From contig JASGCM010000002.1 in assembly GCA_030054175.1 (NCBI GenBank), forward strand, positions 1 to 64,000: a stretch of 64,000 bases of DNA. The letters are read 5' to 3'. Below, piece by piece: positions 1 through 64,000 of this stretch; the stretch's first letter is position 1, and the number at the start of each line of letters is the position of its first letter. The notes beneath the pieces were generated by a model. That model ran no database searches and was not told the DNA's origin. It saw only the letters and a list, made by a program, of their open reading frames with translations. This DNA comes from Alphaproteobacteria bacterium (GTDB taxonomy: Bacteria; Pseudomonadota; Gammaproteobacteria; Burkholderiales; Burkholderiaceae_C). A program made the translations under genes and the position numbers.

Positions 1-2
1 TC

Positions 3-788
3 ATGGCTCCATCTTCTCAAAGTGTGGAGCCTCCTCAAAACCCGGGGCGATTCAATGTGTCGCGCAGCATGTTGGCGCAAGACGTTGAGCCCAGCCGCAT
101 CGAAGCCGCGCAGGCGGCAGCCCGTCAGTTTATAAACGAATTACCTCCAAACATTCGGGTTGGCTTGGTGACTTTCGCGGGCAATGCCCAAGTGGCGCAG
201 CATGTGACGGATCGACGTGAGGACCTGTTGGCGGCCATTGACCGTTTTCAGCTGCAACGTGCGACCGCTACCGGCAGTGGCCTGTTGTTGTCTCTATCCA
301 CCTTGTTACCCCATGTGAAGTTGGACCTCAATGATCAAGACGCCGCGTCGGCCCAAGACCGTTTGCCGGGCTCTTACACTGGCGGAGACATCGTCTTGCT
401 CTCGGATGGTCGGCGCACCAATGGCCCCGATCCGGTGGCGGTCGCTCATTTGGCGGCTCGTCAAGGGGTGAGGGTCTTCACCGTGGCTTTTGGCACTCCC
501 AATGGATTCATACCAGGATACGAGGGTTATTCCTTTTTTGCCCGTGTTGACGAAGAAGCTTTGAAGTCTGTGGCTGACATCACCGAAGGTGAGTTTTTCC
601 GTGCCGCGTCAGCGCAGGATCTGCGTCAGGTGTATCAGCACTTGACGCAACAATTTACTCTAGAGACACGCGAGAGCGAGAACAGTGTGTTGTGGGTGTC
701 TGGTGCACTGATTCTGTGCATGCTGGCGTGGCTGCTGGCCGCTCGCTGGCATGAACCCAAGCCAGTGCGACATCGCAACGTGGCATAG
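3..788 (+). CDS. VWA-domain membrane protein, 5' truncated or altered
   Basis: This is a von Willebrand factor A domain followed by one C-terminal membrane helix (about residues 229-247), as in BatA-like proteins that work with MoxR ATPases. The metal-site (MIDAS) parts seen are NVSRS at 18-22, TGSG near 90 and LLSDG at 132-136. The first MIDAS residue is normally Asp (DxSxS), but here it is Asn18. The roughly 17 residues before it are Pro/Ser-rich instead of the hydrophobic strand and upstream membrane helices expected of the family. The gene starts at the window edge, so the true start is not visible and the first 50 bases may be rearranged or misassembled. From NVSRS onward the family match is strong. 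The gene converges on the GlcG/HbpS-like gene. The exact substrate or complex is unknown. Confidence 0.75.
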   Translation: MAPSSQSVEPPQNPGRFNVSRSMLAQDVEPSRIEAAQAAARQFINELPPNIRVGLVTFAGNAQVAQHVTDRREDLLAAIDRFQLQRATATGSGLLLSLSTLLPHVKLDLNDQDAASAQDRLPGSYTGGDIVLLSDGRRTNGPDPVAVAHLAARQGVRVFTVAFGTPNGFIPGYEGYSFFARVDEEALKSVADITEGEFFRAASAQDLRQVYQHLTQQFTLETRESENSVLWVSGALILCMLAWLLAARWHEPKPVRHRNVA

Positions 789-824
789 GTGGGCGGGCAG
801 TAAAGCCCAAGGGTCCATCCGGGC

Positions 825-1247
825 TCAGGTCATCAGGCCTGCGGCCTTGATACCGGCAGCGCAAATTTCTTCATCTTCATCGCCAGTTCCACCGCTGGCG
901 CCGGCCGCACCCAAAATGCGCCCTTGCGCATCTTTGATGAGCACGGCGCCCGGCTGTGACAAGAATTTGCCGTGGGCGGTGGTGGCCAGACCCAGGAAAA
1001 AGTTGGGGTTGTCTTTGGCTCGTTCGGCCAAATTGCGGCTGGAGACACTGAAGGCCACGGCGCCATAGGCCTTGCCCAAGGCAACGTCAAAGCGGAACAT
1101 GGTCGCGCCGTCCTCGCGGGCGAAGGCTTTCAGGTGGCCGGATTCGTCAAGGACAACAACACCCATGGGCTTGTAGCCTTTGGTCTTGGACAAGGCGAGA
1201 GCGCCAGCAATGATTTTCTGGGCTTGATCGAGTGTGAGAGAAGACAT
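825..1247 (-). CDS. GlcG/HbpS-family heme-binding-like protein
   Basis: A 140-residue single-domain protein of the GlcG/HbpS (former DUF336) family, recognised by the start SLTLDQAQKI, the VVVLDESG strand and the Gly-rich end GAAGASGGTGDEDEEI. Family members are small alpha/beta proteins. Some bind heme (Streptomyces HbpS); others sit in glycolate or diol operons without a proven role. No signal peptide is visible. It lies 15 bp after the LivM-like permease on the same strand and is probably the last gene of the ABC-transporter operon. A role in handling the imported substrate is inference from position only. Confidence 0.8.
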   Translation of the reverse strand: MSSLTLDQAQKIIAGALALSKTKGYKPMGVVVLDESGHLKAFAREDGATMFRFDVALGKAYGAVAFSVSSRNLAERAKDNPNFFLGLATTAHGKFLSQPGAVLIKDAQGRILGAAGASGGTGDEDEEICAAGIKAAGLMT

Positions 1248-1262
1248 TTCAGTGGATTTCCA

Positions 1263-2216
1263 TCAAAGGGGTTTCTTGAGCCAGTGGCCAATCTCTCCCA
1301 TGATGCCACGGCGGAAGGCAAGAACGCAAACCACAAAGATTAAACCTTGCACAATGGTGACCCAAGAACCCAACTCGGCGAGGTAATTTTGCATGGTGAC
1401 AATCACTGCGGCGCCAACGACCGGGCCAAACAAGGTGCCTAAACCACCCACTAGGGTCATCAAGACGACTTCGCCGGACATGGTCCAGTGGACATCGGTC
1501 AGGGACGCCAACTGGAAAACCAGGGTTTTGGTGGCGCCAGCCAATCCAGCCAATGTGCCCGACAAGATGAAGGCCACATGCTTGTAGCGGTCGGTGTCGT
1601 ATCCCAAAGATAAAGCGCGGGCTTCGTTTTCTCGTATGGCCTTGAGGACTTGGCCAAAGGGCGAGTGGACGATGCGCCAGACCAGGCCGAACCCCAGAAG
1701 AAATATGCACAACACCATGACATACATCGGCAGGGTCTGCGTGATGTCGATGAAGCCAAACAGTGGCTTGCGCGGGATGGCCTGGATGCCGTCTTCGCCA
1801 CCGGTAAAGTTGGCCTGCAAAAAAAAGAAGAAAATCATCTGCGAGAGCGCCAGCGTGATCATGGCAAAGTAAATGCCTTGGCGTCGGATGGCCAAGGCAC
1901 CGGCCAGCAACGACAGGGCCATGGCGCACATGGTGCCAAACAAAATGGCCAACTCAGGATTCCAGCCCCACACTTTGGCCGCGTGGGCACAGGCATAGGC
2001 GGCTGTGCCCATGAACATGGCATGCCCAAAGGACAGTAAGCCGCCGAAACCGATCAGCAAATTGAAGGCGCAGGCGAACAGGCCAAAGCACATGACCTTC
2101 ATCAAAAAAACGGGGTAGACCACCAAAGGGGCCAAGGTAAAAAAACCGACCATGATGGCAAACGCCACCCACAAAGTGCGTTCGTCGGAAGTGGAAGAAG
2201 AAACGATGGGCGTCAT
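1263..2216 (-). CDS. Branched-chain amino acid type ABC transporter permease (LivM family)
   Basis: An integral membrane permease of 317 residues with about nine or ten hydrophobic helices. The LivM family signature is visible as GLLSFGHAMFMGTAAYACAH near residues 58-77 and the conserved Gly-rich GGLGTLFGPVVGA in the C-terminal half. With the LivH-like partner it would form the membrane channel of a high-affinity importer driven by the two ATPases of the same operon. The start lies 5 bp downstream of the LivH-like stop, so the two are probably translated together. The substrate could be a branched-chain amino acid, an amide, urea or an aromatic acid; sequence alone does not decide. Confidence 0.9.
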   Translation of the reverse strand: MTPIVSSSTSDERTLWVAFAIMVGFFTLAPLVVYPVFLMKVMCFGLFACAFNLLIGFGGLLSFGHAMFMGTAAYACAHAAKVWGWNPELAILFGTMCAMALSLLAGALAIRRQGIYFAMITLALSQMIFFFFLQANFTGGEDGIQAIPRKPLFGFIDITQTLPMYVMVLCIFLLGFGLVWRIVHSPFGQVLKAIRENEARALSLGYDTDRYKHVAFILSGTLAGLAGATKTLVFQLASLTDVHWTMSGEVVLMTLVGGLGTLFGPVVGAAVIVTMQNYLAELGSWVTIVQGLIFVVCVLAFRRGIMGEIGHWLKKPL

Positions 2217-2221
2217 GGTCT

Positions 2222-3106
2222 TTATTTCTGGGTGCCGAACAGACCGGCCGGTTTGAACAGCAGCACGATGGCCATGATGACGAAGATCACGGTGTTGGAG
2301 GCCTCGGGATAAAACACTTTGGTGAGACCTTCAATCAGACCCAAGCCAAAGCCAGTCACGATGGCGCCCATGATGGAACCCATGCCGCCGATGACCACGA
2401 CCGCGAACACCACGATGATGATGTCGACTCCCATCATGGGGCTGACTTGGTAGATGGGAGCGGCCATTACACCGGCCAGGGCCGCCAAACCCACGCCAAA
2501 GCCGTAGGTGAGGGTGATCATGCGCGGCACATTGATGCCAAACGATTGGACCAACGCCGGATTTTCGGTGGCTGCACGCAAATAGGCACCGAGTTTGGTG
2601 CGCTCTATCACATACCAGGTACTCAGACAGATGACCAATGATGCGACGATGACCCAGGCTCTGTATTTAGGCAGGAACATGAAACCCAGATTGAATGCGC
2701 CGCGAAACTCAGGGGGAGCCGCATAAGGCATGCCGGAAGATCCGTATCCGTGACGGAACAGACCTTGAATGATCAGCGCCAATCCAAAGGTCAATAACAA
2801 GCCGTACAGGTGATCCAGCTTGTAGAGTTTGGCCAGCATGGTGCGCTCAATGACGACGCCGGTGGCCCCGACCAGGATCGGCGCCAGCACCAAAGCCAAC
2901 CAATAGTTGAGGCCCAACCATTGGAGGCTGAGGTAGGCCACAAAGGCGCCCAGCATGTACTGGGCACCATGGGTGAAGTTGATGATGTTGAGCAAGCCGA
3001 AAATCACCGCCAGGCCCAGCGAGAGCAAGGCATAAAACGAGCCGTTGATCAGTCCGATGAGCAGCTGACCGAAAAGCGCCTGCGAGGGAATACCGTATAT
3101 TTCCAT
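2222..3106 (-). CDS. Branched-chain amino acid type ABC transporter permease (LivH family)
   Basis: A 294-residue polytopic permease of the LivH family. Typical stretches are GLINGSFYALLSLGLAVIFG (residues 17-36), NIINFTHGAQYMLGAF, and the C-terminal GGMGSIMGAIVTGFGLG. It pairs with the LivM-like protein encoded directly downstream. It follows the receptor gene by 16 bp, so the operon order is ATPase, ATPase, receptor, permease, permease, GlcG-like. Placing the receptor between the ATPases and the permeases is common in Burkholderiales Liv-type clusters. Confidence 0.9.
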   Translation of the reverse strand: MEIYGIPSQALFGQLLIGLINGSFYALLSLGLAVIFGLLNIINFTHGAQYMLGAFVAYLSLQWLGLNYWLALVLAPILVGATGVVIERTMLAKLYKLDHLYGLLLTFGLALIIQGLFRHGYGSSGMPYAAPPEFRGAFNLGFMFLPKYRAWVIVASLVICLSTWYVIERTKLGAYLRAATENPALVQSFGINVPRMITLTYGFGVGLAALAGVMAAPIYQVSPMMGVDIIIVVFAVVVIGGMGSIMGAIVTGFGLGLIEGLTKVFYPEASNTVIFVIMAIVLLFKPAGLFGTQK

Positions 3107-3122
3107 GGCGGTGAGATTCGCT

Positions 3123-4331
3123 TTATTTTTTGATCAATGGACAATCGCCATCGTTGAGAGGACGGAAGGCCTGATCTGCTGGGATGGTGGCGCGCAACTT
3201 GTAGTAGTCCCAGGGGTACTTGGACTCAGAGGGCTTTTTGACCTCGAACAGGTAGGCGTTGTGAAGCTTGCGGCCATCTTGACGGATCACGCCCTTGCCG
3301 AACAAAGGATCATCGGTGGGTAATTCCTTCATCTTCGCAGTGACTTTGGTGCCATCGTCGGTTTTGCCTGCTTCAATCGCCTTCAGATAGTGCATGATCA
3401 CGGCATAGACCCCGGCATTGACCATCGAAGGATGCTTGCCGTTATTGGCGGCTGCAAAGCGCTTGCTCCAGGCACGTGTTTGCTCGTTCAAATCCCAGTA
3501 GAACGTCTCGGTCAGGATCAAGCCTTGAGCGGTTTGCAAACCCAGTGAATGGATGTCGGTAAGGAAGACCAATAGCCCAGCCAGATTTTGGCCACCATTG
3601 GTGATGCCAAACTCGGCCGCTTGTTTGATCGAATTGATGGTGTCGCCGCCGGCATTGGCCAATCCCACGATTTTGGCTTTGGACGCTTGGGCTTGCAACA
3701 AGAAGGATGAGAAATCCTGGGTTGACAGAGGGTGGCGCACACGACCCAAGACTTTGCCGCCGTTCTTGGTCACCACCGCTTCGGTGTCACGCTCCAGGGC
3801 GTGACCGAAGGCGTAGTCGGCCGTCAGGAAGAACCAGCTGTCACCGCCGGTTTGAACCACGGCCTTGCCGGTGCCGTTGGCCAGCATCCAGGTGTCGTAC
3901 AGCCAGTGGACGGTATTGAGTGTACAGGCCTTACCGGTCAGATCTGCCGAGGCGGCGCCGGTGTTGAGGTGGATCTTGCCTTTTTCCTTGGCGATTTGGT
4001 TGATGGCCAGGGCCACTGAAGAGGTGGGCACATCAACGATGGCATCGACCTGATCGGTGTCAAACCACTTGCGCGCGATGTTCGAGCCGACATCTGGCTT
4101 ATTTTGGTGATCGGCACCGATCACTTCGATCTTCAGTTTGCTGCCAGTGGCCTTGATGTAATCTTCCACGGCGGCACGTGCAGCCCACAATGAAGAGGGG
4201 CCGCTGATATCGGCATACAAGCCCGACATGTCGTTGAGCACACCGATTTTGACCACGCCGTCGGAAATCTGGGCCTGGGCGCTGGTGGCCATGGCGCAGG
4301 CGGCAGCGATGCTGAGTAGTTTGCGTTTCAT
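3123..4331 (-). CDS. Periplasmic substrate-binding protein of Liv-type ABC transporter
   Basis: A 402-residue receptor of the periplasmic-binding-protein type 6 (Leu/Ile/Val-binding) family. It begins with a Sec signal peptide (KRKLLSIAAACAMATSAQAQ, cleavage after the AQA at about residue 20). The mature start ISDGVVKIGVLNDMSGLYAD is the classical first strand and helix of this fold. The version seen here (GPSSLWAARAAVEDY, DVPTSSVALAINQIA) resembles Burkholderiales receptors annotated for amides, short-chain amino acids or aromatic acids rather than LivJ itself. An AG-rich ribosome site (GAGGAG) lies about 7 bases before the ATG. The divergent amidase suggests an amide ligand, which is inference. 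Confidence 0.88.
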   Translation of the reverse strand: MKRKLLSIAAACAMATSAQAQISDGVVKIGVLNDMSGLYADISGPSSLWAARAAVEDYIKATGSKLKIEVIGADHQNKPDVGSNIARKWFDTDQVDAIVDVPTSSVALAINQIAKEKGKIHLNTGAASADLTGKACTLNTVHWLYDTWMLANGTGKAVVQTGGDSWFFLTADYAFGHALERDTEAVVTKNGGKVLGRVRHPLSTQDFSSFLLQAQASKAKIVGLANAGGDTINSIKQAAEFGITNGGQNLAGLLVFLTDIHSLGLQTAQGLILTETFYWDLNEQTRAWSKRFAAANNGKHPSMVNAGVYAVIMHYLKAIEAGKTDDGTKVTAKMKELPTDDPLFGKGVIRQDGRKLHNAYLFEVKKPSESKYPWDYYKLRATIPADQAFRPLNDGDCPLIKK

Positions 4332-4360
4332 GAGAGATGCTCCTCTGTGGTGATATTGAT

Positions 4361-5062
4361 TTAGACGCCAAGAAATTCGTGCAGCATGTCCATTCGCTCG
4401 GACAACTGCTCGCGGTGAAAGGTCTCCACCATCTGACCGTGCTCCATGATGTAGAACCGGTCTGCCAAGGGGGCGGCGAAGCGGAAATTTTGCTCGACCA
4501 TGATGATGGTGAAGCCTTGGGCTTTGAGAGAATGAATCATTCGGGCCAAAGCTTGTACGATGACCGGTGCCAATCCCTCGGAAATTTCATCGAGCAAAAG
4601 CAAACGGGCGCCAGTGCGCAAAATGCGCGCCACCGCCAGCATTTGCTGCTCTCCACCCGATAGGCGGGTACCCAGGCTGTTTCGACGCTCGAGCAAGTTG
4701 GGAAACATGCGGTAAATTTCATTCAGTGACATGCCCGCCGGCGTCAGGGCAGGGGGCAATAGCAGGTTTTCTTCGCAACTCAGGCTGGCAAAAATGCCCC
4801 GCTCTTCGGGGCAGTACCCCAAACCCAGGCGGGCGATCTGGTGCGGGGCCCAGTTCACCGTTTCTTGGCCCATGATTTGGATCGAACCCGAGCGTTTACC
4901 CACCAGTCCCATGATCGATTTGATGGCAGTGGTTCGACCCGCGCCGTTGCGGCCCAAGAGAGTCACTACCTCGCCTTCGTTGACATGCATATTCACGCCA
5001 TGCAAGATGTGCGATTCGCCGTAGTAGGCGTGTAAATCCGAGATGCGCAGCATTTCAGCCAT
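4361..5062 (-). CDS. ABC transporter ATP-binding protein (LivF family) with Arg in Walker A
   Basis: The 233-residue second ATPase of the importer. Visible motifs are Walker A GRNGAGRTT (37-45), signature LSGGEQQM, Walker B LLLLDEISEGL and the switch His/Gln region MVEQN. The Walker A lysine is replaced by Arg43 (codon CGA), a position that contacts the ATP phosphates. I recall Arg here in some LivF-like proteins, so it may be a lineage feature rather than a defect. The LivG-like partner keeps the lysine. The start overlaps the end of the LivG-like gene by 8 bp, so the two are translationally coupled. Confidence 0.88.
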   Translation of the reverse strand: MAEMLRISDLHAYYGESHILHGVNMHVNEGEVVTLLGRNGAGRTTAIKSIMGLVGKRSGSIQIMGQETVNWAPHQIARLGLGYCPEERGIFASLSCEENLLLPPALTPAGMSLNEIYRMFPNLLERRNSLGTRLSGGEQQMLAVARILRTGARLLLLDEISEGLAPVIVQALARMIHSLKAQGFTIIMVEQNFRFAAPLADRFYIMEHGQMVETFHREQLSERMDMLHEFLGV

Positions 5063-5834
5063 GGCTGCCCTCCGATTCGGTCTCGCTGCTGCCCATGTAA
5101 GCCTCTAGCACCAAGGGATTGGTGGAGACTTGGGCATATGGACCTTCGGCGATGATTTGACCCCGCTGCAAGACGCTGATGGTGTCGGCAATGCTGGCTA
5201 CGACATTCATATTGTGTTCCACCATCAGTATGGTGCGGTTCGCGCTGACTTTTTTGATCAGTTGAGTGACCCGATCGACGTCTTCATGACCCATGCCTTG
5301 GGTCGGCTCATCCAATAACATCAATTCGGGTTCGGTGGCCAGGGTGGTGGCGATTTCCAAGGCGCGTTTGCGGCCATAGGCCAATTCGACCGCCAGCGTG
5401 TCTGCGTAGTCTTGTAAGCCCACGGTCTCTAGCAACTCCAGTGCTCTGGCGTCCAAGCGGTTCAGGATTTTTTCCGAGCGCCAAAAATGAAACGATTGGC
5501 CGCTGGCCCGTTGCAAGGCGATACGCACATTTTGAAGGACGCTTAAGTGGGGGAAAGTGGCCGAAATCTGAAACGACCGCACGATGCCGCGACGCGCGGT
5601 TTGGGCGGGTTTTTCATGGGTGATGTCGACACCATTGAAGAAGATCTCTCCGCGGGTGGGAGGCAAGAACTTGGTCAGCAGGTTGAAGACGGTGGTTTTT
5701 CCGGCGCCATTGGGGCCGATCAGGGCGTGAATATCGCCCCGTTTGACATTCAAAGTGACCCCATTGACGGCAACGAAGCCTTTGAACTCTTTGACAAGGT
5801 TCTGGGTTTTCAGGATGACTGGGTCAAGGGCCAT
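5055..5834 (-). CDS. ABC transporter ATP-binding protein (LivG family)
   Basis: A 259-residue ATPase and the first gene of the importer operon. Walker A is GPNGAGKTT (about 40-48), the Q-loop is RSFQIS, and Walker B is LMLLDEPTQGMGHED with MVEHNM as the switch. The signature reads LAYGRKRALEIA, where the family usually has LSYGQQRRLEIA, a mild departure. The C-terminal extension after the switch (SVLQRGQIIAEGPYAQVSTN) is typical of LivG proteins. It is transcribed away from the amidase, with about 70 bp between the two starts in which divergent promoters must lie. Confidence 0.9.
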   Translation of the reverse strand: MALDPVILKTQNLVKEFKGFVAVNGVTLNVKRGDIHALIGPNGAGKTTVFNLLTKFLPPTRGEIFFNGVDITHEKPAQTARRGIVRSFQISATFPHLSVLQNVRIALQRASGQSFHFWRSEKILNRLDARALELLETVGLQDYADTLAVELAYGRKRALEIATTLATEPELMLLDEPTQGMGHEDVDRVTQLIKKVSANRTILMVEHNMNVVASIADTISVLQRGQIIAEGPYAQVSTNPLVLEAYMGSSETESEGSHG

Positions 5835-5906
5835 GTGGGTTCTGTATGAGAAGATGTTTTTCAGAATATCATGACCTTATCCGGCGTCGCCTAGGGGTTG
5901 ACGCTG

Positions 5907-7277
5907 ATGAAGATGGAAAGAAAAACCGACATGAATTCTCAAGCATTGCCTGCCATCGAAGACCTGTCTTTGGCCCGTATCCAAGGTTGGCGCAGCCAGG
6001 ATGCGCTGAACCAGGCTCTGGACATCTCCCGCAAGCCCATGGCTCAAGGGATGGTGACCCGTTGGTACGAATCGAGCGCCCGCCAGGCTGCGCGGCACAG
6101 CGATCAAGCTTTCGAACAAGGTCTCCCAAGTGGCCCTCTTTCCGGGGTATTGGTCACCATCAAAGATCTCTACGATGTGGCTGGCGAGGTCACTTTGGCT
6201 GGCACTCGCGCATTCGGGCAGCAGCCCGTTGCTACACAAGACGCACCGGCCGTGGCCCGTCTTCGGCAAGCCGGCGCGGTCATTTGGGGCAAAACCAATA
6301 TGACTGAATTGGCATTTTCCGGCATCGGCATTAATCCGCACTACGGCACGCCCGTTAACCCGGCAGACCCCCACGTGGCCCGAATTCCTGGCGGTTCCTC
6401 ATCTGGTGCAGCGGTTTCGGTGGCATTGGGTTTGGCGCAAGTGGGATTGGGCTCTGACACTGGCGGGTCGATTCGCATTCCTGCTGCCTGGTGCGGGGTG
6501 GTGGGCTTTAAATCTTCACAACATCGGGTTCCCATCACTGGAGCAACGTCGCTGTCTCACAGCCTGGACACCGTTTGCGCGATGACGCGCAGCGTGGCTG
6601 ACGCTCGACGGGTGGATGGGGTGCTGTCCGGACGGTGCTTGCCTACACGCCTGCGAGGCGGTCGACAGTTGCGCTTGGCTGTGCCGCAAAATCTGGTACT
6701 CGATGCGCTGGACCCGACAGTTGCCCGGGCCTATGAAAGAGCCTTGAAGCGACTGATCGCTGCGGGCGCCGAATTGGTCGAGGTTGTCTGGCCGGAGTTC
6801 AATGAGATCGCCGACATTCATGCCCCAGCGGGTTTTTCAGCCATTGAGTGTTGGTCGACACATCGGCATGTTCTGGCCGATCGAATAGAGCAACTCGATC
6901 CACGGGTGGCCGGACGATTGAAATTGGGCATCGATGTGAGCGCCGCAGACTACCTGCGCATGTGCGCCCGACGGCAAGATTGGATTCGTCGTGTCAATGC
7001 TTTGTCGTCGGGTTTTGACGCATGGATCGCGCCGACCGTCCCGGTGGTCGCTCCTGAGTTGAGTCCCCTGCTGGCCAGTGACGATGCGTTCATGGCGACC
7101 AATCGATTGTCTTTGCGCAACACTTTCGTTGGCAATTTCATGGATGGCTGCTCCATCAGCCTACCCATGCATCAAGAGGGTGAGTTGCCCACCGGGTTGA
7201 TGCTCACATCGATCTGTGGCCAGGATGCCGATTTGCTGGATGTGGCGCAAGCCGTTGAAGCGTTGTTGACCCGCTGA
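5907..7277 (+). CDS. Amidase (amidase-signature family)
   Basis: A 456-residue amidase-signature hydrolase that cleaves C-N amide bonds with a Ser-cisSer-Lys triad. The triad context is visible: VTIKDLYDVAGEVT supplies the lysine, RIPGGSSSGAAVS carries the cis-Ser region, and GSDTGGSIRIPAAWCG holds the nucleophile. The family includes GatA, nylon-oligomer and allophanate hydrolases. No GatB/GatC neighbour is present, so a catabolic amidase is more likely than tRNA amidation. The chosen ATG has AGGGG 9 bases upstream. A TTG 9 bases upstream and an ATG 24 bases downstream (MNSQ) are alternatives. Its divergent position to the Liv-type importer suggests joint uptake and hydrolysis of an amide. 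Confidence 0.88.
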   Translation: MKMERKTDMNSQALPAIEDLSLARIQGWRSQDALNQALDISRKPMAQGMVTRWYESSARQAARHSDQAFEQGLPSGPLSGVLVTIKDLYDVAGEVTLAGTRAFGQQPVATQDAPAVARLRQAGAVIWGKTNMTELAFSGIGINPHYGTPVNPADPHVARIPGGSSSGAAVSVALGLAQVGLGSDTGGSIRIPAAWCGVVGFKSSQHRVPITGATSLSHSLDTVCAMTRSVADARRVDGVLSGRCLPTRLRGGRQLRLAVPQNLVLDALDPTVARAYERALKRLIAAGAELVEVVWPEFNEIADIHAPAGFSAIECWSTHRHVLADRIEQLDPRVAGRLKLGIDVSAADYLRMCARRQDWIRRVNALSSGFDAWIAPTVPVVAPELSPLLASDDAFMATNRLSLRNTFVGNFMDGCSISLPMHQEGELPTGLMLTSICGQDADLLDVAQAVEALLTR

Positions 7278-7335
7278 GCCCCGGCATGTCAACCTCATCG
7301 GGTCTTGCCGCGTTAAGATAGAGCCTACCCACTCA

Positions 7336-7734
7336 ATGAGGCCCGCCATGCTTCGATTGTCCCGCTTGACTTGCCGCTTACTCGTTCCCGCTTTGTTCGG
7401 TCTGATGGCCTTCTCAACTGCACAAGCCGGCCCCCATGGATGGGGTGGCCCACGGGGCGGGTATCACCATCACCACCGTGGCACTTGGGTCGCTCCTGCT
7501 TTGGTGGGTGGAATCTTGTTGGGCGCCGCCCTGACCACGCCTTCTTATGCCCAGACCGTGGTCGTGACTCAACCAGCCTACCCTGCTTATCCGGTTTACC
7601 CACAGGTCTACCCGGGCAATGGGGTGATTTATTCGGCACCACCCTTGGCTCAACAGGTGGGCTACTATTGCGCGACCTCTGGACAGTTCTATCCCTACGT
7701 CGCTACTTGCAACGTGCCTTGGCAATTGCTTTAA
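7336..7734 (+). CDS. Small exported His/Gly/Tyr-Pro-rich protein of unknown function
   Basis: A 132-residue protein not recognised by function. It starts with a signal peptide ending near AQA (residues 29-31), followed by a Gly/His-rich stretch with four consecutive His (GGYHHHHRGTW) and a hydrophobic Gly-containing segment (ALVGGILLGAAL) resembling a glycine-zipper helix. A Tyr/Pro-repeat section (YPAYPVYPQVYP) comes next, then a terminal module with two Cys (YYCATSGQFYPYVATCNVPW). Proteobacteria carry many small envelope proteins with that last module, and the two Cys could form a disulfide. Its role is unknown. It stands alone between the amidase and the convergent exonuclease. A later ATG (MLRLS) is an alternative start. 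Confidence 0.7.
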   Translation: MRPAMLRLSRLTCRLLVPALFGLMAFSTAQAGPHGWGGPRGGYHHHHRGTWVAPALVGGILLGAALTTPSYAQTVVVTQPAYPAYPVYPQVYPGNGVIYSAPPLAQQVGYYCATSGQFYPYVATCNVPWQLL

Positions 7735-7737
7735 AGA

Positions 7738-7755
7738 TGCGGGTCTTGGCCCGTA
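7738..7755. terminator. Possible hairpin between convergent genes
   Basis: TGCGGG and CCCGTA form a six-pair stem (one G-T pair) around a TCTTGG loop. It lies exactly between the stop of the small exported protein gene and the stop of the convergent exonuclease gene. A run of T follows about 15 bases later on the plus strand, so this is not a classical intrinsic terminator. Confidence 0.3.
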
Positions 7756-7756
7756 T

Positions 7757-8662
7757 TCAAAGCGCTATTTTTTCTCTGTGTCCAGCACGCTGTGAGTAAC
7801 GGACACGGCCCCCTAGCGTTTCCACTTCAATCACGGCCTTGCGCTCACCGTACACCCGCCGCTTGAGCCAGGCGGTCTCTTCAGTCAAAGCCTGATCACC
7901 ACTCAAGGTGCGGTGCCAGCAACGCATCTCGCCGTCCCAGCGGTAACCACGCAGCTTCAGGATGTCTTTGGTCTCGAATGGGGAGTTCAGCGCATAGACC
8001 CGGGTCTGGGGTTGGTTGAGGCTTTCGAGCAAGCTCAGCAGGGCCGGTTTTTGGCTGTTGGGCAGCGAGCGACTCAGGATGTCGAGAAGGGCCCGGCAAT
8101 CATTCTCTGCCCGGTGAGCTTCGTAAAATATACCTTGGGTGTAGAGCAGGTATTCCAACTTGGCCGAACCAAATCCTTCCCCTTGCCAATCGATATCACG
8201 CAGACTGCAGGCCCAAAAAACGTCTTCGAACTCAGACCAGCGCTGCTCGACGAACGGTCTGTCAAAAGCGGCATTGTGAGCGATGACCACGCGCACGTCT
8301 TTCAGCAACCGGCGCACCTCGGCATCATCGATGCGTTGTCCTCGCACCATGTCGTCTGTGATGTGATGTACCTGTGTGCTTTCCGGGGGGATCGGTCGTC
8401 CGGGATCTTCGAGCTGGTCAAAACTCTCGACGATGCGATAGATCAGGCCGGTGATCGGATCGAAGTCGAACACAAGCATACCCAGTTCGATGATTCGATC
8501 GGCCTCACTGGATAGTCCTGTGGTTTCGGTGTCGAGGATCAGGCCCCTGGTCAACACCAAACCGGGTTGCAAAGGAAGGTATTGGTTGTGTTCAGTCAGG
8601 CGACGCAAGACTTTGTAGTCGGGGTGCTGCTCAAGGATTTCGGCGCATTGTTCAGGGGTCAT
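7757..8662 (-). CDS. DnaQ-like 3'-5' exonuclease (DEDDh family)
   Basis: A 301-residue exonuclease of the DEDDh superfamily. Motif I is ILDTETTGL (Asp44, Glu46), motif II lies in VIAHNAAFDRPF, and motif III is the AHRAENDCRAL region containing the catalytic His and Asp. The C-terminal part (YALNSPFETKDILKLRGYRWD) is a small module found in stand-alone exonucleases of this type rather than in the DNA polymerase III epsilon subunit. The open frame runs 183 bases further upstream, but the ATG chosen forms a four-base ATGA overlap with the stop of the upstream MFS gene, which fixes the start. It could act in DNA repair or nucleic-acid turnover. Confidence 0.85.
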   Translation of the reverse strand: MTPEQCAEILEQHPDYKVLRRLTEHNQYLPLQPGLVLTRGLILDTETTGLSSEADRIIELGMLVFDFDPITGLIYRIVESFDQLEDPGRPIPPESTQVHHITDDMVRGQRIDDAEVRRLLKDVRVVIAHNAAFDRPFVEQRWSEFEDVFWACSLRDIDWQGEGFGSAKLEYLLYTQGIFYEAHRAENDCRALLDILSRSLPNSQKPALLSLLESLNQPQTRVYALNSPFETKDILKLRGYRWDGEMRCWHRTLSGDQALTEETAWLKRRVYGERKAVIEVETLGGRVRYSQRAGHREKIAL

Positions 8663-9879
8663 GGGCTGGAAGTATGGGGCTGCGTGCGTTTGATCAGGGC
8701 TGGGATACATTGTCCCATCAAGACCACGATCAGGGCGCCGGAAGCGATGACCCAGGTGGATCCCCATCGATCGACCCAATGCGCAGCCAGCAAAACGCCC
8801 AGCGACTGGCCTGTGAACAGGGTGCCGGCAAACAAAGTCATGCAAGTCGCCCGCTGGGGCGGGTGCATCTGCGTGGCCATGACTTGCAGTGTGTTGTGGA
8901 ACATGAAAAAACCGAATCCTGACAGTCCGCTGGCCAGCATGGCCCAGCGCCAGTCAGGGACAAACGCGATGAAAACGAAAGGCAAGCCGAACAACAGGGT
9001 GCCGATATGGACCATGCCGGGTTCACCGAGCCGGCGGATGAAGTGGCGGGCGACGATGGCGTAGCTCAGGCAACCGATCCCGAACATCGATATGGCCAAT
9101 CCAGCCAGAGACAGGCTGACGCCTTGTTGTTGGTGTAGGTGGGTGACCCCCATGGCCACCACGCCAAAGGCCGAAGCCCCTTCCAGAAGCACAGTACTCA
9201 GGACCAGCCGAGCGCGAGGTTGGGCCCAGACCGCCATCACCTTTCGATGAAAAGGGATGGCTTGAGCATGTGCGTCGAGTGCTTTGGGGACGAGCGTGCC
9301 GGCTTGGCTCTGACGTCGCCAGAGCAGCACACCGACCACCAAAAATCCCAGGCTCATAAAGACAAACGCCCAGCGCCAACCGATGGTGTCGGTGCAGATG
9401 CCGCCAATCACTTGGCCCCCAAAAATGCCCATGGTCGAGCCCATGCCCAACCGCGCCAGTTGTTCCTGCCGGACCTCGTAGCGCACCGCATCACCCACCC
9501 AGGCCATGCCCATGGGAACAATGGCAGCCGCTGTGAAAGCCGACAACATGCGGGCCAAGACCAATTGATCCAGCCCCACTGCCAAAGCGCAGCCCAGGCA
9601 GCCCAGGCTGGAGGTCAGGGTACAAGCGGCAATGACGCGGTATTTGCCAAAGCGGTCACTCATCGGGCCATAGAACAGTTGCGCCATGCCGTAGACGACG
9701 GCAAACCATCCGATCACAGCTGCAGCCTGGCCCAGATCCACCTGAAAATCCCGAGCCAATACGGGCAACATGGGGTCACACAGGCGTTGAATGGTCATGC
9801 TGGCAAAACTGGCCAGTGACAGCTGAAAGATGGTGCGCCGCAATGCGGCTTCTTGCGCGGGGGTGTCGTGAACTTGCAT
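8659..9879 (-). CDS. MFS transporter (drug-resistance type, 12 helices)
   Basis: A 406-residue major facilitator with about twelve helices. The conserved loop 2-3 motif is GPMSDRFGKYR, and motif C-like GMGSTMGIFGGQVIGG lies in helix 5, the pattern of drug/proton antiporters and YnfM-like carriers. The start MQVHDTPAQEAALRR was chosen because the frame upstream (61 codons) is Cys/Gln/His-rich and unlike the family. The exonuclease gene is coupled to its end. The substrate cannot be named. The gene is divergent from the PLD-type nuclease, with 90 bp between them. Confidence 0.85.
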   Translation of the reverse strand: MQVHDTPAQEAALRRTIFQLSLASFASMTIQRLCDPMLPVLARDFQVDLGQAAAVIGWFAVVYGMAQLFYGPMSDRFGKYRVIAACTLTSSLGCLGCALAVGLDQLVLARMLSAFTAAAIVPMGMAWVGDAVRYEVRQEQLARLGMGSTMGIFGGQVIGGICTDTIGWRWAFVFMSLGFLVVGVLLWRRQSQAGTLVPKALDAHAQAIPFHRKVMAVWAQPRARLVLSTVLLEGASAFGVVAMGVTHLHQQQGVSLSLAGLAISMFGIGCLSYAIVARHFIRRLGEPGMVHIGTLLFGLPFVFIAFVPDWRWAMLASGLSGFGFFMFHNTLQVMATQMHPPQRATCMTLFAGTLFTGQSLGVLLAAHWVDRWGSTWVIASGALIVVLMGQCIPALIKRTQPHTSSP

Positions 9880-9969
9880 GATGACCTTGCAATTATGCCC
9901 TTGAGGCCTCTTTTGCGTGTCGCCAACCGTCGCACACTCTTGGGTATTCATTGGCGTTAGGATCCCCCT

Positions 9970-10563
9970 ATGCGCAAAAAACCAACTCCTTGGGTCTGGA
10001 TGGGCCTGGTTGCGGGCATAGGCCTGGCACTGAGCCTGACTCTGGGAGGGCAGACCCTGCACCCCCCCAAATCCGTGCCAGCCCTTGCAGCCTCCCCCTC
10101 ATCTTCGGGATCCATCCCGGGTGTGCAAGTCCTTTACTTGGGTTTCACCCCACCCACGGGTGTTGCCAACCAGATCGTTCAGGCCATCGACCAGGCTCGA
10201 ACCGAGGTGTTGGTGCAGGCCTATGGATTCACCCACAATGCCATCGCCCAAGCCGTGATTCGCGCCCACGAACGGGGAGTTAAAACCAGGGTCTTGTTGG
10301 ATGAGAAAAGCCAAGGCACCAACAAATACGTCATTGGATTGTTCAACGGTGCCGGTGTCAGCATGCGCCAAGACGGCGCCCACGCGATAGCCCACAACAA
10401 GGTCATCGTGATTGACCAACAGGTGGTCATCACCGGCAGCTTCAATTTCACCAATTCGGCAGAGACCCGCAACGCAGAAAATGTGCTGATTTTGAAAAGT
10501 GATGAGTTGTCTCATTCCTATCGACAGAACTGGCAAACTCATTGGGACCACTCTCGGCCCTGA
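9970..10563 (+). CDS. Exported single-HKD phospholipase D-family nuclease (Nuc-like)
   Basis: A 197-residue protein with an N-terminal signal or anchor segment (WVWMGLVAGIGLALSLTLGG, residues 8-27) and one PLD catalytic motif, HxKx4D, at His142-Lys144-Asp149, followed by the ITGSFNFTNSAETRNAEN strand. Small single-motif members such as Salmonella Nuc dimerise to build one active site and degrade DNA in the periplasm or outside the cell. Phospholipase activity is less likely for this size and sequence. AGGAT lies about 8 bases before the ATG. A role in using DNA as nutrient or in removing extracellular DNA is inference. Confidence 0.85.
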   Translation: MRKKPTPWVWMGLVAGIGLALSLTLGGQTLHPPKSVPALAASPSSSGSIPGVQVLYLGFTPPTGVANQIVQAIDQARTEVLVQAYGFTHNAIAQAVIRAHERGVKTRVLLDEKSQGTNKYVIGLFNGAGVSMRQDGAHAIAHNKVIVIDQQVVITGSFNFTNSAETRNAENVLILKSDELSHSYRQNWQTHWDHSRP

Positions 10564-10624
10564 TTTTTTTTGGGGCGGCCGGTTGTTGGTTTTTAGAACT
10601 TCACCGCTAAACTGAGTGGTGGCC

Positions 10625-10653
10625 TTGTTGGGCAGCGTGTATGCCTTTACAAT
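10625..10653 (+). promoter_or_regulatory. Candidate sigma-70 promoter of the phasin gene
   Basis: TTGTTG (-35) and TACAAT (-10, five of six consensus bases) are separated by exactly 17 bases. Transcription would begin near 10660, right at a large inverted repeat, about 70 bases before the phasin start codon. Confidence 0.5.
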
Positions 10654-10682
10654 TCATTTATGCTGCATTGCAACATGAATTG
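10650..10682. promoter_or_regulatory. Nested inverted repeat, candidate PhaR-type operator
   Basis: The core TGCTGCATTGCAACA is a 15-base palindrome with a single mismatched pair. It is framed by CAATTCA on the left and TGAATTG on the right, themselves perfect complements. It overlaps the end of the candidate -10 element and the expected start of transcription. PhaR repressors of polyhydroxyalkanoate genes are known to bind TGC...GCA-type dyads before phasin genes, so this is the natural candidate. The identification is inference. Confidence 0.45.
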
Positions 10683-10730
10683 TTAAAGATGTCGGCAAAA
10701 CCATTTCAAACCACTTTTATGGAGTTGAGC

Positions 10731-11276
10731 ATGAACCTGACCCCTGAGCAAATTCTGGCCGCCAACAAAGCCAATCTGGAAACCCTGATGGGCTTGACCA
10801 ACAAGGCTTTTTCCGGCGTGGAGCAACTCATTGAGTTGAATTTGGCTGCCGCCAAGGCCGCCCTGAGCGACACCCAAAATCAAGCCCAAGCGTCTTTGAG
10901 CGTCAAAGATGCGCAGCAACTGTTGGCCTTGCAGGCCAGTCTGTTCCAGCCCTTGGCTGAGAAAGCCGTCAATTACAACCGAGCCCTGTACGACATCTCC
11001 ACCCACACCGGTGCCGAATTCTCCAAAACCATGGAGTCCAAAGTGGGCGAGGCGCAAAAGTCCTTCCAAGACATGTTGACCAACGCCACAGCCAACGCAC
11101 CCGCTGGCTCCGAGGCCGCTGTGGCCGCATTCAAGACGGCCGTGGCAGCGGGGAACAACGCCCTGGAATCGGTGCAGAAAGCCGTGCGCCAGGCCTCTGA
11201 GATGGCCGAGGCGAATGTCAAGTCCATGGCCGACAGCGCCACCCAAGCTGCCAGCAAAGTCGCCAAGCGCCGCTGA
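10731..11276 (+). CDS. phaP: Phasin family protein (PHA granule-associated)
   Basis: A 181-residue phasin that coats polyhydroxyalkanoate granules in the cytoplasm and controls their size and number. It has the family pattern: [21 protein letters not shown] at the start, then long amphipathic Ala-rich helices ([19 protein letters not shown]) and a Lys/Ala-rich tail (ASKVAKRR). The start was set at the ATG with GGAG 6 bases upstream; the longer frame adds 30 residues unlike the family. It is monocistronic, with its own promoter and a strong terminator. No PHA synthase gene lies in the window. Confidence 0.9.
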
Positions 11277-11299
11277 TTCATTCGATTTGACCCAATGGC

Positions 11300-11334
11300 A
11301 AGACCCGTGGCGCACGCCGTCACGGGTCTTTTTT
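11300..11334 (+). terminator. Rho-independent terminator after phasin
   Basis: AAGACCCGTG and CACGGGTCTT form a perfect ten-pair stem around an 11-base loop, followed directly by a T run. It starts 24 bases after the phasin stop. Confidence 0.9.
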
Positions 11335-11371
11335 ATGATGTGGGCTGAATGCTTTTTTTGGGGAGCGGGTT

Positions 11372-12487
11372 TTGGATCGAGTGCATGGCGTGGTGATCGG
11401 GGCCGGGGTGGTTGGTTTGGCGGTGGCGCGGGGCTTGGCCCTGTCGCCGCAGGGGGCTGGCCGTGACTGGTTGGTGCTGGAGTCCGAATCTGCCATCGGC
11501 ACGGGGACCAGCTCACGCAATTCGGAGGTCATCCATGCCGGCATCAATTACCCCGCTGGTTCGCTGAAAGCCCGCTGGTGCGTGCGCGGCAAACACTTGC
11601 TCTACGACTATGCCCGCGAACGCGGCGTGGAACACCGCCGTTGTGGCAAGCTGATCGTGGCCACATCGCCCGAGCAGGTGGTGGCTTTGGAAAAAATTCG
11701 GCAGCGGGCAGCGGCCAATGGCGTCGATGACCTGGTGCTATTGTCCGTAGCACAAGCCCGTGCGCTCGAGCCTGAACTGTGTAGTCTGGCCGCCCTGCAT
11801 TCTCCCAGCACCGGCATCGTCGACAGCCACGGTTTGATGCTGGCGCTTCAGGGTGATTTTGAAAATGCCGGTGGCATGGTGGCGTTTCAGTCGGCGCTGG
11901 CATCGGCCCGAATCACACCAGAAGGGCATGTCTTGCGCATGGCCGATGGCACCGAATTGGCCTGTGACGTGTTGGTGGTGGCCAGTGGTCTGAATGCGCC
12001 ATGCCTGATGCAACACATAGAAGGACTCGATGCGACCACTTTGCCCCAGGCCTACTATTGCAAGGGCAACTACTTCACTCTGTCGGGACGGTCCCCTTTT
12101 TCTCGCCTGATTTATCCCGTGCCCGAAGCCGCAGGCTTGGGGGTCCATCTGACCATTGATCTGGGTGGGCCGGCCAAGTTCGGACCGGATGTGCAATGGA
12201 CCGATCGGGCCGATGATTTGGTGGTGGATCCTCGGCGCGGGGATGCTTTTTACGCCGAAGTGCGCAAGTACTGGCCGGGCTTGCGGGACGGCTCCTTGGT
12301 GGCTGGGTACGCCGGCATGCGCCCGAAAATCAACCGGCCTGATCAGCCTGCGGCCGACTTCATGCTGCACGGGCCAGCCCGGCACGGTCATGCTGGCTTG
12401 GTGGGTTTGATGGGCATTGAGTCACCCGGCTTGACCAGTTCGCTGGCCATCGCCGAGGCGGTGGTCGATGCGGTGTATTCGATCTGA
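11372..12487 (+). CDS. FAD-dependent oxidoreductase, LhgO/L-2-hydroxyglutarate oxidase-like
   Basis: A 371-residue DAO-fold flavoprotein. The N-terminal FAD motif is [17 protein letters not shown] (residues 7-23), followed by the marker [16 protein letters not shown] typical of LhgO/YgaF-like enzymes, which oxidise L-2-hydroxyglutarate to 2-oxoglutarate and pass electrons to the quinone pool. The C-terminal [18 protein letters not shown] is also characteristic. The start is TTG with GGGAGCGG a few bases upstream; a GTG nine bases later is possible. It is convergent with pyrD with no gap. The substrate is inferred from family, not proven. Confidence 0.82.
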
Positions 12488-13555
12488 TCAACGCAGGGCG
12501 CGAATGGCCTGCGCCGCATCTTGGACCAATGCTGGCCCCTTGTAGATGAGGCCGGTATAGATCTGCACCAAATCGGCACCGGCCTGGATTTTCTCGGCGG
12601 CGTCTGCTCCGCTCAAAATGCCACCGACGCCAATGATGGGGAATGTGGGCCCCAGCGCAGTGCGCAATCGACGGATCACATGGTTGCTTTTCTCGCGCAC
12701 CGGAGCACCGGACAATCCGCCCGCTTCCTGGGCATGTGCCAGACCGCTGACATCGCTTCGGTCCAAGGTGGTGTTGGTGGCGATCAGTCCCCAGGCACCA
12801 TCCTGACTGTCCTGTGCCCTGCGACGCAAGGTGGCGGCCATCAGATCGATTTGCGGTTCATCGAGGTCGGGAGCGATTTTCACGAACAACGGCACCTGGC
12901 GACCTGACTGTCGGCAGAGTTGATGGCGCTGGTCGGTCAGGGCCGACAACAAGGCATCCAGCGCTTTGTCCGTTTGCAGGCGACGCAGGTTTTGGGTGTT
13001 GGGACTGGAGATGTTGACGGTGATGTAGTCTGCGTGGGGGTACACGCCTTGCAAACCGATCAAATAGTCGTCAACAGCGCGCTCGATGGGGGTGAAGGCA
13101 TTTTTGCCGATGTTCAGTCCCAGCCGGATGCCATCGGGCTGACCGACGCTGCGCGCCCGCCTGACATTGTCCAAAAAGGCCTGCAGGCCGTCGTTGTTGA
13201 AACCCAATCGATTGATGAGGGCTTCGCGATCAGGCAGACGAAAAATACGGGGTTTGGGGTTGCCCGGTTGCCCCAAAGGGGTCACGGTACCGACCTCGAC
13301 AAAACCAAAACCGAGGGCTGCCAGGGCGTCGATGCATCGGGCATTTTTATCCAGTCCAGCCGCCATGCCGACCCGATTGGGGAAGCGCAAGCCTGCCAGC
13401 ATCAGGGGGTCGCTGACCCGTTCTTGGGCATACAACCACTGCAAAGGGCCGTGTTGTGTTTTGGCCAAGGTATCAATGATGGTGTCGTGTGCGGCTTCGG
13501 GGTCTAGGCAAAAGAGGGCGGGTCGCAAAAGACGGTATGACAGTTCGTTGAGCAT
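12488..13555 (-). CDS. pyrD: Dihydroorotate dehydrogenase (quinone), class 2
   Basis: A 355-residue PyrD that oxidises dihydroorotate to orotate in pyrimidine synthesis, reducing membrane quinone. The N-terminal amphipathic extension ([16 protein letters not shown]) that docks class 2 enzymes on the membrane is present. FMN-site and catalytic regions are seen as [24 protein letters not shown] (catalytic Ser) and [14 protein letters not shown] near the end. Its start codon is 38 bp from that of the divergent rpiA, leaving almost no room for leaders. Confidence 0.95.
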
Positions 13556-13593
13556 GGATAATCCGGGTTGGCCAATTCATGCTATTTTCCCTC

Positions 13594-14280
13594 ATGTCTG
13601 AACCTTTCACGCAAGAACAACTCAAGGCCCTGGTGGGTCGCGCTGCCTTGGCTTATGTCGTCCCCGGTCAAGTTCTGGGGGTAGGCACCGGATCGACGGT
13701 GAATCACTTTATCGATGCCCTGGCCGACATCAAAGACCAGATTCCCGGGGCCGTGTCCAGTTCGGTGGCCTCCACCCAACGCTTGCAGGCTTTGGGCATA
13801 CGCGTGTTTGAAGCCAACCAGGTCGGCACCCTGTCGGTCTACATCGACGGGGCCGACGAGATCGACGGCCAAGGGCACATGATCAAAGGAGGCGGTGCCG
13901 CACTGACCCGTGAAAAGATCGTTGCTGCGCAGTCCGGGCGTTTTGTTTGTATCGCTGATGCCAGTAAAAAGGTACAGGTGCTGGGGAACTTCCCATTGCC
14001 GGTCGAGGTGATTCCCATGGCCACACAGCGACTGATTCGCCAGTTTGCAGCCCTTGGCGGCGTGGCCGGTGTGCGGCTGAAGGATGGGCAACCCCTGGTC
14101 ACTGACAACGGTCAACACATTTTGGATGTGCGCGGTTTGCGCATTGCCGATCCACTCGGTTTTGAGAACGAAGTCAGCGCTTGGCCAGGTGTGATCACGG
14201 TGGGGGTGTTCGCCCACCAAAAGGCCCTGGTGTGTTTGCTGGGCACCGAACAGGGCGTGCAGACCTTGATGTTTCCATGA
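13594..14280 (+). CDS. rpiA: Ribose-5-phosphate isomerase A
   Basis: A 228-residue RpiA that interconverts ribose-5-phosphate and ribulose-5-phosphate in the pentose phosphate pathway. Typical stretches are [16 protein letters not shown] near residue 28, [25 protein letters not shown] (which holds the active-site Asp, Lys and Glu), and DNGQHILDV. An upstream in-frame ATG would add MLFSL; neither start has a clear ribosome site. The divergent arrangement with pyrD suggests very short leaders. The gene ends at a strong inverted repeat shared with oligopeptidase A. Confidence 0.93.
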
Positions 14281-14293
14281 CCCCTACATTATT

Positions 14294-14326
14294 TGCATTA
14301 ATTGGGGTCTGACCCCAATTAATGCA
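14294..14326. terminator. Perfect 16-bp-arm inverted repeat between convergent genes
   Basis: TGCATTAATTGGGGTC is followed by a single T and its exact reverse complement, filling most of the gap between rpiA and the oligopeptidase gene and ending one base before the latter's stop codon. It can fold on either strand, so it may act as a bidirectional terminator. The core GGGGTCTGACCCC resembles a dispersed palindrome family I recall from betaproteobacterial genomes, sometimes near REP-type transposase genes, so it could also be a small mobile repeat. Confidence 0.75.
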
Positions 14327-16348
14327 TCAGGCCATGCCTTGGTGCCGCAGCAGTGCATCGATGCTGGGCTCACGACCTCTGAATGCTTTGAACGACTCCA
14401 GGGCAGGGCGGCTACCGCCAGCTTCCAGTATGGCTTCTCGATAACGCCGCCCGGTCTCCAGACTGGGGCTGCCATCGGTGCCGGTCGTCTCTTCAAATGC
14501 GGCGTAAGCGTCAGCGGACAGCACCTCGGCCCATTTGTAACTGTAGTAGCCGGCACTGTAACCGCCAGCGAATACATGGCTGAAGCTGTGCGGCATGCGG
14601 CTGAACTCAGGCGCTGGCAACACGGCCACCTCGTCGCGAACCTCTTGCAGCAAGGCCAGCGCATTGGGGCCTTGCCCCGGCTCTGCGTGCAAACGCATGT
14701 CAAACAAGGCGAATTCCACTTGACGCAAAGTTTGCAGACCGCTTTGAAAATTTTTGGCCGCCACCATCTTGTCAAACAAGGCACGAGGCAGGGGTTCGCC
14801 GGTTTCCACATGGGCGGTCATGTGGCGCAAAACCGTCCATTCCCAACAAAAATTCTCCATGAACTGGCTGGGCAATTCCACTGCGTCCCACTCAACGCCA
14901 CTGATACCGCTCACGTCACGCTCGTTGATCTGGGTCAGCATGTGATGCAAACCGTGTCCGAACTCATGAAAAAGCGTGATCACGTCGTCATGGGTGAGCA
15001 AAGGCGGTTGACCCGCCACGCCCTCGGCGAAGTTGCACACCATGTGGGCGATGGGCGTCTGCAGTTGGCCGTCGTCGGGGCGCAACCAGCGGGCTCGCAC
15101 ATCATCCATCCAGGCGCCACCGCGCTTGCCGGTGCGGGCCGGGGGATCCAGGTAAAACTGGCCCAATAATTGGCCAGCGCGCTCAATGCGGTAAAACTCC
15201 ACCGCCGGGTGCCAGGTGGGGGCCGCGTCACGACGGATGCTGACCTCAAACAGCGTCTCGACGATTTTGAACAAACCAGCCAGCACTTTGGGGGCTGGAA
15301 AATAGGTCTTGAGTTCGGACTCGCTGAAGGCATAGCGGGCTTCTTTGAGCCGTTCGCTGATGAAAGTCCAGTCCCATGGCTGGGGGTCTTTCAAATTCAG
15401 GTGTTCGGCGGCGAAAGCGCGCATGTCAGCCACATCGTGTTCGGCGTGGGGGCGGGCACGTTGCGCCAGGTCGCGCAAAAACGCCATCACATGTTCAGGG
15501 CTGGGGGCCATTTTGGTCGCCAGCGATACTTGAGCCGCATTATCATAGCCCAATAATTGAGCTTCTTCCTGACGCAAAGCGACGATCTCGGCAATCAAAG
15601 CCGTGTTGTCCAGTGCCGGTTCGCTGCCCAAGTCTGACGCCCGTGTGGCGTAAGCGCGATAGATCTCGTGTCGCAATTCTCGATCCAGGGCGTACTGCAT
15701 GATCGGCAAGTAACAAGGCATCTTCAGACTGAGCATGTGCCCGTCCATGCCTTTGTCCTGGGCCGCCTGTCGGGTGGCTGCGAGCACGTCTTGCGGCAGG
15801 CCTTTCAGGCGTGAAGCATCCACGCGCAATTGCCATCGATCGGTGCTGTCAAGCACGTGCTCGCTGAATTGCTGGCTGAGTTCAGCTTGCCGCTCCTGAA
15901 TGGCGGCGAATCGTTCCTTGCGGCCACCAGTCAACTCGGCCCCTGACAAAACGAAATTGCGCAAAGCGTTCTCATGGGCACGGCTTTGCTCGGGATTGAG
16001 TGTGCTTCGGACGATGGCCTTGTACTTGGCGTACAAACGCTCGTCGGCGCCAAGGCGGGTGAAAAACTCGGTGACCCTGGGCAGGGCGGCGGTGTAAGCA
16101 GCGCGCAACTCGGGCGTGTCGGCCACCGCATGCAAGTGGCCAACGGCCCCCCAAGCACGGCCCAGTCTTTCGGTCGACGCATCCAAGCATGCCGCCAAAG
16201 CAGTCCATTGGGCCGGAAAATCGGCTTGGATCACGGTTTCCAAGGCGTTTTCGGCGTCTTGAATCAATTGAGTCATGGCCTCTTCCACATGCTCGGGAAG
16301 AATGGCATCGAATCGGGGCAGACCCGAAAAATCAAGCAATGGGTTCAT
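14327..16348 (-). CDS. prlC: Oligopeptidase A (M3 family zinc metallopeptidase)
   Basis: A 673-residue cytosolic peptidase that degrades oligopeptides, including cleaved signal peptides. The zinc motif HEFGH is present (TLFHEFGHGLHHML), with the downstream Glu ligand region DAVELPSQFMENFCWE. The start NPLLDFSGLPRFDAILPEHVEEAM matches the family, and the length is usual. Its ATG lies one base from the folD stop, so it is probably expressed with folD and the response regulator on one message. It ends at the perfect inverted repeat shared with rpiA. Confidence 0.95.
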   Translation of the reverse strand: MNPLLDFSGLPRFDAILPEHVEEAMTQLIQDAENALETVIQADFPAQWTALAACLDASTERLGRAWGAVGHLHAVADTPELRAAYTAALPRVTEFFTRLGADERLYAKYKAIVRSTLNPEQSRAHENALRNFVLSGAELTGGRKERFAAIQERQAELSQQFSEHVLDSTDRWQLRVDASRLKGLPQDVLAATRQAAQDKGMDGHMLSLKMPCYLPIMQYALDRELRHEIYRAYATRASDLGSEPALDNTALIAEIVALRQEEAQLLGYDNAAQVSLATKMAPSPEHVMAFLRDLAQRARPHAEHDVADMRAFAAEHLNLKDPQPWDWTFISERLKEARYAFSESELKTYFPAPKVLAGLFKIVETLFEVSIRRDAAPTWHPAVEFYRIERAGQLLGQFYLDPPARTGKRGGAWMDDVRARWLRPDDGQLQTPIAHMVCNFAEGVAGQPPLLTHDDVITLFHEFGHGLHHMLTQINERDVSGISGVEWDAVELPSQFMENFCWEWTVLRHMTAHVETGEPLPRALFDKMVAAKNFQSGLQTLRQVEFALFDMRLHAEPGQGPNALALLQEVRDEVAVLPAPEFSRMPHSFSHVFAGGYSAGYYSYKWAEVLSADAYAAFEETTGTDGSPSLETGRRYREAILEAGGSRPALESFKAFRGREPSIDALLRHQGMA

Positions 16349-16349
16349 G

Positions 16350-17207
16350 TCAATGGGTATGGGCAGCGCAGCGTGCTGAAATCAGGGTGTTGGCCAACAA
16401 CATGGTAATGGTCATGGGTCCAACCCCACCCGGAACAGGGGTGATGTGCCCGGCCACCAGACGGACGGCCTCGAAATCCACATCACCACACAGCTTGCCT
16501 TGTCCGTCTCGGTTCATGCCCACATCAATCACCACGGCGCCGGGTTTGACCATGTCGGCGGTGAGCACATGACGTTTGCCCACGGCTGCGACGATGACGT
16601 CGGCTTGCAGGGTGTGGTGCTTCAGGTCGGGGGTGGCACTGTGGCATAGGGTGACCGTGGCGTTTTGCTGCAAAAGCATCATGGCCATGGGCTTGCCCAC
16701 GATGTTGCTGCGTCCGATCACCACCGCGTGCTTGCCACGCAAGTTGTAGCCGATATGCTCGAGCATTTTCATGCAGCCATGGGGCGTGCAAGGCCAGAAA
16801 CCGGGCAAGCCCGTCATCAGGGCACCGGCGCTGGACACATGAAAGCCGTCGACATCTTTTTCAGGCGAGATGGCCTCAATCATCTTTTGCGCATCGATGT
16901 GTTTGGGCAGAGGCAATTGAACCAAGATCCCGTGGATGGTGGGATCGAGGTTGAGGGATTGAACGCAAGCCAACAAATCGGCTTCGGAGAGACTGGCGGG
17001 TTGGCGGACAAGCACCGAATGGAACCCCGCTTGCTCGCAGGCCTTGACCTTGTTGCGCACGTAGACCTGGCTGGCCTGGTCATCACCGACCAATATCACG
17101 GCCAGTCCGGGCGTGACACCCATGGCCTTGAGAGCCAGGGTTTCTTGAGCGAATTGGTCGCGCAGTTGTTGCGACAGGGCGACGCCGTCGATGAGTTGTG
17201 CAGCCAT
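16350..17207 (-). CDS. folD: Bifunctional methylenetetrahydrofolate dehydrogenase/cyclohydrolase
   Basis: A 285-residue FolD that converts 5,10-methylene-THF to 10-formyl-THF in two steps with NADP. Conserved segments include [13 protein letters not shown] (with the catalytic Lys), [10 protein letters not shown], and [16 protein letters not shown] for NADP binding. The C-terminal [18 protein letters not shown] is diagnostic. The ATG overlaps the response-regulator stop by one base (TGATG), which indicates coupled translation. Confidence 0.96.
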
Positions 17208-17833
17208 CAGACTTTCGACATGCCTTGACCAAGGGCGATTTTCAACAAATCGGCCACCGTGTTGGCATTGAGTTTTTCCATGATGTTGGCGCGGTGGGCT
17301 TCGACTGTTTTGATGCTGATGCCCAAATCGTCGGCGATTTGCTTGTTCAGACGACCAGCGACGATGCGCTCAAGCACCTGAGCCTCACGCGATGTGAGTT
17401 TGGCCATGAGCGCCTCGCGGCTGGCAGCTTGTTGGTAACCGGCAAAGGACTCTTTGGCATGATCGAGCATGCGCTCGACCAGGGCGACCAATTCATCTTC
17501 TTGAAAAGGCTTTTGGATGAAGTCCATGGCGCCTTTCTTCATGGTGTTGACAGCCATGGGAACGTCGCCATGACCGGTGATGAAGACAATGGGCAACGGA
17601 GAGCGCCGCTCAATGAGCTTGTCTTGCAATTCCAAACCGGTCATGCCCCCCATGCGGATGTCGACAATCAGGCAGGCCACTTCGCGCGGGTCGTATCGAG
17701 ATAGAAAGATTTCGGCCGAGTCAAAGCACCGCACCCGGTAGTCCTTGCCTTCGAGCAACCATTGCAAGGAATCGCGCACGGCCTCGTCGTCATCGACCAC
17801 GTAAACAGTGCCTTTTTTGGGTATCAAGCTCAT
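17207..17833 (-). CDS. Two-component response regulator, FixJ/NarL type
   Basis: A 208-residue regulator with a receiver domain (acidic pocket Asp14-16, phosphoacceptor Asp58 in LIVDIRMGG, Lys in FIQKPF) and a LuxR-type DNA-binding domain ([28 protein letters not shown]) in the last 65 residues. The GIS..TVEAHR segment is the recognition region. It belongs to the FixJ/TtrR-like group. The start has GGAG about 9 bases upstream; the longer frame would run into the kinase gene. The kinase gene ends 35 bp upstream, so the two form a pair. The regulated genes are unknown; the divergent pyruvate dehydrogenase operon is an obvious candidate. Confidence 0.92.
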
Positions 17834-17868
17834 ATTGTCATGCTCCGGCTTGGGGGTCAGTCTAAAAA

Positions 17869-20376
17869 TCATGCTGAGTGGAGGGTAGATACCTGGACCG
17901 GTATCCAGAAGGAGAAACGACAGCCTTGGATCTGGTCGCCATTGTAAATGTTCTCGGCTTGCATGCGCCCTTGGTGTGATTCGACGATGCTTCGGCACAA
18001 GTTCAAGCCAATGCCCATGCCCTCGGACTTGGTCGAATAGAAGGCTTCAAAGAGCCGCTCCATGGCCTGCGGCGACAAGCCCTTGCCCGTATCGGTGACG
18101 CTGAACTCCACCACGTTCTGGCCTTCAATGTCGCGCGGCAGCACTTGCAGTTCGACATGCCGCAGTGCCGCCGGGCGCTGGGCATTGTTGATCGACTCGC
18201 CTGCATTTTTCAGCAGATTGATCATGACCTGTTCAATCAGGATCGGATCAACCATGATTGGGGGCAGGCGACTAGAGACAAAGTAGCTCAAGCGCACTTG
18301 TTGCCGGCGCAATTCAATATCGGCCAATTCCACGGCCTCGCTGACCATCCGGGCCACATGGGTGGGCGAACGATTGGGCTCACTTCGTTTCACGAAACTT
18401 CTGATCCGTTGAATGATTTGACCGGCCCGCTGTGCCTGATGGGCGGTTTTCTCCAGGGCATGGAGCATTTCTTCATCACTGATTTGACGGTTCTTGATTC
18501 GACTGACGATGCCATTGCAATAGTTGGAAATGGCAGTCAGGGGCTGGTTGAGTTCATGTGCAACGCTCGACGCCATCTCGCCCATGGTGATCAGTCGGCT
18601 CACACTTTGGGCGCGTTCGGCCTGTTGGGCAGCCAATTCTTCGGCGGTACGCCTGGGGGTGATGTCAGAGGCAATGACCATCTGGGCCAAGCGACCATCG
18701 ACCCAGTTCAAATAGCGGGTGCGAATCTCTAGCCATTTTTGCAATTCGGGGACGTAGATTTCGGCGTTCTCCGAAAATGTCAATGTCAAACCCTCGGTGG
18801 GTAATCCTGCCAGGGGATCCACTTCCTCCGCCTGGGTTTCAGCCGCGACCTCGGGCATGCCGGCTTTCTCCAACATGTCCAAATGACCATTGCTGGCATG
18901 GCCAAACCACTGCCGGTACATCTTGTTGGTGAACAACAATTCGGCACTGCCCAAGGGGGCCACCGACACAGATGCATCCAAGGCTTCCAGAACAGTCGTG
19001 AAGCGCTCATACGATGCTGAAAGCTGTTCACGGATCCGGTTGGGCTCGGTGATGTCGGTCATCGAAGTCATCCAACCTGTTTGCACCCCTGCCGCATCGA
19101 CCAGAGGTGAGACATACATGCGGGCATCAAACAGAGTGCCATCTTTGCGTTTGACGCGCACCTGCATGCCCGAGGGACCCGTCCGACCGCTGATCTCGTC
19201 GTTCAGTACTTTCATCAGCATGTCACGATCAGACTCCGGCCAATAAGGGTAGGGTGGAGTGCTGCCTACCAACTCGGTCTCTCCCCATCCGGTCATTTGA
19301 CAAAAGGCCGCGTTCACATAGGTGATTCTGCCTTGCATGTCCAAGGCCCTCATGCCTGTCAGGATCGAGTTTTCCATGGCCCGGCGAAAATTGGTCTCGG
19401 CAATCAGGGCCCTTTGGGTTTGCAGTCGTCTGCGGGTGTGACGCCAGGTTCCGATCAGCATCCAAACGGTCAAGGTGCTCAACGCTGCCACGAGCCAAAA
19501 CAAGGCTTGCCCTACCAAACCTTGAGAGGTTCTGTAGGCTTGGGCGCGCAAGAGCAACGTATCCCCAATGGGTGACACAGGGACGGTGTGTTCGAAGGTT
19601 TCGTTGGACCAAGGGGTGGAGAGTCGGGACTTGGGCTGGATGGTTTGCCCGACCAGCACATGGTTTTCCTCGTCCAGCAATGAAACCGCATGGCGCGAGG
19701 TGATCTCGACGGGGACGGCGTAACGCATCAACGCATCGATGGAGTATTCGGCCAGAATGACCCCTTTGAAATGGCCTTGCGAGATCAAGGGCACATGCAA
19801 CTGAAAGGTGGGAACCGTGGGTTGCCCATTGTTCAAGCGATAAATCGGCACCGAGTAGGCGGCTTGCTGTAACTCACGGGCCAAACTGAAAGCGTCCTCT
19901 GCCGACCTCGATCGCATCAAATCCACCCCCAGTCTCTGTAAGCTGCTGGATTGGCCATTCAAAGATGCGGATGCGCGCAATCGACGATTTGCATCCATCC
20001 AATGCAGGGCGGACATCTCCGGGTATTGGTTGATCAGTGCATTCGAGTCGGATTGGAATTGCCGCACATTGAACTTACCCTCGGCCACGTTGCGAGCCAA
20101 TCGAAGCAATTGTTCTTGGCGTTCGATCAGCCTCAGTCGCAGTCTTTGTTGCGCATATTCCACATCACGACGAACGCTCTCTTGCTCGCGTCCGATTTCT
20201 TCGTAGCGCAAAAATGCAAAGGCCAGTGCGATCGCGGCCAAAAACAAAACCACAGCCACCAAGGGGCCCAACATGGCCAAGCGATCCTGGCGGTTGGGAC
20301 TTTGACGCCGCCACCAACCCAACCATTTTTGGCGGATGGGTTGCCAAGGGGCTAAACGGATGGATTTTTGCATCAT
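17869..20376 (-). CDS. Membrane sensor histidine kinase with two PAS domains
   Basis: An 835-residue hybrid-free sensor kinase. Helix 1 spans about 34-56 and helix 2 about 289-310, enclosing a periplasmic sensor region of about 230 residues that looks Cache-like (AEYSIDAL, LLDEENHVLVG). Two PAS domains follow (about 330-445 and 455-580), then the H-box SVAHELNQPLTAISN with His607 and the N, G1 and G2 boxes of the ATPase (VMINLLKNAGESI, DTGKGL, GMGIGLNLC). The architecture resembles FixL/DctB-class kinases. It signals to the response regulator encoded just downstream. The ligand is unknown; small carboxylates are the usual ligands of Cache sensors. Confidence 0.92.
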   Translation of the reverse strand: MMQKSIRLAPWQPIRQKWLGWWRRQSPNRQDRLAMLGPLVAVVLFLAAIALAFAFLRYEEIGREQESVRRDVEYAQQRLRLRLIERQEQLLRLARNVAEGKFNVRQFQSDSNALINQYPEMSALHWMDANRRLRASASLNGQSSSLQRLGVDLMRSRSAEDAFSLARELQQAAYSVPIYRLNNGQPTVPTFQLHVPLISQGHFKGVILAEYSIDALMRYAVPVEITSRHAVSLLDEENHVLVGQTIQPKSRLSTPWSNETFEHTVPVSPIGDTLLLRAQAYRTSQGLVGQALFWLVAALSTLTVWMLIGTWRHTRRRLQTQRALIAETNFRRAMENSILTGMRALDMQGRITYVNAAFCQMTGWGETELVGSTPPYPYWPESDRDMLMKVLNDEISGRTGPSGMQVRVKRKDGTLFDARMYVSPLVDAAGVQTGWMTSMTDITEPNRIREQLSASYERFTTVLEALDASVSVAPLGSAELLFTNKMYRQWFGHASNGHLDMLEKAGMPEVAAETQAEEVDPLAGLPTEGLTLTFSENAEIYVPELQKWLEIRTRYLNWVDGRLAQMVIASDITPRRTAEELAAQQAERAQSVSRLITMGEMASSVAHELNQPLTAISNYCNGIVSRIKNRQISDEEMLHALEKTAHQAQRAGQIIQRIRSFVKRSEPNRSPTHVARMVSEAVELADIELRRQQVRLSYFVSSRLPPIMVDPILIEQVMINLLKNAGESINNAQRPAALRHVELQVLPRDIEGQNVVEFSVTDTGKGLSPQAMERLFEAFYSTKSEGMGIGLNLCRSIVESHQGRMQAENIYNGDQIQGCRFSFWIPVQVSTLHSA

Positions 20377-20414
20377 TGTGTGAGAGTGTAGAGGGGTCTG
20401 ATTGATTTATATTT

Positions 20415-20451
20415 TGCATTATGAAATCAATATGCACAATTTGAAATTTCA
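20415..20451. promoter_or_regulatory. Dyad symmetries upstream of aceE, candidate operator region
   Basis: TGCAT and ATGCA bracket an inner TGA/TCA pair in mirror positions, giving a 22-base partial palindrome (20415-20436). A perfect ten-base palindrome TGAAATTTCA follows at 20442-20451. Both lie in the AT-rich gap between the divergent kinase gene and aceE, 44-80 bases before the aceE start. A GntR- or IclR-like repressor would suit such sites, but no protein can be named and I see no convincing -35/-10 pair. Confidence 0.35.
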
Positions 20452-20494
20452 GAAAAAGTGTGCGACACTGAAACATCGACTCAAGGAGACCCCC

Positions 20495-23206
20495 ATGTCC
20501 GCATTACCCCAAGAACCCGGTCGTGCTGCCCATCAGGCCGATGCACAAGAAACACAAGAATGGATGGACGCACTGAGTGCCGTCATTCAGGCTGAAGGCC
20601 CCGAGCGAGCACACCAGTTGCTCGAAGATCTGCTGGAACACGCACGCGAAAACAGCATCGACATGCCCTTTTCCGCCACCACCGGTTACGTCAACAGCAT
20701 AGAGCCGGACCAGGAAGCCATTTGTCCGGGCAAAATCGAGATCGAAGAGCGTTTGCGCGCTTACATGCGCTGGAATGCCATGGCCATGGTGGTCAAGGCC
20801 AACCGCCATAACCCGGACGATGGGGGCGATTTGGGCGGGCACATCGGCTCCTTTGCTTCGCTGGCCCACATGTTGGGTGCAGGCTTCAACCATTTTTGGC
20901 ACGCCGAGAGTGAAAACCATGGCGGGGATTGCGTGTACATCCAGGGCCATGTATCCCCGGGGGTCTATGCGCGAGCCTACCTGGAGGGAAGGCTGAGTGA
21001 AGAGCAGTTGCTCAATTTCCGCCAAGAGGTTGACGGCAAGGGTTTGTCAAGCTATCCGCACCCCAAATTGATGCCGGATTTCTGGCAGTTTCCAACAGTG
21101 TCGATGGGCTTGGGGCCCCTGATGGCCATTTATCAGGCCCGCTTTCTGAAATACCTCCATGCCCGAGGTATTGCCAATACCGAAAATCGCAAAGTCTGGG
21201 TCTTTTGTGGCGACGGCGAGATGGATGAAGTGGAATCCATGGGCGCCATTGGTTTGGCCGCACGAGAAAACTTGGACAACCTGATTTTCGTCATCAATTG
21301 TAATTTGCAGCGTTTGGATGGTCCGGTTCGCGGCAACGGCAAAATCATTCAGGAACTCGAAGGGGAGTTCCGTGGTGCCGGTTGGAATGTACTCAAACTG
21401 ATTTGGGGGGGCAACTGGGATCCATTGCTGGCCCGCGACAAAGACGGCGCTTTACGCAAGATCATGATGGAGACGCCCGACGGGGATTACCAGGCCTTCA
21501 AGGCCAACGACGGCACCTATGTGCGCAAGCATTTCTTTGGTCGTGATCCGCGCACGTTAGAAATGGTGGCTCACATGAGCGACAACGACATCTGGAATTT
21601 GCGTCGTGGCGGTCACGACCCGCAAAAAGTCTATGCTGCCTACCATGCCGCCGTGAACCACAAAGGCCAGCCGACTGTGCTGTTGATCAAAACCGTCAAG
21701 GGCTTTGGCATGGGCAAGGCCGGTGAGGGTAAGAACACAGTGCACCAGACCAAGAAGTTGACCGATGACGATATCCGCACCTTCAGGGATCGTTTTAACA
21801 TCCCCATTCCCGACAGCGAACTCGACAAATTGCCTTTTTACAAGCCGGCTGACGACACCCCTGAAATCCGTTATCTGCATGAACAGCGTCAAGCCTTGGG
21901 TGGCTACCTGCCCAAGCGCCGAACCAAGGCCGATGAGCAGTTCACCGTGCCTTCTTTGGACACATTCAAGTCGGTCCTCGAACCCACGGCCGAAGGGCGT
22001 GAGATTTCCACCACCCAAGCCTATGTTCGCTTTTTGACCCAGTTGCTGCGCGACAAGGCTTTAGGTCCGCGCATCGTGCCCATTTTGGTCGACGAGGCCC
22101 GCACCTTTGGCATGGAGGGGTTGTTCCGGCAAGTGGGCATCTACAACCCCTTGGGTCAACAATACACGCCGGTCGACAAAGACCAGGTCATGTATTACAA
22201 GGAAGACAAAGCCGGTCAGATTTTGCAAGAGGGCATCAACGAAGCCGGTGGCATGGCCAGTTGGATCGCCGCCGCCACCAGCTACAGCACCAGCAACCGC
22301 ATCATGGTGCCGTTCTATGTGTACTACTCGATGTTTGGTTTTCAACGCATCGGTGACCTCGCTTGGGCCGCTGGCGATATGCAGGCGCGTGGCTTCTTGC
22401 TGGGCGGCACTTCGGGGCGCACCACGCTCAATGGCGAAGGCTTGCAACACGAGGACGGACACAGCCACATTTTGGCCGGCACCATCCCCAACTGCATCAG
22501 CTATGACCCCACTTTCGCCCATGAAGTGGGGGTGATCTTGCACCATGGCCTCAAACGCATGGTCGAAAAGCAAGATAACGTCTACTACTACTTGACCTTG
22601 CTGAATGAAAACTACTCCATGCCGGGATTGATTCCCGGCACCGAGGAACAGATCATCAAAGGCATGTATCTGTGCAAGCCTGGCCCCAAGGGCAAGGGCA
22701 AAGATTTGCGGGTTCAATTGCTTGGCTCGGGTACGATCCTCAGAGAAGCCATTGCCGCGCAAGCGCTGTTGGCCACCGACTGGGGCATAGCCTCAGACGT
22801 TTGGAGTTGCCCCAGCTTCAACGAATTGGCGCGAGACGGTCAAAATGCCGAGCGCCACAATCTGCTCAACCCGACCGCGACGCCACAAATTCCCTTCGTG
22901 GCACAACAGCTTCAAGGGCACGATGGGCCGGTGGTGGCCTCAACCGACTACATGAAGAATTACGCCGAGCAGATCCGACCTTTCATTGCCCGCGATCGGA
23001 TCTTCAAGGTGCTGGGGACCGACGGTTTTGGCCGCTCGGATTTCCGCAGTAAATTGCGCGAACACTTTGAGGTCAATCGCCATTACATTGTGCTGGCTTC
23101 GCTCAAGGCGCTGGCCGAGCAGGGCAGCTTGCCTCTGGCCAAAGTGTCCGAAGCGATCGCCAAGTACGGCATCAAGACCGACAAGGTCAACCCCTTGTAC
23201 GCCTGA
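20495..23206 (+). CDS. aceE: Pyruvate dehydrogenase E1 component, homodimeric type
   Basis: A 903-residue thiamine-diphosphate enzyme that decarboxylates pyruvate and acetylates the lipoyl arms of E2. The cofactor motif starts at CGDGEMDEVES and ends near INCNLQRLDGPV. The long single chain with GGHIGSFASLAHMLGAGFNHFW is the homodimeric gammaproteobacterial/betaproteobacterial form, not the alpha/beta type. The start was set at the ATG preceded by AAGGAG 6 bases away; the longer frame adds 31 unrelated residues. It leads the aceE-aceF-lpdA operon. Confidence 0.97.
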   Translation: MSALPQEPGRAAHQADAQETQEWMDALSAVIQAEGPERAHQLLEDLLEHARENSIDMPFSATTGYVNSIEPDQEAICPGKIEIEERLRAYMRWNAMAMVVKANRHNPDDGGDLGGHIGSFASLAHMLGAGFNHFWHAESENHGGDCVYIQGHVSPGVYARAYLEGRLSEEQLLNFRQEVDGKGLSSYPHPKLMPDFWQFPTVSMGLGPLMAIYQARFLKYLHARGIANTENRKVWVFCGDGEMDEVESMGAIGLAARENLDNLIFVINCNLQRLDGPVRGNGKIIQELEGEFRGAGWNVLKLIWGGNWDPLLARDKDGALRKIMMETPDGDYQAFKANDGTYVRKHFFGRDPRTLEMVAHMSDNDIWNLRRGGHDPQKVYAAYHAAVNHKGQPTVLLIKTVKGFGMGKAGEGKNTVHQTKKLTDDDIRTFRDRFNIPIPDSELDKLPFYKPADDTPEIRYLHEQRQALGGYLPKRRTKADEQFTVPSLDTFKSVLEPTAEGREISTTQAYVRFLTQLLRDKALGPRIVPILVDEARTFGMEGLFRQVGIYNPLGQQYTPVDKDQVMYYKEDKAGQILQEGINEAGGMASWIAAATSYSTSNRIMVPFYVYYSMFGFQRIGDLAWAAGDMQARGFLLGGTSGRTTLNGEGLQHEDGHSHILAGTIPNCISYDPTFAHEVGVILHHGLKRMVEKQDNVYYYLTLLNENYSMPGLIPGTEEQIIKGMYLCKPGPKGKGKDLRVQLLGSGTILREAIAAQALLATDWGIASDVWSCPSFNELARDGQNAERHNLLNPTATPQIPFVAQQLQGHDGPVVASTDYMKNYAEQIRPFIARDRIFKVLGTDGFGRSDFRSKLREHFEVNRHYIVLASLKALAEQGSLPLAKVSEAIAKYGIKTDKVNPLYA

Positions 23207-23219
23207 ACCGGAGAACAAC

Positions 23220-24554
23220 ATGACATTGATTGAAATCAAAGTTCCCGATATCGGCGACTTCAAGGATGTGGCGGTGATCGAGTTGTTGGTGAAGCCGGGT
23301 GATGCCGTCGCGGCCGAACAATCGCTGATCACGGTCGAGTCCGACAAGGCTTCGATGGAGATCCCTTCATCGCACGCTGGTATTTTGAAAGAGTTGAAAG
23401 TGACCCTGGGTGACAAGGTCAATGAAGGCTCCTTGTTGGCGGTTTTGGAAGTGGTTGGCGAGACTCCGGCGGCTGCCCCCCCCGCTGCAGCTTCTCCGGT
23501 GGTTTCTGCTGCGTCCAATTCGACCCCGGCCCCGGCTGTCGCACCTGCGCCTGCAGTCCCCGCACCCGCAGTCATCGCTGCGCCCCTTGCTGCGCATCAA
23601 CCAGGCACTCAAAGCCCTTTGGGTCTGCCTCACGCTTCACCGGCCATCCGTAAACTGGCGCGTGAATTCGGTGTGCCGCTGGCCGAGGTCAAAGGCAGCG
23701 GTCCCAAAGGCCGCATCACCCAGCAAGACATCCAGAATTTCACCCGTGGGGTGATGAGCGGTGATCTGAGCACTCAGGCACAGCAGGCCAAAGCCCCGAG
23801 TGCAGCAGGCTCGGGCGTGGTTTTGGATTTGTTGCCTTGGCCCAAGGTCGACTTCGCCAAGTTTGGCCCCATCGAAACCCAGCCCCTGTCGCGGATCAAG
23901 AAGATTTCCTCGCAAAATCTGGCCCGCAACTGGGTCATGATTCCGGCCGTCACTTACCATGAAAACGCTGACATCACCGATTTGGAAGCCCTGCGTGTTC
24001 AGTTGAACAAGGAAAACGAAAAAGAGGGCATCAAGCTCACCATGTTGGCCTTCATCATCAAGGCCAGCGTCAAAGCCTTGCAAAAATTCCCCGAGTTCAA
24101 TGCCTCGCTCGACGGCGATAACCTGGTGTTGAAGAAATATGTCCATATCGCTTTCGCCGCCGACACACCGACCGGTTTGGTCGTGCCGGTGATCAAGAAC
24201 GCCGATCAGAAATCGGTGTTTGAAATCGCCGCCGAGACCGGCGCTTTGGCCAAAAAAGCCCGCGATGGCAAACTGGGCCCGGCCGATATGCAAGGCGCAT
24301 GCTTTACCATTTCCAGCCTGGGGGGCATAGGGGGAACCAGCTTCTCACCCATCGTCAACGCGCCGGAAGTCGCGATTCTGGGCGTGAGCAAGAGCGCCAT
24401 GCAACCGGTGTGGGACGGCAAGCAGTTCGTCCCTCGTTTGATCATGCCCCTGTCACTCAGCGCCGATCACCGTGTGATCGACGGCGCAGCAGCCACCCGC
24501 TTCGCGGCTTATCTGTCGCAGCTGTTGGCCGATTTCCGGAGGGTCGCACTGTGA
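23220..24554 (+). CDS. aceF: Dihydrolipoamide acetyltransferase, E2 of pyruvate dehydrogenase
   Basis: A 444-residue E2 core protein. It has one lipoyl domain (residues 1-80, lipoylated Lys in [13 protein letters not shown]), an Ala/Pro-rich linker of about 50 residues, a peripheral subunit-binding domain ([21 protein letters not shown]) and the catalytic acetyltransferase domain with [13 protein letters not shown] near the end (catalytic His and Asp). A single lipoyl domain is fewer than the three of E. coli, but E3 in this operon brings another. The start has GGAG upstream and lies 13 bp after the aceE stop. Confidence 0.96.
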
Positions 24555-26377
24555 GTCTGATTGATATCCTGGTTCCCGATATAGGCGACTTCAAAGACGT
24601 TGCCGTGATCGAAGTCTTGGTCAAGCCCGGCGATACTGTGGCGGCCGAACAGTCGCTGATTACCGTCGAGTCCGAAAAGGCCTCGATGGAAATTCCATCG
24701 TCCCATGCCGGGGTGGTGAAAGAACTCAAAGTGGCCCTGGGCGACAAGGTCAATCAAGGCTCGGTGTTGTTGTCCCTGGAAGTGCAGGGCGTCAGTGCCA
24801 GTTCGCCTGCACCTGCAGCCGTTTCTGCTGCGGTGAATACAGACGCGCCTGCAAACACTGTGGTGCCCGTCCCCGCCCCGACACCATCGAGCTATGGCGG
24901 AACCAGTGATCTGGAATGTGATGTGCTGGTGTTGGGTGGTGGTCCTGGCGGCTATTCCGCAGCGTTTCGTGCCGCTGACCTGGGCTTGACGGTGGTCTTG
25001 GTCGAGCGCTATGCCACCTTGGGTGGGGTATGCCTGAACGTCGGCTGTATTCCGTCCAAGGCCCTTTTGCATGTGGCCGCTGTCATGGATGAGGTCACCC
25101 ATTTGGGTGATCTCGGCATTTCATTTGGCGCGCCCAAGGTCAATATCGATCAACTGCGCGGCCACAAAGACAAAGTCATTTCCAAGCTGACTGGCGGTTT
25201 GGCTGCCATGGCCAAGATGCGCAAAGTCACCGTCCTGCGTGGCCTGGGACAGTTTGTCGGTAGCCACCACCTGCGGGTCGATGCAACCAGCGGCAGCGGC
25301 CAAGAGAAGACTGGTACGCACCAAGTCGTGTCCTTTAAACGAGCCATCATTGCCGCTGGCAGCCAAGCCGTGCGTTTGCCCTTCATGCCCAATGACCCTC
25401 GCGTGGTTGCCAGCACAGGCGCATTGGGTTTGGCTTCGGTACCGAAAAAGATGTTGATTGTCGGTGGCGGCATCATCGGGCTGGAGATGGGCACGGTCTA
25501 CAGCACTCTGGGCGCGCGTTTGGATGTGGTCGAGATGCTCGACGGCCTGATGCAAGGGGCCGACCGCGATCTGGTCAAGGTGTGGGAGAAGATGAACAAA
25601 CATCGCTTTGACCGCATCATGCTCAACACCAAAACGGTGGCAGCATCGGCGACGCCCGAGGGCATCAAAGTCGAATTTGAAGGTTTGGATGGGGCCCGAA
25701 CCGAACAGGTCTATGACCTGGTATTGCAAGCAGTCGGGCGCACACCCAATGGCAAGAAACTGGGTGCCGAACAGGCCGGTTTAGTTGTCACCGATCGCGG
25801 CTTCATTGAAGTCGATCTGCAAATGCGCACCCACGTGCCGCACATCTTCGCCATTGGCGACATCGTGGGGCAACCGATGTTGGCGCACAAAGCTGTTCAC
25901 GAGGCCCATGTTGCAGCCGAGGTCATCGCCGGTGAATTGCTGGGTCTGCCAGAACTGGCCAAGTGCGCCTTCGATGCACGGGTGATCCCTAGCGTCGCCT
26001 ATACCGATCCCGAAGTGGCTTGGGTGGGGCTGACCGAGGATCAGGCCAAAGCGCAGGGCATCAAGGTCAAGAAGGGCCTGTTCCCCTGGAGCGCATCTGG
26101 ACGTGCCATCGCCAATGGTCGTGATGAGGGCTTCACCAAACTGTTGTTTGACGACAGCCCCGAAGCCCACGGCCATGGTCGCATTTTGGGCGGGGGCATC
26201 GTGGGAACCCATGCCGGTGACATGATTGGCGAAATCGCCTTGGCCATTGAAATGGGCGCGGACGCCGTGGACATAGGCAAAACCATCCACCCGCACCCTA
26301 CGCTGGGAGAGAGCATCGGCATGGCGGCTGAAGTCGCGCACGGCAGTTGCGCTGATTTGCCGCCCTCGAAGCGTTAA
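24551..26377 (+). CDS. lpdA: Dihydrolipoamide dehydrogenase (E3) with N-terminal lipoyl domain
   Basis: A 608-residue fusion of a lipoyl domain (about 1-80, [13 protein letters not shown]) and a flavoprotein E3. The E3 part shows FAD binding ([19 protein letters not shown]), the redox disulfide [20 protein letters not shown] binding ([15 protein letters not shown]) and the C-terminal HPHPTLGES base. It reoxidises dihydrolipoamide and makes NADH. The GTG start overlaps the aceF stop in the four bases GTGA. Its lipoyl domain is nearly the same as that of aceF ([17 protein letters not shown]), pointing to duplication within the operon. Such fusions are known in Ralstonia-type pyruvate dehydrogenases. 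Confidence 0.95.
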
Positions 26378-26389
26378 GATTGGCAGTTG

Positions 26390-26409
26390 GCCAGGGTGTG
26401 TGCCCTGGC
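26390..26409 (+). other. Intercistronic stem-loop after lpdA
   Basis: GCCAGGG and CCCTGGC pair perfectly around a six-base loop, 12 bases after the lpdA stop. There is no T run, so it is more likely an mRNA-stabilising or attenuating hairpin than an intrinsic terminator. The next gene begins 25 bases later. Confidence 0.5.
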
Positions 26410-26434
26410 TGGACCTGATCTGATAGGAATCCAT

Positions 26435-27409
26435 ATGTTTCGAGCCCTCTTGCTGCAAAAAAACGAATCCTTCCAGGCCTCATTGGCGTCGCTGGATGAA
26501 TCTGCCTTGCCGGCGGGTGATGTCACACTGGACGTGGCTTATTCCACGCTCAATTTCAAAGACGGCTTAGCCATTTGCAACAAAAGTCCGGTCGTCCGGC
26601 AATGGCCCATGGTGGCTGGCATCGATGGCGCCGGTACGGTCACCGAATCCTCGCACCCGATGTGGAAAGTCGGCGACCAAGTGGTCTTGAATGGTTGGGG
26701 AGTGGGCGAAACGCATTGGGGCTGTTTGGCTGAAAAAGCCCGATTGAAAGGCGATTGGTTGGTTCGTTTGCCTGCAACCTTTACCTTGCGCCAGGCCATG
26801 GCCATTGGAACCGCCGGCTATACCGCCATGTTGTGCGTCATGGCCCTTGAACGACATGGCGTGCAGGCCGGTCAAGGCGATGTTTTGGTCACCGGTGCCA
26901 GCGGTGGGGTCGGCAGCGTGGCAGTGGCCTTGCTCTCGGCCCTGGGGCACCGGGTGGTGGCCAGCACCGGCAAAGCGGCCGAGCACGACTACCTGAAGCG
27001 TCTGGGTGCGGCCGAGGTAATCGACCGTGCCAGCTTGTCCGAACCGGGCAAGCTCTTCCAAAAAGAGCGTTGGACAGCGGTGGTCGACAGTGTAGGCTCG
27101 CAGACGCTGGCCAATTCCTTGGCTCAAACCCGTTATGGCGGCGCAGTGGCCGCCTGTGGTTTGGCCCAAGGCATGGATTTGCCCACCACGGTCATGCCAT
27201 TCATTTTGCGCAATGTGGCTTTGCTGGGTGTCGACTCGGTGATGGCGCCGTTGGCCTTGCGTCAACAAGCTTGGGATCGTCTGGCTCGTGATCTGAAGGT
27301 GAATTTGCTCGAAGAGATGATCGACGAGATCGGTTTGGATCAGGCCCAGGTGAAAGCGGCCGATTTGATGGCCGGTCGAGTTCGTGGGCGGGTCGTTGTC
27401 AAAATCTAA
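26435..27409 (+). CDS. Quinone-oxidoreductase-like reductase, AcuI/YhdH family
   Basis: A 324-residue medium-chain dehydrogenase/reductase without zinc ligands. It belongs to the YhdH/YhfP/AcuI group, judged by STLNFKDGLAI near residue 45, the NADPH motif TGASGGVGSVAVALL and the end AGRVRGRVVVKI. AcuI enzymes reduce toxic acrylyl-CoA to propionyl-CoA. That is notable because a broken propionyl-CoA synthetase gene lies downstream, but the function here is not proven. The start was chosen for AGGA 7 bases upstream. Confidence 0.88.
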   Translation: MFRALLLQKNESFQASLASLDESALPAGDVTLDVAYSTLNFKDGLAICNKSPVVRQWPMVAGIDGAGTVTESSHPMWKVGDQVVLNGWGVGETHWGCLAEKARLKGDWLVRLPATFTLRQAMAIGTAGYTAMLCVMALERHGVQAGQGDVLVTGASGGVGSVAVALLSALGHRVVASTGKAAEHDYLKRLGAAEVIDRASLSEPGKLFQKERWTAVVDSVGSQTLANSLAQTRYGGAVAACGLAQGMDLPTTVMPFILRNVALLGVDSVMAPLALRQQAWDRLARDLKVNLLEEMIDEIGLDQAQVKAADLMAGRVRGRVVVKI

Positions 27410-27417
27410 AGGCGAGT

Positions 27418-28023
27418 ATGTTGCTTGAAGTCGAAGACTCCCAGTTGGTGCTGCTGGATTACCAAGAACGCTTGTTGCCTGCGCTCGCTGATGGAATGGG
27501 TGTGATGCAGCAAGCCATGAAACTGGCGCAAGCAGCTCGTCTTCTGCGCGTGCCCATTTGGGGAACCGAGCACAATGCCCAAGGTTTAGGACCTTTGGTG
27601 GGGCCACTCAAGGCCATGTGTCCGATGGTTTTGTCCAAAACCAGTTTCAGCGCGGTATCGGCCGGCTTGCTCGATTTGTTGCGACCTGCCGCCCCTGCAC
27701 CGCGTGGAGGCAATGCCCGCAGCTTGCCCAAACACTTACAGAAACCAGCCGCCGGATCCGAAGTTCGCTCGAGCATCGTGGTGGCTGGTTGCGAAGCCCA
27801 TGTGTGTTTGCTGCAAACAGCGCTCGAACTGCTGGAGCTAGAAGTCGATGTTTGGGTGGTGACCGATGCCTGCGCCAGCCGCAGCGAGCGGGATCGAGAT
27901 GCCGCATTTGACCGATTGGCTGGCGCCGGGGCCGAATTGTTGACCACCGAAATGGTGCTGTTTGAATGGTTGCGCGATTGCGAGCACCCGGCCTTCAAAA
28001 ACCTGCTGGCGCTGATCCGTTGA
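27418..28023 (+). CDS. Isochorismatase-fold cysteine hydrolase
   Basis: A 201-residue member of the isochorismatase-like hydrolases. The catalytic triad can be placed: Asp in VLLDYQERL (residue 14), Lys in LSKTSFSA (about 77), and Cys in AGCEAHVCLLQTALEL. The closest-looking group is the short YcaC-type/nicotinamidase-related hydrolases of unknown substrate. There is a linker of about 20 residues rich in Pro/Ala/Gly before the catalytic Cys strand, longer than usual. It starts 8 bp after the reductase gene and is probably co-transcribed with it. Confidence 0.82.
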   Translation: MLLEVEDSQLVLLDYQERLLPALADGMGVMQQAMKLAQAARLLRVPIWGTEHNAQGLGPLVGPLKAMCPMVLSKTSFSAVSAGLLDLLRPAAPAPRGGNARSLPKHLQKPAAGSEVRSSIVVAGCEAHVCLLQTALELLELEVDVWVVTDACASRSERDRDAAFDRLAGAGAELLTTEMVLFEWLRDCEHPAFKNLLALIR

Positions 28024-28119
28024 GCCACCGGGGCAGCACGCCACCGACCTGCGTCAGCCTGTCGCAAGCACGACTGTCGATGATTCGCACCAAGCCATCA
28101 ACCGACAGGAGTCTGCGCC

Positions 28120-29589
28120 ATGGGTGCATTTGACGATTTTCATCGCCGCTCGATTCAAGACCGCGAGGCCTTTTGGTCTGAACAATCCCAACTGATTGAG
28201 TGGAAGCAGCCCCCTCAACAGGTCTGCGACTACAGCAATCCGCCGTTTGCCAAATGGTTTGTGGGTGGTACCCACCAATTTGTGCCACAACGCGGTGGAT
28301 CGGCACTTGAGCGACCGAGCCCAACAAAACGCGCTGATCTTTGTCTCGACCGAAACCGATCAAGAGGTCGTCTACACCTTTGCCCAATTGCACGCCGAAG
28401 TCCAGCGCATGGCAGCCATTTTGTTGGATCTGGGCGTCAAAAAAGGCGATCGGGTGCTGATTTACATGCCGATGATTTCCGAGGCTTGCTTTGCCATGCT
28501 GGCTTGTGCGCGCATTGGCGCCATCCATTCGGTGGTTTTTGGTGGCTTTGCATCGCACTCTTTGGCCACCCGCATCGATGACGCCACGCCCCACGCCATC
28601 ATCAGTGCGGATGCCGGTTCTCGCGGCGGCAAGGGCGTGGTGCCCTATAAACCTTTGCTCGACGAGGCGATTTCGTTGGCCCACCACAAGCCTGCGGCGG
28701 TGCTCATGGTTGATCGCAAGTTGGCGGATGATGTCCCCGTGGCGGGCCGTGACCACGACTACGCCACCCTGCGTGCCAAGCACTTGAACACCCAGGTGCC
28801 TTGCGAGTGGGTTGAATCAACCCACCCCAGTTACACCCTTTACACATCGGGCACCACCGGCAAGCCCAAAGGCGTGCATCGGGATACCGGCGGTTATGCC
28901 GTTGCATTGGCCGCCAGCATGAAGCACATTTATGGCGGCAACCCCGGTGAGACTTTCTTTTCGACCAGTGACATCGGTTGGGTCGTCGGCCACCTGGTTG
29001 TTTGCAGACAGTTTGGGGCGATGACCAGCGTTTTGTCAAAACCTACTGGTCCAGCGTTCCCGGTCAAATGGTCTACAGCACATTCGACTGGGCCATCCGA
29101 GACGAAGATGGGTACTATTTCATCTTGGGCCGCACCGATGATGTCATTAACGTGGCTGGCCACCGCTTGGGTGCTCGCGAGATCGAAGAGAGCATCTCCA
29201 GTCACCCGAACGTCGCAGAAGTGGCCGTTGTGGGCGTGGCCGACCCACTCAAAGGACAGGTGGTCATGGCGTTTGCCATCGCCAAAGACACCAGTGGCTT
29301 GACCGACCCCGCTGCCCGCTTGAAACTGGAGGGGCAGGTGATGAAACTGGTCGACAGCCAGCTGGGCGCTGTTGCCCGACCCGGACGCGTGTTTTTTGTC
29401 ACCGCCTTGCCCAAAACACGCAGCGGCAAACTGCTGCGCCGAGCCATCCAGGCAGTATGCGAAAAACGCGACGCTGGAGACCTGACCACCATGGAAGACC
29501 CGGCGGCTCTGCAACAAATCCTGGACCCGTTGGGTCGTCGCTTTGTACTTTCAGATACAGAAGAGGTTCATCCTGAAAGGTCAGGGTAA
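28120..29589 (+). pseudogene. Propionyl-CoA synthetase (prpE-like), broken by frameshift and deletion
   Basis: Remnant of an AMP-forming acyl-CoA synthetase of the PrpE type. Part 1 (FDDFHRRSIQDREAFW to FAKWFVGGT) is in one frame. One extra C in the CCC at 28271-28273 shifts the match to the next frame (TNLCHNAVDRHL onward). That part includes the P-loop YTSGTTGKPKG and ends at SDIGWVVGH. Near 28990 the match jumps to PPGCLQTVWGDDQRFVKTYW in a third frame, so about 150 codons holding the core adenylation motifs are missing. The C-terminal domain, with the lysine motif TRSGKLLRRA, remains. The ATG keeps a GGAG site. The last codons overlap the convergent lipoprotein gene by 9 bp. No active enzyme can be made. 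Confidence 0.9.
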
Positions 29590-30332
29590 ATTCGCCAACG
29601 GGTTAAAACCGAACCTGCTGTTAAAGGCTGACGCATCATAAAGCTCTGCGTTCAAACAATCATAGGGGCAATCGTTGGATTCGACGATCTGCCATCTATT
29701 TGCGATCTGTACCACGCCAAACACTTTTCCGTTGCCATCAACGGGAATCACCCAGCCATCGGCAGAACCGGGGTAACTTGTGCCACCGACAAAGGTCTTG
29801 ATAAACGACAACGGGTCAAAACGGTATTTTTCTCTAAATTCTGGAAGATAGTCTGGAATAGGGTTGGTGAAAACAGTTATGTCCCAGCAACCTAACCAGC
29901 GCTCGTCCGTGGCGGTGGAGACGCAATCGTTGGATACGATATAACGCCACTGCCCATCGATCTTTGCCACCCCTTGCCACACGGGATTGGCGCTGATGTC
30001 GGTAAACATCCAGCCTTGGTAAGTTGGTTCAAAGAAATTGCCCCACCCAAACTTCTGGGGCTCCCATTTGGGAATTTGAAAAGTGACCGCTGCAACTGCT
30101 GGCAGACTCGGATCGGTACCGCTGCCGAGGGCGGACACAGTCAAATGTGGGGTGACAGCAGCTCCCGCCAGCGGGCTCGAACCACCTCCACCGCAGGCTT
30201 GAAGCAACACTGTTGTCGTTAAAATCAAAAGTACTTTTTTCATGAGATTCTCCTGTAGAACCAATTTTCGAAATCCACTGCCCGAACAACTTGTCAAACC
30301 CATAACATAACGGGGCCACTGCAAGGTGCGGG
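29479..30332. repeat. Direct repeat copy 1 (854 bp)
   Basis: An 854-base block, by eye identical to the block 1090 bases further on. It contains the last codons of the prpE remnant and the whole lipoprotein gene with its ribosome site and about 90 bases upstream. Sequence beyond both ends is still related to the other copy but diverged, so the boundaries of identity are sharp. Confidence 0.93.
29581..30243 (-). CDS. Unrecognised lipoprotein with internal repeat, copy 1
   Basis: A 220-residue predicted lipoprotein whose function I do not recognise. It has a short signal peptide with lipobox LLQAC (Cys17), then a Gly/Ser/Ala-rich linker to about residue 50. The mature domain has an internal duplication: GW...W.YIVSNDC (77-107) then a second Cys (119) and FREKYRFDPL (136-145); and GW...RWQIVESNDC (163-192) then Cys196 and FNSRFGFNPL (207-216). 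Paired Cys in each half suggest two disulfides. The ATG has AGGAG 7 bases upstream; a longer frame adds 27 residues without a signal. Position next to a wrecked gene and AT-rich DNA suggests acquired material. It is identical to copy 2. Confidence 0.85.
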   Translation of the reverse strand: MKKVLLILTTTVLLQACGGGGSSPLAGAAVTPHLTVSALGSGTDPSLPAVAAVTFQIPKWEPQKFGWGNFFEPTYQGWMFTDISANPVWQGVAKIDGQWRYIVSNDCVSTATDERWLGCWDITVFTNPIPDYLPEFREKYRFDPLSFIKTFVGGTSYPGSADGWVIPVDGNGKVFGVVQIANRWQIVESNDCPYDCLNAELYDASAFNSRFGFNPLANLP

Positions 30333-30504
30333 CTGTTTGAAGGCCAGGGAAATAACCACAGCCGACTCCAAACTTCTTCCAATAAGTTCTGATTTCTTGA
30401 TTGTAATATGAAAATATTAATTTATACAGTAATATTTTTTATTTTTTTATGTTTAAAGGGTAAAGTTATCCTGTTCTAATGGTATACAGTGGCCAATGAG
30501 ACCG
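30333..30504. other. Very AT-rich spacer upstream of lipoprotein copy 1
   Basis: No gene is seen. The first 45 bases are about 80% like the corresponding bases after copy 2; similarity is then lost. From about 30380 to 30471 roughly one base in five is G or C, with long A and T runs, in strong contrast to the rest of the window. For the minus-strand lipoprotein gene this lies 135-230 bases upstream, where an UP element or a nucleoid-protein silencing site could sit. Confidence 0.7.
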
Positions 30505-30679
30505 GTGCTTGACCGGCCCCGTTGCCCGCTTGAAACTGGAGGGTCAGGTCATGACACTGAGCACCTGTGACCTGACCACCATGGAAGACCCGGCGGCTCT
30601 GCAACAAATCCTGGACCCGTTGGGTCGTCGCTTTGTACTTTCAGATACAGAAGAGGTTCATCCTGAAAGGTCAGGGTAA
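30505..30679 (+). pseudogene. Second fragment of the prpE 3' end
   Basis: The first 64 bases match prpE codons for DPAARLKLEGQVMKL with about ten substitutions. Exactly 120 bases (40 codons) are then missing relative to the first copy, and from 30569 the sequence is identical to the end of the first remnant. The joined reading frame stays open (VARLKLEGQVMTLSTC then DLTTMEDP), but there is no start and a stop lies just upstream. It is the left flank of repeat copy 2. Confidence 0.8.
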
Positions 30680-31422
30680 ATTCGCCAACGGGTTAAAACC
30701 GAACCTGCTGTTAAAGGCTGACGCATCATAAAGCTCTGCGTTCAAACAATCATAGGGGCAATCGTTGGATTCGACGATCTGCCATCTATTTGCGATCTGT
30801 ACCACGCCAAACACTTTTCCGTTGCCATCAACGGGAATCACCCAGCCATCGGCAGAACCGGGGTAACTTGTGCCACCGACAAAGGTCTTGATAAACGACA
30901 ACGGGTCAAAACGGTATTTTTCTCTAAATTCTGGAAGATAGTCTGGAATAGGGTTGGTGAAAACAGTTATGTCCCAGCAACCTAACCAGCGCTCGTCCGT
31001 GGCGGTGGAGACGCAATCGTTGGATACGATATAACGCCACTGCCCATCGATCTTTGCCACCCCTTGCCACACGGGATTGGCGCTGATGTCGGTAAACATC
31101 CAGCCTTGGTAAGTTGGTTCAAAGAAATTGCCCCACCCAAACTTCTGGGGCTCCCATTTGGGAATTTGAAAAGTGACCGCTGCAACTGCTGGCAGACTCG
31201 GATCGGTACCGCTGCCGAGGGCGGACACAGTCAAATGTGGGGTGACAGCAGCTCCCGCCAGCGGGCTCGAACCACCTCCACCGCAGGCTTGAAGCAACAC
31301 TGTTGTCGTTAAAATCAAAAGTACTTTTTTCATGAGATTCTCCTGTAGAACCAATTTTCGAAATCCACTGCCCGAACAACTTGTCAAACCCATAACATAA
31401 CGGGGCCACTGCAAGGTGCGGG
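30569..31422. repeat. Direct repeat copy 2 (854 bp)
   Basis: Second copy of the block starting at 29479, offset by 1090 bases, with no difference seen. The left edge switches from T (here) versus A (copy 1); the right edge from T versus C. Flanking sequence is homologous but diverged on both sides, which does not fit a simple recent tandem duplication. Confidence 0.93.
30671..31333 (-). CDS. Unrecognised lipoprotein with internal repeat, copy 2
   Basis: Same 220-residue lipoprotein as copy 1, residue for residue, including lipobox Cys17, the two SNDC-containing halves and the ribosome site. The upstream region differs beyond 90 bases, so the two copies could be regulated differently while making the same protein. 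Its 3' end overlaps the second prpE fragment. Keeping two identical genes side by side suggests gene dosage, very recent duplication, or ongoing gene conversion. Confidence 0.85.
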   Translation of the reverse strand: MKKVLLILTTTVLLQACGGGGSSPLAGAAVTPHLTVSALGSGTDPSLPAVAAVTFQIPKWEPQKFGWGNFFEPTYQGWMFTDISANPVWQGVAKIDGQWRYIVSNDCVSTATDERWLGCWDITVFTNPIPDYLPEFREKYRFDPLSFIKTFVGGTSYPGSADGWVIPVDGNGKVFGVVQIANRWQIVESNDCPYDCLNAELYDASAFNSRFGFNPLANLP

Positions 31423-31569
31423 TTGTTTGAGGGCCAGTGAAATGACCACGGCTGAATCCAATCTCCTTTCATCTGGTTGTCATTGGCAAATACTAATCCC
31501 AAAAAATTAATTTGTAAAATTTAATTGTTATTATATTATTAATACAATAGTTCGCGCATGACTCATCCA

Positions 31570-31586
31570 ATCTGAACAATTCAGAT
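31570..31586. promoter_or_regulatory. Perfect 7-bp-arm palindrome upstream of sucA
   Basis: ATCTGAA and TTCAGAT are exact reverse complements separated by CAA. The site could be an operator for sucA or the lipoprotein gene, or a small hairpin. No regulator can be named. Confidence 0.3.
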
Positions 31587-31617
31587 CAAGGGTGGCTCTG
31601 AGCAAACTGTCAGGCCT

Positions 31618-31640
31618 TGGTTGGCTGATCAAACCAACCA
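31618..31640. promoter_or_regulatory. Inverted repeat upstream of sucA
   Basis: TGGTTGG and CCAACCA are perfect complements around a nine-base spacer, about 185 bases before sucA. It could be an operator or a leader hairpin. Confidence 0.3.
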
Positions 31641-31823
31641 CACGCACCCAGTGGCTCAAAAAAATCACGGTCAGTGATCCGTCGGCCTATTGGTGGCACA
31701 ATGACTGATTGACATCAGGCCCTTCCCAGCCACAGTCGCATCCGCCAACCGGTTCAGCCGTGTCGCGGAAGGTTTTTTCAACCCACCCAAGCATCCCTGA
31801 AGGGGATTGCAGGAGAGCGAAAC

Positions 31824-34700
31824 ATGAGTGCTCAGTCGATCTACAAGGCTTACTCGGCGAATACCTATCTCTTTGGGGGCAATGCGCCCTACGTCGAAGA
31901 GATGTACGAAAACTATTTGGCCAACCCGGGCAGCGTGCCTGACACCTGGCGTCAGTACTTCGATGCCCTTCAACACGTGCCTGCCGTCGACGGCAGCAAC
32001 ACGCGCGATGTGCCCCACATGCCGGTGATCAACGCCTTTGCCGAGCGCGCCAAACAAGGTGGCACCAAGGTGGTGATGGCCAATGCCGATGTCGAAATGG
32101 GCCGCAAGCGCACCGCCGTGCAGCAGCTGATCGCCGCCTACCGCAACGTCGGCCAGCGTTGGGCCGATTTGGACCCCCTGCAGCGCACCGAGCGCCCCAA
32201 CATTCCGGAACTCGATCCTTCTTTTTATGGCTTTACCGACGCCGATCAGGAAACCGTGTTCGACACCAGCAACACCTTCTTCGGCAAAGACCGCATGTCT
32301 TTGCGCGAATTGATGAATGCCTTGCGAGAGACTTACTGCGGCACTCTGGGTCCTGAATACATGTACATCACCGACATGGCGCAAAAGCGCTGGTGGCAGC
32401 AAAAGTTGGAGAGCATTCGCAGCAAACCCAATTTCACCGCCGAGAAGAAAAAACACATCCTCGATCGCCTGACAGCGGCCGAGGGTCTCGAGCGCTATTT
32501 GCACACCAAATACGTGGGCCAAAAGCGCTTCTCGCTAGAAGGTGGAGAAAGCTTTATTGCCTCGATGGATGAATTGATCCAGCGCGCCGGCGAGCAGGGC
32601 GTGCAAGAAATCGTGATTGGCATGGCCCACCGTGGTCGATTGAATGTGCTGGTCAACACATTGGGCAAAATGCCCAAAGATTTGTTTGCCGAGTTCGACC
32701 ACACCGCCCCTGAAGAACTGACCGCCGGTGACGTCAAATACCACCAAGGATTCAGTTCTGATGTGTCCACCCCTGGCGGCCCAGTGCACTTGTCGCTGGC
32801 TTTTAACCCTTCGCACCTGGAGATCGTCAATCCGGTGGTGGAGGGCTCGGTGCGTGCTCGCATGGACCGCCGTGATGATCCCAAAGGCAAACAGGTGTTG
32901 CCGGTGTTGGTGCATGGTGATGCCGCTGTCGGTGGCCAGGGCGTGAATCAGGAAACCCTGTGTCTGGCCCAAACCCGTGGGTACTCGACCGGGGGCACCG
33001 TCCACATCATCATCAACAACCAAATTGGTTTCACCACATCGGATCCGCGCGACCTGCGCTCGTCGGCTTTTTGTACCGACATCTTCAAGATGGTTGAAGC
33101 CCCGGTATTGCATGTCAACGGCGACGACCCCGAAGCCGTGGTGTTGGCCAGTCAATTGGCCCTCGAGTTCCGCCAGACCTTTGGTCAAGACGTCGTGGTC
33201 GACATCACCTGCTTTCGCAAGCTGGGTCACAACGAGCAAGACACCCCCAGCCTGACCCAGCCTCTGATGTACAAAAAAATCACATCACACCCAGGCACCC
33301 GTAAGCTGTATGGCGAAAAACTCGCGGCGCAAGGCATTTTGGGCGACTCCGGCCCCGATGACATGGTCAAGTCGTACCGCGCCGCCATGGATGCCGGCAA
33401 GCACACTGTTGATCCGGTGCTCACCAACTTCAAAAGCAAGTACGCCGTCGATTGGGCGCCGTTCCTGGGCAAAAAGTGGACCGACGCCTGTGACACTGCA
33501 CTGCCCATGTCTGAATGGAAACGCCTGGCCGATAAAGTCACGACCTTGCCTGCCAACATCACCCCGCATCAGTTGGTGAAAAAAGTGTACGACGACCGCG
33601 CCGCCATGGGCCGTGGCGATATCAACGTCGACTGGGGCATGGGTGAGCACATGGCCTTTGCTTCCTTGGTGGCCAGTGGCTATCCGATTCGTCTGTCGGG
33701 AGAGGACAGTGGCCGTGGCACCTTCACTCACCGGCATGCCGTCATTCACGACCAAAACCGAGAAAAGTGGGACACTGGCACCTACATTCCGTTGCAAAAT
33801 GTCGCCGACAATCAGGCACCTTTCGTGGTCATCGACTCGATTTTGTCCGAAGAGGCCGTTTTGGCCTACGAATACGGCTATGCATCGAACGACCCCAACA
33901 CACTGGTGATCTGGGAGGCTCAGTTCGGCGACTTCGCCAACGGTGCCCAGGTGGTTATCGACCAATTCATTGCTTCGGGCGAGGTCAAATGGGGTCGGGT
34001 CAATGGCATCAACTTGATGTTGCCTCACGGCTATGAAGGGCAGGGCCCCGAACACAGCTCGGCCCGTGTCGAGCGCTTCATGCAATTGGCCGCTGACACC
34101 AATATGCAGATCGTGCAGCCCACCACGGCCAGCCAGATCTTCCATGTCTTGCGTCGCCAGATGTTGCGCAGCTTGCGCAAACCCTTGATCATCTTCACGC
34201 CGAAGTCTTTGCTGCGCAATAAAGACGCCACCTCGCCAGTGAGCGAATTTGTGCGCGGCAGCTTCCAGACCGTGATTGCCGAGAACCACGAAACCGTCAT
34301 CAAGAAGGCCGACAAAGTCAAGCGCGTGCTGGTTTGCTCGGGCAAGGTGTACTACGACCTGGCCAAGAAACGCGAAGAGAAAGGGCAAGACGATGTTGCC
34401 ATTTTGCGCATTGAACAGATCTACCCCTTCCCGCACAAGGCTTTTGCCGCCGAGCTCAAAAAGTACCCCAATGCCACCGAATTGGTGTGGTGCCAGGACG
34501 AGCCGCAAAACCAGGGTGCTTGGTTCTTCATCCAGCACAATATCCACGAGAACATGCTCGAGGGTCAAAAGCTGGGCTATGCAGGTCGTGCCGCATCGGC
34601 TTCTCCGGCCGTGGGTTATTCACACTTGCACCAGGAGCAGCAAAAGGCGCTGGTTGAAGCGGCTTACGGCAAGCTCAAGGGGTTCATCCTCACCAAATAA
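31824..34700 (+). CDS. sucA: 2-oxoglutarate dehydrogenase E1 component
   Basis: A 958-residue thiamine-diphosphate enzyme of the TCA cycle that decarboxylates 2-oxoglutarate and succinylates the E2 lipoyl arm. The N-terminal E2-binding peptide ([21 protein letters not shown]) is followed by the catalytic regions [27 protein letters not shown] and NNQIGFTT (cofactor site), and the C-terminal transketolase-like part ([15 protein letters not shown]). Length is normal. GGAG precedes the ATG by about 9 bases. It is first of sucA-sucB-lpdA; a long AT-rich region separates it from the duplicated lipoprotein genes. Confidence 0.97.
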
Positions 34701-34819
34701 ACAGGGCCGACATGCGCCGTCACCGGTCGGAGTCGGGTCCTGGGCCCGCCGACCCAAAGGTTCTGCGCAGCCTGCCCACCCCATTACCCATCTTTCAATC
34801 AATCTTCAACGAGAACATC

Positions 34820-36079
34820 ATGGCAATCGCAGAAGTCAAAGTTCCCCAATTGTCCGAATCGGTGGCTGAAGCCACCCTGTTGCAGTGGAAAAAGAAAGCC
34901 GGCGAGGCTGTCGCCGCCGATGAAATACTGATCGAGATCGAGACCGACAAGGTCGTGCTCGAAGTGCCCGCTCCGGCCGCTGGCGTGCTGGCTGAAATCG
35001 TGGTGGCCGATGGTGGTACCGTGGTCAGCGACCAACTGATCGCCAAAATCGATACCGATGTTAAATCGGCCGCAGCACCGGCTTCCGCTGCACCTGCAAC
35101 TGCAGTCACAACCGTTGCCGCTCCGACCGTGGCTGCGGCTTCACCGGCGTCTGCTTCCAAGGCCGGCGTGGCCATGCCCGCCGCAGCCAAGCTGATGGCC
35201 GACAACCAACTGGCTGCAGGCTCTGTCGCCGGCACCGGCAAAGATGGCCGCGTGACCAAAGGCGACGTGCTGGCCGCCGTAGCGGGGGGTGCCGCTGCGG
35301 CGCCTGTCGCCGCCATTCCCACGGGCGTACCCACCCGGGCGTTACCGCAGGTCAGCGCACCGGGTCTGGACCTGGGCGAGCGCCCCGAGCAACGCGTGCC
35401 CATGAGCCGCCTGCGCGCGCGCGTGGCCGAGCGTTTGCTGCAGTCGCAAACCACCAACGCCATCCTGACCACTTTCAACGAAGTCAACATGGCACCGGTC
35501 ATGGAAATGCGCAAGCGTTTCCAGGACAAGTTTGAAAAAGAGCATGGCGTCAAACTGGGCTTCATGAGCTTTTTCGTCAAAGCCGCCGTGCACGCCCTGA
35601 AAAAGTACCCGATCCTGAATGCGTCGGTCGACGGCAATGACATTGTCTACCACGGCTACTTTGACATCGGCATTGCAGTTGGTTCACCCCGTGGTTTGGT
35701 GGTTCCTATTTTGCGCAACGCCGATCAAATGAGTTTTGCTGACGTTGAGAAAAAGATTGCCGAGTTTGGCGTCAAGACTCGCGATGGCAAACTGGGTATT
35801 GAAGAGATGACTGGTGGCACCTTCTCGATTTCCAACGGTGGCGTGTTCGGCTCGATGCTCTCGACCCCCATCATCAACCCGCCGCAATCGGCGATTCTGG
35901 GTGTGCACGCCACGAAAGACCGCGCCGTCGTTGAAAACGGCCAAGTGGTGGTTCGCCCCATCAATTATCTGGCCATGTCTTACGACCACCGAATCATCGA
36001 CGGTCGCGAAGCCGTGCTGGGCCTGGTGGCCATGAAAGAGGCGCTCGAAGATCCTTCGCGCCTGTTGTTTGACATCTGA
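34820..36079 (+). CDS. sucB: Dihydrolipoamide succinyltransferase, E2 of 2-oxoglutarate dehydrogenase
   Basis: A 419-residue E2 with one lipoyl domain ([19 protein letters not shown] at the start, lipoylated Lys in [12 protein letters not shown]), an Ala-rich linker, a subunit-binding domain ([24 protein letters not shown]) and the succinyltransferase core ending with [14 protein letters not shown], which holds the catalytic His and Asp. The start was taken at [10 protein letters not shown]; the longer open frame reads through about 36 non-homologous residues in the 119-bp gap after sucA. Confidence 0.96.
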
Positions 36080-36090
36080 AGCGAGACACC

Positions 36091-37518
36091 ATGAGCCAAC
36101 AATATGACGTCATCGTGATTGGCGCTGGCCCTGGCGGTTACATTGCCGCCATCCGCGCCGCCCAACTGGGCCAAAACGTGGCCTGTATCGACGAATGGAA
36201 GAGCGCCAGCGGAGGTCCGGCCCCGGGTGGTACGTGCACCAATGTCGGTTGCATCCCCTCGAAGGCGCTATTGCAATCCTCTGAGCACTTCGAGCATGCC
36301 AATCACCATTTTGCAGACCACGGCATCCGTGTCAAGGATGTGCAAATCGACGTGGCCCAAATGGTCGCCCGCAAGGACCAGGTGGTGAAACAAAACAACG
36401 ACGGTATCCTTTACTTGTTCAAAAAGAACAAGGTGTCGTTCTTCCATGGCCGAGGGTCTTTTCTGGCCAAAACCGATGCCGGTTTTCAAGTTCAAGTCAG
36501 TGGCAAGGACACCCAGGTGCTCACAGCCAAGCAGGTCATCGTTGCAACGGGTTCCAGCGCCCGCGCATGGCCTGGTGTGCCTTTTGATGAAGACAAGGTG
36601 CTGTCGAACGACGGTGCCTTGCGCATCGGCGCCGTGCCCAAGAGGTTGGCGGTGATCGGTTCGGGGGTGATTGGCTTGGAGATGGGGTCCGTGTGGCGCC
36701 GTCTAGGGGCCGAAGTCACCATTCTGGAGGGCTTGCCCACCTTCTTGGGTGCGGCCGATGAGCAAATCGCCAAGGAAGCCAAAAAGGCGTTTGACAAGCG
36801 GGGACTGAAGATCGAACTGGGCATCAAAGTCGGTGAGATCAAGTCCCACAAAAAAGGAGTGTCAATCGCCTACACCAATGCCAAGGGCGAGACCCGGACG
36901 CTGGATGCCGACAAAATCATCGTCTCGATTGGTCGCGTGCCCAACACCGCAGGACTGAATCCTGAGGCCGTAGGCTTGCAGCTGGACGAGCGCGGTGCCA
37001 TCGTGGTCGACAGCGACTGTCGCACCAATGTCCCCGGTGTTTGGGCGGTGGGGGATGTGGTGCGTGGCCCCATGCTGGCCCACAAAGCAGAGGAAGAGGG
37101 CGTGGCGGTCGCTGAACGCATGGCCGGTCAGCACGGTCATGTCAACTTCATCACCATCCCTTGGGTCATCTACACTAGCCCGGAAATCGCCTGGGTGGGG
37201 CGTACCGAGCAACAATTGAAGACCGATGGCGTGGCCTACAAAGCGGGCACATTTCCTTTTCTGGCCAATGGTCGTGCCCGCGCCTTGGGCGACACCACCG
37301 GCATGGTCAAGTTTCTGGCCGATGCGCAAACCGATGAAATTCTGGGCGTCCACATCGTCGGGCCCATGGCCAGCGAGTTGATCGCAGAGGCCGTCGTGGC
37401 CATGGAGTTCAAGGCCAGCGCAGAAGACATCGCCCGCATTTGTCATGCTCACCCCTCCTTGTCCGAGGCCACCAAAGAGGCGGCCTTGGCTGTGGATAAA
37501 CGCACGCTGAATTTCTGA
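36091..37518 (+). CDS. lpdA: Dihydrolipoamide dehydrogenase, E3 of 2-oxoglutarate dehydrogenase
   Basis: A 475-residue flavoprotein without lipoyl domain. It has the FAD motif VIVIGAGPGGYIAAIRAA, redox disulfide [22 protein letters not shown] motif VIGSGVIGLEMGSVW and C-terminal HAHPSLSEA. The segment before the disulfide (WKSASGGPAPGGTC) is a few residues longer than in E. coli Lpd, a form seen in Burkholderiales OdhL proteins. It is the second E3 in the window and clearly distinct from the lipoyl-fused one, so each complex has its own E3. The gene starts 11 bp after sucB. Confidence 0.95.
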   Translation: MSQQYDVIVIGAGPGGYIAAIRAAQLGQNVACIDEWKSASGGPAPGGTCTNVGCIPSKALLQSSEHFEHANHHFADHGIRVKDVQIDVAQMVARKDQVVKQNNDGILYLFKKNKVSFFHGRGSFLAKTDAGFQVQVSGKDTQVLTAKQVIVATGSSARAWPGVPFDEDKVLSNDGALRIGAVPKRLAVIGSGVIGLEMGSVWRRLGAEVTILEGLPTFLGAADEQIAKEAKKAFDKRGLKIELGIKVGEIKSHKKGVSIAYTNAKGETRTLDADKIIVSIGRVPNTAGLNPEAVGLQLDERGAIVVDSDCRTNVPGVWAVGDVVRGPMLAHKAEEEGVAVAERMAGQHGHVNFITIPWVIYTSPEIAWVGRTEQQLKTDGVAYKAGTFPFLANGRARALGDTTGMVKFLADAQTDEILGVHIVGPMASELIAEAVVAMEFKASAEDIARICHAHPSLSEATKEAALAVDKRTLNF

Positions 37519-37546
37519 GGCGACTGCACAGGCCCCTGACACTCGG

Positions 37547-37567
37547 ACCCCCGGGTGGAGGGGTTTT
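37547..37567 (+). terminator. Possible terminator after the 2-oxoglutarate dehydrogenase operon
   Basis: ACCCC pairs with GGGGT across an eight-base loop, followed by TTTTG. The stem is short but GC-rich and lies 29 bases after the lpdA stop, with 130 bases to the next gene. Confidence 0.5.
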
Positions 37568-37698
37568 GTTCATGTGCACCTTCAAATCTCCGGGCTCTGC
37601 TGCACAATCAGTCTCATGCCAAGGCCATTTCCTGTGCAGACGCCCGCCAAAGGCACAGGCCGCCAGGATCTGGCCATGATTTTTCAGGGATGTTGTGA

Positions 37699-38796
37699 AT
37701 GTCTGTCACCGAGACCTATCAAAATGAATTGACAGCGCGAGGGTTCAGCAGCGACCCCGCCCAATTGGCCGCGGTGGCGGCCCTTGAGCGCTGTGCACAG
37801 GATTGGTCCGCTTATAAAAACAAGCGCGCCAATCGCCTGAAGAAAATGATCAACCATCCGGACATCCCCAAAGGGGTTTACATGTACGGCGGAGTGGGGC
37901 GTGGCAAAAGTTTTCTGATGGACTGTTTTTATACCGCCGCACCCATCGTTCGCAAAACGCGCTTGCACTTCCATGAGTTCATGCGCGAGGTGCATCGTGA
38001 ATTGCGTGCTTTGCAAGGTACAGTGAATCCGCTGGACGTGTTGGGTGAGAACATTGCCAAACGCTACAAGCTGATCTGTTTTGACGAGTTTCACGTGGCT
38101 GACATCACTGACGCCATGATCTTGCATCGGCTGCTGGATTCGCTGTTCAAGCACGGGGTCGGTTTCGTGACCACATCCAACTTCAAGCCCGATGACCTTT
38201 ATCCAGGGGGATTACACCGAGACCGCATTTTGCCCGCGATCGATTTGCTGAAACAACAACTCGAGGTCGTCAACGTCGATCACGGTGTCGATTATCGTCA
38301 TCGCACCCTGGAGTCAGCCGATCTGTATCACACCCATTGGGGTGAACAGGCCAATGCAGCCATGACCGACACCTTCAACCGCTTGGCCGAGTGCGCCGAT
38401 CAAGACCCCAGCTTGCACATCGAGTCGAGGGTCATCCAGGCGCGCCGACGTGCCGGTGGTTTGGTCTGGTTCGACTTCAAAACGCTTTGCGGCGGGCCTC
38501 GCTCACAAAACGATTACCTCGAAATTGCCAGCCAATTTCACACCGTTTTTCTGAGTGATGTGCCTCACATGCCGGTGCGCATGGCCTCTGAGGCCCGCCG
38601 TTTTACCTGGTTGGTCGATGTGCTCTATGACCGCAGGGTGAAACTGGTCATGTCCGCCGAATGCGAGCCCGAGACGTTGTACACCGAAGGCCCCTTGGCG
38701 CATGAATTCCCGCGCACCGTGTCGCGCTTGCAGGAAATGCAATCGACCGAGTTCCTCATGCTCGAGCGTCGCACCGTCGACACCACTCTGACATGA
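37699..38796 (+). CDS. zapE: Cell division protein ZapE (AFG1-like ATPase)
   Basis: A 365-residue P-loop ATPase that, in E. coli, joins the division ring and lowers FtsZ ring stability, especially at low oxygen or high temperature. Walker A is MYGGVGRGKSFLMD (about 61-74), Walker B ICFDEFHVADITDA, and the arginine-finger region follows HRDRIL. The gene is often next to TCA-cycle E3 genes in Burkholderiales, as here. Its last four bases ATGA start the following small gene. Confidence 0.95.
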   Translation: MSVTETYQNELTARGFSSDPAQLAAVAALERCAQDWSAYKNKRANRLKKMINHPDIPKGVYMYGGVGRGKSFLMDCFYTAAPIVRKTRLHFHEFMREVHRELRALQGTVNPLDVLGENIAKRYKLICFDEFHVADITDAMILHRLLDSLFKHGVGFVTTSNFKPDDLYPGGLHRDRILPAIDLLKQQLEVVNVDHGVDYRHRTLESADLYHTHWGEQANAAMTDTFNRLAECADQDPSLHIESRVIQARRRAGGLVWFDFKTLCGGPRSQNDYLEIASQFHTVFLSDVPHMPVRMASEARRFTWLVDVLYDRRVKLVMSAECEPETLYTEGPLAHEFPRTVSRLQEMQSTEFLMLERRTVDTTLT

Positions 38797-39179
38797 AGTC
38801 ATGGCGAGCTTTGGCTTGGGGTGCGACCTGGCTCGCTGCGGGGCTTGGACAGCAGGCCTTGGCCCAAGACAGCGATGAGCTTTTGAAGATCCGATCAAGC
38901 ATGGAGCAAATCGAAGATGTCCATGCCCAACAACTGCGGGCGTGTCATCAAAAGCTCAATGTAACGTCTTGCCGTCAGGCGGTTCTGGCCTCGCGCGTCG
39001 AAGCCCTGCGTCCGCTGATTGAGCGCGAGCGTGATCTCCAAACCCTGGCGCGCAAACAGAAGGCCGATGCCCGGCGCTCCCAAATTGAATCGCGTCGCAC
39101 CCTACAGGGTGTGGGCACCGAGGAAGACTCCTCTGAGCCCCCGGCCTCATCGGGTGTCATGCCTTCGAGGCAGCCATGA
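38793..39179 (+). CDS. Small exported coiled-coil-like protein of unknown function
   Basis: A 128-residue protein with a signal peptide (cleavage after AQA at about 23-25: QQALAQDSDE). The mature part is charged and mostly helical (LLKIRSSMEQIEDVHAQQLR, LIERERDLQTLARKQKADAR), with two Cys about 16 residues apart (ACHQKLNVTSC) that may form a disulfide. Proteins like this, found next to zapE in Comamonadaceae, have no known role. Both ends overlap neighbours by four bases (ATGA at each side), so it is translated with zapE and the helicase. Confidence 0.75.
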   Translation: MKSWRALAWGATWLAAGLGQQALAQDSDELLKIRSSMEQIEDVHAQQLRACHQKLNVTSCRQAVLASRVEALRPLIERERDLQTLARKQKADARRSQIESRRTLQGVGTEEDSSEPPASSGVMPSRQP

Positions 39180-41260
39180 CGGGGATGACCGGTTTGGAGG
39201 CCATGGTGCGGGCTGTGTTCGAGCCCGACGGCATGCTGTCGGGCGCTGACCCACACTACAAGCCGAGAGCCGGACAAATTGAGATGGCATTGGCTATTTG
39301 CGAGGCTTTGCAACACAAGCAAGCGCTGGTGGTCGAAGCGGGCACCGGCGTGGGCAAGACCTTTGCCTACCTCGTCCCTGCATTGCTCAGCGGTCAACGG
39401 GTGCTGGTATCGACAGCGACCAAAACCTTGCAAGACCAGTTGTATGGCCGAGATTTACCGCGCTTGGTACAGACCCTGGGGATTCCTGTCCAAATTGCAC
39501 TGCTCAAAGGTCGCGCCAATTACCTGTGCCTGCATCGCATGGAATTGGCGCGCAGTGAAGCGATCTTGCCTGATCGGGCCAGCGTCAGGGCCTTGGCCAA
39601 AGTGGAGAAATGGGCGCACGGCACCCGAACCGGAGATCTGGCCGAGATGCCTGGGCTGGATGAGCGCTCACCCTTGATCCCTTTCATCACCTCGAATCGG
39701 GACAACTGTTTGGGCAGCGAATGCGCTCACTTCAAAACCTGTCACCTGATGGCGGCCAGACGCCAGGCCTTGGCGGCAGAAGTGGTGGTCATCAACCATC
39801 ACCTGTTCTTTGCCGATTTGTCGGTGCGTCAGTCAGGCATGGCCGAATTGCTGCCCACGGTAGATGCGGTGATCTTTGACGAAGCCCATCAACTGAATGC
39901 AACCGGCGTCAACTTCTTGGGTCAGAACCTGAGCAGCGCTCAATGGATCGATGCCGCACGCGATGTCCTTGCCGCTGGACTGACCCATGCGCGCGGCGCC
40001 TCAGACTGGTCTGCGTTAGCGGCGCTGCTGGAGAAATCTGCGCGTGATTTGCGTCTCCTTTTTCCACGCGAATCGTCCAATCGCCTGGCCTGGGTGCAAG
40101 AGGCTCCTCAAGGCGTAGATGGGATTGAATTCCGTTCAGCCTGCGAACAATGTCTGGCGGCGGCCCGTCAAGTGTCTCAAGCCATGGAGCCGGTGTTGGA
40201 TAGCGCGCCGGATTTTCCACGTTTGCAAGAGCGTCTAATGGACTTGGCTTCGCTGGTTGAACGGTTTTTACAACCGGCCGCACCCGGGTTGGTTCGGTGG
40301 GCCGAGGTCAACTCGGGCGTGCGCATCATCGAATCTCCCTTGGACATCGCGGAATTGTTTCAAAAGCAGATCCTCTGGGGCCAAGCTGCGGTCGACGTGC
40401 CCCTTGATACGGGCTGGGGCATCGATCCTGATGATCAAGACACGCCGACCTCATTGCCACCGGCCAGAACCTGGATATTCACCAGTGCCACCCTGGGCAA
40501 TGACGACAGCTTGAGTTGGTTCACCGAGCCTTGTGGTTTGACACAAGCCCGTGTGTTGCGTGTTCAAAGCCCCTTTGATTACAAAAAACAGGGCGTTTTG
40601 CTGGTGCCACGTGACATGGCTCCTCCGCAAGACCCTCAACATACCGAGCAAGTGGCCGAACTGGCCGAGCAGGTGGCGCGCGCCTTAGGGGGCAGAACCT
40701 TGGTCCTCACGACCACCTTGCGTGCCTTGAAGCAGATTGGTGAGCACCTGAAACAGGCCTTTGAAGGCGATGCCAGCTTGGAAGTTCTGGTGCAAGGCGA
40801 GGGCTCCAAGCGGGAACTGATGGAACGCTTCCAACAAGGGGGTGGCACTTATCAGGGGGGGCAGGCCGGATTTGTGCTGGTGGCCTCAGCCAGTTTTTGG
40901 GAGGGGTTTGATGTGCCCGGACATGCGTTGCAGGCGGTCGTGATCGACAAGTTGCCTTTCCCACCGCCTAACGATCCTCTGGTTGAAGCGCGTTCGGCCG
41001 CTTTGCAGGCCAAGGGACGTAAACCATTCATGGACTATTTCATACCCGAAGCAGCCGTGGCCTTGAAGCAAGGGGCGGGCCGATTGATACGACGCGAAAC
41101 CGACAAAGGGGTACTGGTGGTCTGTGACAGCAGGCTGATACACACGGGGTATGGCAAATCGATGATGGCCGCCCTGCCTGACATGTCACGAGTGTCGGAT
41201 TTGAGCCTGTTGCTGCCCGCTTTGCAGCGGCTCCGACAACTCAGGACCGATAGCGTCTGA
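39176..41260 (+). CDS. ATP-dependent DNA helicase, DinG/YoaA (XPD-like) family
   Basis: A 694-residue superfamily 2 iron-sulfur helicase. Motif I is EAGTGVGKTFAYLVPAL, motif II is the DEAH box VIFDEAHQL, and motif VI is GAGRLIRRETDKG. Four Cys suited to a 4Fe-4S cluster lie between motifs I and II: one in ANYLCLHR, two in DNCLGSEC and one in FKTCHL. YoaA and DinG unwind 5'-3' and help repair stalled forks and R-loops; the size and pattern fit YoaA somewhat better. The ATG is fused to the stop of the small upstream gene. It is convergent with bamD without a gap. Confidence 0.92.
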   Translation: MTGMTGLEAMVRAVFEPDGMLSGADPHYKPRAGQIEMALAICEALQHKQALVVEAGTGVGKTFAYLVPALLSGQRVLVSTATKTLQDQLYGRDLPRLVQTLGIPVQIALLKGRANYLCLHRMELARSEAILPDRASVRALAKVEKWAHGTRTGDLAEMPGLDERSPLIPFITSNRDNCLGSECAHFKTCHLMAARRQALAAEVVVINHHLFFADLSVRQSGMAELLPTVDAVIFDEAHQLNATGVNFLGQNLSSAQWIDAARDVLAAGLTHARGASDWSALAALLEKSARDLRLLFPRESSNRLAWVQEAPQGVDGIEFRSACEQCLAAARQVSQAMEPVLDSAPDFPRLQERLMDLASLVERFLQPAAPGLVRWAEVNSGVRIIESPLDIAELFQKQILWGQAAVDVPLDTGWGIDPDDQDTPTSLPPARTWIFTSATLGNDDSLSWFTEPCGLTQARVLRVQSPFDYKKQGVLLVPRDMAPPQDPQHTEQVAELAEQVARALGGRTLVLTTTLRALKQIGEHLKQAFEGDASLEVLVQGEGSKRELMERFQQGGGTYQGGQAGFVLVASASFWEGFDVPGHALQAVVIDKLPFPPPNDPLVEARSAALQAKGRKPFMDYFIPEAAVALKQGAGRLIRRETDKGVLVVCDSRLIHTGYGKSMMAALPDMSRVSDLSLLLPALQRLRQLRTDSV

Positions 41261-42040
41261 TCACCACAACTTCCACCACGGACGGGGAACTGACTTCGTC
41301 TGAATGGTGGTCGGGAAGTTGGTTAGCAACACGCGGCGCGTATCGTCACGCAGTTGAACCAGTCCCATCTTGTCGTAGCAGTCGGCCAATAATTCGAGGG
41401 CATCTTTGACCGTTGCAGTGCCCTGATAGTCTTGGATGGCCACTTGCAATCGGTTCACGGCGGCCACATAAGCACCACGTTTGTGATAGTAGCGGGCGAC
41501 ATTGACTTCGGATCGGGCCAGAGTGTCGACCATATAGGCCATGCGCAAACGAGCGTCTTCGCTGTATTTGGAGTCAGGAAAGCGAGTGACCAACTCTTTG
41601 AATGCTTCAAATGATTCTTTGGCGGCTTTTTGGTCTCGGTCAGACATGTCCTGTTTGGAAAACAATTCCAAGAAACCCACTTCTTCGTTGAAGTTCACCA
41701 CCCCCTTGAGGTAGAGTGCGTAATCCAGTGCGGGGCTGGATGGATGAATCTTGATGTATCGATCCAGGATGGATACAGCCAGTGCAGTGTCTTTGTTTTT
41801 GTAATAAGCGTAGGCCTTTTCCAACTGGGCTTGCTGCGCCAAAGGTGTGCCTGCCGCACGACCTTCGAGTTTTTCGAAGAGTGTGGCGGCTTTCTCGAAT
41901 TGGAGATTGGACATCTCCTCGCGGGCCTCGGCATAGATTTTGTCCACGCTCCAACCCGTCGTTGGATCTTTTTCAGTGGTCGCACAAGCACTCATCAGCA
42001 AGGCCAACAGAACAGCGGATAATCGATTGCGAATGAGCAC
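41261..42040 (-). CDS. bamD: Outer membrane assembly lipoprotein BamD
   Basis: A 259-residue lipoprotein of the BAM complex that inserts beta-barrel proteins in the outer membrane. The lipobox is LLMSAC (Cys near residue 19), followed by five TPR-like helical pairs (IYAEAREEMSNLQFEKAATLFEKLE and on). The start is a GTG preceded by AGGGGG; there is no in-frame ATG before the lipobox, and a TTG lies 21 bases further up. With the GTG start, the first bases overlap the start of the divergent rluD by 8 bp, an unusual arrangement also noted under that gene. Confidence 0.92.
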   Translation of the reverse strand: MLIRNRLSAVLLALLMSACATTEKDPTTGWSVDKIYAEAREEMSNLQFEKAATLFEKLEGRAAGTPLAQQAQLEKAYAYYKNKDTALAVSILDRYIKIHPSSPALDYALYLKGVVNFNEEVGFLELFSKQDMSDRDQKAAKESFEAFKELVTRFPDSKYSEDARLRMAYMVDTLARSEVNVARYYHKRGAYVAAVNRLQVAIQDYQGTATVKDALELLADCYDKMGLVQLRDDTRRVLLTNFPTTIQTKSVPRPWWKLW

Positions 42041-43067
42041 GCAGCCCCCTTTTGATAGCAATTACGCCGCATTATCGGTCATCAAGAGCGATTTGGTCGA
42101 ATCTGATGCGATGGAAGGTCCAGATGAGGAGATCCGCCCCTTGACGGTAGGGTTGACCTTGCACGGTGAGCGTTTGGACAAGACCCTGAGCCAGCTTTTG
42201 CCAGAGTTTTCACGCAGCCATTTGCAACAACTGATCGACCAGGGCTGCGTCAGCGACACCTCGGGGCAGGCCCTCTCCAAGTCCTCTTTGCGGGTCAAGG
42301 CCGGGCAGGGCATCACCGTGCTGCTGCGTCCCACCGAAGAGAGTCAAGCCTTCCATCCTGAGCCCATGGCCATCGAAACGGTATTTTGCGATGACCATCT
42401 GCGGGTCATCCACAAGCCAGCCGGTTTGGTGGTGCATCCCGCACCAGGGCACTGGGGAGGCACGCTTCTGAACGGATTACTTGATCTGGATCCATCGGCC
42501 CGTACCTTGTCTCGTGCAGGCATCGTCCACCGGCTGGACATGGACACCAGCGGCTTGATGATGGTGGCGCGGCAAAGACCTGTCATGGATGCCTTGGTGC
42601 AGGCCATTGCCCGGCGTGAGGTCAAGAGAGAATATCTGGCGCTGATTCAAGGGGCCTGGCACCACTCCCAATCCGTCAGTTTGCGCGGAGCCATTGGACG
42701 TGACCCCAAAAACCGTTTGCGGATGGCCGTGCTTGATCCAGCACTGCACCCCGCCAAGCCCGCCGTGACCCATGTCGAACCGTTGGGTAGTGTGTCAGGA
42801 TACACCCTGCTATTGTGCCGCCTGGAGACAGGTCGGACTCACCAGATCCGGGTTCATCTCTCTCACGCTGGTCATCCGCTGGTAGGTGATGCCTTATATG
42901 GAGGCAAGCCGCTGGCCACCCAATCGCGGCAAGCGCTGCATGCCTGGCGTTTGGCGCTGCAGCATCCGGTGACCGGCCAAAATTGCGCTTGGCAATCTCT
43001 CCCGCCACAAGACCTGTTGGATACCTTGGCTGTGTTGGGTCTAAGCTACAATTTGAACCTACCATGA
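42033..43067 (+). CDS. rluD: 23S rRNA pseudouridine synthase RluD
   Basis: A 344-residue synthase that makes pseudouridines in helix 69 of 23S rRNA. It has an S4 RNA-binding domain ([22 protein letters not shown], about 47-68) and the catalytic core with [15 protein letters not shown] holding the catalytic Asp, then [20 protein letters not shown]. The 45 residues before the S4 domain are unconserved, so the true start may be the ATG at 42111 (MEGPDEE) instead, which would remove the overlap with bamD. Its stop is fused to the scpB start (ATGA). Confidence 0.92.
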
Positions 43068-43666
43068 ACACCCAGCAATCCCGGCGAGTTTTGGAAACCG
43101 CCCTCATTTGTTCCGCCCAACCGCTCTCCATGCGCGATTTGCGCGTCCTCTTCAATGAGGCCTTGGGCGCGGACACCGTGCGTGAATTGCTGGATCAACT
43201 GGCCCTCGAATGGTCTCAACGGGGGGTCGAACTGGTTCAGGTCGCCAGTGGTTGGCGCTTCCAAAGCCGCCCAGAGATGCGAGAGTACCTCGATCGGCTT
43301 CACCCTGAAAAACCGCCCAAATACACACGGGCGGCCTTGGAAACCCTGGCCATCATTGCCTACCGTCAACCGGTCACCCGTGGCGACATAGAGGACATTC
43401 GGGGAGTCACCATCAACAGCACCGTGATCAAACAGCTGGAAGATCGGCGATGGGTCGAAGTCATTGGTCATCGCGAGACAGTGGGTCGTCCGGCTTTTTA
43501 CGCCACCACCCGCCAGTTTCTGGATGACTTGGGGTTGAGTTCGCTCGATCAATTGCCCACGCTATCTGACCCACTCGAACCGGGGGCTGGCCTACAGTCA
43601 TTGCCAGGTTTTGAAGAACTCGGTTCAGTGACGCCCGATGTCTCCACCATGTTGCAAGACGCATGA
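43064..43666 (+). CDS. scpB: Segregation and condensation protein B
   Basis: A 200-residue winged-helix protein that joins ScpA as the accessory part of the SMC condensin. Family markers are [15 protein letters not shown] at the start, the central [23 protein letters not shown] and the VNS-like [20 protein letters not shown]. No scpA lies nearby. It overlaps rluD by four bases and is itself overlapped by rluB by four bases, forming a tight rluD-scpB-rluB unit. Confidence 0.94.
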
Positions 43667-44571
43667 AAGGCGTACGCTTCGATGAACTCGTCTCCGGTTC
43701 TTTCGACCGGGATCAAGAGCGACCAGCCAACGCCAAACGAGTTTTATCTCCGGAGCCAGAAGCCCCCAAGCTGCACAAGGTGTTGGCCCAATCGGGACTG
43801 GGGTCGCGTCTGGACATGGAACGTTCGATTGCCCAAGGCTTGGTGACGGTCAATGGCGAACTGGCTCATGTGGGTCAACGTGTCAAAGCCGGGGATGTCA
43901 TCAAGATGGCCGGCAAGCCTGTGCGCTGGCGCGCTCAGGCCGAAACACCCAGGGTACTGGCTTATCACAAGCCGGTTGGCGAAGTCGTGACCTTGGATGA
44001 CCCTCTCAATCGCCCCACTGTGTTCCGAACCTTGCCTCGACTGCACCACGGCAAATGGCAATCGGTAGGACGCTTGGATCTGAATACAGAGGGTCTGTTG
44101 CTCTTCAGCAACTCGGGCCAGTTGGCCAACCAGTTGATGCATCCCCGATTTGGCTTAGAGCGCGAGTACGCCGCCAGGGTGTTGGGGGCATTGTCCAATG
44201 AAGAAAAGGCCCGCTTGCTTGAGGGAATCACTTTGGAAGATGGGCCGGCCCAATTGCTTTCCATCGAGGATGGGGGTGGCGAGGGCGCCAATTGCTGGTA
44301 TCGGGTTACCATTGCCGAAGGGCGTAATCGAGAGGTTCGCCGCTTGTTTGAAGCTTTGGGGCATGCCGTCAGCCGGTTGATTCGCATCCGTTATGGCGCC
44401 ATGGTGCTCCCCCGTGGTCTCAAGCGTGGGGCCTGGATGGAACTTGACGACAGCGACGTGTCCGCTCTCATGCGGACTTCCAGCCAGTCACAACGAACGC
44501 AGCGCCACGTTGGCGCTGACAGTTTGGCCAGGCAGAGACAAAACCGCGCCCGCAGCCCTAAAAAGCGTTGA
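43663..44571 (+). CDS. rluB: 23S rRNA pseudouridine synthase RluB (RsuA family)
   Basis: A 302-residue RsuA-family synthase that modifies U2605 of 23S rRNA in E. coli. It has an S4 domain ([21 protein letters not shown], about 37-57), the catalytic motif [15 protein letters not shown], and a long basic C-terminal tail ([13 protein letters not shown]), shorter than in many Burkholderiales RluB proteins, which have long Arg/Lys/Gly-rich tails. It is the last gene of the rluD-scpB-rluB unit. A stem-loop and the ndk promoter follow. Confidence 0.93.
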
Positions 44572-44578
44572 GTCCATA

Positions 44579-44610
44579 CAGCCCATGAGGGCTGATGCGG
44601 CCTGCTTTTT
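44579..44610 (+). terminator. Possible terminator between rluB and ndk
   Basis: CAGCCC and GGGCTG form a perfect six-pair stem with a four-base ATGA loop. A run of five T follows, but only after 11 further bases, so efficiency is doubtful. Confidence 0.35.
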
Positions 44611-44618
44611 GCTACAAT
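44610..44618 (+). promoter_or_regulatory. Candidate extended -10 promoter of ndk
   Basis: TGC directly before TACAAT makes an extended -10 element (five of six bases of the consensus hexamer), 38 bases before the ndk start. No good -35 is seen at 17 bases, which extended -10 promoters can do without. Confidence 0.4.
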
Positions 44619-44656
44619 GCCGGGTTGTTTTCTCAAAACTAAGGATTATTCTGACC

Positions 44657-45082
44657 ATGGCCATTGAACGCACCCTCTCGATCATCAAGCCCGACGCCGT
44701 TGCAAAAAACGTCATCGGTCAAATTTACGCCCGTTTTGAAGCCACCGGCCTCAAGGTGGTCGCTGCACGCATGGCCCATTTGTCCCGGGCCGAGGCCGAG
44801 GCTTTTTACGCGGTTCACAAAGAGAGCCCCTTTTTCAAAGACCTGGTCGACTTCATGGTGTCCGGGCCTGTCATGATCCAAGTGCTCGAGGGTGACAATG
44901 CCATCCAGAAAAACCGCGACTTGATGGGCGCAACCGATCCCAAGAAAGCCGCAGCTGGCACTATTCGCGCCGACTTCGCAGACAGCATTGATGCCAACTC
45001 CGTTCATGGCTCAGATGGTCCCGACACTGCGCGACACGAGGTGTCTTTTTTCTTCGCTGGCTTGAACATTTTCAGCCGCTGA
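44657..45082 (+). CDS. ndk: Nucleoside diphosphate kinase
   Basis: A 141-residue enzyme that moves the gamma phosphate from ATP to other (deoxy)nucleoside diphosphates through a phosphohistidine. The catalytic His117 is in NSVHGSDG; the start [17 protein letters not shown] and [16 protein letters not shown] are typical. AAGGA lies 11 bases before the ATG. It begins the conserved ndk-rlmN-rodZ-ispG-hisS chain. Confidence 0.97.
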
Positions 45083-45130
45083 AGCCCTCCTGGGACACCG
45101 TCCCTTCAGGCCATACTGCTCAACAGGTTC

Positions 45131-46273
45131 ATGCGCGTCAATCTCCTCGATTTCGACCGTGATGGCCTGATTGGCCATTGCGCTGGCTTGGGTGAAAAAA
45201 GTTTTCGAGCCACCCAGTTGTTTCGCTGGATCCACCAGCGAGGTGTGGCCGATTTCACCCAAATGACCGATCTGGCGCAAAGTCTGCGCCTCAAGCTACA
45301 TGACTGCGCCCAGGTTCAAGACTTGAGGGTCGTTTCTGAACATGTCTCTGCGGACGGCACAGTCAAATGGCTTTTCGATGTCGGTGACGGCAACGCCATA
45401 GAGTCCGTGTTCATTCCCGAGGACGACCGCGGCACTTTGTGCGTCTCGTCCCAAGCCGGTTGCGCTGTCGCCTGCCGATTTTGTTCGACTGGTCACCAGG
45501 GCTTCAGCCGCAATCTGACCACCGCCGAAATCCTGGCTCAACTTTGGCATGCGGAACATGAACTGCGCCGCCGCTTGGCAACCACCGAGCGCGTCATCAG
45601 TAACGTGGTCATGATGGGCATGGGTGAACCCATGCAAAACTACAACGCCTTGATCCCCGCACTGCGCGCCATGCTCGATGATCATGGTTACGGGATCTCC
45701 CGTCGTCGCTTGACAGTGTCGACCTCGGGCGTTGTACCCATGATTGATCGTCTGGCGCAAGACTGTCCGGTGGCCTTGGCTGTATCACTGCATGCCCCCA
45801 CCGATGCATTGCGCGACTCATTGGTTCCCTTAAACAAAAAGTACCCTTTGGACGAGTTGATGTCTGCCTGTCATCGGTATTTGGTGCATGCACCGCGAGA
45901 TTTCATCACCTTTGAATACTGCATGCTTGACGGAGTCAATGACCAGGATGAGCATGCACAAGCGCTGGTTCAACTCATGCGCCATGGGGCTGGACGTGGC
46001 GTTCATGCCAAGTTCAACCTGATTCCTTTCAATCCTTTTCCGGCATCCGGCCTGAAACGCTCACCCCAGGCCGTGGTTCAACGTTTCGCACAGCATTTGC
46101 AAGACCAGGGTTTTGTGACTACAGTGCGTAAAACACGGGGTGATGACATCGACGCCGCATGCGGCCAATTGGCCGGTGACGTCAAAGATCGCACCGACGT
46201 GGGCCGGCGCCTGGCCCGCACCACCATTTCGATTTCCAATTTTCAGAACCCATCTTCCAAACATGAGCATTGA
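45131..46273 (+). CDS. rlmN: Dual-specificity rRNA/tRNA adenine-C2 methyltransferase RlmN
   Basis: A 380-residue radical-SAM enzyme that methylates A2503 of 23S rRNA and A37 of some tRNAs. The iron-sulfur motif CxxxCxxC is [22 protein letters not shown] and [14 protein letters not shown] follow. The C-terminal Cys of [11 protein letters not shown] is the second catalytic cysteine. The last 11 bases overlap the start of the next gene. In related genomes a pilF/pilW gene usually sits between these two; it is missing here. Confidence 0.96.
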
Positions 46274-46895
46274 AACCGTCACTGAAAGTTCCGGCGGTGT
46301 CCTCGGCCCTGGGGCCATGATGCGCAATACACGCGAGTCAAAAGGCATCCACATCACGCTGTTGGCCACAACCCTGCGGGTTCCCGTTGAGCGACTCAAG
46401 TCGCTGGAAACTGAACAATGGGCCGAATTACCTGATTTGGTCTTTGCTCGTGCGCTGGCCATGAGTGTGTGTCGACAGCTCAAAATCGATCCGGCGCCTG
46501 TATTGGCCGCTATGCCCGATCCTGACCCGATGAGATCGGTCCGGGTTACTGCGGCCAACAGCGCCCCTTTGGGTGGCATGACCAATACACACGTCGGTCA
46601 ATCCCAGTGGTGGATCGGGGTAGGCGTGGCTTTGCTCGCTCTTCTGGTTTGGTTCGGTTGGGGCATGCAATTGGATCAAGATGCGCGCCCAAGCACCTCG
46701 GTCGAAGTGCCCGCCATGCCACCCAATTTGACCGTAAACTCCGGGCCGGCTGTCTCCTCGGGTGACGCTGGAATTCAGCCTGCCACGTCCCCAGGCCCTG
46801 TGGTGATCACTCCGGTCGATCCGTCTCAGACCAGCCCCGGTTCTTCCGCCGGCGTACCGCCTTCGGGGCCCGTCGCGCCAGCCTCCAAACCATGA
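46263..46895 (+). CDS. RodZ-like helix-turn-helix membrane protein, short form
   Basis: A 210-residue bitopic protein. Residues about 15-85 form the cytoplasmic HTH domain that in RodZ binds MreB ([20 protein letters not shown]); one helix follows ([20 protein letters not shown], about 117-136). The periplasmic part is only about 70 residues of Pro/Ser/Thr-rich sequence ending in PVAPASKP. The folded C-terminal domain (DUF4115) that most RodZ proteins carry is absent, so the cell-shape link to the outer wall may be altered. The ATG is set by an 11-base overlap with rlmN; the end overlaps ispG by four bases. Confidence 0.82.
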
Positions 46896-48163
46896 AGACC
46901 CAAGCCAGCCCCATCGCCTTGGCCTATCCTGCGCCGCGCCGTTCATTGCAAGCCAGCGTGCGTTGGCAAAACCGCGTTGTCACGATGGGTGGTCATGCGC
47001 CGGTGCGAGTGCAGTCGATGACCAACACCGACACCGCCGATGTGATCGGCACCGCGATCCAGGTGAAAGAATTGGCCTTGGCCGGCTCAGAGGTGGTGCG
47101 CATCACGGTCAACAATGATGAGGCCGCTCAGGCCGTACCCGCTATTCGCGAACAACTGGACAAAATGGGCATCGACGTGCCCCTGGTTGGCGATTTTCAT
47201 TACAACGGCCACCGCTTGTTGCATGACCACCCTGGATGCGCGCAGGCATTGTCCAAATACCGCATCAACCCTGGTAATGTGGGTCGAGGCGACAAGCACG
47301 ACAAACAGTTTGCCCAGATGGTCGAGGCCGCCCTGAAGTGGGACAAGCCTGTGCGCATCGGCGTGAACTGGGGTAGCTTGGATCAAGACCTGCTGGCCCG
47401 TTTGATGGACGAGAATGGTCAACGCAAACAACCTTGGGAAGCTCGCCAAGTGATGTACGAGGCGCTGATCACCTCGGCCATTGACTCAGCCGAACGCGCC
47501 GTGGCTTTGGGAATGCGCCCAGAGCAGGTGTTGCTCAGTTGCAAAGTCAGTGGCGTGCAAGACCTGATCGCGGTCTACCGCGAGTTGTCTCAACGTTGTC
47601 GCTACCCGTTGCACCTGGGGTTGACCGAAGCGGGCATGGGCACCAAAGGAACGGTGGCCTCGGCCACCGCGTTGTCCATCCTTTTGCAAGAAGGCATAGG
47701 CGACACAATTCGGGTGTCGCTGACGCCACAACCGGGGGAGTCCCGGACCCAAGAGGTGCTGATCGCCAGCGAAATTTTGCAATCGCTGGGCTTGCGGGTT
47801 TTCGTGCCCAGTGTCACCGCTTGCCCGGGTTGCGGGCGCACCACCAGCACCAAATTTCAGGAACTGGCCAAGCAAATTGATGACCATTTGCGCGCCCAAA
47901 TGCCGGTCTGGCGTTCTCGCTACCCGGGCGTTGAAAACCTCAAGGTTGCGGTGATGGGCTGCATAGTCAACGGACCGGGCGAGAGCAAGCACGCCGATAT
48001 TGGCATCAGCCTGCCTGGCACAGGTGAATCACCGGCAGCCCCGGTATTCGTGGATGGCGAAAAAGTGGCGACCCTGCGAGGTGATGGCATCGTCCATGAA
48101 TTTCACCAAATGGTGGAAGACTACATCCAAAAACGCTTCGGTACACCGATCCACACCCCCTAA
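46892..48163 (+). CDS. ispG: (E)-4-hydroxy-3-methylbut-2-enyl-diphosphate synthase
   Basis: A 423-residue iron-sulfur enzyme of the MEP isoprenoid pathway. Cluster ligands are visible in [12 protein letters not shown] and [11 protein letters not shown], and the TIM-barrel start is [14 protein letters not shown]. It is longer than the 372 residues of E. coli, with an insertion in the middle that is usual in betaproteobacteria. It uses an ATGA overlap with the rodZ-like gene and is followed 18 bp later by hisS. Confidence 0.96.
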
Positions 48164-48181
48164 TTCCAACGCATTGCACCC

Positions 48182-49465
48182 ATGGCCGATAAGCTGCTTG
48201 CCGTCAAAGGCATGAATGATTTGTTGCCCGCCGACTCCCACGCATGGGAGTGGCTGGAAGACCTGGTGCGGCATCTGATGCGCCTGCATGGCTACCGCAA
48301 CATCCGCACCCCCATCGTTGAACCCACCGCCTTGTTTGTGCGCGGCTTGGGAGAGGTGACCGACATTGTCGAGAAAGAAATGTACACCTTCGTTGATCAC
48401 CTCAACGGCGAAAAGCTGACCCTGCGCCCTGAGGCCACGGCGGGGGTGGTTCGCGCAGTGGTCGAGCACAGCATGCTGTACGACGGCGGCAAGCGTCTTT
48501 ATTACATGGGACCGATGTTTCGCCACGAACGACCGCAAAAAGGACGTTACAGGCAGTTTCACCAGATCGGTGCCGAGGTGTTGGGTTTTGGTGGTCCCGA
48601 GGTGGATGCCGAGCTGATTCTGTTGGCCCACCGTCTTTGGAGCAATCTGGGGTTGCAAGATGTCCGTCTAGAACTCAACAGCTTGGGGCAACCGGCCGAG
48701 CGTGCCGAGCACCGTTCCGCCTTGATTGCCTATTTTGAAGCAAACATCAATGCGCTGGACGAAGACGCTCGCCGTCGCCTGCACAGCAACCCTCTGCGTA
48801 TTTTGGATACCAAAAATCCGGCCATGCAGTCCTTGGTGGAGGGGGCGCCAAAGCTGATGGATTTCCTGGGCGAAGAATCCCGCCGCCATTTCGAGCAAGT
48901 GGGTGAGATCCTGCGTGCCCAAGGTGTCGAGTACCGTGTCAACCCCAGATTGGTGCGCGGCATGGACTATTACAACCTGACGGTCTTTGAGTTCATCACC
49001 GACCGATTGGGCTCACAGGGCACCGTATGTGGTGGTGGGCGATACGATTACCTGATTGAGCAGATTGGCGGCAAGCCGGCTCCGGCCGTGGGCTGGGCTT
49101 TGGGCATCGAGCGCGTTCTCGAGTTGGTGCGCGAATCGGGGCGTTGGCCACAAACACCTCCCCCGGATGCCTACGCCATCGTGACCGATATGAAGCAGTG
49201 GCCCGTTGTGATGCGTGTCTTGACCGCCTTGCGCGAGATCGGCGTTTCGGTCCAGATGCATGCATCAGGGCCGCAAGGCATGGGCAGCATGAAAAGCCAG
49301 TTCAAAAAAGCCGACGCGAGTGGTGCGGCCTATGCTCTGGTGTTCGGCCAGCAAGAGTTTGAGCAGGGCCAAGTCGCCGTCAAATCGCTGCGCGATGGCC
49401 AGGGGGAGCAACGCCTGGTCCCACTGGCCGCAGTAGCCCATTGGGCCTCTGAACTGAAAGCCTGA
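48182..49465 (+). CDS. hisS: Histidyl-tRNA synthetase
   Basis: A 427-residue class II synthetase that charges tRNA-His. Motif 2 is [20 protein letters not shown], the His-specific motifs are [15 protein letters not shown] and GGGRYDYL, and the anticodon-binding domain occupies the last 95 residues ([19 protein letters not shown]). Length is standard. The paralogue HisZ, without aminoacylation function, is encoded 8 kb downstream. Confidence 0.97.
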
Positions 49466-49536
49466 TGCCTTGAATTCGCCGCCGTCAGGCTTCGGGCCCT
49501 AAAATCCACCCATTCACCTTTGACCGACCTCACGCC

Positions 49537-50190
49537 ATGGCCTCGAACCTCGACCTTGAAGAACAAGAACAACTCGACCAACTTAAGCACTTTTGGAACC
49601 GCTGGGGCAATCTCATCACCTGGGTGATGATCGTCATTTTGGGCAGTTACGCCGCTTGGAACGGATGGGGTTGGTGGCAAAAGCGCAATGCCAGTCAAGC
49701 GGCGGTTCTGTATGACACCGTAGAGCAGGCGGCCAAAGGGACGGACCTGGGCCTGCTGGAGCGGTCTTTGGGGGAAATACAAAACCGGTATGCCTCGGCC
49801 ACCATGGCCCACCATGCAGCTCTGTTGGCGGCGAACCGATTTGAAGTCCAATCTGAGCCTGCCAAAGCCCTAGCGGCTCTGACTTGGGTGACCAAACAAG
49901 CCGATGATGAGGGCTTGGTTGCTTTGGCCTTGTGGCGTTTGGCCGGTTTACAAATGGAAGCCAAGGATTGGGCTGCGGCGCAAAATAGCCTCAATCAGCG
50001 CAAAGTCCCCGCGCCCTTCCAACCCTTATTTGACGAGCGCCTGGGCGATTTGCAAGCGCTGCAATCCCAGCCTGATGCGGCCAAGCAGTCGTATCTGAAG
50101 TCGTGGCGAGCGGCCGATGCCGGTTCCGACCAGAGACGTTGGCTGGAAATCAAACTTGCAGCCATGGGTGTTGATCCCAAGGAGAAATGA
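49537..50190 (+). CDS. YfgM-like membrane-anchored TPR protein
   Basis: A 217-residue protein with a cytoplasmic acidic N-terminus (LDLEEQEQLDQLKHFWNRWG), one membrane helix (NLITWVMIVILGSYAAWNGW, about 22-41) and a periplasmic TPR-like domain. In E. coli YfgM binds the SecYEG translocon and the chaperone PpiD and is encoded before bamB, as here. Its stop overlaps the bamB start (ATGATG), so the two are coupled. Confidence 0.9.
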   Translation: MASNLDLEEQEQLDQLKHFWNRWGNLITWVMIVILGSYAAWNGWGWWQKRNASQAAVLYDTVEQAAKGTDLGLLERSLGEIQNRYASATMAHHAALLAANRFEVQSEPAKALAALTWVTKQADDEGLVALALWRLAGLQMEAKDWAAAQNSLNQRKVPAPFQPLFDERLGDLQALQSQPDAAKQSYLKSWRAADAGSDQRRWLEIKLAAMGVDPKEK

Positions 50191-51326
50191 TGTGTTCCAT
50201 GCTTAGCCCAAGTTCCTTGAGCCGCTGGGTCTTGGCGGCCTCGGTTTTGGTCCTCGGAGCCTGTGTCGGAGTATCACGTCCCAAGCCAACCGAATTGGTG
50301 AATGTGCCAACTACCCAACCAGTCGAGATCCTTTGGACTCAGTCGATTGGATCGGTCCGAGCCGCCATGGTGCCCACCTTCATATCCCCAGGACAAGTGG
50401 TCTTGGCCAATGATTCCAGCGAGATTCTGGTTCTGCAGTGGTCTGATGGCAAAGTTCTCGAGCGCGTGGCGCTCAACCAACCTTTATCAGCCGGAGTGGG
50501 CAGCGACGGGCAACACCATGCATTGGTGACCCGCAACAACGAACTGATGGTGGTGTCGCAGGGTAAGCTTTCTTGGAAACACACCTTGCCTGCCCAGGTC
50601 TTCACTCCCCCTTTGGTGGCGGGGCGACGGGTCTTCGTGCTGATGGCAGATCGCACCGTACAGGCCTTTGACGCCGCAAGCGGGCGCATTCTTTGGACTC
50701 AACAGCGTGCCGGCGAACCTTTGGTCTTGCGCCAAGCCGGTACGCTAATGGCCTATCAAAACACCCTGGTTGCCGGTTTGTCTGGTCGGCTGACTGGGTT
50801 TGATCCGACCTCAGGACAAATTCAGTGGGATGCGCTGATGGCCGCTGCCCGAGGGTTGAACGACTTGGAACGATTGGTCGACATCGTCGGTTTATCCCAC
50901 CGATCTGACCGCGTGATTTGTGCCCGGGCTTATTTGTCTCAGGTCGGTTGCATCGATGCTTCGCGCGGACAAGTGATCTGGTCACGCAGTGCTCAAGGTG
51001 ATCAAGGCTTGGCAGGGCAGGGTTCTTTGTTGGTCGGCGTCGAGAGCAACGGCTTGGTTGTCGCTTGGCAACGCGACAACGGCGATCGAATCTGGGAATC
51101 CGACCGCCTGAAATACCGCCGCTTGTCGGCGCCAGTGGTGAGCGACAAGGCGATCTGGGTGTCGGATGAAGACGGCTCCATTTACTTGCTCGACAAGACC
51201 CATGGGCAACTGATCAATCGGGTTCGCATGGATGGAGGTCCCTTGACCTCGCCGCCGCTGACCCGCGATGGGGCGGTCTTGATGGTCTCGCGCGGCGGCA
51301 TGGTGCGCGCATGGCGTGCTCCATGA
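50187..51326 (+). CDS. bamB: Outer membrane assembly lipoprotein BamB
   Basis: A 379-residue lipoprotein of the BAM complex forming an eight-bladed beta-propeller of PQQ-like repeats. The lipobox is VLGAC (Cys about 26). Blade motifs such as [30 protein letters not shown] and [16 protein letters not shown] recur. ATG codons at residue 1 and 2 are both possible starts. It is followed 19 bp later by der, the order found in most proteobacteria. Confidence 0.95.
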
Positions 51327-51345
51327 AATCAAACAAAGGCCAGTC

Positions 51346-52677
51346 ATGAAACCCGTCATCGCCCTGGTCGGTCGACCGAATGTGGGAAAGTCCACCTTGT
51401 TCAATCGCATCACCAAAACCCGTGATGCGATCGTTGCCGATTTCGCCGGATTGACGCGCGATCGTCACTATGGCAATGCCCGGTTGGGCTCGCGTGAATT
51501 CATCGTCATCGATACGGGTGGCTTCGAGCCCGATGCCAGCAGTGGCATTTTTTATGAAATGGCTCGACAGACACAACAGGCTGTGGCCGAATCGGATGCC
51601 GTCATTTTCGTCGTCGATGCGCGCGAGGGCCTGTCGGCTCAAGACCATGACATTGCCAAGTACCTGCGTCGTCTGGGCAAATCCTGCCTGTTGGTGGCCA
51701 ACAAGGCCGAAGGCATGCAGTCGGGTCCACAGCTGTCCGAGTTTTATGAACTTGGACTCGGCGAGGTCTTGCCGGTTTCCGCAGCCCACGGCCAAGGCAT
51801 TCGAAGCATGCTCGAAACGGCACTCGACCCATTGTTCGCCGGGCACGATGACGAAGAAACCGATGCGGCCGAAGAGGGAGTCATCAGTTTGGCCGTGGCC
51901 GGGCGACCCAATGTGGGCAAATCCACGCTGATCAACACCTGGCTGGGCGAAGAGCGACTGGTGGCGTTTGACATGCCAGGAACCACGCGCGATGCCATTC
52001 GTGTCCCTTTTGAAAAGGGCGGTCAGCGTTTCGAATTGATCGATACGGCTGGTTTGCGTCGCAAGGGCAAAGTCTTTGAAGCCATCGAAAAATTCTCGGT
52101 CGTCAAAACCTTACAAGCGATTGAGTCGGCCCATGTGGTTTTGTTGTTGCTGGATGCCACCCAAGGCATCACCGACCAAGACGCCCACATCGCCGGCTAC
52201 ATCCTTGAAAGTGGCCGTGCGGTGGTTTTGGCGGTCAACAAGTGGGATGCTGTCGATGCCTACCAACGTGAAATGCTGCAACGCTCCATCGAAACGCGCC
52301 TGTCATTTCTGAAGTTTGCTCGACTGCATTTGATTTCCGCCAAAAAACGACAAGGGCTGGGCCCTTTATGGCAGTCCCTGCAATCGGCCCACAAGGCCGC
52401 CATGTGCAAAATGTCGACGCCGGTCTTGACTCGCCTGCTTCAAGAGGCGATCCAATTTCAGTCCCCCAAACGCGCCGGCATGTTCCGTCCCAAACCGCGA
52501 TACGCCCATCAAGGTGGCATGAATCCTCCGGTCATCGTGATCCACGGTAACTCGCTTGAGCATGTCACCGATTCGTACAAACGATTCCTGGAGGGGCGCT
52601 TTCGCAAGGCTTTTGATCTGGAAGGTACCCCTTTGCGCATCGAGATGAAAACTTCACACAACCCCTACGCCGACTGA
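51346..52677 (+). CDS. der: Ribosome-assembly GTPase Der (EngA)
   Basis: A 443-residue GTPase needed for 50S subunit assembly. It has two tandem G domains, each with GRPNVGKST (residues about 8-16 and 185-193), DTGGFE / DTAGLR switch motifs and NKAE / NKWD specificity motifs, and a C-terminal KH-like domain. The frame is open 30 bases further upstream, but [14 protein letters not shown] is the usual start. It is separated from hfq by 59 bp containing a short hairpin (AGTCT/AGACT). Confidence 0.97.
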
Positions 52678-52736
52678 AGTCTTTCCAGACTGTGGTATGG
52701 TTAACATTAACTTAACAACTGAACACGGAAAATATC

Positions 52737-52985
52737 GTGAACAACAAAGGCCAACTGCTTCAGGATCCCTTCCTCAACCTGCTTCGTCGGGAGCATGTGC
52801 CTGTGTCCATTTACTTGGTCAATGGCATCAAGTTGCAAGGCCAAATTGAGTCATTTGACCAGTACGTGGTTTTGCTGCGAAATACCGTGACTCAAATGGT
52901 TTACAAGCACGCCATCTCTACGATCGTGCCAGGTCGTGCAGTCAACTTCACGGCCAATGAAGCTGGCGATGCCTCTGCGGCTTGA
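52737..52985 (+). CDS. hfq: RNA chaperone Hfq
   Basis: An 82-residue Sm-like hexameric protein that pairs small RNAs with mRNAs. Sm1 and Sm2 motifs are intact ([20 protein letters not shown], and [13 protein letters not shown] with the YKH RNA-binding residues). The C-terminal tail is short ([13 protein letters not shown]). The start codon is GTG with ACGGAAA upstream, which may hold translation low; hfq is autoregulated in E. coli. Its last four bases TTGA begin hflX. Confidence 0.97.
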
Positions 52986-54139
52986 ACTTGTCGCGTTCTG
53001 ATACCCCCGCACCGGCCCTGTTGGTGGGGGTCGACTTGGGTTTGCCTCATTTCGACCATCAACTGGTTGAACTGGCTGATTTGGCCCGCACCGCCGGACT
53101 CGATCCGGTGGCACGTCTGACTTGCAAACGCCAAGCCCCGGATGCGGCTCTATTTGTGGGTTCGGGCAAAGCCCTAGAGATCAAGGCCTTGGCCGAAGCG
53201 CACGGCGCCCTAGAGATCTTGTTTGACCAAGCCCTGAGCCCGGCTCAGCAACGCAACCTGGAACGTGAACTGGGCCTGCCGGTGTACGACCGGACCTTGG
53301 TGATCCTGGAAATCTTCGCGCAACGCGCCCGCAGCCACGAGGGCAAATTGCAAGTCGAGTTGGCCCGTCTTCAATACCTCAGCACAAGGCTGGTACGCCG
53401 CTGGTCGCATTTGGAGCGACAGCGAGGCGGCATCGGCGCACGCGGGGGCCCAGGCGAGACCCAGATTGAACTGGATCGCCGCATGATCGGTGAGGCAGTG
53501 CGTCGCACCAAAGAGCGTTTGGAGCAGGTCAAACGCCAACGCCACACCCAGCGCCGACGGCGCGACAGCGGTTCGCACTTTGGCATTTCCCTGGTCGGGT
53601 ACACCAACGCGGGAAAATCCACGCTGTTCAATGCCCTGGTCAAAGCCCGCGCATATGCAGCAGACCAGTTGTTTGCCACTTTGGACACCACCACCCGCCA
53701 ACTTTATTTGGGAGACGCCCAAGGTCGCGGACGCTCGGTTTCTTTGTCCGATACGGTGGGCTTCATCCGTGATCTGCCGCACGGACTGATCGAGGCCTTT
53801 CAGGCCACATTGCAAGAAGCCGCTCAAGCCCAGTTGTTGTTGCATGTGGTTGATGCGGCCAACCCTGACCATCCCGAACAAATCGAGCAGGTCATGCGGG
53901 TCTTGCATGAAATCGGCGCCGACCAGGTCCCCCATCTGTTGGTGTTCAATAAAATTGACGACCTTCCCCCAGAACGCATGCCTCTGAGTCTGCATGACCA
54001 CTATTTGATCGACGAACGGCCCGTTGAGCGGGTTTTCGTCAGCGCCAAGACCGGCGCCGGATTGCCCCTACTGCGACAGGCTTTGGCCGAGCGGGCCTTG
54101 CCTTCCCCGCCCGAAAATTGGGCACAATCAGAACATTGA
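52982..54139 (+). CDS. hflX: Ribosome-splitting GTPase HflX
   Basis: A 385-residue GTPase that splits stalled ribosomes under stress. It has an N-terminal HflX domain with [18 protein letters not shown], a coiled helical linker ([20 protein letters not shown]) and a G domain with [24 protein letters not shown] and FNKIDD. The start is a TTG overlapping the hfq stop by four bases; a TTG six bases downstream is also possible. Length is close to usual for betaproteobacteria. Confidence 0.94.
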
Positions 54140-54155
54140 AGCCAAACGCATCCAA

Positions 54156-55481
54156 ATGAGCACTTTGACACGCCACATACAAAGAGGTTGTTCTCGCCTT
54201 CTTGGGGTTTTCAACCTCAACGATGGCCGCTGGGGCCGGGGAGAGGGGGGGCCGTCATCCGAATCTTCCGAGCCACCGAAAGACTCCAAACCTCAACGAC
54301 CCACCTCCGGCCCGCCTGATTTGGATGAACTTTGGCGCGATTTCAACCAGAAACTGGGCCGTTTATTGGGTCAACGTGGAGGACGTGGGTCCTCAGGTGG
54401 CACACCTTCGGGGGGCGGGCCGGGCTTCAAGGGGGCCGGCATAGGTGCTGGCGTCATTGGCGGCGTGGTTTTGGCACTCTGGTTGGTTTCGGGATTTTTC
54501 ATCGTCCAGGAAGGCCAGCAAGCCGTCATCACCCAATTTGGCAAATACCACTCAACGGTAGGGGCGGGCTTCAACTGGCGCATGCCTTGGCCAGTTCAAC
54601 GCCATGAGTTGGTTTTCGTGACCCAAATTCGCTCTTTGGATATTGGGCGTGACACCGTCATCCAGGCCACCGGCTTGCGCGAGTCAGCCATGCTGACTGA
54701 AGATGAAAACATCCTGGAAATCAAGTTCGCGGTGCAGTACCGCCTGACCGATGCCCGTGCATATTTGTTTGAGTCCAAGAATCCGATCGACGCCGTGGTG
54801 CAATCGGCCGAAACTGCCGTGCGCGAAGTGGTAGGAAGCATGCGGATGGATGCGGCACTGTCGGAAGATCGCGATCAGATTGGCCCGCGCGTGCGCGCCA
54901 TCATGCAAGGCATTTTGGACCGCTACAACGTGGGCATTGAAGTGGTAGGCATCAACCTGCAGCAAGGTGGAGTCCGTCCCCCCGAGCAGGTGCAATCGGC
55001 TTTTGACGATGTGCTGAAATCCGGTCAAGAGCGCGAGCGAGCCAAAAACGAAGCAGAAGCCTATGCCAATGACGTGATTCCTCGGGCCGCTGGTACCGCA
55101 TCACGTTTGCGTGAGGAAGCTCAAGGCTACAAGTCACGCATCGTGGCCCAGGCCCAAGGTGATGCGCAGCGCTTCAAGGCGGTGCTGACCGAATACCAAA
55201 AGGCACCCCAAGTCACCCGCGACCGCTTGTACATCGATGCCATGCAACAGATGTACAGCAGCGTGACCAAGGTGTTGGTCGAAAGCCGTCAGGGCTCTAA
55301 TTTGCTGTATTTGCCCTTGGACAAAATCATGCAAATGACCGCTGCCTCGGGTAGCGTGGGCAATGCCGTGGACTCCCCCACGAGCAGCGCGCCCAGCGCG
55401 CCATCGGGCTCATCTTCTACCTCGGGTTCTGAAAGCCGCTCACGTGGAGATGGCCGCCAGCGGGATCGGGACGGTCGTTGA
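54156..55481 (+). CDS. hflK: FtsH protease modulator HflK
   Basis: A 441-residue SPFH/band-7 membrane protein that, with HflC, forms a large cage around the FtsH protease. A Gly/Ser/Pro-rich N-terminus (NLNDGRWGRGEGGP) is followed by one membrane helix (GVIGGVVLALWLVSGFFIV, about 104-122), the SPFH domain (QEGQQAVITQFGKY) and a coiled-coil stretch (RERAKNEAEAYANDV). About 17 residues precede the usual NLND start, so a later start is possible. HflC begins 7 bp downstream. Confidence 0.94.
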   Translation: MSTLTRHIQRGCSRLLGVFNLNDGRWGRGEGGPSSESSEPPKDSKPQRPTSGPPDLDELWRDFNQKLGRLLGQRGGRGSSGGTPSGGGPGFKGAGIGAGVIGGVVLALWLVSGFFIVQEGQQAVITQFGKYHSTVGAGFNWRMPWPVQRHELVFVTQIRSLDIGRDTVIQATGLRESAMLTEDENILEIKFAVQYRLTDARAYLFESKNPIDAVVQSAETAVREVVGSMRMDAALSEDRDQIGPRVRAIMQGILDRYNVGIEVVGINLQQGGVRPPEQVQSAFDDVLKSGQERERAKNEAEAYANDVIPRAAGTASRLREEAQGYKSRIVAQAQGDAQRFKAVLTEYQKAPQVTRDRLYIDAMQQMYSSVTKVLVESRQGSNLLYLPLDKIMQMTAASGSVGNAVDSPTSSAPSAPSGSSSTSGSESRSRGDGRQRDRDGR

Positions 55482-55488
55482 AGGAATC

Positions 55489-56376
55489 ATGAACATGAAT
55501 AAATTGGCTTTAACCGTCGCGTCCGTTCTGATCGGCCTGGTGTTGCTTACTTCGTCTGTTTTTGTGGTCGATCAAAGGCAGTTTGGTGTGGTTTACTCTT
55601 TGGGGCAGATCAGCCGAGTCATTACCGAACCGGGGTTGCACTTTAAAGTGCCCCCGCCGTTCCAGAACGTCAATTACATCGACAAGCGCTTGCTGACGCT
55701 GGACAATGCCGACACTGAGCCCATGTTGACCGCCGAGAAGCAGCGCATGGTCATCGATTGGTACGTGCGCTGGCGCATTTCTGACCCGTCTGACTACATC
55801 CGCAATGTGGGCTTGGATGAGCGTGCCGGCGCCATCCAACTCAGCCGAGTGGTGCGCAACGCATTCCAGGAAGAAATCAACAAGCGCACGGTCAAGGAGT
55901 TGTTGTCCGTCAAGCGCGAGACCTTGATGCAAGACGTCAAGGAAGAAGTTCAGGCCAAGGTCAAAGGCACCAAACCTTGGGGCATTGATGTGGTGGATGT
56001 ACGCATCACACGCGCCGACTATGTCGATACCATCACCGAGTCGGTCTACCGCCGCATGGAAGCAGAGCGCAAGCGGGTGGCCAATGAACTTCGATCGACC
56101 GGTGGCGCCGAGGGCGAAAAAATTCGTGCCGACGCGGATCGTCAACGCGAAGTCATTGTGGCCAACGCCTACCGCGACGCCCAGAAAATCAAAGGCGAGG
56201 GAGATGCCGAGGCGGCTCGAATTTATGCCGAATCCTTTGGCAAAGACCCCCAGTTCGCTCAGTTCTACCGAAGCTTGGAAGCCTACAAAGCCACCTTCAA
56301 TAAAAAGAGCGATGTGATGGTGGTTGACCCCAGCAGCGATTTTTTCAAGAGCATGCGCACCCCCGGCGGTAAGTGA
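55489..56376 (+). CDS. hflC: FtsH protease modulator HflC
   Basis: A 295-residue partner of HflK with an N-terminal membrane helix (LALTVASVLIGLVLLTSSVFVV, about 5-26) and an SPFH domain starting DQRQFGVVYSLGQ. A helical C-terminal half (RRMEAERKRVANELRSTGGA, SLEAYKATF) follows. AAGGAA lies 5 bases before the ATG. A GTG inside its stop (GTGA) could begin the next gene. Confidence 0.95.
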   Translation: MNMNKLALTVASVLIGLVLLTSSVFVVDQRQFGVVYSLGQISRVITEPGLHFKVPPPFQNVNYIDKRLLTLDNADTEPMLTAEKQRMVIDWYVRWRISDPSDYIRNVGLDERAGAIQLSRVVRNAFQEEINKRTVKELLSVKRETLMQDVKEEVQAKVKGTKPWGIDVVDVRITRADYVDTITESVYRRMEAERKRVANELRSTGGAEGEKIRADADRQREVIVANAYRDAQKIKGEGDAEAARIYAESFGKDPQFAQFYRSLEAYKATFNKKSDVMVVDPSSDFFKSMRTPGGK

Positions 56377-56390
56377 TCTGGCCGCCAGCG

Positions 56391-56582
56391 ATGGATCTCG
56401 ACCCCCTTTTGACCACCCTGGGGTTGGTTCTGATCATCGAGGGCCTCATGCCTTTTCTGGCTCCGGCCCGTTGGCGTCGCATGTTCAGCGAGTTATTGAG
56501 GCACGACGACGGTCAAATCCGTTTTTTTGGTCTCATTTGCATCTTTTTTGGCTTGATTTTGTGGCTCGGCTTCTCTGGCTGA
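56391..56582 (+). CDS. YjeT-like small membrane protein (DUF2065)
   Basis: A 63-residue protein made of two membrane helices ([20 protein letters not shown] and [19 protein letters not shown]) joined by a short charged loop ([16 protein letters not shown]). It matches the DUF2065/YjeT family, which almost always follows hflC; its role is unknown. The ATG start fits family members; a GTG 18 bases upstream overlaps the hflC stop (GTGA) and would give translational coupling. Confidence 0.85.
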
Positions 56583-56640
56583 GGCCGACGCGCTTCAGCG
56601 GCGGGTAAAATCTCACTTTTGCTTTTTCCCCGAGTTTGAC

Positions 56641-59137
<2,497 letters not shown>

Positions 59138-59171
59138 AACCCAAACCCCATTTTTTCACGGAGGCAGCACC

Positions 59172-59696
59172 ATGCTCACGGAAGACGGCAAACACCTTTA
59201 TGTTTCGTATGACGAATACCACAACCTGATCGAGAAGCTGGCGCTCAAGATCCACCTCTCAGGTTGGCAATTCGACACCATTTTGTGCCTGGCTCGAGGC
59301 GGTATTCGTCCGGGCGATATCTTGTCGCGCATCTTTGACGTGCCATTGGCCATCATGTCCACCAGTTCATATCGTGCGGAATCGGGCACGGTCCAAGGTT
59401 ACCTGGACATTGCCCGCTACATCACCACACCGAAAGGCGATATTGCCGGACGTGTGCTCTTGGTCGACGACTTGGCCGACACCGGTCACACCCTCAAGGC
59501 CGTGGTCGACATGCTCAAGACCAATTACGCTCCGATCAGCGAGCTACGCATCGCAGTGATCTGGACCAAGGGGGTATCGGCCTTTCATCCTGATTACTCG
59601 GTGGAATTTCTGCCCACCAACCCGTGGATTCATCAGCCTTTCGAACCCTACGATTCGATGCGTCCAGCTGCCTTGATGGAGAAGTGGAAAGTCTAA
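59172..59696 (+). CDS. Phosphoribosyltransferase family protein (hypoxanthine/xanthine type)
   Basis: A 174-residue type I PRTase. The PRPP loop VLLVDDLADTGHTLKAVV is clear (usual form VDDxxDTGxT), and LARGGIRPGDILSR is the flexible loop. Such genes next to purA are usually annotated as hypoxanthine or xanthine-guanine phosphoribosyltransferase; the base cannot be read from sequence. GGAGG is 7 bases before the ATG. Co-transcription with purA would link purine salvage with AMP synthesis. Confidence 0.88.
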   Translation: MLTEDGKHLYVSYDEYHNLIEKLALKIHLSGWQFDTILCLARGGIRPGDILSRIFDVPLAIMSTSSYRAESGTVQGYLDIARYITTPKGDIAGRVLLVDDLADTGHTLKAVVDMLKTNYAPISELRIAVIWTKGVSAFHPDYSVEFLPTNPWIHQPFEPYDSMRPAALMEKWKV

Positions 59697-59706
59697 GGAG
59701 AATGTG

Positions 59707-60933
59707 ATGGGCGACTCGCACGACCATGATCTGACGGGTTTGATTCATCACCCCTATCGCCCCCCCGAGGGTTTTGACGCGCCACAACCTGGGGTCTTCA
59801 AGGCTTCGACTGTGTATTTCCCACACGTGGCCGCACTGCGTGCTCGGGACTGGCGTGAAAAAGCCGGGTACACCTACGGCCTGCACGGCACCCCCACCAC
59901 CTACTTGTTGGAAGAGCGCATCGCCCACCTCGAAGGGGGCAAGCAAACTGTGTTGGTCCCCAGCGGCTTGAGCGCCATCAGCACCACCAGTTTGGCGCTC
60001 TTTCAAAGTGGCGACGAGGTATTGATTCCCGATAACGCCTACGGGCCCAACAAAGCCTTTGCCCAGGGTGAGTTGGCTCGCATGGGTGTATCCCATGCCG
60101 TGTATGACCCGGTGGATGTGAATGACCTGGCCCAGCGCATCGGCGCACGCACTCGCCTGGTCTGGCTGGAAGCCCCGGGCTCGGTCACCATGGAGTTCCC
60201 CGATCTCCTGGCTCAGGTGAGACTCTGCCGCGAGCGTGGCGTGACCATGGCCTTGGACAACACCTGGGGAGCTGGTTTGGCATTTCGTCCTTTTGACCTG
60301 CTCGGCGACGGCAGTTTGGGCGTCGACATCAGCGTACATGCTCTGACCAAATACCCCAGCGGAGGCGGCGATGTGCTGATGGGGGCCATCACCACCTGTG
60401 AGAAGGCGCTGCACGAAAAAATCAAGCTGTGCCACATGCGACTGGGATTAGGCGTGGGGGCCAATGATGTCGAAGCCATTTTGCGTGCTTTGCCCAGCAT
60501 CGGGGTTCGCTACGTCGCTCAAGATCAATCCGCGCGCGCCGTGGCACATTGGTTGGCGCAACAGGCGTTCTGCGCCCAGGTGCTGCACCCGGCCATATCC
60601 GGGGCTCCAGGCCATGCCCATTGGGCCACCGTCTGCGCCAACGGCGGGCATGCGGCGAGGGGCTTGGCCGCCGGACTCTTCAGCATCATCATCCGGGCAG
60701 ACCGGACGCAGGAACAAGTTGACGCCTTCCTCAACGATTTACGCTGTTTCAAACTGGGGTACAGCTGGGGCGGCCCTGTCAGTCTGGCCGTGCCCTACAC
60801 ATTGAAAGACATGCGGGGGCGGCCGACGCCACATTTACAGTCAGGTCACTTGGTGCGCTTATCAATGGGGCTGGAGTCGCCTCTGGCACTGATCGCCGAT
60901 TTGGCAGCGTCTGCCCAAACGCATCTGGGCTGA
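59707..60933 (+). CDS. metC: Cystathionine beta-lyase-like PLP enzyme
   Basis: A 408-residue Cys/Met-metabolism PLP enzyme. Family signs are TYGLHGTPTTYLLEERIAHLEGG, VPSGLSAISTTSLAL, and the PLP lysine in SVHALTKYPSGGGDVLMG, which has GGGD where many members have GHSD. MetC-type lyases split cystathionine to homocysteine, pyruvate and ammonia; other C-S lyase activity is possible. AAGGAG lies 7 bases before the ATG; a GTG three bases upstream is an alternative. It is the last gene of the plus-strand chain and converges with the VOC gene. Confidence 0.88.
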   Translation: MGDSHDHDLTGLIHHPYRPPEGFDAPQPGVFKASTVYFPHVAALRARDWREKAGYTYGLHGTPTTYLLEERIAHLEGGKQTVLVPSGLSAISTTSLALFQSGDEVLIPDNAYGPNKAFAQGELARMGVSHAVYDPVDVNDLAQRIGARTRLVWLEAPGSVTMEFPDLLAQVRLCRERGVTMALDNTWGAGLAFRPFDLLGDGSLGVDISVHALTKYPSGGGDVLMGAITTCEKALHEKIKLCHMRLGLGVGANDVEAILRALPSIGVRYVAQDQSARAVAHWLAQQAFCAQVLHPAISGAPGHAHWATVCANGGHAARGLAAGLFSIIIRADRTQEQVDAFLNDLRCFKLGYSWGGPVSLAVPYTLKDMRGRPTPHLQSGHLVRLSMGLESPLALIADLAASAQTHLG

Positions 60934-60940
60934 GCGCGGC

Positions 60941-61624
60941 TCACTTCAACTCAAATCCGATGGGCCCTTCGGGGGCGTCGGGGTGATGCCTCAACTCAAT
61001 GACGCAGCCCTGGATGGGCAGACGAGCAAAGCCGGGCCCCATTTCGGGATTCAAGGCCGGCCCCATGAACTGTCGATAACGACGCACCGAAGTCTCCAAG
61101 TCCCGCACCGACACGTTCACTTGCGCCACACCACGCACGCCATTGGGGTGACGTCGGCAATCGCCTTCGGGCACACGCCAGACTCGGGGAGTCACGTCAC
61201 CGCACAAAAAGGGCAAGTCACGGGTGATTTGGCGGGCCGTGGTCCAGTGCAATTGTTGACCGTCGGGTCGCTGCCTGCCCCCTTCGAGCGGCCCATGGAT
61301 CTCCAGTCCTCGGGCCTGAGCCCCTTGCACCAAATCGGCGGTAGAAGGCGGCAGCAAGGCGAAATCGATCAAGCCTTCACCTTGTTGCTGCAAGATGTGC
61401 CACCAGGCTTCGGCTGGGGCATCGGTCGACCATGCGATCAGCTCAAAGTACGAACCGTCTTCAAAGATCACCAAAGCGTTGTGCGACAAGCGGCCGGGGT
61501 GTTTGCCCCCCACCATGACCTGGTAGCCTTGATCGCGATGACGACGCATGGCCAGATCCAAATCGTGCACAGCGATGACCAAGTGATCCAATGGCATCAG
61601 AGGCAGGGGGGGGCTCATGCTCAT
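60941..61624 (-). CDS. VOC family (glyoxalase-like) protein
   Basis: A 227-residue protein of the vicinal-oxygen-chelate fold, made of two halves. The first begins PLDHLVIAVHDLDLAMRRHR and contains NALVIFEDGSYFELIAW; the second begins VNVSVRDLETSVRRYRQFMG and contains CVIELRHHP. It resembles Glyoxalase-like-domain proteins of unknown substrate, often found with Bug receptors. The ATG overlaps the stop of the Bug gene (ATGA), so it is made together with it. Confidence 0.85.
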   Translation of the reverse strand: MSMSPPLPLMPLDHLVIAVHDLDLAMRRHRDQGYQVMVGGKHPGRLSHNALVIFEDGSYFELIAWSTDAPAEAWWHILQQQGEGLIDFALLPPSTADLVQGAQARGLEIHGPLEGGRQRPDGQQLHWTTARQITRDLPFLCGDVTPRVWRVPEGDCRRHPNGVRGVAQVNVSVRDLETSVRRYRQFMGPALNPEMGPGFARLPIQGCVIELRHHPDAPEGPIGFELK

Positions 61625-62592
61625 TGCTCCAATTTGATGCGTGTTTCACGCACAAAAGCCGACCATCGCTCGAACTGCTCACGCGCGTAGCGATCAACCG
61701 TTGGCCCATCGGTGGCCATGACCTCGAAACCACCTGACGTCAGTTTGCCATTCACCTCGGGGTTTTGCAGCGTGGCGCGGAAGTCTTCGGTCAGCTTGTT
61801 CAAAGTCGCCGCAGGCGTTCCGGATGGGGCAAAAATACCAATCCAGGAATAAGCCTCAAAACCGGCAAAGCCCGACTCGGCCACGGTGGGCACCTGGGGC
61901 AGATCGGACAAACGCTTGCTGCCGGTCACGGCCAAGGCCTTGACCTTGCCAGACTGAATCTGGGCGCGCAACGCAGCATAACTGAGCAGTGTAATCTGGC
62001 TGGTGTCGGCCAAAACCGCTTGGACGGCGGGCCCACCACCACCGAAGGGGACATGCAGTACATCGGCCTTGGAGCGCCGCTTGATGTCTTCCATGACCAA
62101 CTGGTTCATCGAACCCAGGCCCGTCGATGCGTAGCTGAATTTACCGGGCTGCTGACGCGCCTCTTCCAGAAAACCTTTGAGGTCGTTGGCTTTGACGCTG
62201 GCACTGGCAGCAATGACCAAAGGAAAACGCACTGCCAAAGTGACGCCAGAGAAGTCTTTGAAGGTGTCGTAAGGCAAGTTGGGTTTGGCGATGGGGTTGA
62301 TGGCATGCGAGTCAAAACAGACCAGGAGCGTGTTGCCATCGGGTGCCGATTTGGCCACATACTGGGTGCCCACTTGGCTGGCGGCACCCGGCTTGTTATC
62401 GACCACGACCGGACGCCCGATGCGAGCCGACAACACCGGCTGCAGAATGCGTGCGGTGATGTCGGTGCTGCCGCCAGGAGGGAAGGTCACGATCAGGCGC
62501 ACGCTGTTGTCGGTCTGGGCAGAGGCCCACCAAGGGGTCCCCAAGGCGGCTGCCGAGGCAGCCAATACGGTGCGGCGTTGCAAAGTGTTCAT
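61621..62592 (-). CDS. Bug-family (TctC-like) periplasmic solute receptor
   Basis: A 323-residue receptor of the Bug family, hugely expanded in Bordetella and Comamonadaceae. A signal peptide with an Arg pair (NTLQRRTVLAASAAALGTPWWASAQ) is cut near residue 26. The mature start VRLIVTFPPGGSTDITARIL is the family hallmark, with ADTSQITLLSYAALRAQIQSGKV and WIGIFAPSGTP further on. Bug proteins bind carboxylates and often lack local TctA/TctB membrane genes, as here. AGGAG precedes the ATG by 6 bases. The ligand may be the substrate of the neighbouring TPP enzyme; that is inference. Confidence 0.92.
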   Translation of the reverse strand: MNTLQRRTVLAASAAALGTPWWASAQTDNSVRLIVTFPPGGSTDITARILQPVLSARIGRPVVVDNKPGAASQVGTQYVAKSAPDGNTLLVCFDSHAINPIAKPNLPYDTFKDFSGVTLAVRFPLVIAASASVKANDLKGFLEEARQQPGKFSYASTGLGSMNQLVMEDIKRRSKADVLHVPFGGGGPAVQAVLADTSQITLLSYAALRAQIQSGKVKALAVTGSKRLSDLPQVPTVAESGFAGFEAYSWIGIFAPSGTPAATLNKLTEDFRATLQNPEVNGKLTSGGFEVMATDGPTVDRYAREQFERWSAFVRETRIKLEQ

Positions 62593-62613
62593 GATTAACT
62601 CCTGCGAATTCAA

Positions 62614-64000
62614 TCAACCCATCCATTGACTGACGGGTGTGGCGGCATCTTGCAATTGTTGCGAAACCACATCAACCAGTGCCGGTCCAGGGTGATTCAG
62701 CGCTGCCAGGATGGCTGCATCGAGTTGCGCTGGATCTTCCACCCGCCATGACCGAACACCGAATGCTTCGGCCACCCTGGCATGTTCGGTGCGGCCAAAA
62801 TCAACCGAGAAATACCGTTCGTCATAGCCGACCTTTTGACTGGCCTTGATCCAGCCAAAGACGGTGTTCGTAAACACGATCATTTTCAAAGGAACCTGAC
62901 GCCTGACGATGGTCTCCAACTCGCCGCAAGTGAAGTTGAAACTGCCATCGCCCATGACTGCAAGCACCGTGCGATCAGGACGGCCAAACCAGGCCCCCAC
63001 GCCAGCCGACATGGCATAACCCAGAGCGCCATGCGCCCGGTTGGTGATGAAGTGCCGGCCCGGTACGGTTGAGTTGTTCAAATAGGCCGACATGTAGGGG
63101 CAGGGTGTCCCAGGGTCTGCGACCACGATGCTATTGGGGGGCAATAATCGGTTGAGGGCGTCAACCACCCGTTCGGGTTTGATGGGGCGATCCAAAGAGG
63201 CGGCCAAGGGGGCGAACTGTGCCCACTTGAGCTGTCGGGCCTGCTCAGCCAGCGCCAAACCGCTGACCACATCGACTCGAGGATGCAATTTGAGTCTGTC
63301 GGCCAAAGCCAGGTTCAAGGCCGCCAAGCTCAGCCGGGCATCACCCACCAAACCGACCTCGGTCTTGTAATTGGCCCCCACGGTGGAGGCGTCGACATCC
63401 AAGTGAATGATAGGCACTTGGCGGCTGGGCACCTTCCAGTGTTCGGTGGCCGTGGATCCCACCCTACAGCCAATGAACATGACCAGATCGGCTTGCGAAA
63501 CCACATCCCGGGTGGCGTTGATACCGCCATTGGAACCCACCACACCGGCATTGTGGGGATGCTGGTCAGCCAGGCACCCCTGACCGCTGACGGTAGTGAC
63601 CAACGCTGCGTCGAGCATGCACACCAATTGGTCCAGCTCTTGGTGGGCACCCGAGATGACGACCCCGCCGCCACAAAAGATGACAGGCGAGCGCGCTTGG
63701 CTGATCAGGGCGGCGGCGCGCTCAATGTCTGCGGGGTCGGCCATGGATCGCAAAGCCGGCGCTTGGTGATGGCCGGGTTGCGCCCAGACATCAGCGGGGT
63801 CAGCCGCATGCTTCTGAATGTCGTAAGGCAGGCCGATGTGGGCCGCACCGGGACGACCTGAGGTGATGGATCGAAACGCCGTGCGCACGGCATGTGGAAT
63901 TTGATCGACCCGGTCGATGACCGTGTTCCAGCAGGTCAAGGGTTTGTAGAGCGCGCGCTGATCGAGTTCAGTCAATGGAAATCGCCCGCGAGAGCCGACT
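62614..64000 (-). CDS. Thiamine-diphosphate-dependent enzyme, acetolactate-synthase-like (N-terminus outside window)
   Basis: The last 462 or so residues of a large TPP enzyme; the frame runs open to the window edge, so about 100-120 N-terminal residues are missing. It shows the central domain (IERAAALISQARSPVIFCGGG) and the C-terminal cofactor motif MGDGSFNFTCGELETIVRR. The motif's usual NN pair reads TNT (IVFTNTVFGW). The VDQIPHAVRTAFRSITSGRPGAAHIGLP stretch is typical of acetolactate-synthase, glyoxylate-carboligase and sulfoacetaldehyde-type enzymes. The single-gene setting without a small subunit argues against ilvB. It starts the TPP enzyme-Bug-VOC operon, 21 bp before the Bug gene. Confidence 0.85.
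   Translation of the reverse strand, partial: VGSRGRFPLTELDQRALYKPLTCWNTVIDRVDQIPHAVRTAFRSITSGRPGAAHIGLPYDIQKHAADPADVWAQPGHHQAPALRSMADPADIERAAALISQARSPVIFCGGGVVISGAHQELDQLVCMLDAALVTTVSGQGCLADQHPHNAGVVGSNGGINATRDVVSQADLVMFIGCRVGSTATEHWKVPSRQVPIIHLDVDASTVGANYKTEVGLVGDARLSLAALNLALADRLKLHPRVDVVSGLALAEQARQLKWAQFAPLAASLDRPIKPERVVDALNRLLPPNSIVVADPGTPCPYMSAYLNNSTVPGRHFITNRAHGALGYAMSAGVGAWFGRPDRTVLAVMGDGSFNFTCGELETIVRRQVPLKMIVFTNTVFGWIKASQKVGYDERYFSVDFGRTEHARVAEAFGVRSWRVEDPAQLDAAILAALNHPGPALVDVVSQQLQDAATPVSQWMG

Follow-up and report, generated by a model that had tools for sequence, protein, structure and literature searches.

An identical tandem pair of putative lipoprotein genes with diverged flanks, next to a prpE remnant

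Identical blocks and diverged flanks

How can two tandem genes be identical base for base when the duplicated DNA on both sides of them has diverged? The window analyzed here is a stretch of 64,000 nucleotides, part of a 190,958-base contig in a genome of 3.10 Mb in 39 contigs. An exact match scan identified a maximal exact match of 854 bp, at an offset of 1090, between positions 29479-30332 (copy 1) and 30569-31422 (copy 2), confirming with 854 of 854 positions the base-for-base identity proposed in the initial annotation. Each block contains a complete minus-strand gene encoding a putative lipoprotein of 220 amino acids (29581-30243 in copy 1 and 30671-31333 in copy 2, identical to each other according to the ORF list, translation and sequence matches), the end of prpE (about 25-55 bp) and noncoding DNA. 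Identity extends beyond the lipoprotein gene by 102 bp on the prpE side and 89 bp upstream, about 190 bp in all, and the synonymous sites of the gene are identical between the copies as well. The two blocks are separated by a spacer of 236 bp (30333-30568) in which right-flank homology is followed by left-flank homology, as expected from a tandem order, with the tandem join placed at about 30450-30491. Searches of the 39 contigs of the genome revealed no third place for the protein of the block or for the spacer.

Diverged homology on both sides of the blocks, likewise claimed from the initial reading of the sequence, is borne out by alignment. On the left, inside prpE and on the plus strand, 29297-29349 aligns without gaps to 30507-30559 with 48 of 53 positions identical and 5 mismatches, and BLAST stretches this match to 29281-29349 and 30492-30559 at 87%. 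The interval between flank and block is 129 nt in copy 1 (29350-29478) and 9 nt in copy 2 (30560-30568). The left flank of copy 2 (30492-30568, plus strand; found by exact match scan, BLAST and alignment) represents a second, truncated prpE tail that is a net 120 bp shorter than its counterpart. On the right, 30333-30379 and 31423-31469 agree at 37 of 47 positions (79%, 10 mismatches), with fainter similarity in AT-rich DNA out to about 30450 and 31539, respectively. Together with their AT-rich stretches, the right flanks occupy 30333-30491 in copy 1 and 31423-31539 in copy 2, as delimited by alignment and shuffles. The G+C content drops to 23-25% in the spacers adjoining the blocks (30350-30449 and 31450-31549), compared with 57.5% in the window.

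The similarity of the left flanks lies above all 500 dinucleotide shuffles. The joint score of the right flanks is 91 while the best of 500 dinucleotide shuffles reached 39; the AT-rich right part by itself scores 41, a value reached by 1 of 500 shuffles. Left of 29281, no homology above shuffles is detected (score 14, matched by 416 of 500). Flank homology on both sides points to a single duplication and not to two insertions. A mobile-element reading was considered and rejected. No inverted repeat of at least 20 nt bounds the unit among the seven pairs found, and none of at least 40 nt is present in the window.

The flanks, which are short samples of 53 (left) and 47 (right) aligned sites, thus differ at 15 of 100 sites and the blocks at none of 854. 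At the flank rate, zero changes over 854 sites would have a log10 probability of about -60. If the 15 mismatches are placed randomly over all 954 aligned sites, the log10 probability that none falls in the block is -15.1. The upper 95% bound of block divergence is 0.35%, versus 15% in the flanks, which, assuming equal rates, suggests that the homogenization falls in about the final 2% of the period since the duplication.

A broken prpE and the prpE-sucA spacer in relatives

The surrounding gene order is lpdA (labeled by eye), a zinc-type oxidoreductase gene, an isochorismatase-domain gene, prpE, the two minus-strand lipoprotein genes and sucA. The closest named matches of sucA are found in Comamonadaceae-type MAGs and isolates, for example Hylemonella, Acidovorax, Curvibacter, Rhodoferax and Limnohabitans, a comparison from which the genome itself was possibly omitted. 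No relative at strain level turned up: among 84 genomes of the genus, the nearest has 82% DNA identity in sucA and lacks this lipoprotein gene.

The prpE gene, encoding propionyl-CoA synthetase, is present as a broken plus-strand remnant at 28120-29530, based on tblastn, comparison with the relative G011 and a domain match. Its frame breaks near 28.27 kb, and the intact 631-residue PrpE of the relative L041 matches it by tblastn in three pieces and two frames. About 0.48 kb is gone near 28.99 kb, where 489 nt in G011 are represented by 8 nt, and an AMP-binding_C domain is found in the last piece. The left flank of the block is the 3' end of this same prpE. The four relatives whose prpE frame was viewed (L041, L050, L101 and L128) all have a full-length frame in the corresponding position. 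Other prpE-like matches in the genome are weak, the best having an E-value of 2.0e-13 over 156 bases, and a second prpE copy is unlikely, a judgement we do not put more strongly because only 6 of 63 candidates were scored.

In a search of 100 loci of relatives for prpE and sucA, both genes are present on one strand in 71 loci, of which 69 are distinct when judged by the initial 600 bases of sucA; the 29 excluded comprise 25 that have sucA and lack a prpE match in the available stretch and 4 without a sucA match. The end of the prpE match and the start of sucA are separated by at most 320 bp in 57 of these 71 loci, by 320-1500 bp in 7 and by more in the other 7. The ancestral arrangement is likely one with prpE ahead of sucA. 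In all 14 relatives compared, the main spacer homology to the window starts at 31677-31736, just before sucA, and these DNA matches define a shared plus-strand sucA leader at 31677-31823. The leader possibly starts at about 31602, where a short extra match (31602-31621) is seen in two of the 14 (L045 and L049, E-values of 0.40 and 0.002). On the other side, the prpE-tail match hits the start of both blocks in 13 of the 14, ending at 29501-29533, while none passed for L057. The two sets of matches indicate that the DNA between the end of prpE and about 31.60-31.69 kb is peculiar to this genome within the set compared.

ORFs were listed in three of the 14 loci with a prpE-sucA spacer longer than 320 bp (L050, L128 and L101), and no lipoprotein of this type is found in their spacers, either by eye or by tblastn at E <= 1. 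Other genes are located between prpE and sucA in all three (L050 6365-8131, L128 9180-9584 and L101 9359-9733), presumably one cytochrome b561-like and two YceI-like genes as well as ArsR-like regulators, as named by eye. Their presence suggests that the prpE-sucA spacer took insertions more than once. Promoter and terminator patterns in 29200-31900 occur at or below the shuffled number.

The two prpE tails carry information on the order of events. Of the five differences in the left flank, three fall at codon position 2 of prpE, and at these sites the base of copy 1 is shared by 62, 54 and 68 of 70 loci from relatives and that of copy 2 by 2, 1 and 1, in a comparison that excludes loci with a gapped or non-spanning tblastn match and in which two pairs are one contig taken twice. 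This pattern suggests that the prpE tail of copy 2 drifted as noncoding DNA and that the duplication is not recent. We infer that the second tail drifted while the first was still held, which would place the duplication before the decay of prpE in this region. The third-position differences favor copy 2, which agrees with 60 of 70 loci at 29340 (9 for copy 1) and with 10 of 70 at 29334 (3 for copy 1), and departures from the relatives' consensus over 29297-29349 are similar in number, with 14 of 53 sites in copy 1 and 16 of 53 in copy 2. The surplus of drift in copy 2 consequently amounts to few sites, and the order in which the events took place is only partly fixed.

In copy 2, the place where about 120 bp are missing falls within a perfect inverted repeat with 10-bp arms (30542-30551 and 30568-30577). 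The repeat is completed by two of the five differences in the left flank, copy 1 having 8 of the 10 positions of the left arm, and a template-switch mutation may be a lead. Two observations speak against it, namely that one of the two completing bases is the usual base of the relatives (60 of 70) and that the folding z-score is just -1.8.

The lipoprotein gene

The N-terminus of the encoded protein, MKKVLLILTTTVLLQAC, as read from the translation, consists of basic residues, a hydrophobic stretch and the lipobox LLQAC. By these N-terminal criteria, which follow the lipobox rule for signal peptidase II lipoproteins, the product is a putative lipoprotein of the signal peptidase II type. An AGGAGA motif ahead of the ATG was identified by eye as the ribosome site, and the protein contains a GGGGSS linker. 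With a start, a ribosome site and a lipobox in both copies, two identical lipoproteins are predicted to be exportable. Self-alignment detects two internal repeats of about 43 residues (GW...SNDC), each ending in SNDC, and scores 62 where the highest of 300 shuffles scores 54. The cut between the halves was optimized over 60 positions for the real sequence only, a procedure that favors it. Duplication thus seemingly acted within the lipoprotein gene as well as on the gene as a whole. The GC3 of the gene is 0.55, versus 0.72 for sucA.

Searches for relatives returned essentially the protein itself. Among 672 candidates in the protein database there is one match, the protein itself, and full-length matches are confined to its own genome in three overlapping sets that each include this genome (1 of 61, 1 of 399 in the family and 1 of 84 in the genus). 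A pattern search of genome contigs yielded 396 stretches and one of viral contigs 118, none of which was confirmed in either case, and no copy was found in plasmids. With tblastn at E <= 1 against 158 loci, matches are limited to loci of the own genome and to 38 residues of the N-terminal signal-linker part in L148 (E = 0.002). Pfam contains no family for the protein up to E = 10, and the best NCBIfam score is 11.9 bits compared with a cut-off of 45. Three candidates at E <= 0.001 (G003, G198 and G257) were rejected as relatives, their matches spanning the signal peptide and linker only, and a PDB match to a collagen IV fusion (E = 0.033) was taken as chance. Single-sequence structure prediction of the protein is poor, with a mean pLDDT of 39.8. 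Among the genomes and databases searched, sequence comparison identifies the gene as a new orphan.

Duplication, drift and homogenization

The reading that we consider probable is an insertion followed by an old tandem duplication, drift of the flanks and a recent homogenization of the core, either by gene conversion or by a double unequal crossover with the same effect. Judging from the arrangement in relatives, the lipoprotein gene would have been inserted between prpE and sucA. A unit that starts within the 3' portion of prpE, includes the lipoprotein gene and ends in AT-rich DNA was then duplicated in tandem, as shown by the homology on both sides, after which the flanks would have diverged and about 120 bp would have been lost from the second prpE tail. 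Recently, homologous recombination between the copies may have written one 854-bp core over the other. Gene conversion and two successive unequal crossovers would give the same product, and either copy may have served as the donor. One edge of the proposed tract coincides with the 120-bp gap, which would be expected where heteroduplex meets a large heterology.

The most serious competitor is an artifact of assembly, in which the tandem copies differ in reality and a short-read assembler merged them into one consensus that was laid down twice. Assemblers merge bubbles between near-identical copies, the block exceeds short-read length, and the assembly is a draft of 39 contigs for which 4.91% contamination is listed. 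This explanation is nevertheless improbable, although it keeps a real share of our doubt: the 236-bp spacer lies in tandem order and nowhere else in the genome as a whole, so that the tandem pair is likely real under any reading, and merging would need copies far closer to each other than the 15% seen in the flanks. Strong homogenization would consequently have taken place even if the assembler had flattened the remaining differences.

Beyond a single event of homogenization, repeated conversion might maintain a lineage-specific lipoprotein in two identical tandem copies, with dosage or a shared partner demanding their identity. The locus would then represent an early stage of concerted evolution in an orphan that arose or was acquired next to a decaying prpE, an idea that we regard as speculative and unlikely.

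We find it slightly harder still to credit a mosaic transfer, in which a donor with a recent tandem duplication gave block, spacer and block to a one-copy strain. The spacer would be of donor and the outer flanks of host origin, so that their divergence would reflect that between strains and not the age of the duplication. One recombination could yield the order host left flank, block, donor spacer, block and host right flank, and this would also fit identical blocks with diverged flanks. The inner prpE tail, however, carries second-position changes against nearly all of the 70 loci as well as the 120-bp loss, which calls for time spent as noncoding DNA or for a donor with a broken prpE of its own. 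In addition, the gene is present in no other of the 84 genus genomes, so neither a donor nor a single-copy host is in sight.

Two further explanations are hardly credible. A simple tandem duplication of the entire unit at a recent date accounts for identical blocks in head-to-tail order but, as the initial annotation had argued, misfits the flanks, which differ at 15 of 100 aligned sites and lack 120 bp in one copy, compared with 0 of 854 in the blocks, and is contradicted unless the flank differences are sequencing errors. Purifying selection holding two old protein copies identical without recombination is in keeping with two open genes that both have a start, ribosome site and lipobox, yet protein-level selection alone is insufficient to explain identity at synonymous sites, over the 102 bp on the prpE side and over the 89 bp upstream. 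Of the two possibilities originally proposed for this locus, an older duplication with a recently homogenized middle is hence the best supported, whereas selection for two identical lipoproteins is not sufficient, given the identity at synonymous sites and outside the gene.

With an old duplication and a recent homogenization, one sequence would date two events, the former by its drifted flanks and the latter by its identical core. The locus also cautions that identical tandem genes need not mean a recent duplication.

Duplicated genes of bacteria are known to evolve in concert through gene conversion, among them tufA/tufB, amoCAB, psbA and others (PMC6053082). As in the bacterial cases described there, where the likeness is attributed mainly to gene conversion, the paralogues in one genome are alike at synonymous and non-synonymous sites. 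Those systems concern conserved genes in many species over long times, while the present pair is an orphan with one event in one genome; and in contrast to those cases, diverged flanks here argue against a fresh duplication. An extended identical stretch between diverged borders is also what programs such as GENECONV take as the mark of interlocus gene conversion tracts (PMC3924818). Mean conversion tracts given in that review range from 10 to some hundred bp in yeast, rodent and human data, with minimum lengths in yeast of about 500 bp and a single estimate of more than 1 kb (PMC3924818). A tract of 854 bp is among the long ones by this standard, and several events that overlap could also account for it. 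The pair is a new example, in an orphan gene, of a known type of event, the homogenization of duplicates.
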